Assembly: GCA_024516035.1 (NCBI GenBank)
Contig: CM044964.1
Coordinates: 11,201,914-11,265,913, forward strand
DNA from: Bactericera cockerelli
Taxonomy: Eukaryota > Arthropoda > Insecta > Hemiptera > Triozidae
Direction of reading: 5' to 3'
Length of the DNA: 64,000 nucleotides
Every line of letters begins with the position of its first letter. The first letter of the stretch is position 1. This document shows positions 1 through 64,000 of this stretch, in pieces. Made by a program: the position numbers and the translations under genes. The notes below the pieces were generated by a model, which was given only the letters and a program-made list of their open reading frames with translations, did no database searches and had not been told where the DNA came from.

Positions 1-1630
1 TTCAGCGAAATTGAACCGAAAATGAATCAACTATAATATTCTGAGACTAAAGAAAGAAGAAATTTTTGGAAATAACTAAAGAACGACCGAGACCCAATGA
101 GAAAGAAATATGAAATGGAACCTTAAAGTTTTTTTTTATTATTACTATTTTCATTAATTAATTTAATAAATTAATTAGTCAAGCCCTTTCGGATAATCTA
201 TATTATAATATTTGAATTTAATAGTAGGAACCAGCTTAAAGTTGTCCACAGGACTTTTCTATTACATACTAATACAAATAATACAGATCATGAAAAATCT
301 AATCCGTTCAAAAGTTAGAAATCAACAGATGGTGTTGATCCATATCATTTTTTTTTTTTTTTTTTTTTTTTTCATGGTTATGGGTTTTCCCTTAACCCGA
401 CATGTGATGGTTTCAGATGTTTAAAAGTGAGTGTTACAGAAGAAGGGAGAAACTGTAGACACAGTAAAGAGACTTGCAACATGCAACAAAACAAGGCAAC
501 TCACAACACAAAGAAAGCATGGCCAGAATGAAGCGATTGGGTTTAAAGCGAAAATAAAGCGGGTTAAGGCATGGCCATTACCAACAGCCGGGGAAGGAAA
601 CTAACCTGACTAAAAAAATAAAAGCTTGGATTTATATCAAGCTCGCCGGGAGGCGAGCGCTCTTCAAGTAGCACCACCCAACCGGCCTATATTAATTTCA
701 TAAACGTGTGATATACTGGAGAAGATTTTTTAGGAAGGCTCTGACTTTTAAGCAATTATTTATATAAAAAATGTGGTTTATATAACTATAAAGTTGAAAA
801 AGACCACTTTAATATAATAAACCTAGGTGATAGATCGATAGATATGAAAAAAACCATCGTTTCGCAAATCCTAAAAATTGGTAATTTCTTTCTTTTTTAA
901 CAAGTGTTTTTCTTGTAATTTTCATTTTGTTCACATACCTTTGAGTTAAATTTTGTACATTGGGTAATGCCTAAGATTCAGAAAAGTAAGCCACTTGCAA
1001 CATGCTATGAATTAAATTATAAGAACTGTGTTGAAGGATTTTGTGTGGGGCAGTGTTTAAGTAGTTCGATAATTTTATTATCTTGGGAATTATACAATGG
1101 TTAGTTTTTTTTCAAAGTAAATAATTAGGTAATTTGGAATTTGGAATTTTGCTATAAAAAGGATCTGAAGATACTTGAAGGACAAAAAATAGAAGGGGTA
1201 AAAATGAAATAGAAGGGGTAAAAACAGTTCATCAAAATAATCGGAAAAGTTGAAAATATTTTCAATAATATGATTGTTTTGGAGCAGCAAAGTGATGAGG
1301 AATGGATTTAAATATTACTTCAGGAGGAGAAATTTAGAAAGTGCAGGTAGGTACATGAAAATTAAATATCGTTTTGCATTGAAATTTTTTCAAAGAAAAT
1401 TAAAAGAAACTTTGAAAGACGATTATTGTGTTTAATACAGTGTGGAAAAGTGATTGTAGGTATTATTTGTTTTTGAGTTAATTTATTGTGAAAAACAAAT
1501 GGGAAGGCGAATATAAAATGGCAGACGGCATTCGTATCAAGTGTGTAATGGTCACAACAGTGGATGTGTGTGAAATGCGAAGAGGTTGAGAGGGAGAGAG
1601 GAGAGAGACTGGTTGAGGTTGTTTACTTAC
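1..1630. other. Rim intron, no gene seen
   Basis: AT-rich intron leading towards the unseen C2B exons. A 24-base T run lies near 349 to 373. I see no exon with RIM-like coding, no tRNA-like head and no clear transposon end. The short ORFs on both strands are low-complexity Phe/Ile/Leu readings of A/T-rich DNA. Confidence 0.6.
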
Positions 1631-1763
1631 GAGCAAGACTCATTGCTTGAAATGCTTGGAACACTGCCATGCCTTAGCGGCGTTACCTCCTCGGACCGTT
1701 GGAACGACGTGCTAGGCCCGGAATTACTCGACCGTTTACGAGACATAAAACTGTTGCTGGCTT
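1631..1763 (-). CDS. Rim: Probable Rim exon: Ser-rich
   Basis: Reads ASNSFMSRKRSSNSGPSTS, then FQRSEEVTPLRHGSVPSISSNES and Cys plus two bases. The acceptor is tgtccgtag|AA and the donor is TCTTGCTC|gtaagt, both good. Style and position fit RIM upstream of C2B. It opens with two bases, however, while the exon at 6.7 kb ends with two bases at its preferred donor, so a direct join hits a stop. Either an exon of 3n+2 bases lies between, or the 6.7-kb exon uses the upstream donor GATG|gtgata, which would fit. It may be alternatively spliced. Confidence 0.65.
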
Positions 1764-4700
1764 CTACGGACACACCGGGTAAGTCCGGGTTATGTGTAGT
1801 GTGGAGGGGAAGGAGAGTGGAGAGGGGGGGCGGGGAGGAGACAAAACAGAAACATTGTAGGTACAAACAAAAACGAAAAAGGTTTTCCGCTAAATTAATG
1901 TTTAAGCAACTTGTCTATGCCTAGTGTACGAAAAAATCGCTAGGTGCGCTTGCTATGCGAATACAAAGCGCCCTCTATCGGATACACTAGAAGTCGACAT
2001 ACAAAAACAGTGGCGTGGCGCGAGGGTTCTACATTCGCGCTCCGTCACTGGTACATATAAGGGAGGTTACCATGTGTATGGTGTTTTGTGTTAAAAATAA
2101 AAGCCCTGTGTTTTAATACCGTCCTCTAATTAGGAGACGATACGATGTTTTGAAACTTTTCATCGAATTTTCTGTCATGAAACAACTGTACCGAAAGAAA
2201 ATATGGAGACTTTGTGGCTGCCGCAAATCATAACGAGGAAATGAAATGCCCAGCTCTTAGTTTGCCATGAAAATTGAAAGACTGGTGTGATGTATGTAGA
2301 ACAGCGCAAGATCTAAGCCCGTGTTGTTTGGGGTTAATGTAAAACTATAAAAATTAGGCGTTATATTCATAATTTTGTAGCGTTACTTTACTTTAGATAC
2401 ATTCTAAAAAGCGTACAACTAAAATATTTAAAAAATATAATGAATGTATCGGAAAAGTGTTCTATGTATTTTGATTATAACGTTTTTAAAGGAAAAAAGG
2501 ATTCCATACATAGGGTATTGGGTACTAGCAATGCATCCAAAAGGTAGGGAAATACTAGTCAAACAAATTGGGACAAGGGACTGACAAGGGTTAAGGGATT
2601 GGGAAAATAATGTTTTTCGTCTTACGGGTATAAAAATTTGGAATAACTATTATTATAATTACGGTCCATCTTTACATTAATCCATCATTCAACGGTATCA
2701 AAGCATTTTAAAGGGAGACTTAAAACAACATTGGGGCACAAACTGAAACTAAATTATAAGGCTCGCTGTCTTGAGCTTTGGTTCAACCAAACTCAAATAA
2801 CACGCAAGACAAATGGCAATCTTGTCACACCTGATTGGTTACAGTGAAAATGAATCTTACAGTTTTATAGAAACACAAAGGGTACAAACATTTGATTAAT
2901 TCCTCTTTTGGTACCATAAAACAAGAACACCTTTAAAAAAAGAGATTTAGTTTTTTTAACACAAACACTGAAATACACATAGCAACTTGAAGAAAAGAAA
3001 AACACAAAATAGGTGAGAACATAGTGAGACGATTGTTTTCGTTATCAGAAATTCAAAAGCTGAAAGATTTTGTACTCAACTGCTAAGCCACAGGTGCACC
3101 AGGATTTTCAGCGGGGACGGTCAACACAAAATAGGTTGCACACCTCTTCCACCGGGGAGAAATAATAGCTTTCACTTCTAGTTCTTCTTGGTTTCCTTCT
3201 CCTGTAATTTTCTTTTTTCTGTTCTGTTCGATCGAATGACTGGTCGGTCATTTTTTAGCAATTGTTTTTTTTATCAACCAGGTGTGTAGAATGTAGATAG
3301 ATGGTTAGAGACAACTTCACTAAATTGGTTTACAGTATGCGAAATAGCGAATAGCTAGTTATTAATTTTAATGTCAGAAAATGAAAACGTATATTTTTTC
3401 AAATTGACAACGTGTATAGATAGATGGTTGGAGGCAACTTAAAAAAATTGGTTTCAAGTATCCAAATAGCTAGTTATTTATTTTAATGTCAGAAAATGAT
3501 AGAATATTTTTTTTTTATTAACTTTAAATTTCGCGTTTCTTTTTGAACCAATGATTTGAAAATATAACCCCAATTCCTTTACGTCCTCAATGAATCACAC
3601 GCCTCAACAATATTGTGGCAGATTAGACACCAACGCCTCGTGACATTCATGACTGATTCGATTAGTCCGTCTCTTCACCTTGGAATGCTATTAATATTCG
3701 ACAGCCGTTGTAGGTATAAATCAACTCATCAACTTGCTTTCGGTGCCAATCTGTCGATTTATCTCAGAGTGAGAAAAAAGGTCTATTGTTTGATCGTCTG
3801 TAACATATCTGTTACCTAGTGACAAGTTGAGTACAAAATATTCCAAAATTAATATAGCGTATCTGGTAGGTATGTCATACGCAGAACTTCCTGAATTTCA
3901 CAAAGTGCAGATTGCGTGACTTGGGCGAAATTAAAAGACGATCGATAACTTAAGTCGTACTTTAGAATGGATTTTCCCCATATTAGACAGTATGCAAACC
4001 AAGACTTAGCGTGACAGAGGTATTACACGTCTATTAATTCCGCCCTTAGTATGGGTACAAATACATAAATATTCACATTGTGTAGACTCCCGTGATACAA
4101 ATAACTTATACTATTCACATGGGTGAAAAAATCAGTGTTACAAACAAAACGACATTGAAAAGACAACTATTCGACGTACCTACTTCAAAAACGGGTGAGC
4201 CTTTCACTACTTAGGAAAACACAGATTTCTTTGATAAAACCTCACGAGAAATGAATAAAAGTTCATAAGTTTTTATCAGAACTTACATTTCCCCATGTAA
4301 AACAATAAGCAAAATCTAGACTTAAGTCCACGGAAGGTATTAAAAAATTGTCTATTAATTCCGCCCCAAACGTAGAAATTAAGGCGGAATTATTAGACGT
4401 TTTTGTAATACTCTAGTGGAGCTAAGTCTAATTTTGCATAATCTTGGATGGGGAAAAAATAATCCTAAGCCAAGATTTTAGATCTTGATATTGCCTATTC
4501 ATTTCGCCCTTACTTTCATACCTAAAGCAAGAATACTTTTTTTCTTGAAGGTTCTATTACATGTATGTACTTATTTATTTTAAACAAAATAATATCAAAA
4601 AACAATGAGAAATTGTATAGGTACCCATCTTCAAAATATAAATATCTTGTGTTAGAGTTGGGAAAGAAGCAGGTGACGAGTCCTGAATTAGGTTTTATAA

Positions 4701-6709
4701 TTGAAATCAGTGTTTAGAACAGCTAAAGAAGAGAGATGAAAGTTTGATACTAAACTTTCTCAATAATATGTTAGCTGTCAATAGTTAAGTATGCAAGTTT
4801 TACAATTAATTTACTTCTAACCAATGGCAACGTCATTATTATACGAATTACTCTAAATATTTATAAATACTCGGTGAGGCATTACTTAATGTACAAAAAT
4901 ACAGTAAGTCTCCCTCGTATGATGTGCAAGTGTGCACAGCTCAGATTTGTGCAAATTTGCATTAATATTTTTAACAATTAATAGTGTTAAAAGCTATTTA
5001 CAGGACGGTTTATGGAACTATCAATGAATTTACCAAAACAGTATTAGAACGCCTTTCGATGTCATGTTGCTCTGAAAATGATTGTAAATTACTTACATAT
5101 AAACATTTAGAAAATAATAGACTTTACAAATAGAAAATAAACAAATTCGTTTACACTTTTTGTCAAAAATAATGGTCTATTCTCTACAAGCGTCAGTTTC
5201 TCGTTTCTGTTGATACAGTGGTGCATCTAATAGATTTTAACTTTACAGTATATCCAAAATTCAAACAAAAATGAGCCCTAAATGTACAAATACTTTCGGT
5301 CTTTATGGAAGTCGAAAAGAGACTTCAAATCGATTCTTAATGATGCTTGGCATCAATGTGAAAATTTAACAGCCGTATATTATTAACAGAAAACGCCGTA
5401 CCGAGCAATGTCTCAAGCTTGATTTCCTTCAATATTATTGTGTTAATTACAGGCTTGAGGACATTGCTGAGACCAAAATTTTCTGTTTACTCTAACTAAG
5501 ACGTGACTCTATCTAGGGAATCAACTCTAAAATAAATGTAACCAATACCATCAACCAAATATGAACCTCCTTTTCGAAGAAATCTCTGAAGTTTGCCAAA
5601 AATTGCAATTTCTGATTTTGTTTTGGTCTCTTCCCATCGGCACTAAACTTGGATTTACGAAGTCTGACAGCCAGACACATTAGCAAAACTCTTAAGTCAT
5701 ACTTAAGTATCAGCTTCTTCGATTTGATTGGACAAGACCGCACGAAAGTATAACTTATAGAGAATATTTTGTTAGTAGATATGGCTGTCATGAATTTCTT
5801 TTTCTCTATCATGTCCTCTTTTTTGATGGGTTTCCAGTAGAGATTTTCAGCAGTGAATATTGGCTTGTATCGTTGAGAGTAAAGATTTAGAAAGTAGATA
5901 ACGAACTCTGGTCGAGAACTGAAGCACCCCTTCTGCATAGGAAATAGCATACATATGCCTCAAAAGAAAATGGCGGACACCATGCTAATAGCATATGGTG
6001 TCCGTCATTTTCTCTTTAGGAAGTGCTTTACATAAGATGCCCAGAGAACATTGGCAGTTCCGTCATTTTCTCTTTAGGAAGTGCTTTACATAAGATGCCC
6101 AGAGAGCATTGGCAGTTCTTTATCTATTTTTTGTTTTTAAATCTATGGTTGAGAGAGACTAACGTTTTTTCCCTTCCAAATCTAAGTTTTAAATGACTGG
6201 AATTCTTTTATAATCTGGAAAAATCCGACTCTCTAATATCATTTTCTATCAGAAATTTATTAATTTTAAAATAAAATGGTACAGAACACACTTCATTGTT
6301 ATCTGTATACCAGCTGTCATATTATCAACCTCATCCTAATGAATTTAAATACAGCAGGAACATATTTAAATAGATTTGTTCTTCAATGGAAACCAAGCCA
6401 TGTTTTTTTTTATACTGAATCAAGAAGCAAAGAAACTAACATTTCAGTGTTCAGTAATAGGTGAATAAGCACACAAAATGATCTTCAAACTCCGTGCATA
6501 CAACAATGACGTCATATTTTGTTTTGTTTACCGGAAGTCATTGACAGAATTAAGGTCTTCTAATTTCTTTACCTAATTGTATTTTCAATAAATATTTTTT
6601 TTTAATTCAAATAAATATTATATATTTTTTTTTTAATTTGAACTGAACGGATCTCTACATGGAAACCTCATCTGAACGAATATCTCGAGAACAAGAGAGA
6701 ATGGTTAAC
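1764..6709. other. Rim intron, mostly unique sequence
   Basis: Holds a 60-bp direct duplication at 6000 to 6119 (the tccgtcattttctctttagg unit twice). Near 4020 to 4400 are motifs ctattaattccgcc that recur in inverted form, and again at 57.33 to 57.46 kb, so this is probably a small TIR element. An exon of 3n+2 bases is expected somewhere here if the 6.7-kb and 1.7-kb exons are spliced in one transcript, but I could not find it by eye. Confidence 0.5.
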
Positions 6710-6875
6710 CTGTCTGGGTCCCCCTGCGGATTATCACCATCGCTGGAAATGCTCGACGCCTGTTTGACCAGCGGTTTACTGGTGGCTGGGACACCTCCCG
6801 GCAGAATCTCCTCGCTCCGGTGAACGGTAAACGAGGATTTTCCCTTCGCGCCGAAACCTAGCCTACGCCGTCGGC
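6710..6875 (-). CDS. Rim: Rim exon: LGFGAKGKSSFTVHRSEE region
   Basis: Encodes GRRRRLGFGAKGKSSFTVHR, SEEILPGGVPATSKPLVK and QASSISSDGDNPQGDPD plus two bases. The acceptor is ctgtcccaaag|GC, which closes G|GC with the preceding exon. The donor I prefer is GACAG|gttaac, a weak one; GATG|gtgata upstream and GATGAG|gtttcc downstream are alternatives. The acceptor region is duplicated in tandem with a 55-bp period. The 3' boundary is the least secure of the Rim exons. Confidence 0.85.
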
Positions 6876-6962
6876 CTTTGGGACAGAGAGGAAGCACATT
6901 AGTGGGGGAAACCTATCATACGCCGTCGGCCTTTGGGACAGAGAGGAAGCAGATTAGTGGGG
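6853..6962. repeat. Rim: 55-bp tandem duplication of a Rim acceptor
   Basis: Two copies of a 55-bp unit: 6853 to 6907 covers the first coding bases of the Rim exon, its tag/aag acceptor and its pyrimidine tract, and 6908 to 6962 repeats it with four or so changes. The second copy keeps the pyrimidine tract and the AAAG|GCCGACGGCGTA junction but turns into non-coding sequence after it. Confidence 0.9.
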
Positions 6963-7063
6963 CACATAGACACCGTCGAATAGTTCGGATCTTGGAGAGT
7001 TGCTAACAGGAATATTTAGTGTCAAATTATGAATTTAAATTTCATCCAAGCGGACGATATCAC

Positions 7064-7352
7064 TTAATAATAACACTCTCTAGTGGAAGGTTTATTCAAT
7101 AGAGTAAAATAATTTCAGGGAAACAAAAAGTCACTTTCCTTTTTCTTTCAGAAATAATCAGAATAACGATCTTTAGTGGAAGCTAACCACCAGACGAGGT
7201 TAATGCTCAAAGCATTTTCTACCAACTAAACCTCAGACTCTTATTATTATGTGGTCACAAACTCAAATTAACGAGGAAAAATTCATGCACTGGGTGGGAT
7301 TCGAACCAACGGACCCCTACGCTATCTGGACTACCTGACTACCAGTGCACTT
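7064..7352 (-). mobile_element. SINE family 2 (tRNA-derived), interrupted
   Basis: Reverse copy of a tRNA-derived SINE. Its tRNA-like head (cagtgcatgaatttttcc side, with gggattcgaaccaac as the B-box region) lies at the right and the body (ggcgaggttaatgctc) at the left. About 55 bp of unrelated sequence with a duplicated actctctagtggaag end splits the left part near 7106 to 7160. Confidence 0.75.
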
Positions 7353-8085
7353 AACGCAGGCTATAGTGCTCTGTGATTGGTTGAAGATTCCACTAGAGGT
7401 CGTGTTGAGGGATAATGTCCACTTAGATTAATTCTAATCCTGTTTCATAATTCGGCCCTTAATCATGAGCTTTATTGGCAATGATTGGGCATGAATTTGT
7501 CCGTTTAATTTGTCATAAAGGTAGATTCTATGAGTTCAATTAAATGCATTTTTAATGTATAACAAAGTACAGACAGGGACAAGACGGCATTTCATAGCAA
7601 TCAAAAGCCTTTGGACTCATTGAAAGAAACTAGAGAAGTCTTTGTGTTTCGTAAAAAACAATACCAGAATGGACAATTTTTCTTCTTGGTTATGAGAAAA
7701 CATGGTCTTGGATCGATAGGATTCACAATGACATCGTTTTGTAAGTAAAACGATGAATTAGAATTATTATTCTGAGAATTATTCTATTTTTTAACGTTAT
7801 TTGCATTCATTTTACTGTCCGAAAAAACAGAAGCTAATGATTACGTAAATAGTTCCTGAGGCAATGTTTCATAAGTTCCAGAGCCATAACTCTAAGGACC
7901 AGGAGGGGTTTTTTAGAGGGTACAAAACCCTTTCGGAGGTCAAACAAATAAACCTCTATTTGAGTTAAAGCAATTTTTTCCCTTCCATAAAAAAATGATC
8001 AAACACCTCGGCCGAGGGGTGAAAAACGCCCTGTACAGAAAAAAGACAGCGCGGCAAAGTGTAAGGTAACGGAAAACATAGTTCC

Positions 8086-8117
<32 letters not shown>

Positions 8118-8340
8118 CCAAATGAAATCATGCAGTGGCAGCAAAAATATACCCTGGAACTATATATTTTATATATTACTTCAGGGTGTTTTGCCATAGA
8201 CTTTTCTTTTACATTTATTTTCTTCTGATTTTCTCATTTAATTTTTCCTTATTTTTTCATTCATTATTGCATCAAATTTCTTTTCTTCTCCTGCCAAGTT
8301 CCCATGTATTACCTCTTCACAAATGGTCCGCCGAGCTTAC

Positions 8341-8613
8341 CTGTCGCACTCAGCTGGGAAGTGGAACTACTCTTCTTGCCGAGGTTCGAACTCCGCTCCC
8401 CGCGTTCCCCCCGCTCCCGGTCTGAACGCGTCTCGCGATGATCGCGGTCACTCGAGTTGCCGCTGCGGTCGCTGGTGCCCGAGTTCGAGTGTTTGATCCC
8501 CGAGCCGGACGAGCCTTTGCCGCCGCGTCGACGCGAGTCTGAACCGCCGCCATGGTGGTCCAGGGAGGAGGACTGGTGGAGCTGGGTGTCACTGGAGCGC
8601 AGGGAGGTGTTGT
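8341..8613 (-). CDS. Rim: Rim exon: KSSSTSQLSAT region
   Basis: Encodes DNTSLRSSDTQLHQSSSLDH, a Gly/Ser/Arg-rich run with many Asp-Arg pairs, and GKKSSSTSQLSAT plus one base. KSSSTSQLSATG is one of the best conserved RIM phrases upstream of C2B. The acceptor is atcctcccccag|AC and the donor is GCGACAG|gtaagc. A different frame here is open for 80 codons but ends in a stop before the donor, and is the wrong one. The exon is very GC-rich, and the three reading frames diverge strongly in composition. Confidence 0.94.
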
Positions 8614-8845
8614 CTGGGGGAGGATTGATTGATTTTGATTTATTTTTTATTTAGTACAATATAAATTTACATAGAATGACACCTCCTAAGATAATTCTAC
8701 CTTATTGTGTTTTGAGGCTCGTGAGAGAAACTCGAGAATTACAAATTACAGACGAATTAAAGACTTGGGTAGAAGAGATTAAGAGATTGCCATAGGCAAT
8801 AACCCCGCCCTTTAGTTAGGACGTATGTATTTTTTTTTTTTTTTA

Positions 8846-9015
8846 AAGATGAGTGTTTCACAGCCTTTTTTATTTCGTAGCCATGAAGCAGGAGCTACCT
8901 TAGACGCATGTGGTCTGTGTTGTAGCTTGCCCATCCCGTAGTATGCCTCCCCTCTGATGGGCGAGAAGTGACACAATACTTCCCATTTAGGTGCTGGGTC
9001 AACACGTGCTGGGTC
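8846..9015 (-). mobile_element. SINE family 4, 5' part missing
   Basis: Contains gatgagtgtttcacagcc, catcccgtagtatgcctcc and gggcgagaagtgacac, shared with the fuller copies at 17.2 and 63.3 kb. The tRNA-like head is missing: the copy breaks off after cacgtgctgggtcaa into a LINE 3' end. Confidence 0.75.
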
Positions 9016-9044
9016 AAATGCGAGGCTTACAAGTTATAGACGAA

Positions 9045-9265
9045 TTGAAGAGTTGGGTGGAAGAGATTGCCATAGGCAATAACCCCGCCCTTTAGTTAGG
9101 ACATTTGTATATATTTTAGCTATGCTTATTTTTCCTTTTCTTGTTTATATTGTCCTTATTTTTGTATTCTATTTTTTATAATTACTTGTTTGTACATATT
9201 TATGTCCTATTAATGAAGAGTTTCATAGTACTAGTAATAGTAATAATAATAAGAGTTGGCGAAGA
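9045..9265 (+). mobile_element. LINE 3' end (family A)
   Basis: Starts ggtggaagagattgccatag and caataaccccgccc, runs through an AT-rich tail and ends with attaatgaagagtttcata then taata repeats. Many copies in both orientations share the same 3' end but start at different points, the hallmark of 5'-truncated non-LTR elements. A shorter fragment lies at 8770 to 8830. Confidence 0.7.
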
Positions 9266-9269
9266 AAAT

Positions 9270-9525
9270 ATTAATAATATCGCCTCATTTATACTGCCCG
9301 ACTAGGACTAACGATTCGCTTTATTCCAGCAGTAAGCCCAAACAAGAAGTTTAAGGTAGCTTTCATATTGATACATCTTCCTTTAACAAAATAAATTGTT
9401 CTAAAGCAAGGCCAAGAGTGTCAAGACGTATGTCAAAATCTCAAATGGGAGAATATCTTATCATGTTTGGGTTTCGAACCAGCGAACTATAAAGCCGCCT
9501 TGACAACTGAGCTACCGTGACAGAA
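9270..9525 (-). mobile_element. SINE family 1, diverged
   Basis: Body (tatcgcctcatttatactgc, ccagcagtaagccca) and a reversed tRNA-like head (gggtttcgaaccagcgaac ... gagctaccgtgacag) mark a family 1 SINE with an internal insertion of about 60 bp. Confidence 0.65.
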
Positions 9526-10067
9526 GAAAAGAGAGTTCTTCAGAACTACAATTGCAAAACGTCTTACAACCATCAATATTGATGACATTACATGATAATG
9601 ATGATGAGACATATTAGGGCGGGATCCCACTGCATGCAACATTTTATGTCGCAAAGTTGCGGCACTCTCACCTGATATGATTTAAAACCTTTGCAGGTGT
9701 AATCTATTATTTCAAGCATTCATTGATCACGTACATATTTCATCTGAAGAAGTTTGTGCGCTCATTCGAAAACGCATGAAGAATTGTTTGGCACATGCAA
9801 TTTTCTAATGTAAATTCCATTTGAAAATAACTGACCAAATAAATTAGTTATAGCGGTTCTCCCATCATTCATTACCATTCTCAGGGCCATGTACAGACAT
9901 CTTTGCCAGGCCCCAAGGTTGACCAAAATTCAGGGCCCCCATTTTTTTGGGGGGGGGGGGGGTTCAGGTGAGGCTTCTCACCTGAACACAGGCCTCTCTG
10001 AAAAGCCCGGGACCAGGTCATTTCGCCTCGTTTTTTCCTACACTACACTGTGAATGGCCTTGAGTGT

Positions 10068-10295
10068 CCTTCATCATAGGGTGGCGTCATCGTGAACGAT
10101 GGTAGCCAGACAGTGGAGGAACGACTCAGAACCTCCACCACTAATAATTGACAAGGGCCCCTAGAACCGAGCCAATGCTGGTCTACTCCCTGTTTATAGT
10201 CCCCCAGCCAGACTGCTGGTCTACTCCCTGTTTATAGTCACCAACCAGACTACTGGTCTACTTCCTGTTTATAGTCCCCCATCCAGACTAGAGTG
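10068..10295 (+). repeat. Dispersed repeat 'gggtggcgtcatcgtgaacg'
   Basis: Begins atagggtggcgtcatcgtg, contains the small palindrome catcgtgaacgatg and gacagtggagga, and ends in about three tandem copies of a 50-bp unit (ctggtctactccctgtttat). It recurs at 23.53, 29.49, 30.44, 30.60 and 51.73 kb in both orientations. No tRNA-like head is seen and its class is unknown. Confidence 0.7.
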
Positions 10296-10346
10296 TCCTT
10301 TCTGTCAAAAATAAAAAGAATAACTAAACACCAGTTGCTTACTCAC

Positions 10347-11767
10347 CCACGCTCTTGCCGTTGTCATCCGACGGCACGTCAGCATTGGACAGGCTGCGGG
10401 AGAAGGTCCCCCTCTTCCCACCCGAGTCAGAGTGGTGCTGATTATGCTGCACAGACGACGCATTAGACCCAGAGGAGTGTCCATAGTCACTACAAGCAAA
10501 GTCAGCAGATACGGGAGCTGATGGATTAACAACGTCTACACTAGAGGACACTACAGATCTACTTGGACGGTCAAAACTATGCGAAACATTAGTCGTTGCG
10601 AATTTTGAGCTATTGGTATGGTCAAAACTATAACTATTGCTACTAGGTGGTACTGTTCTACTGAAAGAGGTATCTCTGTCCGTTGGTTCACCGTCCATAT
10701 AACTAGTGGAATCAAAGCTGAGGTTGTTGACAAAGTGGTCAGCACGCGTCTGTTCCGGGGAGCACTCATGGGAAGGGTATTCTTCAATACTGGGAAACCC
10801 TGTGGCGGTCAGAACAGGTTTCTTGAGCTGACTAACATGACGGGGGTGCAAGGCGTCGACTGGGTTTCTACTGAAAGCTTCAACGACTCTGTCTTGAATG
10901 TTCGCGTCGTGAAGTCTGTCAGAGCGTCTGTTTTCATCAGAGCTTCCAATATCTGTTGATCCTTCAGAGCCTTCTACATATCTGGAGTTCTCATCTGTCA
11001 TATCGACGGTTTGGTCAGTTACTCCAAGCCGAGTTTTCTTCTCTTTGGATACGTCAGTGCTGGAATCCAACTGGTTTGGAAACTTGAGTTTACCGGGGGA
11101 AGATTGTTTTGAGATTTCAGACTTGAGTCTCGTTGTGTTTCGTGTAGCATCATCCTTTTCCGACGGCTCTTGGTTTAGTTTAACAACACGGTTGTAGTCT
11201 CGTTCAAAACTGTGCGACTTTTTACCGATTTTTACAACAGGGTCGTCGCTACCGTCCGGTTCATTCTCACGAACCGCTAAATCAAGCGACTTAGTAGCAA
11301 CTACTTCACGATTTCTCGCGCGACTGAGGACGCTATCTTCATCTACGTGAGATTCTATACCTCGCATGCTATCTGTGTGTTTGCCAGAACTGATCAGAAT
11401 TCCGTCGTTCCCTAACACGATACCATCGCTTTCTTTGTAGATAATATTTCTGCTTAAAATTTCGCCCACTTTAGCAGACAAATCACAATTGCAAATAGTA
11501 CACCGACTGTCCAGCTGACCTTCTATCAAGTCGAAAGGTTTTGTTTTGACGATATTGAGCTTGGATTTCAAATCTCCTTTACTAGAGGAGCAAGATCTAC
11601 AAAATTTACTTTGAGTGGAGGAGTATGAAGTAGTTTTGGGGGTGGAAAAGTTAAAATCAGTGGGGGAGTCAGCGTTAAGTTCGGGGGTAGATTTGCTTTT
11701 CAAATCAGTGGAGGGATCTACTAAAAGAATATCTAAATACGAAGAGGCGTCAAGGTCTTTGGGCATG
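10347..11767 (-). CDS. Rim: Rim large exon (474 codons)
   Basis: A single open exon of 1,421 bp beginning MPKDLDASSYLDILLVD and ending DNGKSVG-, in phase with both neighbours (acceptor tatttccag|C, donor GCGTGG|gtgagt). It is hydrophilic, rich in Ser, Asp, Asn and Arg, and probably disordered. No counterpart is known to me in vertebrate RIM, so it looks like an insect expansion. About residues 56 to 94 it has CRSC, 29 residues, then CTICNC, the only Cys cluster in it and a possible metal site. The C-terminal third has GGKRGTFSRSLSNADVPSDD, which is RIM-like and confirms the reading frame. Confidence 0.93.
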
Positions 11768-12004
11768 CTGGAAATAAACCAGAGAAAGTTTTTGTTCAAT
11801 GAAATAAAACTCATTACACTTAATCTAAAATATGAACATATTGTGCAATGTGCATAGTACCAAATTCCATATTCATTAGCCGACAGTTGTGGCCACTTGA
11901 AGAATTCAGATTAGGTCTGACCTGAATTTTTCATCAGGACGTGGGTTATTATACAAATTTGAAAGGTTATAACTGCTTCTCGCTGCGAATCCCACCATCC
12001 AATC

Positions 12005-12698
12005 ACATCAACCTTACCCAGCCTGGGTTGGGACGTTTATTTGTAGTCCAATAGCCACATCAACCAGGGTGGGGCGCTTACTTGAAGTCTAATAGCCACA
12101 TCAACCTTACTCAGCCTTGGTGGGTCGTTTACTAGTAGTGCGCTAGCCAAATCAACCTCACTCAGCCAGGGTGGGGCGTTTACTTGTAGTCCAATAGCCA
12201 GATCAACCTCACCCAGCCTGGGTAGGGGGCGCTTACTTGTAGTCCAATAGCCAGATCAACCTCACCCAGCCTGGGTAGGGGGCGCTTACTTGTAGTGCGA
12301 TAGCCTCATCAATCTCTCTCAGCCTGGGTGGGGCGTTTACTTCTAGTCCAATAGTCACATCAACCTCACAAAGCCTGTAGGGCGCTTACTTGTAGTTCGA
12401 TTATTATTATAATTAAACAAGTTGGATCAAGTTTTATTTACAAAATAATGACATAGAATATAGTTATACATACACAGATATTAAAATTAAGAAAACAAAA
12501 CTTGATCAAGGGCGGTGCTAATGCCAACGGCATTCTCTTCCGCACCACCCTTCGATAGCCACATCAACCTCACCCAGCCTGGGTGGGGCGCTTACTTGTA
12601 GTGCGAGGAGCCACATCAACCTCACCCAGCCAGGGTTGGGCGTTTACTTGTAGTCCAATAGCCACATCAACCTCACCCAGCCTGGGCGGGGCGCTTAC
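12005..12698. repeat. Rim: Minisatellite of a Rim exon 3' end plus donor (about 10 copies)
   Basis: Units of about 51 bp (acttgtagtccaatagcc, then acatcaacctcacccagcc). On the minus strand each carries the last coding bases of the adjacent Rim exon (CTCCTCGCACTACA in the best copies) and a splice donor, AA|GTAAGC, next to an intron-side part that matches a dispersed repeat (57.28 kb). The true exon has AG|GTAAGC. A LINE fragment interrupts the array. Confidence 0.9.
12401..12550 (-). mobile_element. LINE 3' end (family B) inside the minisatellite
   Basis: About 150 bp whose right end (aagggcggtgctaatgcc) matches 62.06 to 62.11 kb. It is flanked by ttcga on both sides (12396 to 12400 and 12551 to 12555), and the array resumes in register after it. 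The left end is a taa-rich tail. Confidence 0.75.
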
Positions 12699-12864
12699 CT
12701 GTAGTGCGAGGAGCCGCGGGGCCGCTCGGACTGGGTGGAGAAGGCACTGCTCACGACGGAGTCCATGTCAGAGTCGTGGGGCGGGGGGCTGAAGCAGCGG
12801 CGGGGGTAGATGTTGAGGTCGCCGTCACTCACGCCACTCCACTGCCGCCGGCTGCTGCCGCCAC
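12699..12864 (-). CDS. Rim: Rim exon: AFSTQSERPRG region
   Basis: Encodes GGSSRRQWSGVSDGDLNIY, PRRCFSPPPHDSDMDS and VVSSAFSTQSERPRGSSHY plus two bases. AFSTQSERPRG is a phrase I associate with RIM between the RIM-BP site and C2B. The acceptor is gtggccag|GT (A|GT gives Ser) and the donor is CTACAG|gtaagc. It joins the next exon in phase (AG|C). The last 14 to 16 coding bases and the donor are the seed of the tandem array filling the next 0.7 kb of intron. Confidence 0.94.
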
Positions 12865-13419
12865 CTGGCCACGGGACAGATAGGTGTGTTAATGTGTTAG
12901 GTCACATATTTCACATTTTAGGTCACATTGGTCACAATAGATCTTACTAGGTCGCAGTGTTAATTGTATGGTGTTTCAGCTGAAACCCTGCAACCAGGTT
13001 TTATAATAATAATAGTGTGTTAGGACAGATACCTGCTGATGAGAGCAAATAAGCTCGAAACTGGCTGGATAAATCAGACTACTCTTCTAATCACTTAGTT
13101 AGAGGCGTGGATGTTCAGAACTATTACCTGCTGATGAGAGCCAATATACTCGAAACAGCTGTCCAGATATGTTCTGATATTCATGTACATCTAGTACAAC
13201 TTCTCACTTTTCTGTTTATACTGACTGACTGACTAATTAGTCACAGGCAATTGGGACAGATAGGTGTGTTAGTATGTTAGGACAGATACCTGCTGATGAG
13301 AGCAAATAAGCTCAAAACAGCTGTCCAGGTATGTTCTGACATTCATGTACATCTAGTACAACTTCTCACTTTTCTGTTTATACTGACTGACTGACTGATT
13401 AGTCACAGGCAAAATATGT

Positions 13420-13710
13420 TAAAAGTTAAGTTATCATATCTGTGTTAATCACTTTCGTGATATCACAACTAGTCAAACTCGCTTTACTAAATCGACGCTG
13501 AAACCGGTACTTGAACCACCGACCTCCAGGTTACAAGTCCGCCGCCTAAAAGTTAAGTTATCATATTTGTGTTAATCACTTTCGTGATATCACAACTACT
13601 CAAACTCGCTTTACTAAATCGACACTGCAACCGGGACTTGAACCACCGACCTCCAGGTTACAAGTCCGCCGCCTAAAAGTTAAGTTATCATATTTGTGTT
13701 AATCACTTCT
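13420..13710 (-). mobile_element. SINE family 3, tandemly duplicated
   Basis: A reversed tRNA-like head (gacttgaaccaccgacctcc) with its body (gtgttaatcactttcgtgat) occurs twice with a period of about 125 bp. A third copy starts and is cut by the Tc1-type relic after aatcacttc. Confidence 0.8.
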
Positions 13711-13711
13711 C

Positions 13712-14058
13712 GATCAAATTATGGGCGACCAGTTCCTCCTCATGCACGACAATGCCCGCCCACATGTGGCAAACTGTGTTCGGGAGATCTTGGGTGAGGA
13801 GAATATTGACACTTTGGACTAGCCCTCTCTTAGTGCCGTCCTCAATCTGATTGAAAATCTGTAGGACCAACTCAAACGAAGTGTTCGAGGCAGAATACCG
13901 GCTCCTCAGAGTCCTCAGACTGTAGCAGAGCTCAAGATCGCCCTCACCGAAGAATGGAAGAGGTTGCCCCAAGAAAATGTGGTTAATTTGATCTAGTCAA
14001 TGCCAAATCGAATGAATGCCGTAATTAGAGCTCGTGGAGGTAACACAAAATACTATTT
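13712..14058 (+). pseudogene. Tc1/mariner-type transposase C-terminal relic
   Basis: Plus-strand translation gives FLLMHDNARPHVANCV, the second catalytic Asp region of Tc1 transposases. After it come ENIDTLD-stop-P, LNLIENL-stop-D and QLKRSVRGRIPAP, where the family has LDWP, LNPIENLWD and LK..V. Two Trp codons have become TAG and another TAG lies near the end, so it is dead. Only the C-terminal third remains and no TIR is visible. It sits directly after a truncated SINE inside the 10-kb Rim intron. Confidence 0.88.
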
Positions 14059-14059
14059 C

Positions 14060-17000
14060 ACCATTGTTACGAATGAATCTTGTTGATTTCTCATGTTAGA
14101 ACTTCTTTTGTTAAAAATTAAGGAATCATGTTTTCTTTTTTTTGACATCGTGTATTAAAATTCCATTTTGACGGCTTCTGGTAGGTTTTTTTTAACAATC
14201 AAATTATGAAATTGTAGAAAACAAAATTTACAACATTTTGAGATATCTTACAACTCGATTGAAAGATATCACAGATTTGGTGAAGGAAAAAGTTTGATTC
14301 GCTTTTTCTGCTCTCAAGTGTATTTAGTAAGGCGAGTTTGAATAATTATGACATTCCGATTGTTGTAATTAACACAAATATGACGATTTTTGATTTTTTT
14401 TTTTTAATTTTAAGTATGCTTGAATTTTGAATTCTAGAACCAACCTGACTCGGGATCAATGCTCAAGAGCTGGAATCGAACGCGACTCTCGTGAACTTTT
14501 TTGGTGATGCCCATGGTGCAAAAATCAAACGACATACTTTTTCTTTTATCTCATTGAAAGAAATTTATTTACTAAAACTGAACACACTCGATGAAAAATA
14601 ATTATTAAATTTATTATTTATTTACAATACAGTTACAGTATTTACAATATTATTTATTTACCTACTAAAGATCGATAGTACCTGTAATCAAATAATCGTA
14701 TGTATAACCTTCGTTTTTGGCTGTATGGAATGACCTTGCCTACCAATGCCAAAAAAAAACCTTCGTTTATTTAATATGGATTATTTTTACAATAAGGTAA
14801 TTATATTATTATTTATGTAAAACACGATATAATTTGAAGGTACTGCATACATGTATTTAGCTAGGTATAATTATACAAAATATTCTCATGTTTTATCGTT
14901 TTAAACGTAGACACACACAAACGAATTATTTTTAATTATAAGTTTTGTTTAGTATTTTACTACTTTTCAGAGGGTGTTTTTCTGACAAAAACATTTACAC
15001 ATTTTTCGCAATATCAAAGTAAAAATTAAATTATATCAACAAAGTAAAAAAAATAAATCAGGTATTTTGAAAAGGAACAGGCTCGTCTCAAACACCAATC
15101 ATTGTCCCACTGGTTGTTCCCTAACTCCTCTGCTAACTTCTTTGAAATCTTTGACATTGACAGGTCTCGAACCAAAGTTTGTGCGCCTCGAAGTCCATTG
15201 CACAAATCACTTTTACTCTTTTAATGTAAATGTAAAATCAGTATGTTATTTATGTATGTTAAAAAAGATTAATAAGTAGTTCTGGTTAATTAAAAAAATG
15301 CAGATAAAAAATCTCGTCCATAGATAAGGGACTTGGACATTGTTCCCATAATGACAGGACCCGCGTTTCCTCTCAGGATGTCATGTTGTAAGAGTGACAG
15401 TTAAAATAAAAACATATTGTAAGAATGACAATTAAAATAATTATAAATCACTAACTCACTGAACATTAGTGATACAAAACAATATTCACTACAAAAGGGC
15501 TGGTCTTAAGAAGGTGATTCTTTGGGCGAAAGAGATTGCCAAAGGCAATAACCCCGCCCTCTAGATAGGACCTTAATGTACAAAAAAAATTCACTAATTT
15601 TATTTAATATTTTATATTATTTCCAAATTTACTATTTCTTTGTAATCAATTTGTAAATATACTATGTATTTATACATATCGTATATTAACATTAAATTAC
15701 ATTATTTTTGAGGGTGTTTCCTAAAATGGAATTCATTATTTAGAACTATTGCACCCAAAAACATGAAATAAAAACATATTTATTTGGAAGAAAATAAAAA
15801 TTCCATTAGTTTTTAAACAAACATGTTTCCGTTCCAACAATTGCAGAGTAACACAGCTCACATATGCCGAGGTGAGCATCAAGACTAAAACTTATATGGG
15901 AAGACAGTCAAGTGGCAACAGTAGAAGACACAAGAGTCAAGAGGCTTTGCGCCCGAGAGGCAAAACACTCAAGCTAGCCTCTTGAGCTGTTAGCCGCAGT
16001 CAAATTGGGGGCTTCGGAGGGGCAGGGGCAATGGGAGAGGTCGAAATTCGTCGTGAGGGGTCAAGTGTGGAGGCCCACCTAGGGCCGGTCAAAGGGGAGG
16101 GGCAACCTAGGCAAAATAGTATGAGAATTTTCTTCTTCTTCTTACACTGTGCCTTTTTCCAAATTTATTTGGGGTCGGCATTCCTTTTTCCAAATTTATT
16201 TGGGGTTGGCATTGTCCAATCTCTTCCATATAATTGAGATTGGTTGGTTCTGGCAACGCAAGAGAGAGAGAGTGAGAGAAAAGATTGAAAAGTTCAATGG
16301 AACTTTACAATAATATAGAACCAAATAACAGACCCCAACTCCAATTACCTATAAGCCATACTGACCACTGACTATAAGAGACCTACCCTAACATCAGTCA
16401 TTGTCCATTTATGTTAAGCCGAAAGGATAAACTAAATGGATGTAGATGTTATTTAAAAAAAAGTAAAGGAAAGAGGTCAAAAAGAGAAGAAAGAAAAAAG
16501 AGAATTGAAAATGAAAGGGTTGATGTAGAGAATAGTAAAGTATGTAGAATGTAGAGGGAAGAAAGAGAGAATAAGAGTGCGAAAAGAGTGGTCTGTATTG
16601 TGTGCACACTCACAGCTGTGGAGGAGTGAGGAATGAAGCCAGTTGAGTGGTATGTGTACACACTCACAGCTGTCTCTATGCACACTCATCAGTCAACAAC
16701 TCTCTGTTAAGAATCCAAGCACTTCTTTATAAATGTGATATCATAATAATGTATGTATAATCAAATTCTATCGTGATGTATGCCATTTTTACGAGTCATA
16801 GTGTTATATACCTATTTTATTTTAATTAATCAAACATGCACCTTTGACTTAATATCACCTTTTTCTTCAAGGAGAAACTCTAATTTTTAGTGTCTCTAAA
16901 CTCTATTAATTTTTAATTTTTTTATCTCATCGACATACTCCAAAGATTATTGTTGTTATTTTTTACCATTGTAATTAATTTATTTAACGTAAGAAATTAT

Positions 17001-17200
17001 TTTTTAGATATGCAGTTCAAATTCCTACTAAACAGTCTTCGACACAGATTTTTATTTTTTTTGTCTATCAGTGACCGTTTATACCATTTCAGAAATGAGG
17101 CAGTGCACCTAACCTTGAAAAACTAAGGCAGATTGGAACTAAGGGCAGAATGTTAAACGGTTATTAATGCTTGAGTCGAATTGATTTTTTTTTTTTTTTT
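14060..17200. other. Rim intron, no gene seen
   Basis: AT-rich. It holds a family A LINE 3' end at about 15522 to 15700 (agattgccaaaggcaataac), a fragment of SINE family 3 near 14325 to 14385, and a dispersed repeat at 16125 to 16260 (tttttccaaatttatttggg twice) that recurs near 41.49 and 57.07 kb. No exon-like block with RIM resemblance was found. Confidence 0.55.
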
Positions 17201-17212
17201 TTTTTTTTTTTA

Positions 17213-17512
17213 TTTTAAGAGATGAGTGTTTCAGAGTCTTTTTTATTCCGTAGCCATAAAGCAGGAGCTACTTTAGACGCTTGTGGTCTGTGTTCTAGCT
17301 TGCCCATCCCGTAGTATGCCTCCCCTGATGGGCGAGAAGTGACACAATACTTCCCATTGAGGTGGTGGGTCAACACGAGCGCACCGGAAGGTATCCCTTA
17401 CAAGCTACTGTAACCAGAAGATACAATTTTTTGTGTCGGCACGGGGGATCGAACCCAGGACCTTCCGCATGACAAGCGAGTGTTTAACCACTGAGCTAAT
17501 CGCGTGCTCTAA
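17213..17512 (-). mobile_element. SINE family 4, near full length
   Basis: Body gatgagtgtttcagagtc through catcccgtagtatgcctcc to gcgcaccggaaggta, then a reversed tRNA-like head (gggggatcgaacccaggacc ... ttaaccactgagctaat). A T run of about 27 bases lies at the left, which is the poly(A) end of the element. Confidence 0.85.
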
Positions 17513-17869
17513 TTTTGTCCTTCAAATTTGACGTTTAGTGTCGAGTTTGTGGGTTTTTCTTTGGGAATTTCACAATATTTTTTTATACCTATTTATAATT
17601 ATTATGTATTTTTTAAATACTGTAATACAAAATATACCTACAATATCGCCTTTAAATCGCGAACACTAAACGAGCTTATCACAATTTAATTGTGTTAATC
17701 ACAAGAGCGAAGTTACTCACACCCGCCCGCCTTGCTAAAATTGTGTACGCTAGGGACTCGAACCCCGGACCTCCAGGTTACGAGTGGGCGCGAACACTGA
17801 AAGAGAAAGTGCAGCAGGAAACCAGGGCAGAATTTCAGGTCAGAACTGTGTACACAGGATGAGTAGGAT

Positions 17870-18560
17870 ACTTTATCAACTGAGTGATGAGGAGGAGGAG
17901 GAGGAGGAGAGAGAATAGAAGAACAAATGGGAGGGATTGGAGGGAGAGAGAAGGAGGGGGAGGCACAGAGAAAAGAGACAGAGAGAGAGGGGGATACTTT
18001 ATCAACTGAGTGATGGAGAGGAGAAGAAGGGGGAGAGGAGGAGGTAGAGAGAAGGAGAGGGAGGTAGAGAGAAAGAGAGGGAGAGAGAGAAAAAGAAGGA
18101 GATAAAGAGAAGGAGAAGCAGGTAGAGTGAAAGAGATGGAGAAACAGGAAGAGACAGGTGGAGAGTGAAGAGGAAAGATAGAGAGAGTAAAAGAGAGAGA
18201 GGGAAGGAGAGAGAGAGGTAAAGAGATGAAAAAAAGGTAGAGAGAAGGAGAAGGAGGTAGAGTGAAATATATGTAGACACAGAAAGAAAGATGTAGAGAG
18301 TGAAGAGGAAAGAAAGAAAGAGAGAGAGAACGAGAAGGAGGTAGAGTAAAAGAGATAGAAAAGTAAGAAGAGAGAATAAGAGAGAGAGAGATAGTTAAAG
18401 AGAGAAGGAGAAAGGGCGAAAGGAAGGAAGAGCGATTGAGAGAGATATTTCAGATATGTATAGAAAAAGGAATGAGAAACAAAAGGATTAAGAGATTTGC
18501 GAATCAAGAGAAAAGAGAAAGAAAGAAAAAGGGGAAGAGATACCGGGAAACATAGAGTGA
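17870..18560. repeat. GA-rich low-complexity tract
   Basis: Purine-rich on the plus strand (gagaga, aggaggagg, aagaaag), with two copies of gatactttatcaactgagtg at 17868 and 17994. A 14-base G run lies near 18568 to 18581. The long Ser/Leu/Phe ORFs on the minus strand are only translations of this tract. Confidence 0.85.
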
Positions 18561-18916
18561 GAGGGTGGGGGGGGGGGGGGGCATCGGATCGAAACCCGTT
18601 AAGGATATCAATAGCTGTCAATCATATTTAGCCCGCTCTATTCATCAAGGAAAATGAGTAGATTAATGTACTTTTCCTTTGTGCTATGCTAGGCTAAGCA
18701 CGTCAAGTAGAGTTTGAAGCATGCTATACGAGTCTTGTATACTCGTAGATAGAGTAATAGATATACTCGTACAATATACATAATTATATAGATTATAATT
18801 ATAATTATAATATAGGGTACATATTCCAATTATGCGACAATGAAAAGCGACCATTATTTTTGACACTAATTTTTCAACCCGCAACCAATTTTACACGGAT
18901 ACATTTTAGAATTCGT

Positions 18917-19122
18917 CTGTCCCGGTAGCTCAGTGGTAAAGGCGGCACTCTGTGAATCCAGAAGTTCCAGAGGTCGTGGATTCGAAACCCAGCCGGGACA
19001 TGACAAGTTATGCTCCCATTTGGGATTTTCACCACATAATAATATGTCTTCGGCTTACTGCTGGAAAAATGGGATTTTAATAGTCCTTATCGGGCAGTAT
19101 ATAAGAGGCGATATTATTATGA
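18917..19122 (+). mobile_element. SINE family 1, full length
   Basis: Plus-strand copy with an intact tRNA-like head: tcccggtagctcagtggtaa (A box) and ggtcgtggattcgaaaccc (B box), closing ccgggaca. The body ttactgctggaaaaatggg then cgggcagtata ends in a taata tail. It is a useful reference copy for the family. Confidence 0.88.
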
Positions 19123-19287
19123 TTAATTCCTGTTTAAATAAATAGAAAGGTACAAAGGAATACTATAGACTCAGAGGTCGCTAGACTTTGTTAGATATGG
19201 TTATCAAATCAAATTAGATTTGTATTTTGTTAGTGTAAAATTTTATGAAGGTAAAAAAAAGTGTCGAAAATTATGATCGCTTTTTTT

Positions 19288-19475
19288 GTAATAATAATAA
19301 CACTCTTTAGTGGAAGGTAACCACCAGGCGAAGTTAATGCTCAAAGCATTTTCTACCACCTAACGCTCAAAGTCTTATGATTGTGTGGTCACAAACTCAA
19401 ATGAATGAGGAAAAGTTCATGCACTGGATGGGATGCGAACCAACGGATCCCTAAGCTACCAGGATTACCAGACTA
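19288..19475 (-). mobile_element. SINE family 2
   Basis: aataataacactctttagtgg at the left, accaggcgaagttaatgctc, then gcactggatgggatgcgaacc and accaggattaccagactag, where the copy ends within the tRNA-like head. Confidence 0.8.
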
Positions 19476-20149
19476 GGTAGATATAATGTAGTTAGACATG
19501 AAAAATTTCCTACTCCTTTTCATTTGAGAGATAATAACCTTTTTTTCGTCGTACTCAAATCTGATAGACACCGCCCAGAACATGAAAATTAATATTTTTT
19601 GTTGTTCTGAGCTTGTCCTGGGCCACAAGAATCGTATACTCGTATGAATAAGATAAGGATGTAAAACATGCCCAGGATTGATACACAACACTTTCAATCT
19701 TCCCCACCTTCAGCACAATATCCCCACCTTCAGCACAAGATTTTTTATCTTTTGAAGGTGGGTATACCCTCATTGTTTGTAGAAGATGTGTAAGTGTAAA
19801 AAATATATAAATGGAAACTTAAAAAAAAAAAAAAAAAAAAAAAAAAATACTTTTGTGTATCAGAAATGATACACACGACCCTAGAAATGAGTCTCGTTGT
19901 GTATCATTTTGATAAACATGGCGCTTTGCCAGTTAATTAGTAAAATACGTCTCAGACAAGTGGACCTGATGTTGACTTGACGATGAACGTGTTCTGATTT
20001 TTTTATTTAAAAAAATACAATACAATTCCATCCATGAAATACAAAAGCCCTTGTTGACTTCTGGAATCCCGCTAACCTGGTGTTTTGAAATGTTAATGAA
20101 CTACTCCATGCAAATCTATTAGGAAGTAATAAAAACACACAAGGCTTTC

Positions 20150-20922
20150 TGTACCTAGGATGTTTTATTTAGCTGGCAAATGCCAATTATGAGTCAAAGA
20201 ATCTGTCGGTATTGAGACAACAGTTTTCAGAAGACATTGTTTTTAACAAGGTTTGGATTCTTTGGTCTAGGTACGCCATTATTTTCTTCACTTCACTTTT
20301 CATCAGGACAAGTGGGGTGGGAGTACTGGAAAGTTATGCGTCCAGGAGATTCTAGATAGCTTCCCATCCTTCACCACATTTCCACCAGAAGCAAATGCCG
20401 CCATCTGGAATGATGTTTTTGGCTGTTGGAGGTCCTTTGTGGAATTTTCTTCATAATACAACATTTCTTGTTTGCTGTGAATTTTGATTTTGTGAGATGT
20501 TTCTAGTGTTATTCTTTTTTTTCCATTTTGTTTTGTTTTTTTTTATTATTATTTTTCTGTACCTTGGATGTTTTATTCAGTTAGAAAATGCCCATTACGA
20601 GTCAAAGAATTTGCTGGGATTGGGACTACAATTTTCAGGAGACATTGTTTTTAACAAGGTCTGTATTCTTTGGTCTAGGTACGCCATTATTTTCTTCATT
20701 TCACTTTTCATCAGGACAAGTGGGGTGGGAGTACTGGAAAGGTATGCGTCCAGGAGATTCTAGATAGCTTCCCATCCTTCACCACATTTCCACCAGAAGC
20801 AAATGGCGCCATCTGGAATGATGTTTTTGGCTGTTGGGGTCCTTTGTGAAATCTTCTTTCTCGTAAATTTCTTGTTTGCTGTGAATTTTGATTTTGAGAG
20901 ATGTGCTGATGTTGTTTTTAGT

Positions 20923-20930
<8 letters not shown>
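20150..20930. repeat. Direct duplication of about 380 bp
   Basis: 20150 to 20500 and 20558 to 20905 share ggatgttttatt, ctaggtacgccattattttc, caggacaagtggggtgggag and tcttcccatccttcaccaca-type sequence with scattered differences. It leads into the ttttgaacatcagcac array on its right. No coding capacity was recognised. Confidence 0.85.
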
Positions 20931-20955
<25 letters not shown>

Positions 20956-21189
20956 ATTTTTTGTAATTTTTTCAATTTTTTATATATTTTTCAATTTTTT
21001 TTTTTAATATCTTGTATGATTTTTTTGTTTTCAACTTTCATATTGTCATCTGAAATGTTTATTTTGATGTTATATGCTAACGTTTGGTAGAAGCATCTTC
21101 TTTTTCTTCTCCATAAATTTCTTGTTTCCTGAGAATTTTGATATTGTCATGGTGTTTGGCAAGCAGTGTCATCATAACATCTAATTTTG

Positions 21190-22480
21190 AAGCTCAGTGT
21201 CGTCACGAAGGATTTAGAAGCACGTGGAATTTTGAACATCAGCACATAAAGTTTTGACCACCAGCAAGGAGAATTTTGAATGTCAGCACATGGAATTTTG
21301 AGATTTTTCAGCAAGAGGAATTTTGAACAGCAGCACATGGAATTTTGAGATTTTTCAGCAAGGAGAATTTTGAACATCAGCACATAAAATTTTGACCACC
21401 AGCAAGGAGAATTTTGAACGTCAGCACATGGAATTTTGAGATTTTTCAGCAAGAGGAATTTTGAACAGCAGCACATGGAATTTTGAGAATTGGTTTTTCA
21501 GCAAGTAGAATTTTGAACATCAGCACATTTAATTTTGAGAATTGGTTTTTCAGCAAGTAGAATTTTGAACATCCGCACGTGGAATTTTGAGAATTAGTTT
21601 TTCAGCAAGAGGAATTTTGAACATCAGCACATGGAATTTTGAGATTTTTCAGCAAGAGGAATTTTGAACATCAGCACATGGAATTTTGACATTTTTCAGC
21701 AAGAAGAATTTTGAACATCAGCACATGGAATTTTGAGATTTTTCAGCAAGTAGAATTTTGAACATCAGCACATGGAATTTTGAGATTTTTCAGCAAGTAG
21801 AATTTTGAACATCAGCACATTGAATTTTGAGAATTGGTTTTTCAGCAAGAGGAATTTTGAACATCAGCACATGGAATTTTGAGATTTTTCAGCAAGAGGA
21901 ATTTTGAACATCAGCACATGGAATTTCGAGATTTTTCAGCAAGTAGAATTTTGAACATCAGCACATGGAATTTTGAGATTTTTCAGCAAGTAGAATTTTG
22001 AACATAAGCACATGGAATTTTGAGATTTTTCAGCAAGTAGAATTTTGAACATCAGCACATGGAATTTAGAGATTTTTCAGCAAGAGGAATTTTGAACATC
22101 AGCACGTAGAATTTTCAGCAAGTAGAATTTTGAACATCAGCACATGGAATTTTGAGAATTGGTTTTTCAGCAAGAGGAATTTTGAACATCAGCACGTAGA
22201 ATTTTCAGCAAGGAGAATTTTGAACATCAGCACATGGAATTTTGAGAATTCTTTTTTCAGCAAGAGGAATTTTGAACATCAGCACATGGAATTTTGAGAT
22301 TTTTCAGCAAGAGGATTTTTGAACATCAGCACGTAGAATTTTCAGCAAGTAGAATTTTGAACATCAGCACATGGAATTTTGAGATTTTTCAGCAAGAGGA
22401 TTTTTGAACATCAGCACGTAGAATTTTCAGCAAGAAGAATTTTGAACATGAGCACGTAGAATTTGGAACAGAAGTGTGAT
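21190..22480. repeat. Minisatellite 'gaattttgaacatcagcac'
   Basis: About 25 to 30 units of roughly 43 to 60 bp, alternating gaattttgaacatcagcaca with tggaattttgaga and tttttcagcaag. Some units carry an extra attggtttttcagcaag. It is not derived from any exon I can see. Confidence 0.92.
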
Positions 22481-22826
22481 TTAGCAAGGAAAATTTTGGC
22501 AATCCGTGTTACTTATTAATTTAGTTATTTTGTGTACTCTGAATTTTGTTGTGTTGAGATGTATGCTGGAGTTTTTTTCAAATGAATAGTGATTTCTTTC
22601 AGTGGCCAGTATAAATAATTAAGCATATAATTTGGCCAACATGAAACGAATCTATTCTAATCATATAAAAATCATTTCTTCAATTCAGGTAAACCAGATA
22701 GGTAATTCTGGAAACTTACTTGTGTGAATATTGAACTAGCTACTTTTCTATACTCTAACCATTGTGAAGTATGACCTTTTATTAAATCACATTGTGAAGT
22801 ATGACCTTCCGGTGCGATCGTTTTGA

Positions 22827-22990
22827 CACAGCACCTAATTGGGAAGTATTGTGTCACTTCTCGCCCATCAGAGGGGAGGCATACTACGGGATGGGCAGCC
22901 TACAACACAGACCACAAACGTCTACAGTAGCTCCTGTTTCATGGCTATGGAATAAAAAAGGCTGTGAAACACTCATCTTTTTTTTTAAAT
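22827..22990 (+). mobile_element. SINE family 4 fragment next to a Rim donor
   Basis: Plus-strand piece gcacctaattgggaagtatt through gggatgggcagcctacaac to gaaacactcatc and a T run. Its end lies about 12 to 18 bases from the donor of the 23.0-kb Rim exon. Confidence 0.8.
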
Positions 22991-23000
22991 GTCTACTCAC

Positions 23001-23079
23001 TCAGATATCCGCCCGTGGATCTAGGGTACATCGCCTGCCTCATCTTCTGGTTCATATACTTGCTCCGCTCCTCCAGATC
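23001..23079 (-). CDS. Rim: Rim small exon
   Basis: A 79-bp exon reading DLEERSKYMNQKMRQAMYP, then RSTGGYL plus one base. The acceptor is aatttcag|GAT in phase 0 and the donor is ATCTGA|gtgagt, with A rather than G at -1. It continues the charged helix begun at the end of the preceding exon (KERVAQ-DLEERSKYM), as in other RIMs. A SINE of family 4 begins about 12 to 18 bases into the intron after the donor. The following intron of 10.1 kb is the largest between confirmed exons. Confidence 0.9.
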
Positions 23080-23529
23080 CTGAAATTCAACACAAATGGG
23101 GTTTATAAATAAGAATTACAATTTGAAAAAATTAACAATATCATGTTAATTAGTAAGACGCAAGTGTAAACAGTTTAATAACTTATGAATGTTCTCAGAT
23201 GGTGGTTGATCGCACATAAGAATATGTGGATCAGGATGAGCCAACTAAAAGTTTACTTGAGATCATTATTTTAACACTTTAACAACACCCGTTTAATTTT
23301 TTTTGATTCCATTATTAAACCATCTCACTGAGCCAAATGTTATCTCAGTGAGTGATCCAGAGTGAGCCAACTCACTTCAGTGAACTGTTTCTCCCATCTC
23401 TATAATATTAGAACTTAAAACCATCTCATGAGCCATGTTGTCTCATGTGAGTGAAACTGTGAATAGAGTCATCTCACTTCAGTGACCTGTTTTTCTCATC
23501 TCTATAATATTAGACTATAGTCTCATCAC

Positions 23530-23745
23530 TATAGTCTGGCTGGGGGGACTATAAAACAGGGAGTAGACCACAGTCTGGCTGGGGGACTATAAACAGGGAA
23601 GTGGCTTAGTTCTAGCATAGGCTTAGTTCTGGGGGCCCTTGTCAATTATTAGCCTCCTTGAAAGATAGTGGTAGAATTGCTGAGTCATTCCTCCACTGTC
23701 TAGCTACCATCGTTCACGATGACGTCGCCCTAATGAATGATAATA
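23530..23745 (-). repeat. Dispersed repeat (reverse of the 10.07-kb type)
   Basis: Reads gtctggctggggg, ataaacagggagtagacc, ggcccttgtcaattattag and ctaccatcgttcacgatgac, the reverse of the repeat at 10.07 kb. A partial tandem of its gtctggctgggg end is present. Confidence 0.75.
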
Positions 23746-23853
23746 TTAGAACTGAACCATCTCACTGAGCTGCCATTATCTCAGTGAGTGATCCAGAGTG
23801 AGCCATCTCACTTCAATGACCTGTTTCTCCCATCTCTAATATTAAGAACTGAC

Positions 23854-24016
23854 CTGCGCCACGCGTTCCTTGAGAGCTTGGTCCTTGATGGCGGGAATCT
23901 GCGGAAGTTGCCGATGCTTCTTCGGGGAAGAGACGGGGGTGGCCGTGGCGGAGCGCGAGTGAAACCGCGGGATGTAGGCGTAGGTGGGTAGAACCACCCC
24001 GGGCGGCTCATGAACC
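23854..24016 (-). CDS. Rim: Rim exon: RIM-BP binding motif
   Basis: Encodes VHEPPGVVLPTYAYIPRFH, then SATATPVSSPKKH and RQLPQIPAIKDQALKERVAQ. RQLPQIP matches the conserved PxxP site by which RIM binds the SH3 domains of RIM-binding protein, linking RIM to Ca2+ channels; this is the clearest functional motif of the C2A-C2B linker. The acceptor is cccccctcag|G and the donor is GCGCAG|gtcagt in phase 0. GC content is far above the flanking introns. Confidence 0.94.
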
Positions 24017-24381
24017 CTGAGGGGGGGGGAAAGTTTTTTGTTAACAGTGGAGCTCTCAGGTCGTTTAAAAGTTTGCTTTACAAAAGTAAATACAAAACAT
24101 ACATATCCAATTTCTTTGTATATATATGTATATCCAATATCATACGGACACGAAACTAAATTTGCTCAGGAGGTTATGAAACGTCCAGAAACATGAAAAA
24201 AATTGAAATCGGAGCAAAAAAATATTTTTTTTTACAAAAACGAACACAATACTTCCGATTTCTAATATTAGAAATTTCTCGGAGGTAATATTAAAAATTT
24301 CCACTACCTAACTAAAAACCCGCGGCGGCCTATCAATGCCAAATCATACCGTTGTGGGGCTGTAAAGCAAGCAGCACTCAC

Positions 24382-24497
24382 CTATAGGGCGGAGATAAGC
24401 TACGATGGGGCGGAGACTTGGATCTGGAGCGGGGGAGTGGGAGGCGGAGGCTGCAGAAGTGGGACCGCCCTTGTGACGGCGCCCCGCGGCTGCCCGA
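24382..24497 (-). CDS. Rim: Rim exon: Arg/Ser/Pro linker
   Basis: Encodes SGSRGAPSQGRSHF, then LPRSRSKSPPHRSLSPPY plus two bases. The SRSKSP...RSLSPPY run resembles the Ser/Arg/Pro repeats of the RIM linker. The acceptor is tttcctcag|TCG in phase 0 and the donor is CTATAG|gtgagt. It closes in phase with both neighbours (AG|G gives Arg before VHEPPG). It is short and low in complexity, so assignment depends mainly on phase, splice sites and position. Confidence 0.87.
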
Positions 24498-25227
24498 CTG
24501 AGGAAATGTTTTACGCAATTATAATGAGCTACTAATAAATTAAAAAATAAAAATAAAGTTGTTAGGAAAACAAGTGATTCAGAAAATTGTGAAGTTCCAA
24601 TTTCTTTTATATCTTTGGCTTTTGTTTTTAACAGGGTTTAATGCATGCATTTGTGTTTATTTCTGACAAATGAGCATGTTTAACAAAAAAAAAACCATAA
24701 TGGACTTTCTGTAGGACTCACTTTTCCACAGACTTAAAAAATCCTCTAAAAATAGGCGGTAATTCAAAGTCTTCCTAATATATTTGGACTAGATATTTCT
24801 ATTCATTTTATATGATTGCTGGCAAAAATTCAATTTTTAGCCGTTCTTCATAATCAAGTACCTACAGATAAATAGTGTCAGTTACAAAATGTGCAAAATC
24901 TCCTAACAGTCCTAACATAGGAAATATCTATTCGCTAAATCTTAACTCAATGGAATACTAGTCAGTTTACTGCCCAGTGGATATAGAATAAGTTCAAAGG
25001 TTTCCCTACAACACACTTGATACTGCCCAAGTGCCCATTGGATATAGAATAAACTCAAAGGTTTCCCTGGAACACACTTGATACTGCCCAGTGGATTTAG
25101 AATAAAAGGTAGACTCATCTAAGGAGATATTATACATTGTAAATATTTATTGTTCAATAAAGTTATCATATTAAATTCAAACTTGAAAGGCCGCCCAATG
25201 GTGGGCATTACACTAGACTACACTTAC

Positions 25228-25354
25228 ACTAACTCTACGTACAGGGTCCATGCTCATGGGGTGGGGGTGAGGGTGCATTCGTTTGTGCTCGGGGGGGGAG
25301 GTGTCTCGTCGCGATTTCCTCTTCTCACTCACATAGTCCAGATCTGGAGGCGGG
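25228..25354 (-). CDS. Rim: Rim exon: basic, His/Pro-rich linker
   Basis: Encodes PPPDLDYVSEKRKSRRDTSP, then EHKRMHPHPHPMSMDPVRRVS. The acceptor is ctgatatcag|C and the donor is GTTAGT|gtaagt in phase 0. One leading base completes the split codon from the 28.9-kb exon (AG|C) or, equally in phase, from the coiled-coil exon (TG|C). An eight-C run is needed to keep the frame, so one missed base here would break the model. The neighbouring frames contain stops, which supports this reading. Confidence 0.88.
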
Positions 25355-26041
25355 CTGATATCAGAAGAAGAGAGAGGAGAGAGGAAATTAGAATGGAAAA
25401 TTTAATGATTAAGATAAACTAGAATATTTTTTTTACAAAAACAAACACAATGGGGTACTTCCGATTTCCAATATTAGATTTTAGCGGAAGTAATAATAAC
25501 TAGTGGTTCAATGAATTTCAAACCTCACTCAGTTTGTTCAATCAAATTATAAAGCTTTTAAATAAAAAATCCATTCAATTAATCGAGCCATTTTTGGGTC
25601 CGTCAAGTAGTCCCGGTTCGGTCAGTGCAGCTCAAAAGCTGTACAGAAAAGTTTCAAGGCCCCAATGAATGTACCTATAAAAAAACAATTAAAGCATATT
25701 TCAAAGATTATATTATTATTGTTCAACCCCTCCATTCAACACTGGTGGGCAATTGGAAGGGGGCACCAGCTGACATGAGGCTCAATCACCATCAGGAAGA
25801 TCTTCTTTTTGAAACTTACAACAACAACAGAAAACGCCGTCTGAGCATGTCTCAAGCATGAATTCCTTTAATATAATTGCTCAATACCTTGTTTCAGACA
25901 TTGCTCAGACGAAATTCTCATGAATAGAGAGCGCGGTGGCATGACTACGGCTGTGAGAGTGTGAGACACTCATAAATTTTGGTCTCACCGACCTGATAGT
26001 CATGAAAAGATCTACCTTAGAATGTGTCCCAACCTCCTAAC

Positions 26042-26656
26042 TCACCAATCTTTATTCAGATACTCCATGTAGAAGTCCTCGTGAGTCTTGATCCTTTTCT
26101 TCTTCTGACTCTGCGAGTTCTGAATAAAATCATTCTCCAGGAGTTTGCGCAGCTGCTCGTTCTCAAACAGCAACCGATTCAGTAACTTGTCCCGTTTTTC
26201 ATTGATGAACTTCAATTCCAAATATTCAATTTTCTCCTGCAGGTCCCAATTTTCTGGCAGGATGAGAGGCTCACTGCATAGGTCTTTGGGTTTCAAACCC
26301 GCCCCATCACTACCGTCAGATTTGAAGTAAAGTTTAACTCGCTCGTTGAGCATTTGAATCAGAATTCCCTGCTTTTCAATTTCATCTTCGTATTTTGTTT
26401 TGATTCGGTGCAGGTATTTGAAGCATGCCATTGTTTGCAGCTGTTGTTCTTCGTAAGCTGTTTGGAATCTGGTTAGTTGCGCTGTCATTTCGACGAGTCT
26501 ATCGTCGTAAGCTTTCACCTGACCAACGTACGTCGCCACCTGAGATTCCAGATAGTCATTCTCTTTCTCATATTTGGCGGCCACTCGATCGTTGAATTGT
26601 TTCAAACAAATGGTTTCGTTTTTGTACAGCTCCATTTCTTTTGTAAGTTGTTCGAT
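26042..26656 (-). CDS. Coiled-coil exon 2 of nested gene or alternative Rim start
   Basis: Continues in phase 0 from the exon at 27.3 kb (acceptor aatctccag|ATC): IEQLTKEMELYKNE, a long coiled coil through ERVKLYFKS, a short break (PKDLCSEPLILPENWDL), then a second coiled coil ending in a Lys-rich KKKRIK tail and YLNKDW, stop TGA. The two exons give 275 residues of almost continuous coiled coil, suggesting a structural or scaffold role (inference). The stop is embedded in TTG|gtgagt, a good splice donor. Splicing there would leave two bases and join the Rim exon at 25.3 kb in frame. No AATAAA lies between the stop and that exon. The family is not recognised. Confidence 0.65.
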   Translation of the reverse strand: MEQLTKEMELYKNETICLKQFNDRVAAKYEKENDYLESQVATYVGQVKAYDDRLVEMTAQLTRFQTAYEEQQLQTMACFKYLHRIKTKYEDEIEKQGILIQMLNERVKLYFKSDGSDGAGLKPKDLCSEPLILPENWDLQEKIEYLELKFINEKRDKLLNRLLFENEQLRKLLENDFIQNSQSQKKKRIKTHEDFYMEYLNKDW

Positions 26657-27281
26657 CTGGAGATTCAAATTATTTTGTGATCAAAAGAAGCATATAGAAG
26701 TTGGTTCATTGGGGAATGCACTATCGAGAGAAGCTCAATAGATGGTTTACAAGTGAAGAACATAACCAAAACAAGGTTTTCTGTAATACTATAATGAATT
26801 CGTAAGCCGGAAATTCGTATGACGCACTGCGATGAAATACTTTCTGGAGGTTTTCGTGGTCCAATGATATTCATTGGAAGATGCTGCAAAAAAATACCTA
26901 CCGATAGACCTATTTTTAATCTTTATAATCTGTATTTCTTGGAACTTTCAAAAACAAAAATAAATTTTCAAGTTTCGTTAACACACCCCACAGACAGGAA
27001 CAGTCTAAGCATATTGTTAAATAATGTTAGTTACAAGATTTTAGGTAGAGACTGCTTTCTACTTTTCTTATATTATAGAAAGGAAAGTAATAAAATCACG
27101 CAACATTTTCGATAGTCAGTTTTCACTGCCGAAGCACATTTTAGGGTCCCCAGAGCTTAAATACAAAACTTCAGCTATTGGCCTGTATGTCGCTCCTATT
27201 GTAAAAAAAAAATATCTCAAGAACGGTATAAGCTAGAGACTTGAAATTTGGTATGGACCAAACCTTCATCTTTCTTTTTAC

Positions 27282-27494
27282 CTGACTGTCATATTTTCTT
27301 TCCAGTTCCCTCTCATTTCCACTTTCATCAATTCCATTTGCTCTTGTTGCTTTTTTATTGATATGTTTCTCCATTACTTCTAGTCGTCTCTTGAGAATAT
27401 CATTCTCCACTTTGAGCTCATCCATAGTTCGATTAAAATCAATCTTGTAGAGATCCTCCATCCGAATATTGTGGCTATTAGGTGGACCAATCAT
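27282..27494 (-). CDS. Coiled-coil exon 1 of nested gene or alternative Rim start
   Basis: Reads MIGPPNSHNIRMEDLYK and then a heptad-rich helix (TMDELKVENDILKRRLEVME), ending KYDSQ at donor CAG|gtaaaa in phase 0. The ATG lies in an insect-like initiation context (caaaATGa), and an in-frame stop lies about 40 bases upstream. No pyrimidine tract precedes it, so it fits a first coding exon better than an internal one. It sits in the Rim intron between 28.8 and 25.4 kb on the same strand. I do not recognise the family. A long in-frame reading (NNPPRRQYK) just before the ATG leaves open a start further upstream. Confidence 0.6.
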
Positions 27495-27974
27495 TTTGTA
27501 CTGTCTTCTTGGTGGATTATTTTTGAACTGATATTTTTTTTAAGTTATTTAGATTGATTTTCGCTTCTAAAATAGTTCAATTTTTTCCTAGATGCGGTAT
27601 TTTTTTCCTGTTTTTTTGGTGGAATGTTTCTGCAGTGACGTGAATTTTGCACCGAATTAGTTATTACATTTTTTTAAATGAAAATAGTAAAGCATGAATA
27701 GCGCAGTAAATGATTGATTGTCAACTATACGAGGAAAATGAACAGTAACTTGAAACTTCAAAGCAAATGCTACTCACTCAGATTGGTAAAATCATAACTC
27801 AGAAGGACTGATGTTCAGTCGGAAAGAATCATTTGATTTCAGAATTCAACAATAAATAATTCTACTGGCCTTTCATTTACTTGCTTCTTAGAAAGTCTTC
27901 CGGACATACATAATAATGAAAACAGCGAGTGTCGATGGGACGTTGAATACAGCAGTTCTTGTTCTGTCACTGAC

Positions 27975-28125
27975 CCAGCCTGAGTGGGGCTGGGAATACC
28001 AAGCATCACGATGGTTCAAGCTTGAATGGTCTCCCATCCAAGTCCTACCCTCCTGGACGTCGCTTAACTTCAGTGAAGATAAAAACTGGTGCATGTTGTA
28101 TGCCATTGACTCCGACGGACGCTAG
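27975..28125 (-). pseudogene. 5S rRNA-like sequence (5S-derived SINE or pseudogene)
   Basis: On the minus strand, GTCAATGGCATAC is followed by CTGAAGTTAAGCGACGTC, GGACTTGGATGGGAGACC and TTGGTATTCCC. Order and spacing match 5S rRNA with its internal promoter boxes (A box AGTTAAGC, intermediate element, C box GGATGGGAGACC). The middle of the 5S is diverged and no T4 terminator follows. It therefore looks like the head of a 5S-derived SINE or a decayed 5S copy rather than a working gene. Confidence 0.75.
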
Positions 28126-28385
28126 CTTTAAAATCCATTTATGTACATTCAAAATCAACAGACTCCGAAACGGACTTAAAATAACTTGAATGTTTTGAAA
28201 AAACTTCCAATTTGTCATGTAGGTACTAAGAAAGGTTTTTAAGAAATCCAAATAGGACACCAGCCACGGGCAGAATCCTCAAGGGCTAGAAAATGGTTGG
28301 GTGGAAGAGCTCACTCCAGTGAAAATCTTTCCATAAAAAAAGCCTATAAAAAAAGGTCGGGTTTCAGATACTTTATTAAAACTGA

Positions 28386-28532
28386 AACCGACCTCAGTAG
28401 CTGGATCGATAAGGTGGCGGACTTGTAATCTGGAGGTCGGTGGTTCAAGTCCCGGTATCAGCGTAAATTTAGTCAAAAACGAGTTTGAGTAGTTGTGATA
28501 TCACGACAGTGATTAACACAAATATGATAAAT
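28386..28532 (+). mobile_element. SINE family 3
   Basis: Plus-strand copy: accgacctcagtagctggat (A box side), cggtggttcaagtcccgg (B box), then gtttgagtagttgtgatatc and attaacacaaatatgata. Confidence 0.85.
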
Positions 28533-28540
28533 AGTTTATT

Positions 28541-28742
28541 ATAATAATAATATCGCCTATTATACTGCCGATTAAGACTATTAAAGTCCCTTATTCCAGC
28601 AGTAAGCCCAAGGACATATTATAGTGGTTAAAAATCCAAATGGGAGGATAACTTGTCATGTCCCGCTGAGTTTCGAACACCACGACCTCTGGAAACCTCT
28701 GGATTCACAGAGTGCCGCCTTTACCACTGAGCTACCGGACAG
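28541..28742 (-). mobile_element. SINE family 1
   Basis: Reversed copy: taatatcgcctattatactg, ccagcagtaagcccaagg, gagtttcgaacaccacgacc and ttaccactgagctaccgg. Its head ends 22 bases from the donor of the Rim exon at 28.77 kb. Confidence 0.85.
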
Positions 28743-28765
28743 GACTGAATTATAAACTGAATTAC

Positions 28766-28932
28766 CTGTTAGAGCTGCCCAGACTGCTGATAGAGGCGCC
28801 GTCGGCAATGCGTCGGTTGTCGTCATTGTCTAGGGAGGTGTCGGAGTCGGAGAGACGGGAGATGGTGGAGGGGGGTGAGAGGTGGTCCGTGGGGGTGAGA
28901 CTCCGGTAGTCCAGGTAGTCGTCGCTCGAGCC
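28766..28932 (-). CDS. Rim: Rim exon: Ser/Asp linker after C2A
   Basis: Encodes GSSDDYLDYRSLTPTDHL, then SPPSTISRLSDSDTSLDND and ADGASISSLGSSN plus two bases. The acceptor is catgaccag|GGC in phase 0 and the donor is TCTAACAG|gtaatt. It resembles the acidic Ser-rich linker after C2A in RIMs. It joins the exon at 25.3 kb in phase (AG|C gives Ser), skipping the coiled-coil exons that lie between. A SINE ends about 22 bases into the downstream intron. Confidence 0.92.
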
Positions 28933-28944
28933 CTGGTCATGGCG

Positions 28945-29285
28945 AAACATAGTATTTATTTATTTACACTTTATTAGGTAATAGGACATATTATATACAG
29001 TACAAATAATTACAAATGAAAATACAGTATACAATATAATAGAAGAAAAAAATAAAGAAAAAAAAATAAATATAGGTATACATAATATATGTCCTAACTA
29101 AAGGGCGGGGTTATTGCCTCATTGCCATAGGCAATAACCCCGCCCTTTAGTTAGGACATATGTATATATTTTATTTATTTTTTTCTTGTTTATATTATTA
29201 TTATTGTCAATTTTATATTTATTTTTACCATTATTTGTCTGTATATATGTTCTACTAATAAAGTGTTTCTAAATAAAAATAAATA
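28945..29285. mobile_element. Two LINE family A 3' ends, head to head
   Basis: 28945 to 29118 is a reversed copy ending actaaagggcggggttattg, and 29121 to 29285 is a forward copy starting ccataggcaataaccccgcc. They meet at about 29119 and form an inverted repeat with arms of about 165 bp. Confidence 0.8.
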
Positions 29286-29489
29286 AAAAGTATTATCGTC
29301 TTATAGCTTATAGCCTAAACAACGAAGACAAAATATCACCCAAGGAAATAATTGGTGTAGGTATAAGGTAATTTTGGAACAGTCGTAGAGGAAAGAGGAA
29401 GGTCTCCTGAACAATATTGCGTGTGTAACTGTCTATGTGTAATTGTGTATGCATGAAAAAAATAATATTAAAAAAATACTCATCATCAT

Positions 29490-29640
29490 AGGGTGGCGTC
29501 ATCGTGAACGATGGTAGCTAGACAGTGGAGGAATGACTCAGCACTTCTACCACTGTCTTTACAAGTAGGCTAATAAAAATGACTAGGGCCCCCAGAACCA
29601 AGCTAATGCTGGTGTACTCCCTGTTTATACTGTCCATTAA
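29490..29640 (+). repeat. Dispersed repeat (10.07-kb type)
   Basis: Starts catagggtggcgtcatcgtg, has gctagacagtggaggaatg and ggcccccagaaccaagc, and ends ctgtttatac. Confidence 0.75.
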
Positions 29641-29715
29641 ATTATGTACAAAAAAGATTCTTTTACTTCTCCACCGATACTTCCGGAAATGTACAAGGGG
29701 AGGGGGGGTCAAATA

Positions 29716-30385
29716 GAACCCGAGACTCACGTGTTTGGTCAGATAGAACCCAAGACTCACGTGTTTGGTCAGATATTATTATTATAGTATGCATTATTAG
29801 ATAAGATAAAATTATTTACAGTAAAATATTTTGAAATTATAAAGAAAAAATATATAAATTGAACAAATAAACAAGAAAGAAAAAAAGAGAATAAAGCTAA
29901 TGTCCTACCTAAAGGGCGGGGTTATTGCCTGTGGCAATCTCTTCCACCCAACCCTTAGAATAGAACCCAAGACTCACGTGTTTGGTCAGATAGAACCCGA
30001 GACTCACGTGTTTGGTCAGATAGAACCCGAGACTCACGTGTTTGGTCAGATAGAACCCGAGACTCACGTGTTTGGTCAGATAGAACCCGAGACTCACGTG
30101 TTTGGTCAGATAGAACCCGAGACTCACGTGTTTGGTCAGATAGAACCCGAGACTCACGTGTTTGGTCAGATAGAACCCAAGACTATTGTGTTTGGTCAGA
30201 TAAAACCCAAGACTCACGTGTTTGGTCAGATAAAACCCAAGACTCACGTGTTTGGTCAGATAGAACCCGAGACTCACGTGTTTGGTCAAATAGAACCCAA
30301 GACTCACGTGTTTGGTCAGATAGAATCCGAGACTCACGTGTTTGGTCAGATAGAACCCGAAACTCACGTGTTTGGTCAGATATTA
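29716..30385. repeat. Rim: Minisatellite of the C2A exon 3' end plus donor (16 copies)
   Basis: Exact 30-bp period. Each unit, read on the minus strand, is the last 18 coding bases of the C2A exon (TTCTATCTGACCAAACAC) plus 12 intron bases starting GTGAGT. Two units lie at 29.72 to 29.78 kb and fourteen at 29.96 to 30.385 kb. Only one unit (near 30184) has lost the GT. A family A LINE 3' end (29780 to 29957) sits between the two blocks, and a near copy of it lies at 30755 to 30925. Confidence 0.93.
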
Positions 30386-30434
30386 TTATTATTATTATTA
30401 TAGTATGCTTTTTTTTAGTATCATTATATTATAG

Positions 30435-30750
30435 TATTATTATAAACAGGGAGTAGACCAGCATTGGCTTGGTTCTGGGGGACCTTGTCAATTAGTAACC
30501 TAATTTTAAAGACAGTGGTAGAGTTGCTGAGTCGTTCCTCCACTGTCTGGCTACCATCGTTCACGATGACGCCACCCTATGATGATGCTTTATTCATCAT
30601 AGGGTGTCGTCATCGTGAACGATGGTAGCCAGACAGTGGAGGAATGACTCAGCACTTCTACCACTGTCTTTACAAGGAGGCTAATAATTGACAAGGGCCC
30701 CCAGAACCAAGCCAATGCTGGTCTACTCCCTGTTTATAGTCCCCCAGCCA
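30435..30750. repeat. Inverted pair of the 10.07-kb dispersed repeat
   Basis: The reversed copy (30435 to 30590) and forward copy (30597 to 30750) meet at gatgatgctttattcatcat. Arms of about 150 bp share gtggcgtcatcgtgaacg and gggagtagaccagcatt, so the transcript could fold into a long hairpin. Confidence 0.85.
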
Positions 30751-30754
30751 GATG

Positions 30755-30925
30755 CTTTATTAGGTAAGACAAAAATATATACAGTAAAATACAATGAAAT
30801 TATAAAGAAAAAATATATAAATTGAACAAATAAACAAGAAAGAAAAAAAGAGAATAAAGCTAATGTCCTACCTAAAGGGCGGGGTTATTGCCTGTGGCGA
30901 TCTCTTCCACCCAACCCTGAGAATA
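30755..30925 (-). mobile_element. LINE 3' end (family A)
   Basis: Reversed copy ending cctacctaaagggcggggtt, near-identical to 29780 to 29957. It lies within the first bases of the intron after the C2A exon, 15 to 20 bases from the donor. Confidence 0.75.
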
Positions 30926-30940
30926 GAACCCGAGACTCAC

Positions 30941-31172
30941 GTGTTTGGTCAGATAGAACCACTCGGGTTCGTCGTTGCACAGGGAGCTGCTCAGTTCAAT
31001 CAGCACCTCGCCCAGGAAGTCATTGACCCCGTAGCGAGTGTAGTCCCACACCGTGATCTCAATGGTCCTCAGCTTCAGGTCAGACCGGCGGATCCCCGGG
31101 TAGAAGAAGCTCTGGCTCCACTTGGGGTCGTTCGTGTTCGCCAACGTCTTGGTGCGACGTTTCGACTTTTCA
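30941..31172 (-). CDS. Rim: Rim exon: C2A domain, second part
   Basis: Completes C2A: SEKSKRRTKTLANTNDPKW, LRTIEITVWDYTRYG, NDFLGEVLIEL and EPEWFYLTKH. The phrases KSKRRTKT, DPKW and EITVWD are diagnostic for RIM C2A. The acceptor is ctctcttcgcag|T (AG|T gives Ser) and the donor is AAACAC|gtgagt in phase 0. Both ends of this exon have been duplicated into the introns: the acceptor once at about 31.23 kb, and the donor junction about 16 times between 29.7 and 30.4 kb. Confidence 0.95.
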
Positions 31173-31410
31173 CTGCGAAGAGAGAGAGAGAGAGGAATAT
31201 TATGTTTTGGTAGAGAATACCTATTATATGCTAGTGTTTCACTGCGAAGAGAGAGGGAGAGAATTGAATTGAATTGAATAAAATAGTTCTTTTTATTTTT
31301 TGTACAATAATAATATTTGTTAATATTATCTCCTAAGCTTATGCAAACTTCTGAGGAATATTATGTTTTGGTAGAGAATACCTATTATATACTAGTGAAA
31401 TTTATATTCA
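31173..31410. repeat. Rim: Duplicated acceptor region of the C2A exon
   Basis: The sequence ttcactgcgaagagagagag at the exon edge recurs at about 31227. The intervening aggaatattatgttttggta recurs at 31351, so there are two to three imperfect copies, the third lacking the exon edge. Confidence 0.8.
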
Positions 31411-31837
31411 TAAAGAAAAGTTATCATATTTGTGTTAATAATTGAATGGGTGAGTAGAAGAACCAGAAATGTCAAAAATCGACTTTTCAGGAAAGCAAAA
31501 ATAAGACAAATATTATCATGCTAATGAGTATGCTTCCCCCACTTTAAAATCGAAAAAAAATATACTTATAAGGGGTATTTCTCCTTCATATTCACAGAGA
31601 TGATAGAAAAGAGTACATTCCTTCTTATTCTACGAAGAAAAAAAATATCAATTTTTGACATTCCTGGTTCTTCTACTCACCCATTCAATTATAATGCAAT
31701 AATTCACCAGTATTATAAATTAATAATCATAAATAATTACTTCCGAGAAATTTCTAATATTAGAAATCCGAAGTTTTTTTTTTTTTTTTTTTATCTATTA
31801 GCGCTATAAAACATACTCCTCAAGTAGGGGGAAATTA

Positions 31838-31985
31838 GTTATCATATTTGTGTGAATCACAATCGTGATATCACAACTACTCAAACTCGCTTTGCTAGAT
31901 AAATATTTGCTTAACTTGAGACTTGAAGCACCGACCTCCGATTACAAGACCGCCGCCTTATCGATCAAGCTACTGAGGTCGGTGT
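31838..31985 (-). mobile_element. SINE family 3
   Basis: Reversed copy with gttatcatatttgtgtgaat, gagacttgaagcaccgacc and gatcaagctactgaggtcgg. Confidence 0.8.
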
Positions 31986-32107
31986 ATACATAAACCAAAC
32001 CACACACAGGACACGGAAGGAGTCCAGAATGTTGTTTCTGGGCGTCCACAGGGGTTAATATCAATCTTTCTTTCCACCACCATGACAAGACTCATGGTTT
32101 AAGTTAT

Positions 32108-32262
32108 TTAAGTTATCATAATTATTTGTGATAATCACTTTCGTGATATCACAACTACTCAAACTCACGTTACTAAATCTACGCTGAAACCGGGGCTTGA
32201 ACCACCGACCTCCCGGATACAAGTCTGCCGCCTTACTGATCAAGCTACTGAGGTCGGTTTTT
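32108..32262 (-). mobile_element. SINE family 3
   Basis: Reversed copy with ataatcactttcgtgatatc, gggcttgaaccaccgacctc and gatcaagctactgaggtcgg. It is the second copy within 300 bp of the one at 31.84 kb. Confidence 0.85.
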
Positions 32263-32765
32263 AGTAAAGTAAGTACCTATCATCGAAATAAATTAACGTA
32301 GCTAGGGGAGTGATGATCTCCAGCCAATTTCAGTTGAAAATTTGGCTAATCCTGAACCACATATTGCTATGTGCGATTAATCACCGTGAGAATAAGTCCT
32401 CTAGCGAGACTCGGGACTTCTGCCTGTTTAAGTGCAAAAATGAATATCTCCAAAAATACAAAAAGGAATTGATTCTAACAGTTTATACTGAGCGGAATTC
32501 AAAAATTAAACAATAAACGACCTTACTCGAACACATCGCATAGTAATTGCGCTTTCAAAATTACCGTATCAATCAAATCTGAACAGATCCATACTTGTTT
32601 CTATATTGTTTTACTTTTCATAATATCAGTTTTTCCTTCATACTGAAAATTCATATTTCCAGAGATGTTCATTTTTGCACTCCTCTTTTCAAAATGACAA
32701 TTTTTATACGCCGCGAAAACTAAATTTTCGTCCGACGATAGACCACCCGCGCATGCGCAGCTCAC

Positions 32766-33045
32766 CTGCGGTCCGGCAGCAGATAGATCTTGGCGTACGG
32801 GCAGCGGGGCTGTCCGTTGGACCGCGGCACCAGCCCTGCGGCGCACATCAAGGTCACCACGAGGCGCAGCGTGCCGCTATCGAGGTAGAACTTCACCTGG
32901 ATTCGCCCGCCGACGCTATTGTTCGTGATGGCCACAGCAGGATGCGGCGGCGCGGCGTGTCGCCCCGGCCGTCCCGAGTGAACATCGGGACTACCTGGTG
33001 ACGTCACGAGGACCGATGGCTTGTCCCGAACCCGCTCGTATACAT
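32766..33045 (-). CDS. Rim: Rim exon: C2A domain, first part
   Basis: Starts DVYERVRDKPSVLVTSPGSP, a linker also found before C2A in vertebrate RIM, then a His/Pro-rich insert and the first C2A strands GGRIQVKFYLDSGTLRLVV, with PYAKIYLLPDR. The acceptor is tctgctcacag|AT (G|AT gives Asp) and the donor is GACCGCAG|gtgag, leaving two bases. RIM C2A domains do not bind Ca2+ in studied species. The exon is GC-rich compared with the flanking introns, as expected for conserved coding sequence. Confidence 0.95.
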
Positions 33046-33087
33046 CTGTGAGCAGAAGAGACACGCCAAGTACATGAAATGGTTAGA

Positions 33088-33384
33088 CAGTCGAACCTGC
33101 ATGTAAGAGAACTGGATGTAGAGAAACCTGGATATGAGAACTTGATGTAAGAGAAACCTAGATATAAGAGAAACCAGGGTATAAGAGAACTTGATGTAAG
33201 AGAAATCTAGATATAAGAGAAACCAGGATATAAGAGAACTGGATGTAAGAGAAACCTGGATACAAGAGATCGATTTCCAGGTCGAATTTAGCTCTCTCTA
33301 ACGGAAAATGTTCTATTTGCCAGAGAAACATGAATATAGGACAAAAAATCCGGTCCCTTGAGTTCTCTTAAATCCAGGTCCGAC
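33088..33384. mobile_element. TIR element of the 'cagtcgaacctgg' type
   Basis: Starts cagtcgaacctgcatgtaag and ends aaatccaggtccgacta, its diverged inverse. The left half is an internal tandem of agagaacttgatgtaagaga-like units. Confidence 0.7.
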
Positions 33385-33610
33385 TATATTCCTTTTGGGC
33401 AAAAGTCAAATCACATCTCAGTAACATAGCCGCTTTCCGTAAGCAGAACTGTTAATTACAGCACACAGAAGAAAATATTTACAGATTAAAATATAGGTTC
33501 ATTGCTAAGAATGATGCATTTTAGAATCTGTTGCTTCGGCAATTTCAGCAGGTATGTACCTGAAATTAGTTTGAGCTAAGAGGTAACTTAAAAGTTAAGA
33601 CGACATTTCC

Positions 33611-33852
33611 TTCAGGCCCGTTTTACCAAATAGGCACAGTAGGCACGTACCTACGGCGCTAGGCAATTGGCATTTTTGGGGGGCCGCAAAAAAAATTAAA
33701 AACAAAATTGCCGTGGTTGTGACTGCACGCATCATTTATTGCGCCAGTACCGAAAGCCGATATCTGACCCAAATAACAGCTGCGCCCCCTTGTAGGGGTG
33801 AAAAAAGGGGGCGCTAGTTTTCGTTGTGCCTAGGGTGTAAAACGGACCTGAT
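33611..33852. mobile_element. Small TIR element (MITE-like)
   Basis: The ends tcaggcccgttttacc and ggtgtaaaacggacctga are inverted with two or three changes, giving an element of about 240 bp. The interior contains a run of G then A and no ORF. The class is not certain. Confidence 0.65.
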
Positions 33853-34177
33853 TTCAACCCTGGAAAATAAATCAGTTTGAAATAAACTTTATATTAATAT
33901 GCGCACTCCAGTTCATGTTTCCATGGGATATCCTGCAAACAAGAAAGTTCATAGGTATCTATTATAAAGACATAATTAATCTATTATTGTGACGATTATT
34001 TCATTGGCTCAATTTGAATAACTTTTTAAAATATATAAGTAAAAAGTAATTAACTTTCCTTTCCTGAAGTACATGTACAGAAACAGTTTTGATTAACGTC
34101 AGTCTAATTTGCTACTATAATATTAATTCATTCATTCACATCTTCAAAACTAAATACTTAATAGATATTATTGTAAA

Positions 34178-34672
34178 ATTGATCCCACAAAAAACTACCG
34201 TTAAAAAAAGGGCCAAGTTCCAGAACAGAACTATCCAAAAAGGTTTCGCCAATGAATGCAGTGATATCTTGTTTGCGGCCAAGTTATCTTGGTACTAAAC
34301 TATTTCTTTTATTAAACCCCGTTTTCTGAGTTCCTCATTTGGTATGTTTTTAACTGCAAACTATCCTCTAACTTGGCCAGTGTCGCTCCTTGTGATGGTT
34401 ATATTGTTATTCTGTACCTATACATATATAGTCGTAATATTCCATACAACCGATGTCATAAAACTGGCCAAGTTAGAGGATATTTTGCATTTAAAAACAT
34501 ACCAAATGAGGAACTCAGAAAACGGGGTTTAATAAAAGAAATAGTTTAGTACCAAGATAACTTGGCCGCAAACAAGATATCACTGCATTCATTGGCGAAA
34601 CCTTTTTGGATAGTTCTGTTCTGGAACTTGGCCCTTTTTTTAACGGTAGTTTTTTGTGGGATATCATTACTT
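34178..34672. repeat. Large near-perfect inverted repeat (arms about 208 bp)
   Basis: The left arm runs from cccacaaaaaactaccgtt to aacttggccag. The right arm starts ctggccaagttagagg and returns to aacggtagttttttgtggg, with a spacer of about 75 bp. The arms look nearly identical. The same gaacttggcc word recurs at the right edge of the adjacent satellite (about 35921). Confidence 0.88.
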
Positions 34673-34734
34673 TTTGTAAATGGTTCGTTTCCCAGCACGT
34701 TTCATTATTTTTTATTAAAAATTTCAAGATTATT

Positions 34735-35700
34735 CACTTTAATATGCTCCCTAAAACGACACCGATTAACAGCAGAAATAGTGCGAAAGTGCCGGTTTTC
34801 AGATTTTTCCCTATACTTTTACAATGAACCCTAGCACCATTCTAAATTTCAGCATTGTAGGTAGTAGGGAAGTGCCTTATAATTTATATGCATAATCGAG
34901 TATACTTCCTCCCTAAAATAACACAGTTTAACAGCATGATAAGTGCGAAAGTTCCGGTTTTCAGATTTTTCTCAGTACTCTTACAATAAACCCTACCAGT
35001 ATACAAAATTTCAGCTTTTTAGGTAGTAGGGAAGTGCCTCATAATTTATATACATAATATAGTGCTCCCTTAAACGACACCGTTTAACAGCAGAAATAGT
35101 GCAAAAGTGCCGGTTTTCAGATTTTTCCCTGTACTTTTACAATAAACCCTACCATCATGCAAAATTTCAGCTTTCTAGGTAGTAGGGAAGTGCCTCATAA
35201 TTTAGATCCATAATCGATTATATATATCCTCCGTAAAACGACACCGTTTAACAGCATGATAAGTGCGAAAGTTCCGGTTTTCAGATTTTTCCCAGTACTT
35301 TTACAATAAACCCTACCAGTATACAAAATTTCAGCTTTTTAGGTAGTAGGGAAGTGCCTCATAATTTATATACATAATATAGTATACTTCCTCCCTAAAA
35401 CGACACCTTTTAACAGTTTTTAGAACTTTTTCAGATTATTCCCTATACTTTTACAATAAACCCTACCATCATGCAAAATTTCAGCTTTCTAGGTAGTCGG
35501 GAAGTGCTTCATAATTTAGATCAATAATCGATTATATATTTTCTCCCTAAAACGACACCGTTTTACACCATGATAAGTGAAAAAATTCCGGTTTTCAGAT
35601 TTTTCCCTGTACTTTTACAATAAACTCTACAATCATGCAAAATTTCAGCTTGCTAGGTAGTCGGGAAGTGCCTCATAATTTTGATGATCTGTCAGTCAGT
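34735..35700. repeat. Satellite of about 165 bp, six copies
   Basis: Units begin cctaaaacgacaccgtttaac and contain gtgccggttttcagattttt, ttacaataaaccctac and aggtagtagggaagtgcc. The last unit runs into a gtca microsatellite (cagtcagtcagtcag) at 35694. Confidence 0.9.
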
Positions 35701-36143
35701 CAGTCAGTCAGTCAGTATCAAAATCGCAAATTTCAAAATTACATTCCTCTGAAAGTTTTTTGCATAGAGTCTTTAAATTTACAATGTCTTTTTAATGATA
35801 TTAGGACAATCTCTGTTCCAAATTTCATATCTCTATGATCAATTGAACCGAAGATATGAGGGTGTGAAAAACCGGGTGAATCGGTTCGTGTAAAGATACA
35901 CTGCCGTGCTTACTGGAACTTGGCCTGGCGCACTGCCGTGCGCTCAGATATAAAAAAAATTATACATAAATATAAATAATAATATTAAGTAGTGTTTTAT
36001 AGATAAATAAAGTAGTGCTTTATAAATAAAAAAATAAAGCACTACTTAATAATTATTGTTATTTATATAAAAAAAAAATATTTATTAATTTTTGAATAAT
36101 ATCGATTCATAAATTAATATTATTTCAATTTACGAAATTACAA

Positions 36144-36311
36144 CAGTCGAACCTGGATATAGAATTTAAAGGACCAGATTTTTTTTCTCTCTCTCTCTCT
36201 TGTATCCAGCTTTTCCCTGTAAAGAGGTTGTTTTGACAGATAGAAAGGATCTAGAATTTTTTCTCTTATATCGAGATTTCTTTCATGTTCTTTTATATCT
36301 AGGTTCGACTG
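36144..36311. mobile_element. TIR element of the 'cagtcgaacctgg' type, 168 bp
   Basis: Ends cagtcgaacctggatata and tatctaggttcgactg are inverted. It has a short interior with a ctctct run. No coding sequence is present. Confidence 0.8.
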
Positions 36312-36736
36312 TAAGTGGCAGAGAATGTCTGAGGCATTACTTTGCCCCGGATTACAAGACAATTGTAAATATAAATTAATGTTGTTCTTTATTCTTTTTT
36401 GTATAATTTTTTAATGAAATATATAAGTTCTCAGAAAATACTTATAATTATACACAACTCTTGGTAAAAAAAGCCAGGTGTTTTCTATCTTCAAATTATT
36501 TCGACATTTTTAATTTTTTCGTTGTTCTTAATTATTGTTTTGTATACAAAATAAACCGTAAATAAATAAATACTGTATCAAGTAATGAAAAATCAGGGTG
36601 AAATTTAATAAATACTATTATTCATTGTAGAGTTTTACTTCTCAGTTTTTTTTTTCTTCAAAACTTTAAATGTTTTTTTTTTTTTTTTTAATTACATTTT
36701 CTAATAAAAATATTTTCATTGTACATTCATAATCAC

Positions 36737-36889
36737 CTTTAGACAGTGTCGGGGCATATTTGGGCTGTATCCTTCGGGACACAATCAGCTCCACCTGTGG
36801 CTCCTGTCTGGACTCGGCTATGATGTCCTCTACGTCCTGGAAGCTCTTGCCTCGCATGGACCTGCCGTTCCATTCGATAACTTGATCCC
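36737..36889 (-). CDS. Rim: Rim exon: PDZ domain, second part
   Basis: Continues the PDZ domain: GDQVIEWNGRSMRGKSF, then VEDIIAESRQEPQVELIVSR and IQPKYAPTLSK. This matches the conserved GDEVLEWNG and PQVE-I-VSR strands of RIM PDZ. The acceptor is cctctccag|GG, with the split Gly codon closing in phase, and the donor is TCTAAAG|gtgatt, leaving one base. With the preceding exon the domain is about 90 residues, the normal size. Confidence 0.96.
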
Positions 36890-37020
36890 CTGGAGAGGAA
36901 AGTAGTATAAAAAAAGGTAGGTCATTCGTATGTGGGTACTATTTTGTGGAGCATTGTGCTGTTCTTCCAACCATGGAAATAAACTATTTTGTGGAGCATT
37001 GCGCTGTACCCCCAACCATG

Positions 37021-37213
37021 GAAATAATAATAATATCGCCTTATTTATACTGCCCGATTAGAACTATCCATAATTCCAGCAGTAAGCCCATGACATATTA
37101 TTATGTGGTAAAAATCCAAAATGGGAGGATATCCCGGCTGGGTTTCGAACCCACGACCTCTGGTACCTCTGGATTCACAGAGTGCCGCCTTTACCACTGA
37201 GCTACTGGGACAG
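37021..37213 (-). mobile_element. SINE family 1
   Basis: Reversed copy, from taatatcgccttatttatac to ttaccactgagctactggga. A repeated gagcattgtgctgtt sequence flanks it at 36.95 and 37.28 kb, and the 5' piece of another copy starts at 37306, so the block looks duplicated. Confidence 0.82.
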
Positions 37214-37575
37214 ATAAGTAGTATAAAAAAAGTAGTATAAAAAAGTATGGTCACTCGTATGTGGGTACTATTTTGTGGAGCATTGTGCTGTTCCCCCAAC
37301 CATGGAAATAATAATATTGCCTTATTAATACTGCCCGATTAGGACTATTGAGTCCCAGTTACACCAATAAATGAGACTTTGTTTAGACTGTGAGAGTAAA
37401 GGGACTCTTTAGTCTCATTCTTGCAGGATAAACAGATAATTGTATTGTATTATTTCAACTGTAAGCTTCATATAAATGGTTTCATCTAGATATCAGATTT
37501 AGAAAATTCTTTCACCACAGTGAGATTCTTTCACCACAGGTATCCGTGTTTACCTTACGGATACGAAATTATTGT

Positions 37576-37902
37576 ATAATATCTTATCTGTGCCCAACTA
37601 GAACTAAATAGTCCCATTATTCCAGCAGTAAGACCACGACGAATTATTATGTGGTCAAAATCCCAAATTCAAGGAGGATAACCTGTCATGTCCCGGCTAG
37701 GTTTCGAACCCACGACCTCTGGAATCACTGACTTCAGAGAGTGCCGCTTTTACCACTATAATAATAATAATAATAATTCCGTGTCCGTGAGATAGGTATT
37801 GATACCTAAATCACGGTGGTGAGAGGATTATATGGACGCCCAGATCCAATGTCTATCTAGCCTCCTTTCATGTCCATTGATTCATGAGCTACCGGGACGG
37901 AC
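37576..37902 (-). mobile_element. SINE family 1 split by an insertion
   Basis: 37576 to 37756 ends gtgccgcttttaccacta, and the missing gagctaccgggacgg resumes at 37886. About 125 bp (taataa repeats then gtgtccgtgagatagg) separate them. The head ends 13 bases from the donor of the first PDZ exon. Confidence 0.78.
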
Positions 37903-37915
37903 TTCATAAAATTAC

Positions 37916-38126
37916 CTGCTAGCAAGTGTCCCTCCAGATCAGCGGGGGATCCCTTCTTCACCTTCTCGATAATAGCACCGCGCCCCCCATCCTCTAGCAG
38001 CTTCCCCCCGATCACCTTGATCCCCAGTGTGGACGAGGCCGAGGGGTAGCGGTCGCCACTCTTGCGCAAGATCATGTGGCCGATCATGTACTTGCCGTCT
38101 GCACTCGGCTTCCACGAGAGAGGATG
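37916..38126 (-). CDS. Rim: Rim exon: PDZ domain, first part
   Basis: Opens HPLSWKPSADGKYMIGH in phase 0 and runs through the PDZ core, with STLGIKVIGGK as the carboxylate-binding loop region and GAIIEKVKKGSPADLEGHLLAG. This is the RIM PDZ domain, which binds the C-termini of presynaptic Ca2+ channels and ELKS/CAST in known family members. The acceptor is cgcccccgcag|CAT and the donor is CTAGCAG|gtaatt, leaving one base. A remnant of SINE family 1 ends about 13 bases inside the following intron. Confidence 0.96.
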
Positions 38127-38877
38127 CTGCGGGGGCGAAAGAGCGTACTGTTAGGATTGGGGGAGGCAAAATAGCGTAAACAATTTTTTCATTTTTCAGA
38201 AAGAACTTTTGACTTTTCGGTAGCTGAGCTCAAGTAATTGAGCATCCTGTTATTTAAGCCTTTTAAAATATAGGCTACATCTTGAACTTGATATTGGTTC
38301 CCGGCGTCAATTGATGATCTCTGTTTACCAGGCCATGCTTCCGACCCCGTTACCACCATACGAAAAATCTTGATCAAAATGATTTGTTCTGTAGTACTTT
38401 TTATTGTTCATATTGTATATAAAAAAAAACTCTTTAAGAGAAATGAGAGAAATGAACCGAAGTTTTCAACATCTTCTTTAATATAGGTACTGAGCGAAAA
38501 CTGTGAACTTTATTTTTAAAAAAAACCTCGATTGAGAATCGAACTCATGATTGGTCACTCACAAATAAAAATCAACTCTGATTTGTACAATTGCCTGTAC
38601 AAACTGTACATAGGTAATACTTACTAGATATCTTTCAAAAGAGTACCATTTTTATTTTGTGTTAAAAGCTTGCTTTATATTACATAAATAGATTTTACAT
38701 ACACGAAAATTTTCATCGATACAAAACGAAAGCATGTTTGGCTGTTTGTTCGCCAATCACTCATGAGCTCCCCATGAGTTTATAACAGCATTGGTTCCCA
38801 ACCATGGGTGGTAGGGCCGCCCAAAAGGGTGAAACCACCTAGGGTGGTAGTGTAAAGAAGTTGCCACCTTCACCTAC

Positions 38878-39011
38878 CTGAGCGGAGTTGGAATCTTCAC
38901 TGGACGTGAAAGTGTCAATGCCCGAGTCCTTGCCAGTGGAGCTTTGGTGGTTAATGTGGTTCTGGTTATGATTGCCGTCAAAGCGAACTGTTTTCTTTCG
39001 ACGTTTGGATT
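38878..39011 (-). CDS. Rim: Rim exon: linker before PDZ
   Basis: Encodes SKRRKKTVRFDG, then an Asn/His-rich stretch and SSTGKDSGIDTFTSSEDSN, ending SAQ in phase 0. The acceptor is cctcctcatag|AA and the donor is GCTCAG|gtaggt. The frame is fixed by its phase-0 join to the PDZ exon. Its two-base start joins the exon at 49.0 kb in phase, giving EKE-SKRRKK, when the 43.9-kb exon is skipped. The basic KRRKK run followed by many Ser/Thr residues looks like a phosphorylation-prone linker; that is inference. Just upstream, the pyrimidine tract is itself a short tandem repeat of about 30 bp. Confidence 0.88.
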
Positions 39012-42000
39012 CTATGAGGAGGATACGGTCGTAAGGAATGAAGAGGATGCGGTCATGAGGAATGAAGAGGATGTAAATAAGAGACAAGAGATGGTATGCA
39101 TTAGGGACATGGGAACATAAAAGTTATACAGGAATCGGGGATTGATGGAATAGAGGAAGAAGATGAAAGATAGGTAAGAATGGAATAGCAAACATGATGA
39201 TTGGATGTAGGAGGGATGAGAAACAGTAGAATGAAAAATAGGAAAAAGATAATGACGAAAACGATGTAAATAAGGTTATGAAAGATGAAATGATGAAAAG
39301 ATTTGAAGTAACGGAATTTTAAAAATTAGATATGAGTAGGATGACAGAAAGTGGAAGGATCAAATTGGACGTTAGAACAAAAGAAGGAAAAGAAAAAACA
39401 GAAGCAGAGTCGACAATTGAAATAATTAATGAAAACAGAAACAGGCATGACAAGACACAAAACAGAATTGATAAAATATAAACAAGCATAGATAAAAAAA
39501 ATGTATCTGGAAAACGAGAGAGAAACTGTTTCTATGGGAGGAAATTATTTTATTTATTTTTAGGAAATAAATAAAATTATATCCCGCTAGAAAAGAAAAT
39601 TACGGAGATTCTTTACGGAGACACACGGTGGAAAATGTCAAAAAAAAGAATAGTAATAGATAGGTAGTGAAAATAAATCTAAATGACTGTGGGTACGAAG
39701 TTCAGCATTAACATGGATACTCGCAGTAAAGAAGGTAGCATTGATTATTTTTTTAATATCGCCAAAATATTAACCTCACCTGTAATCAACATAAATAATA
39801 TCGAATTAACAGGTAGGCCAGAATTAGGTATGTTTTATAGTATGTACGAGTATAGGTTCAATGAAAAATTAAATGTTGTATTGGTTTTATTGCACATTGC
39901 ATAATCAAATAGTTTTAACGGCGAACATAAAAATTGTTCTAAAATAGATATCTTTTACGAAAATTATGTCATAAATAAAACTGAAATTAAGTGTTCCTTG
40001 CTTCCATTTCGTATTTGGAATATTTATTATTATTTTATTGTAAATGTCGGTAATTTTACTGGTTGTATGAGTTTTATTCCATTTTATTCTCCTGCAAAAT
40101 CAATAGAGCTTCCTAAAAAAGAGTTTCATAGAAATAATATGATTAAATTAAGATTATTTATTTTACCGCAGTAGTTTTCTGGACATTTTCCATACCGGTG
40201 TACCTACAGCTAGAATAAATGGAAATATCATGCCAGAAGTAACAAGAAGAAAATTAGGTAAGTAACGGAATGCATAAACTCTCCTTGAATTAGAAAATTA
40301 GTTTTATTTTTTTAAACTAGGTGGAAATTTAGTTTATTCCGTTCATAGTTTTTTATCTTGGGTATCGCTAAATATACCAATCACAAACATAATAATAATG
40401 TATGTACTTGTACGGAGCCTGGGAATATTTTTTTAAACTGACATACTAATAATTATGATATTATGTATTTACAATGTACATTGATAGTACATTAAATTAT
40501 TCATGTCATTGTGATATCTTAGAAAAAGAAAACTTTGAGGTAATAGTGACGCTTGATTCAAAAATGAAACAAAAAAAAATTGGTATGGGTTCATTTTCGA
40601 CCGCCAAGCAAAAAAAGTAGGTAAATGTTTTTTTTATCAGAGAGTGGCCAATCTTGTTTTTGACCGGTCTTGAAAATTAATTTTTCTCAATGAATGTTTA
40701 TGAATTCCGCTGAATTAGACCTGACGTAAAAGTTACATAGACATAGTCAAAACATTCCAAACAAAACACATCGATATGGAAAAATATATTAAAAGGAGAG
40801 AATGAAGAAATCCGATTATTCGAATGTAAATAAAGCACATGCTCATTGAAGTCTAAATTTGAACAAAGATTCGAATCGAACAAAGATCGATATCGAAGTC
40901 TAAATTCGAACAAAGATTTGAATCGAACAAAGATCGATATCGAAGTGAGTGGCTCAATTTTTTTACTACACCTTTTTTTAGGTCAAAATTTTTGGATTGG
41001 TCTTTGTTTGCACTAAAGTCTTGATTTCTAGTAGATTTCGCATATAAAAATAATTAACTCTTTAAAAAATACAGTTAAAATATGTATATTTATTTAAATT
41101 ATGTAAAGTGAAGAGAGCTATTGACGTTTTGTATATAATAATTATGTATCCTAATCCCGAGACCGTCCATCTTCTTAGGACTGAAGACCTCACCAGACGT
41201 TTGAAGCGGATAAAACCACATGAACTAATTAATTACCTAGGTACTACTTTCATCTGATAACCACCCAACAGCCGAGTCTGCTTATGTCCACGTATACATA
41301 AGTTATTTTAATTTACATTAGTAGTTTAAGATTAGAATAAAAATACTTATTAGTTTTAAGAACTAGATTGTATTAATAAATTTAGTTCCCAGGGACTCTA
41401 TTAAAAAAAAATGTATCTAACTATCGAAAACAGTTTAGACAGTAAGACAGAGGATAGTTCACAAATAATATTCTCATCATTCTTCTTTCACTTTAGCTTT
41501 TTCCCAATCACTTGGGGTTGGCATTGGTCAACCTTGAGTTCAATGTTGAGGTTGGTTCGTTCGCGCATTCCTACTTCCACTTTTTACAACTGGATGCCCT
41601 TCCTAACACCAACACTGCAAAGGGCGCTAAAATTTTGTGTTGTTTCTCTGGCCTGACATGGCTAATGTCGTGTCTGTAACGTCCCTCGGAGAGACTCTTC
41701 TCATCATTAATCTTGCTTTAGCTTTAGTTTTACGTTTTAGATAGGTTAGAGACACTTGTAAATGGGTATCTCCCGTCAACTTATAAATAATAATATTAAA
41801 TTTTGGGACCCCATTGTTCACAAGGATTGAAATTTTGTACTTTTTGAAATCGAAATCTCACGCATTTATGACAAGGAAACAGTCCATCTCAATTCTTATA
41901 TTTTTTACCTTAAACCCTTGTTTTACCATTAAATTTTTCATAATTATTGAATACATGTTTTTATTGCTAAACTCGAAATGCAAAAATACAAATTGGACAG

Positions 42001-42089
42001 AAAAAATAAATAAATAAACACATCTAATTCGAATAAAAATATTTGCTTGAAATAAAAGTCGAACCCGTGACCACAACTTTTACAGACTT

Positions 42090-43370
42090 GACCACGTCTA
42101 CTAGGTTAGATAGTTCAACTTTGTCTTCTAATATAATAACACTCTCTAGTGGAAGGTAACCACCAGGCGAGGTTAATGCTCAAAACATTTTCTACCACCT
42201 AACCCTCAGAGAGTCTTATAATTATGTGGCCACAAACTCAAATTAATGAGAAAAAATTCATGGATGGGGGATTCGAACCAACGGATCCCTACGCTACCTG
42301 GATTACCAGACTAGCGCGAAACACTTGACTACCAGTGCACACCGCAGAGGGAGTTCGAGATATTCCTTGTTAAATATTTTAAACTCTTCCGGCTTCGGGC
42401 TTCGAATACGTGATTTTTCGAATGGTAAGCAAGCGCCACATTTCTCTCGAACCTTCAAAGTCTTGGTAGCTCTATGTAAGTCCCCGAGACAAAGGTCATA
42501 TTACAGAAAAATTTATAAAGGTTTGGGTGGAAGAGATTGCCACAGGCAATAACCCCGCCTTTAGGTAGAAAATTGGATTTATTCTCTTTTTTGTTCTTGT
42601 TTCTTTGTTCAATCTTTTTATTTTATTTTTTTCTTTATAAATTCATTGTATTGTACTGTAAATATTGTACTTTGTCTTTACCTAATAAAGAAAAATATAA
42701 TAATATAAAAACTAGTTCTTTTCACCAGGGAGCCAGCCTCTCGTTCCATAAAGCACTTCACTCTTGAAAATCAGCCAAATCTCCCGTTTCAACCGTCACC
42801 ACAACACAACCTCTGATTGGTTAATTTGAATGAAATAACCATCAAAGTTTTTGTGTCACGGTTGAAACGGAGATTTGGTGATTTCAGAGTGACTGGCTTT
42901 ATGAAACAAGAGGCTGGCTCACTGATGAAAGAACTAGTTATATTATTATTATTATTTATTATTCTTTTATTAGGTAAAGACAAAGTACAATACTTACAGT
43001 ACAATACAATTAATTTCTAAAGAAAAAATAAAAGATTGAACAAAGAAACGAAGAACAAAAAAGAGAATAAAGCTAATGTCCTACCTAAAGGGCGCGGTTA
43101 TTGCCTGTGGCAATCTCTTCCACCCAACCCTTTATAAAGTTTTCTGTAATATGACCGTTGTGTTGGGGACTTCATAGAGCTACCAAGGCTTTTGAAGGTT
43201 CGGAGAGTGTAGGTGCTTGCTTACTATTCGAAAAATCACGTGTTCGAATCCCAAACGGAAAGGTTACAAATATTTACAAGGAATATCTCAAACTCCCTCG
43301 GCGGGTTACTTGGGTTTATTAGAAGACAAAGTTGACTTATCTAACCTAGTAGATGTGGTCAAATTCTCTT
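42090..43370. repeat. Foldback: inverted repeat with arms of about 500 bp
   Basis: Left arm 42090 to 42810 and right arm 42855 to 43370 are inverse copies. Matching words include gtagatgtggtc, gtaagcaagc, taaaggtttgggtggaagag, the LINE family A 3' end, and aaatctccgtttcaaccgtg near the centre. A family 2 SINE (about 42130 to 42340) is in the left arm only. Confidence 0.85.
42128..42340 (-). mobile_element. SINE family 2 in one arm of the foldback
   Basis: Reversed copy: acactctctagtggaaggta, ccaggcgaggttaatgctc, gggattcgaaccaacggatc and cttgactaccagtgcac. Confidence 0.85.
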
Positions 43371-43890
43371 TATGATCATTGCGTTGGGGACTTCATTAAG
43401 CTACCAAGCCTTTGAAGGTTTGGATTGTCTGTAAATTTTCCTTTTTGCACATAATAACTAACCTATTACCCATCCACATATTTATCAAATCTTTTATGCA
43501 TACTATATATTTGTCTTTTCTTGGCTGTTTATCTAGTATTTCCGACAATGTCTGTTAAACTTATAATATCAAAATTTAAATGCACACACACAAAACCAGA
43601 AGAAAGAAGAAGAAAAAAAAAACACGATAGAAAGAGTTGGAAGAAAGAAAAAAAGATCACTCGCAGATTAAAAAAAAAAACGAAAAAAAGTAAATGGAAT
43701 AAAATGTTTTAGTGAATTTGAATGAGAAAGATAAAGATAAAGAAGAGATAACGACCATTCTCATGCGGAAGAAAAATAACGGAAATTCTTTTTTTTTTTT
43801 GTAAATAGTACGAAAATTTCGGAAGCCAAAAAATTGATTTTATTGAGAGAGGTTTGAAGAAGAAAAAAAACTTGCAAAAAGTTGTCTCAC

Positions 43891-43976
43891 CGCTAAAAAC
43901 TTTTTAATGCGTTCGTCTAATATGGCCTGCTTCTCTCGACCGCCAATGCTGCCAGTTCCCTCATTGCCTGTGCTCC
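43891..43976 (-). CDS. Rim: Candidate Rim cassette exon (86 bp)
   Basis: Open in only one frame, reading STGNEGTGSIGGREKQ then AILDERIKKFLA, with acceptor cttttatag|GG and donor TTAGCG|gtgaga. It accepts the preceding exon in phase (G|GG). It ends in phase 0, however, while the next exon at 39.0 kb opens with two bases, so inclusion alone would shift the frame into PDZ. It could be an alternative exon paired with an unseen exon of 3n+1 bases, a frame-shifting cassette, or a chance ORF. The charged helical end and clean splice sites favour a real exon. Confidence is moderate. Confidence 0.5.
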
Positions 43977-44394
43977 CTATAAAAGTGACACATTTGACAA
44001 CAATGCACGAGGCTTGAAAAGGTTTGACAGAGAGAAGGGTGCAAGGGTGCGAAAAGGTAGGTGAACAACGGATTGGTAAGACTTGGTAAAACTATATTAG
44101 AACGGATAGTAAAAACTATATTAGAACGGATAGTAAAACTATATTAAAAGCAAAGAACGTCTAATATAGTTGATAATGCTTAGAAGTTAAAAATATTTAG
44201 TTCTTCTTTATTAATAAATAGTTTTTCATTCAAAAGAAAAAAAACATGATATTTTTTTTTTGATCATCTAGGATTCTATTCTATCACTATGTCTATGGAA
44301 ATTATTTATGGGTAAACAGTAAAATTTAAAAAAAAAATCTACCTAATCATTGTTCGAAATAATTTAGTAGGTGAAGTAAATTTAGAAGACTATT

Positions 44395-44560
44395 GGCTGT
44401 CAAGCCATACTCAATCATGTTGACCCATACTCAAGCATGTCAAGCCATACTCAAGCATGTCAAGTCATACTCAAGCTGTCAAGCCATACTCAAGCATGTC
44501 AAGCCATACTTAAGCATGTCAAGCCATACTCAAGCATGTCAAGCCATACTTAAGCATGAG
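44395..44560. repeat. 20-bp tandem 'caagccatactcaagcatgt'
   Basis: About eight units with single-base changes (taagcatg, caagtcat). Short and simple, and not related to an exon. Confidence 0.9.
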
Positions 44561-45749
44561 CTTTAAATATTTCATCGGAAGAGATCATGCTCGGATGGGA
44601 CTTAAATCAAATCCTTGTTCAATTTAAGGTATACTAATATAAAATTACATAAAGTATGTAAGTGCTTTGAGATTATCAATAAATCAAGTATCTTTTTAAT
44701 TTCTATTATTTACTTTAGTTTCGCAATATAGAGTAGTGCTTTATTTAGACTAGTCAATGGAAAACAGGAAGTCGGTTCCATTACATCAACAAAGTACGAG
44801 GATATTTTCAATATAAATTCTCTCTTTTCAATACGTTTGGAACATTTTGGCTTTTGTACGTTTTTCACTAGAAATCTATAAGGACCATTAACAGAGGGCT
44901 ATAAGATTCATCTAATACATTGAATGTTTTGTTAATAAATTATAGATCATTTTATTACTGTTCGAATAGTGCTTAGTAGTCTCCGGCAGTTGTTTAGGGC
45001 GAACATTTATGTGTTGAAAAGAGAACAAAATTCATACATTGGTCAGGTCCAAACTCACAGGTTTCGGGTAGACCCTGTATATTTGACTAGCGCCTTAGGG
45101 TTGAATTTTAAAACAGGGTTAAAGTTACGATCAGCCAGACTGACAATTAAATCGGGCTATAGTGCGCTGTGATGATTGAAACACTCGACTATAGAGCGTA
45201 TCTGGCTTATCTTAATGTTAATCCTGTTTCACAATTTCGCCCTTTCAATCCTTTTCATAGTATCAATGCATTTCTTGATGATACCAGCAAGTAGATTCAG
45301 TGGTTATCAATCACACAAGAAACTTAGTGATTTAAGTTTTCAATTCGTGGGAGGGTTTCAACCTCAATTTTGAGACATTTACTACAAGTATCAACAACAA
45401 TAAAAGATGAGATAAAGGGACTTAAAAGTCCTATTCGAACAGTAGTTATCAATGACGGGCGTGTTTATGAACGAATTATTGGCACTTAAGTTGAATATAA
45501 AGTTGGTTGTTACCATTTTTTAAAGATTTTTGAAGAAAAAGATTTATTTTTTCTTTCTTGAAGTTGTTTGGTGATTATTTCTGGATGAAATATGCAACAC
45601 ATTCTTATACTGATTTCTTTTATTATAAATTAAAAGTCATCCAAAAATATTAGTCACGTCACTTCTCTGCCGCATGGAAATACATGGAGAGTTAAAGGGA
45701 AAATTAACTTGGGTTTTTCTAACTGTAACATTCATGTAGTTACAGGAAA

Positions 45750-45850
45750 TCATTAATGAGGTAAGCTACAACCCAGACCACAAGCGTCTATAGTAGCTGG
45801 TGTTTCATGGCTAAAAAAGGCTGTGAAACACTCATCTTTAAAAAAGACAT
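45750..45850 (+). mobile_element. SINE family 4 fragment
   Basis: aagctacaacccagaccacaa, gtagctggtgtttcatggct and ggctgtgaaacactcatctt match the family 4 body. Head and left part are missing. Confidence 0.7.
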
Positions 45851-46413
45851 TCTCAAGAGACCAAGCTTGGTTCATAAACACGTCCATTATACCCGCCGTA
45901 TAGTGAACCCAGTCCACGCACAGCACACGCCTAACCCACGGGTGGGACAAGGAACATTGTTTGGAAATGTTGCCGCGTATTAAACCCGTCACATGGATAG
46001 TCAAGTGAGTCAAGTGTTTCATTCAAAACTGTGTTTCCCAAAACGCGGGTTTTGCGTGGTCTGGGTTCATATTGCTGCGGGCTTTACTCGTTTTGATATG
46101 CAACAGATAAGAAGATTTCTAGTGGTTGAGAGTAGGTAAAATTTATTAGGTTTGAAAATACAGAAAATAAACTACTTTTTTTAAGATTTGCCATTGAAGT
46201 TTTTGTTCTACTCAATTCTGACAGTAGGCCACTTCAATAGCGGTATGACCTCTCCTTAAGCACAACAATACCTTGGCTCGGGATACAATATTGTAATGTC
46301 CTACTTTATAATTTTGCATTAAAACCTTGAAAATTTAATGTCTAGATACAAGGAGGTTCAAAAAATGACAAGACCCTTATTCTAGAAACCATACTCTCAC
46401 TCTCACGGGCGCA

Positions 46414-46745
46414 TCACGATTCGTCTCAAAAAGGGTTTTTTAAAAAGGTTGGAATTTCAGGTATAAAAATGACCACACGATTCGTCTCAAAACATTTTTT
46501 TTGGCGAAAAAGTAAACAACACGATTCGTCTCAGTACGACAGTAAAATACGGTACATATTGAGGGATATTTTATTACATCTTATTTAAAACATCTTAGAG
46601 GGAATTTTTTCTTATATTCTTGAGGCATGGCCTTCTATACATTTTACCTAACCCTACTTTAATCCTAAGGCATTGCCTTCTATGTATTATCCCTAACCCT
46701 ACTATATGAAAAAGGCCACCTCAGGTAGTTTGAGACGAATCGTGA
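46414..46745. mobile_element. TIR element 'tcacgattcgtctcaaa'
   Basis: Starts tcacgattcgtctcaaa and ends tttgagacgaatcgtga, perfect inverted ends of 17 bases. Two more direct copies of cacgattcgtctca lie inside the left end, near 46478 and 46510. No ORF is present. Confidence 0.8.
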
Positions 46746-47504
46746 AATCCCCACTCTCACAACGTCCAAATCTATCTTTCAACCGTCACACAACGCACTC
46801 TGATTGGCTGATTTACCGATTTACTTATATTCGAAACGGATTTACTTCAAACTGTCCATATTTCATTTCCTTAGACTTATACAAAAAAAACTAGCAGAAC
46901 TAACATCACTCAAGTTCAGCAACGTCCAGCGTGTTTGGATCTTACCCAGTTTGGGTGAATATTTCTATAATTGTTATTTATTAGAATAGGCAGCTAGGTT
47001 CTAGTTATATTATAAATAATTATTTGAGAAATACAATTCTCCCCTAAGTAAATATAATTTTCGCCTAAGTTCATTATTTCTTCATATTTTCCCCATTTGA
47101 ACTCCATTCGTAAAATTCATTTAAAAAATTGTTTCATTCTCATGTGGTCCATGGGGCCGTATTCATAAAACAATAAACAAATTCTTCTCGAGCTAAAGCA
47201 AAAGGTCTGAAGGAGTATTAAGCAATTGCTCTTTTCGTTTTCATAAACATTTCCTTTTGCGAGCAAGCAATTGCTTTTGTTCACACGCAATTGCTCCATC
47301 TATAAGTTAGGGGAGCTATTAATAAAAGGAAAAGGTTAGCTACATGAGTATCTATGTACCATTTACTTTCAAAGAAGGAAAAGCGTTTGCTTTCAAGGAT
47401 AAGCAATTGCTCTCAAAACTTTTATGAATTCCTCGACTGAAACAATTCCTTTGAATTTCCCAAGGAAAAGCATTTGCTTTTTTATGAAAACAAACCAATG
47501 TCTC

Positions 47505-47972
47505 AAATAAATGAGGAAAATTCGTGCATTGGGTGGGATTCGAACCAACGAATCTCTATGCAAACTAAATCACCAGCCTAGGGAGTAGCGCCCTAACCAC
47601 CAAGACAGAAGCCTACTGCAGAAGCCTACTTTCCTGCTTTCTTTCGGTGTGCTTAGCGCTGAAGTTTATCAAGTTTTACTTAGGAGAATACGAATTACTC
47701 GGGAAACATTTTTCTCAGGACAGTTTTAATATTACAAATTATTACTTTATTTAATAATAATGATAAAACTCTTTAGTGGAAGGTAACCACTAGGCGAGGT
47801 TAATGCTCAAAGCATTTTCTACCAACTAACCCTCCGAGTCTTATTGTTATGTGGTCACAAACTCAAATGAATGAGGAAAAATTCATGCACTTGGTGGGAT
47901 TTGAACCAACGGATCCCTACGCTACCAGGATTACCAGACTAGCGCGTTAACCACTTGACTACCAGTCCAGCT
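47505..47972 (-). mobile_element. SINE family 2, partial plus full copy
   Basis: 47505 to 47605 holds a diverged head (gggtgggattcgaaccaacg). 47755 to 47972 is a full reversed copy (aggcgaggttaatgctcaaa, gtgggatttgaaccaacgg, cttgactaccagtcc). Confidence 0.78.
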
Positions 47973-48232
47973 TTAATTTATTCTGCCGACGACGGCGTAA
48001 TACTAAAGATTCCCTTTTTGCTATCAGTTTAAACAAAGTCTTATTTATTGGTCCACTTAGTTTATGTCCGGGTAGAGATGCGCCCACCAGGTCCTGACTC
48101 ATGTAGATGTAAGGTCACGTGATCACTTTGGAGCTCTGTGATTGGTGGAAATTGATCCACGTGACCTTATATCTTCAGGAGTAGCGACCTGGCAGCCGCG
48201 TCTCAAGCAGATCATTAGAACATATACACATA

Positions 48233-48871
48233 CAGTCGAACCTGGCTATAAGAGAAACCTTGACATAAGAGAAAAAAATTTAAAGTCCAAAAAACCTCTT
48301 TATATAAGGGTCAACAACTTCTCTATAAAAGAAACCTGGGTTCAAGACAAGGAAAAAATTTCGGTCCCTTGAGATCGTTTTTTTTTTGTGACGGTGCGGT
48401 GGGTGAGTTGGGGATCGAACCCAAAAACCCTGGCCAGCGAGCCTAGATGCCAGATTTCTAGGATCCTTACAGGACTTTCTACAAATCAGAGCGCATTTTC
48501 TCTAGGATTAGTTTCCTTTTTTGTTTTTTTTTGGGGGGGGAGATTTAACACCGCTTTCAACTGCATGGTCCTATCACAACGGCGGGTTTTACCCTCCAAA
48601 AGCTGGAAACTCACAAACCAGCTACACAAATTAATCACACCTAGCCAGAGTGCATGGAGATAGTACCATTTTTCCCCCATTTCTTTTTGCACTATATTAT
48701 TATGTTATTTGTTTCAATGTAATATTTTCAAATAATTGTTATTTTTAGAAACCCTAGCTATAAGTTTTATTATGTAATTTATGTATAATGTATTGTAAAT
48801 TATGACATAAATAAACAATTAAATTTGAATTAAAATTAAATTAAATTAAAATCTTATATCAGGTTCGACTG
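48233..48871. mobile_element. TIR DNA element with TA duplication, 639 bp
   Basis: Ends cagtcgaacctggctataag and atatcaggttcgactg are inverted and flanked by TA on both sides, as in Tc1/mariner/pogo-type elements. The interior carries a SINE-like block (gtgagttggggatcgaaccc) and a poly-T/G stretch, and no transposase. The autonomous partner is unknown. Confidence 0.8.
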
Positions 48872-48939
48872 TATAGATTGGACCCCCGTGGCGCTTACGA
48901 ACGCCTTAAGTAAAGCTCGCCCACAAAAGACCCGCTTAC

Positions 48940-49059
48940 CTTTCTCACTATCGTGCTCCTCGCAGCTAGTGCCCTCGGAGGTGGACCTCAACTCATCCTC
49001 GGAGGAGGAGAAGGAGCCCTGCTGGATGAGTTGACTCTGGGACATGGCGGGGCCTGCGC
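48940..49059 (-). CDS. Rim: Rim exon: acidic Ser linker
   Basis: Encodes AGPAMSQSQLIQQ, GSFSSSEDELRSTSE and GTSCEEHDSEK plus one base. It matches the SLSSSEEEL...TSC block of vertebrate RIM, which lies between the zinc finger and PDZ. The acceptor is ctctccag|GC and the donor is GAAAG|gtaagc. It joins the preceding exon in phase (G|GC gives Gly). It can join either the small exon at 43.9 kb or directly the exon at 39.0 kb; the direct join keeps the downstream frame. Confidence 0.93.
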
Positions 49060-49091
49060 CTGGAGAGGAGAGCAGGGGTTTCATTAGAAGA

Positions 49092-49125
<34 letters not shown>

Positions 49126-49139
49126 CGCTTCATTTAAAG

Positions 49140-49613
49140 CAGGTGTGCACAAACTCAATGAGGCCGCGGGCCACATTTTGCCATAAATATTTGGCCGCGG
49201 GCCGCAGCTAGTTTAAAGACAAAAATAGGTTAGTTTTCTATGATGGGTAGGAACCAATGATAGAATTGTAATGAATGATGTCAAATAATAAGCCGAAATT
49301 TCGGTATTAATAAACAATAATTCTTAATTAATAATGTATTTTATCTCGGAAGATAAATACAGTTTCATACCTGTACCATACAAAGAACATCAATGTGATG
49401 AGTGGATTTGTGTTTTCAACATTGTTCAATAATTTTTCTATGAACTACTTATTCAATTTCAAGATTTTTTTTTTTTCAAAATAAAAATAATATTGCACTC
49501 ATCTTTGATTATCTTCTTAATTTATTATTTATCCAATTTAAAATATTGAAAAATCAAATTGAGATCGCGGGCCGCACAAAATGGTCTCGCGGGCCGCAGA
49601 TTGTGCATACCTG
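49140..49613. mobile_element. hAT-like nonautonomous element, 474 bp
   Basis: Ends caggtgtgcacaa and ttgtgcatacctg are inverted. Repeated cgcgggccgc motifs lie near both ends, as in hAT elements, and there is a perfect 8-bp duplication atttaaag at 49132 to 49139 and 49614 to 49621. AT-rich interior with no ORF. Confidence 0.88.
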
Positions 49614-49844
49614 ATTTAAAGTGACAGGATTCTCCTGTTAGAGCTCGTCCATCCAACCACTAAATAAGTCGTAGACAGATGGATGTCCGGTTTTCAGCGT
49701 AGATTTGGTAGTTGTGTTTGTGTAGTTGTGATATCACGAAAGAGATTAAACACAAATAAGATAACTTTTTGTACTGAAAACACTTACGACCACGTCAAAT
49801 AATAATAATACTCACCTGTACTCAACTCAGGCTAACAGCTCCGC

Positions 49845-51088
49845 ATATACTCACCTGGAGGTTTCACCTGTACGCCCGTGTACTCACCTGGAGGTTTCAC
49901 CTGTACGCCCGTGTACTCACCTGGAGGTTTCACCTGTACGCCCGTGTACTCACCTGGAGGTTTCACCTGTACGCCCGTGTACTCACCTGGAGGTTTCACC
50001 TGTACGCCCGTCTGGCCGCCCGTCTACTCACCTGGAGGTTTCACCTGTACGCCCGTGTACTCACCTGGAGGTTTCACCTGTACGCCCGTCTGCCCGTCTA
50101 CTCACCTGAAGGTTTCACCTGTACGCCCGTCTGGCCGCCCGTGTACTCACCTGGAGGTTTCACCTGTACGCCCGTCTGGCCGCCCGTCTACTCACCTGGA
50201 GGTTTCACCTGTACGCCCGTGTACTCACCTGGAGGTTTCACCTGTACGCCCGTCTGCCCGTCTACTCACCTGAAGGTTTCACCTGTACGCCCGTCTGGCC
50301 GCCCGTGTACTCACCTGGAGGTTTCACCTGTACGCCCGTCTGCCCGTCTACTCACCTGAAGGTTTCACCTGTACGCCCGTCTGCCCGTCTACTCACCTGA
50401 AGGTTTCACCTGTACGCCCGTCTGCCCGTCTACTCACCTGAAGGTTTCACCTGTACGCCCGTCTGCCCGTCTACTCACCTGAAGGTTTCACCTGTACGCC
50501 CGTCTGCCCGTCTACTCACCTGAAGGTTTCACCTGTACGCCCGTCTGCCCGTCTACTCACCTGAAGGTTTCACCTGTACGCCCGTCTGCCCGTCTACTCA
50601 CCTGAAGGTTTCACCTGTACGCCCGTCTGCCCGTCTACTCACCTGAAGGTTTCACCTGTACGCCCGTCTGCCCGTCTACTCACCTGAAGGTTTCACCTGT
50701 ACGCCCGTCTGCCCGTCTACTCACCTGAAGGTTTCACCTGTACGCCCGTCTGCCCGTCTACTCACCTGAAGGTTTCACCTGTACGCCCGTCTGGCCGCCC
50801 GTCTACTCACCTGGAGGTTTCACCTGTACGCCCGTGTACTCACCTGGAGGTTTCATCTGTACGCCCGTCTGCCCGTGTACTCACCTGAAGGTTTCACCTG
50901 TACGCCCGTGTACTCACCTGGAGGTTTCACCTGTACGCCCGTGTACTCACCTGGAGGTTTCATCTGTACGCCCGTCTGCCCGTGTACTCACCTGAAGGTT
51001 TCATCTGTACGCCCGTCTGGCCGCCGCCCGTGTACTCACCTGGAGGTTTCACCTGTACGCCCGTCCACCCCACCCCCCGTGTACTTAC
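49845..51088. repeat. Rim: Minisatellite of a Rim exon 3' end plus donor (about 31 copies)
   Basis: Read on the minus strand, each unit holds ACGGGCGTACAGGTGAAACC, then T(C/T)CAG|GTGAGTA: the final 25 coding bases of the exon at 51.09 to 51.23 kb plus its donor. Basic units are 33 bp. A run of about ten at 50.34 to 50.76 kb is 41 bp with an extra gtctgccc and a CTTCAG|GTGAGT junction, and others carry gtctggccgc spacers. Every unit keeps an AG|GTGAGT. Confidence 0.95.
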
Positions 51089-51232
51089 CTGGAGGTTTCA
51101 CCTGTACGCCCGTCTGGCCGCCGCCCGTGCGCCGGTCCCGCTTCTTGTGAGACGAGGACTGGTCTGAGCTGAGTGAGTCATGGCGGTACTGCTGACTGGT
51201 GGAGGAGCCGGAGTATTGCTGACGCATCAGAC
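51089..51232 (-). CDS. Rim: Rim exon: linker with SLSSDQS motif
   Basis: Encodes GLMRQQYSGSS, then RHDSLSSDQSSSHKKRDRR and TGVQVKPP. The phrase DSLSSDQS is shared with the linker before the PDZ domain in vertebrate RIMs. The acceptor is cccgccag|GT and the donor is CCTCCAG|gtaagt. The exon begins with two bases, ends with one, and joins in phase to both sides. Its last 25 coding bases plus the donor are the source of the minisatellite that fills the next 1.2 kb of intron (49.85 to 51.09 kb). Confidence 0.93.
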
Positions 51233-51444
51233 CTGGCGGGACAATGTGGGAACTTGATACAGACACGGCTTTCTGACTGAAGGCCAACTTATGAAACAGG
51301 ATTAAATTATTATTATTATTATTTCCACTTTCTCTCCTTTGGAAGCTAATTATTACCTTTCAAAGGGTATTACACCAGGAGCGGATCATATGATCAAGTC
51401 TCCTGATGTTGTAATTATTATTATTACTATTATTATTATTATTA

Positions 51445-51635
51445 TTATTATACAACGCTTTATTAGGTATAAATGGACATTATGTACATACAAATAATTA
51501 ATTTAACAATGAAAATAATGGAAACAATATATACAATGAAAATGAAAAATAATAGAAAATATATAAAAACATAAGTCCTAACTAAAGGGCGTGGTTATTA
51601 CCTATGGCAATCTCTTCCACCCAACCCTTTTATAA
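51445..51635 (-). mobile_element. LINE 3' end (family A)
   Basis: Reversed copy ending cctaactaaagggcgtggtt and aatctcttccacccaaccc. Confidence 0.75.
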
Positions 51636-51984
51636 TAAGTTATAATAAGTGCCCCCAAGTCGGAGTTCTAACTAGTCACAGTGCGTATATTTTTTAGAAT
51701 ATAAAAATATTTATTTTTTAAACATCATCATCATCATAGGGTGGCGTCATCGTGAACGATGGTAGCCAGACAGTGGAGTAATGACTCAGCACTTTATTAA
51801 ACAAACAAGAAAATTTCATCTGAACCAACCATCCGCCAGTAGGTATATTATAACGTGAGTTGAGGTATAGTCTGGCCTATATTAACTTTAATCTTGTTTT
51901 AGAATTTGGCTCTTGGTAGTAAATTAATTTTCAATAAATCCACCAGATAGTTTTAGTTTCTCAAATTAATATAAATATATAGGG

Positions 51985-52270
51985 GTTGGGTGGAAGAGAT
52001 TGATTGCTACAGGCAATAACCCCACCTATTAGGTAGGACAGGAACCTAATCCTAGATAAGACGCGCTCTGATTCGTGGAAAGTTGGGTGGAAGAGATTGC
52101 CAAAGGCAATAACCCCGCCCATTAGTTAGGACATATATTATGTATACATATATATTTTTTTTTCTTTATTTTTTTCTTCTATTATATTGTATTTTAATTT
52201 GTAATTATTTGTGTTGTATATAATATGTCCTATTAATGAAGTGTGAATAAATAAAAAAAATAAAAAAAAT
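51985..52270 (+). mobile_element. LINE 3' ends (family A), two in tandem
   Basis: A short diverged copy (ttgggtggaagagattgatt, 51985 to 52050) precedes a fuller one (52080 to 52270) that ends attaatgaagtgtgaataaa. A duplicated aagataagacgcgctctgat flanks the second copy at 52055 and 52310, so it may mark a target duplication. Confidence 0.75.
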
Positions 52271-52630
52271 AAACCCCACCCTTTATGTAGGACAGGAACC
52301 TAAAGATAAGACGCGCTCTGATTCGTGGAAAGTCCAGTAGGAAAACTAGAAATCAGGCAGCTAGCTCACTGTCCTGATAAAATGCTCACGCGGTTCCAGG
52401 GCGATTTTCCTATACTGAGTGGTCATACATCAGGGAGGTTTTAGTTGGTAGGTGCTGGTAAGAAAATTACCAGTAAGTACAACATAACCTGGCGAGATCC
52501 AAAATGGGTGTACAAGGGTGGATAACCACACTTGCATGTCTATTTTGAGGTATTGTCAGGTAAACATGAGCTTTCCTACCTTGTTGTATGATTATCAGTA
52601 AAGTTTCTTTGAAAAAATAAAAGAAAAAAA

Positions 52631-52702
52631 AGCTAGCTCGCTGGCCAGGGTTCGCGGGTTCGACCCCCTGGCCAGGGTTCGCGGGTTCGACCCCCCACTC
52701 AC
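52631..52702. repeat. Rim: 28-bp duplication of SINE-like sequence at a Rim donor
   Basis: The sequence ggccagggttcgcgggttcg occurs twice, immediately followed by the donor of the 52.7-kb exon. The same block (gggttcgatccccaactcacc in reverse) is found at 48.40 kb inside an unrelated element, including the actcacc that reads as the donor here. Confidence 0.8.
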
Positions 52703-52893
52703 CCTCGAGCTCCCCCCTGTAGTACCGCAGCTCCTCGTCCCGACTCCGGCTGGTGCTGTGTCGCATGTCCACCCCGCTATCACTGGAGGGGATCCTGTAG
52801 GGGGGCGTGTCCTGCTGCGAGTACTGTCGTCGGAGACCCGAGTTGTTACGAGTCAACATCGGCTGGTTCTCCTTCTCGCTGGCCGAATGGGCT
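52703..52893 (-). CDS. Rim: Rim exon: linker after zinc finger
   Basis: Starts with the last base of a split Arg codon, then AHSASEKENQPM and NNSGLRRQYSQQD, and ends EELRYYRGELE plus one base. The Arg/Ser-rich, Tyr-containing linker matches the region after the zinc finger in RIM proteins. The acceptor is ctttctcag|A and the donor is CGAGG|gtgagt. Phase agrees with both neighbours (in on 2, out on 1). The intron opens directly into a 28-bp tandem duplication of SINE-like sequence. Function beyond a flexible linker is not evident. Confidence 0.93.
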
Positions 52894-52969
52894 CTGAGAA
52901 AGAAAAAAGATAAATTGTAGAAAGATAAATAAAATTTTAAAATGTCTAGAAAATAAGGAGATATTGTAA

Positions 52970-54400
52970 CAAAAAAAAAAAAAAAAAAAAAAGATGTTTT
53001 TTCTTTAAATCAAATATAGACCACCTTCAACATAAATAAGTTATAAGAAAAAAGATGTTTTTTCATTAAACCAAATATGGACCACCTTCAACATAAATAT
53101 TTTATAAGAAAAAAGATGGTTTTTCTTTAAACCAAATATAATAATAATATCGCCTTATTTATACTGCCCGATTAAGACTATTAAAGTCCCATTATTCCAG
53201 CAGTAAGCCCAAGACATATTATTCTGTGGTAAAAATCCCATATGGGAGGGTAACTTGTCATGTCCCGGCTGGGTTTCGAACCCACGACATCTGGATTCTC
53301 TAGATTCACAGAGTGCCGCCTTTACCACTGAGCTACCGGGACAGACGGTATATAGACCACCTTCAACATAATTAAGGTATAAGAAAAAAGATGGTTTTTC
53401 TTTAAACCAAATATAGACCTCTTTCAACATAAATAAGTTATAAGAAAAAAGATGGTTTTTCTTTAAACCAAATATAGACCACTTTCAACATAAATAAGTT
53501 ATAAGAAAAGAGATGTTTTTTCTTTAAATCAAATATAGACCACCTTCAACATAAATAAGTTATAAGAAAAAAGATGTTTTTTCATTAAACCAAATATGGA
53601 CCACCTTCAACATAAATATTTTATAAGAAAAAAGATGGTTTTTCTTTAAACCAAATATAATAATAATATCGCCTTATTTATACTGCCCGATTAAGACTAT
53701 TAAAGTCCCATTATTCCAGCAGTAAGCCCAAGACATATTATTCTGTGGTAAAAATCCCATATGGGAGGGTAACTTGTCATGTCCCGGCTGGGTTTCGAAC
53801 CCACGACATCTGGATTCTCTAGATTCACAGAGTGCCGCCTTTACCACTGAGCTACCGGGACAGACGGTATATAGACCACCTTCAACATAAATAAGGTATA
53901 AGAAAAAAGATGGTTTTTCTTTAAACCAAATATAGACCTCTTTCAACATAAATAAGTTATAAGAAAAAAGATGGTTTTTCTTTAAACTAAATATAGACCA
54001 CTTTCAACATAAATAAGTTATAAGAAAAGAGATGTTTTTTTCTTTAAATCAAATATAGACCACCTTCAACATAAATAAGTTATAAGAAAAAAGATGTTTT
54101 TTCATTAAACCAAATATGGACCACCTTCAACATAAATATTTTATAAGAAAAAAGATGGTTTTTCTTTAAACCAAATATAATAATAATATCGCCTTATTTA
54201 TACTGCCCGATTAAGACTATTAAAGTCCCATTATTCCAGCAGTAAGCCCAAGACATATTATTCTGTGGTAAAAATCCCATATGGGAGGATAACTTGTCAT
54301 GTCCCGGCTGGGTTTCGAACCCACGACATCTGGATTCTCTAGATTCACAGAGTGCCGCCTTTATAGACCACCTTCAACATAAATAAGTTATACGCCTTCT
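52970..54400. repeat. 519-bp higher-order repeat containing a SINE
   Basis: A base repeat of about 60 bp (accaccttcaacataaataag plus aaaaagatggtttttcttt) is organised into 519-bp blocks. Each contains one reversed family 1 SINE, at 53141 to 53345, 53660 to 53864 and 54179 to 54362. The third SINE is cut after gtgccgccttta and returns straight to the base repeat. The blocks are almost identical. Confidence 0.93.
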
Positions 54401-54712
54401 CAGTTCATTCCAGATAACTCTTTGATTTTAATACGTGTGTATAAGTAAGTACCCTCAAAGGAAACAATGTAAATGCAAAAGACCCATTACAAATTTAAAT
54501 TTAAGAAAATCTATAAGTCACAAAACTTGTTAATTGAAGAAAAAAAATTGTGGGAATCGAACAAACTGATCCCCATTCTACCTGGAATACCACAATAGCG
54601 CCTTGACCACTTGACTATTTGTACTATATTTATATTTGAACGAATAAATGAGACATGGAACTTTGTTTGAACCGCTAGCAAAAAGGCATTCTTTAATCCC
54701 ACGCTGGCATTA

Positions 54713-54854
54713 CAATCGAACCTGGATTTAAGAGAACTTAAGGGTCGGAATTTTTTTTATCTCATATCCAGGTTTCTCTTATAAAGAGGTTATTTTCCCT
54801 TCCGAAGAGGTATATTGGACCTGGAAATTCTTGTCATATTTCCAGGTTCGACTG
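54713..54854. mobile_element. TIR element of the 'cagtcgaacctgg' type, 142 bp
   Basis: Ends caatcgaacctggatttaag and tttccaggttcgactg, with TA on both sides. No ORF. Confidence 0.8.
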
Positions 54855-54859
54855 TATAA

Positions 54860-55200
54860 AAAGGGTTGGGTGGAAGAAATTGCCATAGGCAATAATCCCG
54901 CCCTTTAGTTAGGACATATGAATATAATTTGTTTATTTTTTTCCTGATTATATTGATACTGCTAATTTTGTATTTTAATTTTTAGCATTATTTGTTTGTG
55001 AATATGTTCTTCTAATTTAGTTATACAGAGTTATATCAAATTCGATCTTATAATGATTTCACCATCTTTTTTATTCTACTAAAGAGTTTCATAATAAGAA
55101 TTTCTTCTATTATATTATATATTGTATTTTCATTTGTAATTATTTGTATTGTATATAATATGTCCTATTACCTAATAAAGTGTAAATAAATAAAATAAAT
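54860..55200 (+). mobile_element. LINE 3' ends (family A), two overlapping
   Basis: Starts ggttgggtggaagaaattgc. The tail is reached twice (about 55010 and 55195, ataaagtgtaaataaataaa), so one truncated copy sits next to another. Confidence 0.7.
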
Positions 55201-55255
55201 AAATTGTTATGCCTTTATTGTTATGCCTTTAAATTATTTAGACCGGGATAGTCAC

Positions 55256-55416
55256 CTCTCCAGCTTAGGTCTCTTGTCTTCAAACATCATGTCCGCCTCA
55301 ATTTTCCTCATGATGGCGTCGCCCTGGGGGGTGCTGCCCATGCCCTTGTTGATCCACTGGCCCGTCTTAGAGAGGAGCTCCTGCTTCTTGCGACACAGGA
55401 TGCACACCCAGATCAC
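55256..55416 (-). CDS. Rim: Rim exon: end of zinc finger
   Basis: Begins VIWVCILCRKKQELL in phase 0 and gives the last Cys pair (CILC) of the RIM zinc finger. It then runs through KTGQWINKGMG and a charged tail ending KRPKLE plus a split Arg codon (AG|A). The acceptor is ccggcag|GTG and the donor is GAGAG|gtgac, with 53 codons plus two bases between. The 5' boundary of this exon has been copied four times into the upstream intron (55.75 to 56.14 kb), inside a GA-rich tandem region. The true acceptor therefore competes with near-identical decoys. Confidence 0.95.
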
Positions 55417-55419
55417 CTG

Positions 55420-56281
55420 CCGGACAGAGGGAGAGAAAGGGACGTGAGAGAGATGGAAAGAGAGCAAGAGACATGAGAGAGATGCAAAGAGAGCAAGGGA
55501 CATGAGAGAGATGGAAAGAGAGAGAGCAAGGGACATGAGAGAGATGGGAGGGAGAGAGAGAGAACAAGAGACATGAGAAAGATGGAAGGAGAGAGAGGGA
55601 ACAAGAGACATGAGAGAGATGGAAAGAGAGAAAGAGAGAGAGAGCAAGAGACATGAGAGAGATGGAAAGAGAGAGAGAGCAAGAGACATGAGAGAGATGG
55701 AAAGAGAGAGAGAGCAAGAGACATGAGAGAGATGGAAAGAGAGAGAGCAAGAGGATGCACACCCAGATCACCTGCCGGACAGAGGGAGAGAAAGGGACAT
55801 GAGAGAGATGGAAAGAGAGAAAGATGTGAGAACAAGAGACATGTGAGAGATGGAAAGAGAGAGAGCAAGAGGATGCACACCCAGATCACCTGCCGGACAG
55901 AGGGAGAGAAAGGGACGTGAGAGAGATGGAAAGAGAGAGAGCAAGAGGATGCACACCCAGATCACCTGCCGGACAGAGGAGAGAAAGGGACGTGAGAGAG
56001 GTGGAAAGAGAGAAAGATGTGAGAACAAGAGACATGTGAGAGATGGAAAGAGAGAAAGATGTGAGAACAAGAGACATGTGAGAGATGGAAAGAGAGAGAG
56101 CAAGAGGATGCACACCCAGATCACCTGCCGGACAGAGAGAGAGCAAGGGACATGAGAGAGATGGAAACAGAGAGAGAGAGAGATGTGTGAGAGAGAGAGT
56201 AATGAGAAATTGAGAGAGAGAGAGAGATGGAAAGAGAGAGAGAGAGAAAGAGAGAGAGAGATGTGTGTGAGAGAGACGGAA

Positions 56282-56314
<33 letters not shown>

Positions 56315-56640
56315 TGTGTGTGAGAGAGAGAGAGCAAGAGACATGAGAGAGATGGAAAGAGAGAGAGATGTGAGAGAGAGAGAACAAGAGACATGAGAGA
56401 GACGGAAAGAGAGAGAGAACAAGAGACATGAGAGCGATGGAAAGAGAGAAAGATGTGAGAACAAGAGACATGAGAGAGATGGAAAGAGAGAAAGATGTGA
56501 GAACAAGAGACATGAGAGAGATGGAAAGAGAGAGAGATGTGAGAGCAAGAGACATGAGAGAGATGGAAAGAGAGAAAGATGTGGGAACAAGAGACATGAG
56601 AGAGATGGAAAGAGAGTGGAATAAGAGTTAACCAACGTCC
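55420..56640. repeat. Rim: GA-rich minisatellite with four copies of a Rim acceptor
   Basis: Units gacatgagagagatggaaag alternate with agagagag. At about 55752, 55870, 55945 and 56104 there are 35-bp copies of the upstream edge of the zinc-finger exon at 55.4 kb: on the minus strand, CGGCAG|GTGATCTGGGTG followed by TGCATCC. All keep the cag acceptor. Confidence 0.92.
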
Positions 56641-56769
56641 AGCTAGGTGAAGACTTCGTGATGCTGGCATTCCGGCCCAACCCAGGCTGGGTGAGGTCCG
56701 TGAGGTTAATGTGAGTAGCAGGTTTGTGAGTTTCCTGCGAATGGAGGGTAACACCCCCGTTGTGACATG

Positions 56770-57060
56770 AACACTGAGAAATGAGAGAGAGACACATGAA
56801 AATTGAGAAAGAGAGAGAGAGAGGAGAGAGAGAGAGGGAGAGAGAGAGGGAGAGAGAGAGAGAGGGAGAGAGAGAGAGGGAGAGAAAGAGGGGGGGAGAG
56901 AGAGAGAGAGAGAGAGATGTTTGTTGCCACTATTATGTGGTCAAAAACTCAAATAAATGAGGCAAAAAGTCATGTATTGGGTGGGATTTTAACTTTTGGA
57001 CTCCGAAGCTACCTGGATCACTAGACTAGCGCCTTAACCAATTGACGAACAATGCACGTT
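56770..57060. repeat. GA microsatellite and SINE family 2 fragment
   Basis: gagaga-rich to 56918. Then ttattatgtggtcaaaaactc through ggtgggattttaacttttgg to aaccaattgacgaac, a diverged family 2 SINE. Confidence 0.7.
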
Positions 57061-57324
57061 AAATTAATTGCTTTTTCTTTCACTTTGCCTTTTCCCAAAC
57101 CTACATGGGGTCGGCATTGTTCAACCTCATGGTTGAGGTTGATTGGTTGTGGCACATTTTTTACGGCTGGATCCTCTTACTAAGACCAACGGTTCTATTT
57201 GATTTTAACGTTCTGATTAAGACGGGGGGTGTTACCCTCCATCCGGGGGAATCAACGGGGAATCGTACAAGCCACCCACATTAACCTCACCCAGCCTGGG
57301 TAGTGCCGGAAATTACTGAAAGAC

Positions 57325-57460
57325 ATTAAGGGCGAAATTAATAGACAAATTTTATTTCTCAAGTCCTTGCTAAGCGCGTTTTCCCTGTCTTACACAGTAC
57401 GCAATCCGAGACTTAGCGCCTCAGAGATATTACAAAAACGTCTATTAATTTCGCCCTAAG
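57325..57460. mobile_element. Small inverted element 'gcgaaattaatagac'
   Basis: The left end ggcgaaattaatagac and right end gtctattaatttcgcc are inverted, about 125 bp apart. The same ends appear near 4.02 and 4.37 kb. Confidence 0.65.
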
Positions 57461-57872
57461 TGTAAAAAATAAATTACTGGATAAGAAATCCTCATCCTCA
57501 TGCGGAATGACCAAGCAAATTCAGCATGAAGACTCCTGTGAGCACCTACTCATGTGTGAAAACCACGAGCTAAGTCTTCAAGTTTGTAGGTATATAAACC
57601 AGAATTTTCCAAATCCATGGTTTTCAAACAAATTCTTGTTTCCACACGTGTAGACATGGTCAATAACTGTGCTATTTTTTAAGTCAACACGCGGAATGTG
57701 TAATCAAACACCTCGGCCGGGGTGTGAAGAACGCCTATACACAGAAAGAAAGAAAAAGACAGCGCGGCAGAGTGTAAGGTGTACTAACTACATGTTAATC
57801 ACACTCAATGACCAAGTTGTACAACAAAAGAATGTCAGTTATTTGTACCTTCAAAAGAGCATAATATTGTAT

Positions 57873-58085
57873 ATTAGTCGCTTACGGGCTAGTCTGGTAA
57901 TCCAGGTAGCGTAGGGATCTGTTGGTTGGAATCCCACCTAGAGCATGAATTTTTCCTCATTCATTTGAGCTTATTATTATGTGACCACTTAATAATAAGG
58001 CTCTGAGCCTTAGGTATTGGTAAATGCTTTGAGCATTAACCTCGCCTGGTGGTTAACTTCCACTAAAGAGTGTTATTACTATTGT
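57873..58085 (+). mobile_element. SINE family 2, forward copy
   Basis: The tRNA-like head (gggctagtctggtaatccag, ttggttggaatcccacc) precedes the body (gagcattaacctcgcctgg) and the tail cactaaagagtgttattact. It is the only clear forward copy of this family. Confidence 0.82.
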
Positions 58086-58375
58086 CATCATTCTGGTAAT
58101 TACTGAGGGCAAATTTAATGGAATTTTGTTACACCTATCTTTGAGGAATCACCTAAGTCTAGATTTTGGGTATTATTTTTGATGGAAAATTCTCACTCGA
58201 ACTTGGGATCCCAATTTTGTTAGTTAATTTCACCCTTATTCTTATTTTGTTTTGTCAATTTCTCTATGATCGTCAATTTCATTCAATTTGTTATTGATCC
58301 AATTTTTACACACTCTTTCATTCATTGTTCCTTGAAAAAGTATAGATTGAGAGAAAAAAGTCTTTCTCATAGATA

Positions 58376-58580
58376 ATAATAATAATATCGCCTTATTTAT
58401 ACTGCCCGATTGAGACTATTAAAGTCCCATTATTCCAGCAGTAAGCCCAAGACGAACTATTATGTGGTAAAAATCCCAAATCGGAGGATAACTTGTCTGG
58501 TCCCGGCTGGGTTTCGAACCCGCGACCTAACGAATCTCTGGATTCACACAGTGCCGCCTTTACCACTGAGCTACCTGCAA
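58376..58580 (-). mobile_element. SINE family 1
   Basis: Reversed copy: taatatcgccttatttatac, gctgggtttcgaacccgcg and ttaccactgagctacctg. Confidence 0.85.
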
Positions 58581-59188
58581 TCTGCAAACTACCTTCATCG
58601 GACCAATTAATGAGTTCGAAGTAGATCAGAAGTGGGAGAATATAATGAGAACTGGAAAAAGGCAAAATGGACAAAGTGCAAAGAGGAAGACGAGAGAGCG
58701 ACGCAAGCACACAAAGTAGATACGGGACTTTGAACAGAGAGAAAAAAGTAGGTTGAATGAACGAGGCACAGAGGCAGGTGACGTCACAGCCAAGGAGGTA
58801 AAGGCGATGTGGAAGGGGACTGGGGAAGGAAGTGAGGCAGGAGAAAGGAGACACTTGCATGGAGAGAATGAAGGAAGAGACAAAAAGAGAGCAGAGGGGA
58901 GGAATTAGGAGAGATAGGAAAGGAATGGGAGCGAGGGAGAATATTGTTATTGATTTTGTTCACGATGAGGTATTAGCCTCCTCCTTCTCCTCCTCCTCCT
59001 CCTCCCTCCCCCTTTTTCTTTCTATTTTCCTCTGTCTGTATAAATTTCTCCATTTTTTTTTTTTTCTTCTTCTTTTTGACTCGAGTCTTCTCGATTCGCT
59101 TAGTTTTTTTTTTTGTTCCTTTAATTTTTCTCAAGCAGTCTGAGAATCCTGCCCTGGCCAGCGCTGTGCTGTGTCTATTGGTATCTTC

Positions 59189-59973
59189 AGTGAAACCTGG
59201 ATATAAGAGAACGGACGACGGACCGAAAATTTTATCTCTTATATCCAGGTTTCTCGTAGAGGTTATTTTTCCTTAGAGTGAGGTAAATTTGACCTAAAAA
59301 TTGTTTCATTATATCCAGGTTTCTCTTAGAGTTATTTTCCCTTAGAGTGAAGTAAATCTAATATCAATATGGATGAGGTGTTTTACCTGTAATAAATAAT
59401 AAATAAACTGAAGTGAATTTGACCTGGAAATTGTTCCATTATATCCAGGTTTCTCTTAGAGGTTATTTTCCCTTATAGTGAGGTAAATTTTACCTGAAAA
59501 TTGTTCCCTTATATCCAGGTTTCTCTAGAGGTTATTTTCCCATATAGTGAGGTAAATTTGACATGAAAATTGTTCCCTTAAATCCAGGATTCTCTTAGAG
59601 GTTATTTTCCCTCATAGTGAGGTAAATTTGACATGAAATTGTTCCCTTATATCCAGTTTTTCTTAGAGGTCATTTTGCCTTATAGTGAGGTAAATTTGAC
59701 CTGAAATTGTTCCCTTATATCCAGGTTTCTCTTAGAGGCTATTTTGCCTCATAGTGAGGTAAATTTGAACTGGAAAGTGTTCCCTTATATCCAGGTTTCT
59801 CTTAGAGATTATTTTCCCTTAGAGTGAGGTAAATTTGACCTGGAAAGTGTTCCCCTATATCCAGGTTTCTCTTTCATCCAGTTCTCTTATATCCAGGTTT
59901 CTCTTTCATCCAGTTCTCTTATATCCAGGTTTCTCTTTCATCCAGTTTTCTTATATCCAGGTTTGACCGTACA
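59189..59973. repeat. Expanded 'cagtcgaacctgg'-type element: 63-bp tandem, about 10 copies
   Basis: Starts cagtgaaacctggatataag and ends tatccaggtttgaccgta, diverged inverted ends. The interior is a tandem of tccaggtttctcttagaggt plus tagtgaggtaaatttgacc units. Unit ends match the element's own TIR. Confidence 0.85.
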
Positions 59974-60337
59974 TAGTCTTGAGCTCAAGGGTCGGCTAGA
60001 TAATACAAACTGAAGGCTGGTTGAAGGTCGTGTGGGTAGCTGGTTTTGAGATTTTCGAATGAATGGAGGGAAAGACACCTGAATGACCTCTGATGATGAA
60101 AGTTATTTTCTTTTCAACAGAGAGTGTTCCAGTTGGTGGGATTAATTTTAGGCATTCCAAATTGAAAGAGAAGGAGGAGAGGACGGAAAAACTACTGATA
60201 TACAACACAAAACTAGTGATATACAACACAAAAATCACCAGAGGCAAGGCCTCTGAGTGTTACAGACCTCTCTAAATAAATGTTCATTGAAAAAAGTCAA
60301 CGAAATAGTTTTGTTCCGCACCAGAATCGGACCTAAA

Positions 60338-60490
60338 AAGTTATTGCCACAGGTAATAACCCCGCCCTTTAGATAGGACTTTAGCTTCTTTCTCTTTTTT
60401 GTTCTTACTTCTTTGCTTAATCAATTTAATTTTTCTTTATAATTTCATTGTATTTTACTGTATATATTTTTGTTCTACCTAATAAAGCTT
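60338..60490 (+). mobile_element. LINE 3' end (family A)
   Basis: Starts ttattgccacaggtaataac and ccgccctttagataggac and ends ctacctaataaagc then taata. Confidence 0.75.
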
Positions 60491-60727
60491 ACTATAATAA
60501 TAATATACTACAACTCAGAGGTTACTCGGAGGTTAACTAAGACAGACGGCTTACTTACTCGCTTTTTCGACAATTAATATTTCCCTTTCAATTAGTGAGA
60601 CAAAGTTTCTCCGAATAACTCTATGATTGTAGCTTTTGGTAGTCAAGAGCCACATTATGAAACAGAATTAATGTTAATCTAAGCCTGACACAACCTCAAG
60701 TTGGAGTTTTCAAAAGAAAACAAAAAA

Positions 60728-60862
60728 AAGTTATCATATTTTGTGTTAATCACGTTTGTGATATCACAACTACTCAAACTCCCTTTACTAAATCTACGCT
60801 GAAACCGGGACTTGAACCACCGACCTTCAGGTTACAAGTCCGCTTCCTTATCGATCTGAGTT
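60728..60862 (-). mobile_element. SINE family 3
   Basis: Reversed copy: gttatcatattttgtgttaa, gggacttgaaccaccgacc, cttatcgatct. Confidence 0.82.
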
Positions 60863-61004
60863 TTCAACAAATAACAGTCCTAACACCCTGGATCCAAGAC
60901 AAGCCTCAACTTCGTTGTAGCAGGCTCTCGAACTTCCAGCATGGAGAGTCTGCCATCAGTACACCTCTATCAGTCAAATGTAAGTGAACGTAACGAGTCA
61001 AGCT

Positions 61005-61400
61005 CCTACGTCCATTTTTTTTTTTTTTTTTTTTTTTTCTAATATATTTATTTATTTATTGACATATTATATAGTCTACTCCTGCACCATCTTCAATCAT
61101 TTCTGATTTAAACCTCTGTCTAGTTCCTCGCAACCTTGGGGACACTGCTCTTACAATCGCCAGTTGGATCTTGGCTTTCAACCAACTGAAAATTTGAGAA
61201 TAGCTTCTCTTCCATTTGTCAGTCAGTGCTTGGGATAATCTCTTTATAAACTGCTCAAATTCTATATGTAGTGCTCCATCCCTACGTCCATTGCTCAAAA
61301 CCAAGTAGGTCCAGAAAGCCAACAATCTAAAAGCCACGGCTCTTGCAGTCATCCGTGTTCTCCTTATATTTTCCTTGCTACCGAACAAGCGCTCTATAGC
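61005..61400 (-). pseudogene. Retroposed ORF fragment with poly(A) end
   Basis: A minus-strand ORF of 110 codons (61056 to 61388) reads HIEFEQFIKRLSQALTDKW, SWLKAKIQLAIVRAVSPRL and ends DYIICQ. Then come AATAAATAAATA and an A run of about 25 (T run at 61014 to 61038). The sequence cctacgtccatt lies just outside the poly(A) end (61005) and recurs at 61281. The ORF style reminds me of retroelement-associated reading frames, but I cannot name the family. If the 12-bp repeat is a target duplication, only 61017 to 61280 was inserted. Confidence 0.4.
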
Positions 61401-62039
61401 CCTAGTCCAGGGATAGTGTCCACTTAGATTACATCCAATTATGTTTTATAATTTGGGCCCTAGTATCACTTTCAACTGCTATGTTTTTTATGGGTTGAAT
61501 TTCAAAGGCTAGTATGCAGAGACAATTTTGTAATCCCTATAAGGTTCACCGTAGGGTGGTCCCGAGCTTGCTATAGGGAATACTTCGACCTTGACAATTA
61601 TTTATTAAAGAAACATCTGATTGCACATGCGCACGGACGCTTTAAGCAAACGTATCTGAATGACAAAATCAGCTGAAGGGACCAATGACCCAGGCATCCC
61701 TACAGTGAGGACTCTGCATACAACCCAAAGAATATTAAGATGAAATCTAGATTCTATTCTACATCAGTATTTAGATAATAATTCAAGTTATTTTGTATGA
61801 ACGCCGTGGATCCTATTTGAGCATGCAAAGTGCAGTGTTTGCTGAAGTTAGGAAATTGATAAGTGATATAATTTAGTTTCTTTGGGTTTTCTTGATGAGA
61901 ACAAACATATTTTTTATATTTAACAAGATCACGTTTCATTATTTGAAAAAAGAAAAAAACATACTTCTAATAAATAAATAAAAACGTTTGACACAGGGCA
62001 TTGATTGAGGTAATAGATATTGGTGATAGCAGTTGATTG

Positions 62040-62170
62040 AATATGAGTAACAAGAAATTGAAAGAGAATGCCATTGCCATTAGCACCGCCCTTGATTAAG
62101 TTTTGTTTTATTAATTTCAATTTCAACTTGACCTAACATGTATAATAATAATAATAATAATAATAATAAG
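62040..62170 (+). mobile_element. LINE 3' end (family B)
   Basis: tgccattagcaccgcccttg and ttaagttttgtttt match the insertion in the 12.4-kb array, in the opposite orientation, and end in a long taa microsatellite. Confidence 0.65.
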
Positions 62171-62224
62171 GTACTTAAATATTACATGTTTAGTACCGAG
62201 ATCTGGGATCGAACCCCCACTCAC

Positions 62225-62429
62225 CTTGTTGGACCGTAGCGTGACCTTGCCCCCGCAGCGGGCGCAGCACCGAATGTTGCAGTAGTTGCACATGTGGCCC
62301 ACCCCGTCGGCGAACTTGGTCTTGAGACAGATGTGGCAGGTGGCGTCCAGCTCTACCCCGGCCTTCTTCTGCTGCTCCGAGCGCTGTCGAATGGACTGCT
62401 CTAGGAGGTGGACCTCGTCCTGCTTGCGT
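62225..62429 (-). CDS. Rim: Rim exon: helix and first part of zinc finger
   Basis: Encodes a charged helix (RKQDEVHLLEQ...) followed by most of the RIM zinc finger, with Cys pairs CHIC, CNYC and CARC and the family phrases KTKFADG and CARCGG. This module binds Munc13, and the helix beside it contacts Rab3-GTP. The acceptor is ttccag|ACGC and the donor is AAC AAG|gtgagt, which leaves phase 0. The next exon supplies the fourth Cys pair, so the domain is complete only after splicing. An in-frame ATG lies upstream but inside the intron-like stretch before the acceptor, so I do not take it as the start; the N-terminal exons are outside the window. The first intron bases resemble a tRNA-type SINE (gggttcgatccc). 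Confidence 0.95.
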
Positions 62430-62496
62430 CTGGAAAGCGGTTCAGAACAATGCACAGTCAGTCCCATTATTCCACAGTTAGTTAGCGCAATGGGAA

Positions 62497-62706
62497 GATA
62501 ATAATAATATCGCCTTATTTAAACTGCCCGATTAGGACTATTAAAGTCCCATTATTCCAGCAGTAAGCTCAAGACGTATTATTATGTGGTAAAAATCCCA
62601 AATGGAAGGATAACTTGTCGTGCCCCGGCTTGGTTTCGAACCCACAACCTCTGGAATCTCTGGATTCACAGAGTGCCGCCTTTACCACTGAGCTACCGGG
62701 ACAGAT
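62497..62706 (-). mobile_element. SINE family 1
   Basis: Reversed, almost complete copy (taatatcgccttatttaaac to ttaccactgagctaccggga). The start of another copy follows at 62710 and is cut by a T run. A degenerate one lies at 63045 to 63195. Confidence 0.85.
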
Positions 62707-63284
62707 AATAAAAATAATATCGCCTTATTTAAACTGCTCGATTTTTTTTTTTTCTTCTTTTTTTTTAACAAGATTCGTGCTTTATGTGTGTACATCATTT
62801 CATTAGAATTTTTTGAATAATAATAACATAATAAATATGTAAGTACTTAAAATTAGTCAAATAAAATGATTACAAGTATGCACTTATACTATCACACTAA
62901 GGTACCTGGGGAACCAGGCACCTTGTTTTGTGATAATAAAGTTGTTTTGGATGTAAAATTACCTATTAAGTTCCTACTGTTTGGAATTTAAATTTACCTA
63001 CTTAGTTCCATTTTTTCAAAATTATATAATTATTCATAGAATTATAATTAGGACTATTAAAGTCCAATTGTTCCAGCAGTAAGCCCAAGACGTATTATTA
63101 TGTGGTAAAAATTGGGAGGATTACTTGTCATGACCCGGCTGGGTTTCGAACCCACAACCTCTGGAACCTCTGGATTTACAGAGTACTACCTTTAAAAAAA
63201 CATGAGTGTTTCAGAGCCTTTCATTTTCTACCACCTAACCCTCAATCAGGGGTTTGATTAGAAGACAGGATTTTTTTATTTTAT

Positions 63285-63590
63285 TTTTTAAGATGAGTGT
63301 TTCATAGCCTTTTTTATTTCGTAGCCATGAAACAGGAGATACTGTAGACGCTTGTGTTCTGTGTTCTAGCCTACCCATCCCGTAGTATGCCTCCCCTCTG
63401 ATGGGCGAGAAGTGACACCATACTTCTCATTTAGGTGCTGAGTCAACACAAGCACACCGGAAGGTATTCCTTACAAACAATGTAACCAAATTAAGAATAC
63501 AATATTTTTGTTGGCAAGGGGGATCGAACCCGGGACCTTCCGCATGGCAAGCGAGTGCTTAACCACTGAGCTTATCGTGTTCTTAACAGT
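63285..63590 (-). mobile_element. SINE family 4, near full length
   Basis: Reversed copy: gatgagtgtttcatagcc, catcccgtagtatgcctcc, gggggatcgaacccgggacc and ttaaccactgagcttatcg. Confidence 0.85.
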
Positions 63591-63664
63591 CTAGCGCCTT
63601 AAGCACTCGACTACCAATGCTCGTATGTTGTATGTAAGGGATTCCTTTCGGTACTCTCGTGATA

Positions 63665-63785
63665 ACCCAGCACCTAAATTGGAAGTATATTGTCATTTCT
63701 GGCCCATCAGAGGGGAGGCATTCTACGGGATGGGCAAGCTACAACATAGAACACAAGCGTCTAAAGGAGCTGCTGATTCACAACT
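63665..63785 (+). mobile_element. SINE family 4 fragment
   Basis: Forward piece: cagcacctaaattggaagta, ggcccatcagaggggaggca, gggatgggcaagctacaac. It faces the copy at 63.3 kb. Confidence 0.75.
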
Positions 63786-64000
63786 TTGAACTAAAAAAGT
63801 TATCTGAATACGAAATCTCATCTTGGGACAGGAAGCCTCCCCTAAACAACATGCAAGACTTTCTTGGACAAAACTTGGAACAAGACTCAAATTTTAAAAT
63901 GAAAATATAATAATAAGGTGCACAGGGTGGCACAAAATCTTGTGTTGCTGAAGGTTTTTCCGTGTTTGCAACACCAATGGATAAATAAATTATTGGAAAG

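Follow-up and report, generated by a model that had tools for sequence, protein, structure and literature searches.

The window, by which we mean the whole 64-kb stretch of DNA analysed here, carries on its minus strand a gene of 20 exons (E1 to E19 plus E14b) that runs from position 62429 down to 1631 and whose exons, once joined, form a single stop-free frame of 1118 codons. Exons were placed from splice signals and phase and then compared with the Diaphorina citri protein P0001, the end of E12 and exons E14b, E16 and E19 being set by that protein together with phase; P0001 is itself a computed model and is without some of the exon ends included here, for instance the end of E10. Domain, PDB and protein searches were run on a join of the first 14 exons with a slightly shorter E12, in which Pfam places a RIM zinc finger (PF22601, 6.6e-27), a PDZ domain (PF00595, 4.8e-07) and a C2A domain (PF00168, 1.7e-17) in the expected order, and on these predicted domains the gene is assigned to Rim (RIMS). 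The best PDB sequence match of the same join is 4ts6, the C2A-like domain of Rab3 interacting molecule (E 1.8e-44), and the top protein among the best 120 listed of 2271 reported matches (7990 candidates scored) is D. citri M8J75_000155, at 81% across the full query; the D. citri alignment holds 664 identities in 812 aligned positions, with 101 gaps. Aligned to the window by tblastn, P0001 yields 19 segments, ten at 93-98% identity and nine at 46-85%, values that make the source likely to be a psyllid related to D. citri yet distinct from it; the lowest of all, at 46%, is the segment of E4. This exon and its surroundings are laid out as follows:

52703-52893, minus strand: Rim exon E3, the upstream partner of E4, placed from splice signals and phase
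51089-51232, minus strand: Rim exon E4, source of the repeat unit (144 nt, phase 1-1, acceptor CCGCCAG|GT, donor CAG|GTAAGT)
51083-51091, minus strand: presumed true 5' splice site of E4, CAG|GTAAGT, with the G of GT at 51088
48940-49059, minus strand: Rim exon E5, the partner across the array (120 nt, phase 1-1)

The phases of E4 fit those of E3 and E5, and E4 is open within the 20-exon join. Its last base is 51089, followed at 51088 by the donor CAG|GTAAGTAC. The D. citri protein shows no conservation of the last bases of E4, and the exon end is accordingly placed by splice signals and phase; a protein search with E4 as a single exon returned no match.

Immediately past this donor, the intron between E4 and E5 is occupied by a tandem array built from the border itself:

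49849-51088, minus strand: minisatellite of 31 tandem copies of the E4 end with a CAG|GTGAGT donor, in units of 33, 41, 45, 48 or 49 bp
51036-51038, minus strand: TGA inside the first decoy donor (within GTGAGT), in frame with E4
50356-50765, minus strand: ten identical 41-bp units of type A in succession, read from the unit string
49810-49818, minus strand: one extra CAG|GTGAGT outside the unit register, at 49815, found by motif search

The 31 donors in register run from 51039 down to 49854 and all read CAG|GTGAGT, in agreement with the sequence-only reading of this DNA, which had counted about 31 tandem decoy donors; the site at 49815 comes on top of that count. That reading had further proposed that the units copy the exon end together with its donor, which is borne out by the 33-bp unit (the 25 last exon bases plus 8 intron bases) and, outside the donor core, by the 48-bp unit, which holds the 41 last bases of E4 with 39/41 identical. 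Its description of the units as 33 and 41 bp long covers 24 of the 31 (nine and 15, respectively) and leaves out five of 45 bp, one of 48 bp and one of 49 bp. The 45-, 41- and 33-bp types are without parts of the GGCGGCGGCCAG stretch and, given the exon match of the 48-bp unit and the unit types, can be read as deletion derivatives of the longer form. An inner CAG|GTGAAA within the units keeps its GT in 29/32 instances, E4's own copy counted. Across the 64-kb window the motif CAGGT[AG]AGT has 33 matches on the minus strand, each in E4 or the array, and none on the plus strand, and the array is thus no product of chance.

Ten unit types (A to J) follow one another in the order GHDBIDBJAAAAAAAAAACECBFECBFBBBB, after which a differing stretch, K, leads up to 49815. 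The array is known from one assembly, and its unit number may differ between individuals or reflect the assembly; for the run of ten identical 41-bp units both a recent expansion and an assembly effect are plausible. That the real array is of another length, expanded or collapsed in the assembly and especially in this ten-unit run, seems to us quite unlikely: ten identical units in succession are what such an error might leave behind, but the rest of the array mixes its unit types and carries block duplications, an order of ten types that assembly error would hardly invent. The block structure and the ten identical units together point to turnover by copying.

The coding consequences depend on the donor used. 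Only the donor at 51088, one of 33 sites of the form CAG|GT[AG]AGT, leaves the frame open into E5. Splicing from decoy 1 (51039) would lengthen E4 by 49 nt, shift the frame and run into a stop within E5, and splicing from any donor past it, including the one at 49815, would read the in-frame TGA at 51038-51036. Coding use of the array is therefore excluded by this TGA together with the frameshift from the first decoy, and we find it hardly credible that E4 ends further downstream with part of the array coding for added TGVQVKPPGEY repeats, even though the 33-bp units do read TGVQVKPPGEY stop-free in one frame: the TGA blocks every donor past the first decoy, and the first decoy shifts the frame. 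The earlier suggestion that distal donors would either add repeats or cause a frameshift accordingly loses its first half and keeps its second for decoy 1. Both E4 and E5 are symmetric exons (1-1), and the frame stays free of stops when either or both are skipped.

Copies of splice borders are also found at four further junctions of the Rim gene, each with sequence other than that of E4:

29700-30941, minus strand: second donor array, the donor CAC|GTGAGT of E10 (the C2A exon) with 16 copies in 30-bp units
12020-12699, minus strand: third donor array, the E15 donor CAG|GTAAGC with 10 weaker sites in units of about 51-52 bp
55416-56130, minus strand: the E2 acceptor, preceded by four copies that take in polypyrimidine tract, CGGCAG and the 20 bases at the exon start
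6853-6962, minus strand: the E18 acceptor and exon start, duplicated once, with a 55-bp unit

E10 ends in ACCAAACAC|GTGAGT, and its 16 border copies are found at distances of 573 to 1210 bases beyond this end and are interrupted by a repeat element whose ends are AAT-rich. The E15 sites, collected with one search pattern, comprise five CAA|GTAAGC, four others with GT and one without GT; two copies of the E15 border lie within 4/24 mismatches. A short element ending in AAT repeats interrupts the E15 array, and the E2 acceptor copies sit within a CT-rich array. The acceptor region of E10 is likewise doubled (31172-31260, minus strand), with TTCGCAG|TGAAA present twice about 70 bases apart, a duplicate too diverged for the 24-mer criterion used below and for that reason not among the counted junction copies. 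Downstream of E3, a 27-bp intronic duplication starts a few bases past the donor.

How the presumed true donor of E4 might be told apart from its copies was approached through predicted U1 pairing and predicted accessibility. With ordinary uridines in place of pseudouridines, the true donor has an estimated U1 duplex energy of -13.5 kcal/mol and the 32 others come out at -13.6 (14 sites), -13.8 (16 sites) or -14.1 kcal/mol (two sites), so that on this prediction the copies are at least as good as the true site, as had been claimed from the sequence, and pairing does not separate true from copied E4 donors. That decoys should always be weaker than their true donor was considered as a rule and rejected: in predicted pairing the E4 decoys are equal or slightly stronger, the E10 copies equal to the true E10 donor and the E15 sites weaker. 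At position +3, where the true E4 donor has A and its copies G, the 20 real donors of the gene have A nine times and G nine times; the two being equally common, the gene shows no preference either. Predicted accessibility is 0.011 at the true site, against a median of 0.023 over the 31 decoys, and no RNA structure that would hide the decoys is seen in this prediction for the true site and the 31 decoys. Neither pairing nor accessibility thus favours the presumed true donor, which counts against a preference for the exon-proximal site, whereas the Rim frame, intact only with the first donor, counts for it. What remains, after pairing and accessibility, to tell the donors apart is position: the proximal donor closes an exon of 144 nt and the register decoys would close exons of 193 to 1378 nt. 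Exon definition and the order of transcription, on general grounds, would favour the proximal donor.

The retention of GT in all 31 units had been taken as a possible sign of either very recent expansion or selection. Among the 33 columns common to the units only three vary between decoys (+8, -4 and -13), none of them among the nine columns of the donor core and three among the 24 others, in a count that takes unit heads from the true donor and decoys 1-30 and tails from decoys 1-31, and in which the A at +3 is that of the true donor. Three variable columns would all miss nine of 33 with a probability of 24*23*22/(33*32*31) = 0.37 (hand calculation), and because so few columns vary, donor retention in the 31 units is uninformative on selection; recent expansion stays plausible in view of the ten identical units, and at 0.37 the retention does not support selection. 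The same figure bears on the idea that the copied donors are selected as U1 sites, for instance against premature intronic polyadenylation or as a means of holding U1 near the exon. CAG|GTGAGT is indeed kept in 31/31 register units, and neither strand of the window has this strong consensus at any other place, but retention of this kind is expected often enough by chance with three variable columns in 33, and the sister arrays are less strict: GT is kept in 15/16 E10 copies and 9/10 E15 sites, being lost once in each, and the CAG of the true E15 donor is kept in 0/10. We therefore regard selection for U1 binding as very improbable.

We also examined whether exon borders attract repeats. The window holds 46 clusters of tandem repeats with a period of at least 10, covering 10,990 bp of the 64 kb. 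By a 24-mer control, with a near copy defined as at most 4 mismatches within 3 kb, 5/40 junction 24-mers have a near copy, compared with 1140/5557 intronic ones (Fisher two-sided P 0.24); another intronic sample gave 755/3652, complexity-matched intronic 24-mers 961/4974 (P 0.32), those matched for complexity and GC 481/2150 (P 0.18), and a background from which the five junction arrays were left out 802/5120 (P 0.83). Exon interiors have near copies at 3/807 24-mers and a shuffled window at 0/1500. No excess of near copies at junctions over intron is thus seen by this control in one gene with 40 junctions. The founder-based control, which counts events and not bases, expects, if each of the 46 clusters began as one unit placed at random, 0.87 to 1.54 founding units across a junction, depending on the period chosen; three clusters (E4, E15 and E18) span one contiguously (P 0.06, 0.09 or 0.20), and five do once the non-contiguous E2 and E10 copies are included (P 0.002, 0.004 or 0.02). 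A fourth cluster merely touches the acceptor of E6, where a 24-bp tandem repeat (39014-39073) ends two bases from the acceptor and covers its pyrimidine tract but not the AG. A hint that junctions carry more repeats than expected thus comes from the founder-based control and is not shared by the 24-mer control, both controls having been chosen after seeing the data and on one gene. If there is such an excess, it is perhaps due to GC-rich exon edges amid AT-rich surroundings.

Together, these results lead us to read the array, at a probability of roughly 0.78, as an intronic minisatellite founded by duplication across the exon border, behind an exon whose proximal donor would remain the preferred one. 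For the duplication mechanism, the proximal choice, the low use of decoys and the decay of their products we infer the following course. Tandem duplication across the border between E4 and its intron would have founded the array with a unit of about 48 bp (41 exon plus 7 intron bases); its probable primer is the short match CACGGG, present both close to the end of E4 and a little way into the intron. From this unit small deletions could have generated the forms of 45, 41 and 33 bp, and single units and whole blocks could have been multiplied to 31 by slippage or unequal exchange. The copies would turn into intron sequence through continued use, by the spliceosome, of the exon-proximal donor, which may be favoured in that it closes the normal 144-nt exon, is transcribed first and adjoins the exon's own enhancers. 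The decoys should be able to bind U1, yet their use is expected to be low and to fall mainly on decoy 1, with frameshifted or truncated products destined for decay.

Such an arrangement has relatives in human genes. The VNTR in intron 18 of human ABCA7 has 25-bp units whose first two bases are the GT of the exon-18 donor, with alleles of about 12 to 427 units (PMC5954066). According to the parts of that account used here, splicing from the donor of the following unit leaves one unit in the transcript and shifts the frame, independently of VNTR length and in about 2% if the percentages given follow the order of the listed events, and in 90% of cases in one brain area the canonical transcript is outweighed by the sum of the alternative ones (PMC5954066). 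As far as this account goes, the Rim array resembles ABCA7 in that it starts at the exon's donor, has units that carry potential donors, would yield a frameshift from the next donor and lies beside an exon that can be skipped in frame. It differs in that the ABCA7 units are described as intronic, whereas the Rim unit includes 25 to 41 exon bases, and in that gene and phylum are other ones, with RNA effects known for ABCA7 and the Rim array known from DNA alone.

The second relative is the 31-bp VNTR of human CBS, of which Lievers 2001 is reportedly the source. Named c.1444_1467+7(16_21), it consists by this numbering of 24 coding and 7 intron bases (PMC2630376). The anatomy at the exon edge is alike, 24 + 7 in CBS and 25 + 8 in the 33-bp Rim unit; as the CBS source gives it, the array there has 16-21 units all of 31 bp, in contrast to the 31 units of five lengths in Rim. 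The Rim array directly adjoins E4 and its unit includes the E4 donor, and by this anatomy, as read from the DNA, it belongs with the donor-containing exon-edge VNTRs of ABCA7 and CBS; that it would also work as they do is suggested by analogy. The array is probably an accidental repeat of the type known from these two human genes.

Further parallels come from excerpts of other work. Introns can be gained by tandem duplication of AGGT segments (PMC4974935), and human duplicated genes have internal tandem repeats where exons and introns meet (PMC2812944). Both share with Rim, on those excerpts, the supply of splice sites by tandem duplication of exon-edge sequence, and both differ from it in that the Rim copies lie inside the intron between two exons and that relatives were compared here as proteins only, in which introns leave no trace. 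At a duplicated 5' splice site of C. elegans unc-73, the original donor doublet is used more than its copy 18 nt downstream (PMC8865678); identical donors thus stand in tandem as in Rim and the upstream copy is used more, although the allele, as described there, is one engineered duplication of an unusual donor doublet only 18 nt apart. Intronic minisatellites are also described in the earthworm metallothionein gene, and a copied donor was not found among them in the sections drawn on. No universal rule favours one end among duplicated splice sites, a point taken from part of a paper that says splice donor at a junction which we take here as an acceptor. A literature search of open-licence papers found no such donor array in an insect gene.

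The ABCA7 comparison also speaks against regarding the array as harmless noise. Skipping of ABCA7 exon 19 is reported, in the part of the study considered here, at 12-45% depending on tissue and rises strongly with VNTR length (PMC5954066), and E4 and E5 of Rim could likewise be skipped with the frame left open. On these grounds the array might act as a splicing regulator in which the number of units adjusts how much of the Rim mRNA is productive, either because decoys are used and their products decay or because E4 or E5 is skipped. We consider this unlikely, given that donor retention is uninformative and that the sister arrays at E10 and E15 let their donors decay. Somewhat less likely still is a rheostat for a presynaptic active-zone protein, in which 33 near-equal donors would compete for U1, unit number would determine how much Rim mRNA is frameshifted or skips E4/E5, and the gene as a whole would tolerate or even use splice-site multiplicity at five junctions.

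The locus offers a natural competition assay in which one exon is followed by 31 copies of its border and donor, differing in distance and hardly in sequence. The same gene supplies donor copies that are equal (E10) or weaker (E15) in predicted U1 pairing, as well as copied acceptors (E2 and E18), and with RNA from Rim alone one could gauge the weight that position by itself has in the choice of a 5' splice site in an insect. The find further suggests that the repeat type of ABCA7 and CBS is not a human peculiarity.

Some smaller features of the host gene were noted along the way. E13 (24382-24497, minus strand) shows two apparent compensating frameshifts relative to D. citri, RSHFCSLRLPLPRSRSKSP vs RSHSAASASHSPRSRSKSP. 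A long open frame on the minus strand (10342-11910, 523 codons) was considered as an exon and dropped, only the E16 end having matched D. citri; the rest of the open frame (10490-11910), which runs into E16, may be intronic or an alternative exon. Between E11 and E12, also on the minus strand, 26045-27539 holds two long open frames of 212 and 122 codons with coiled-coil-like sequence, for which a Pfam search gave no match at 0.01 and which perhaps represent a nested gene or a retrocopy. Two weak Rfam tRNA matches of equal score (53261-53342 and 53780-53861, minus strand; gathering scores) lie 519 bases apart and are probably copies of a tRNA-derived SINE within a larger duplication.
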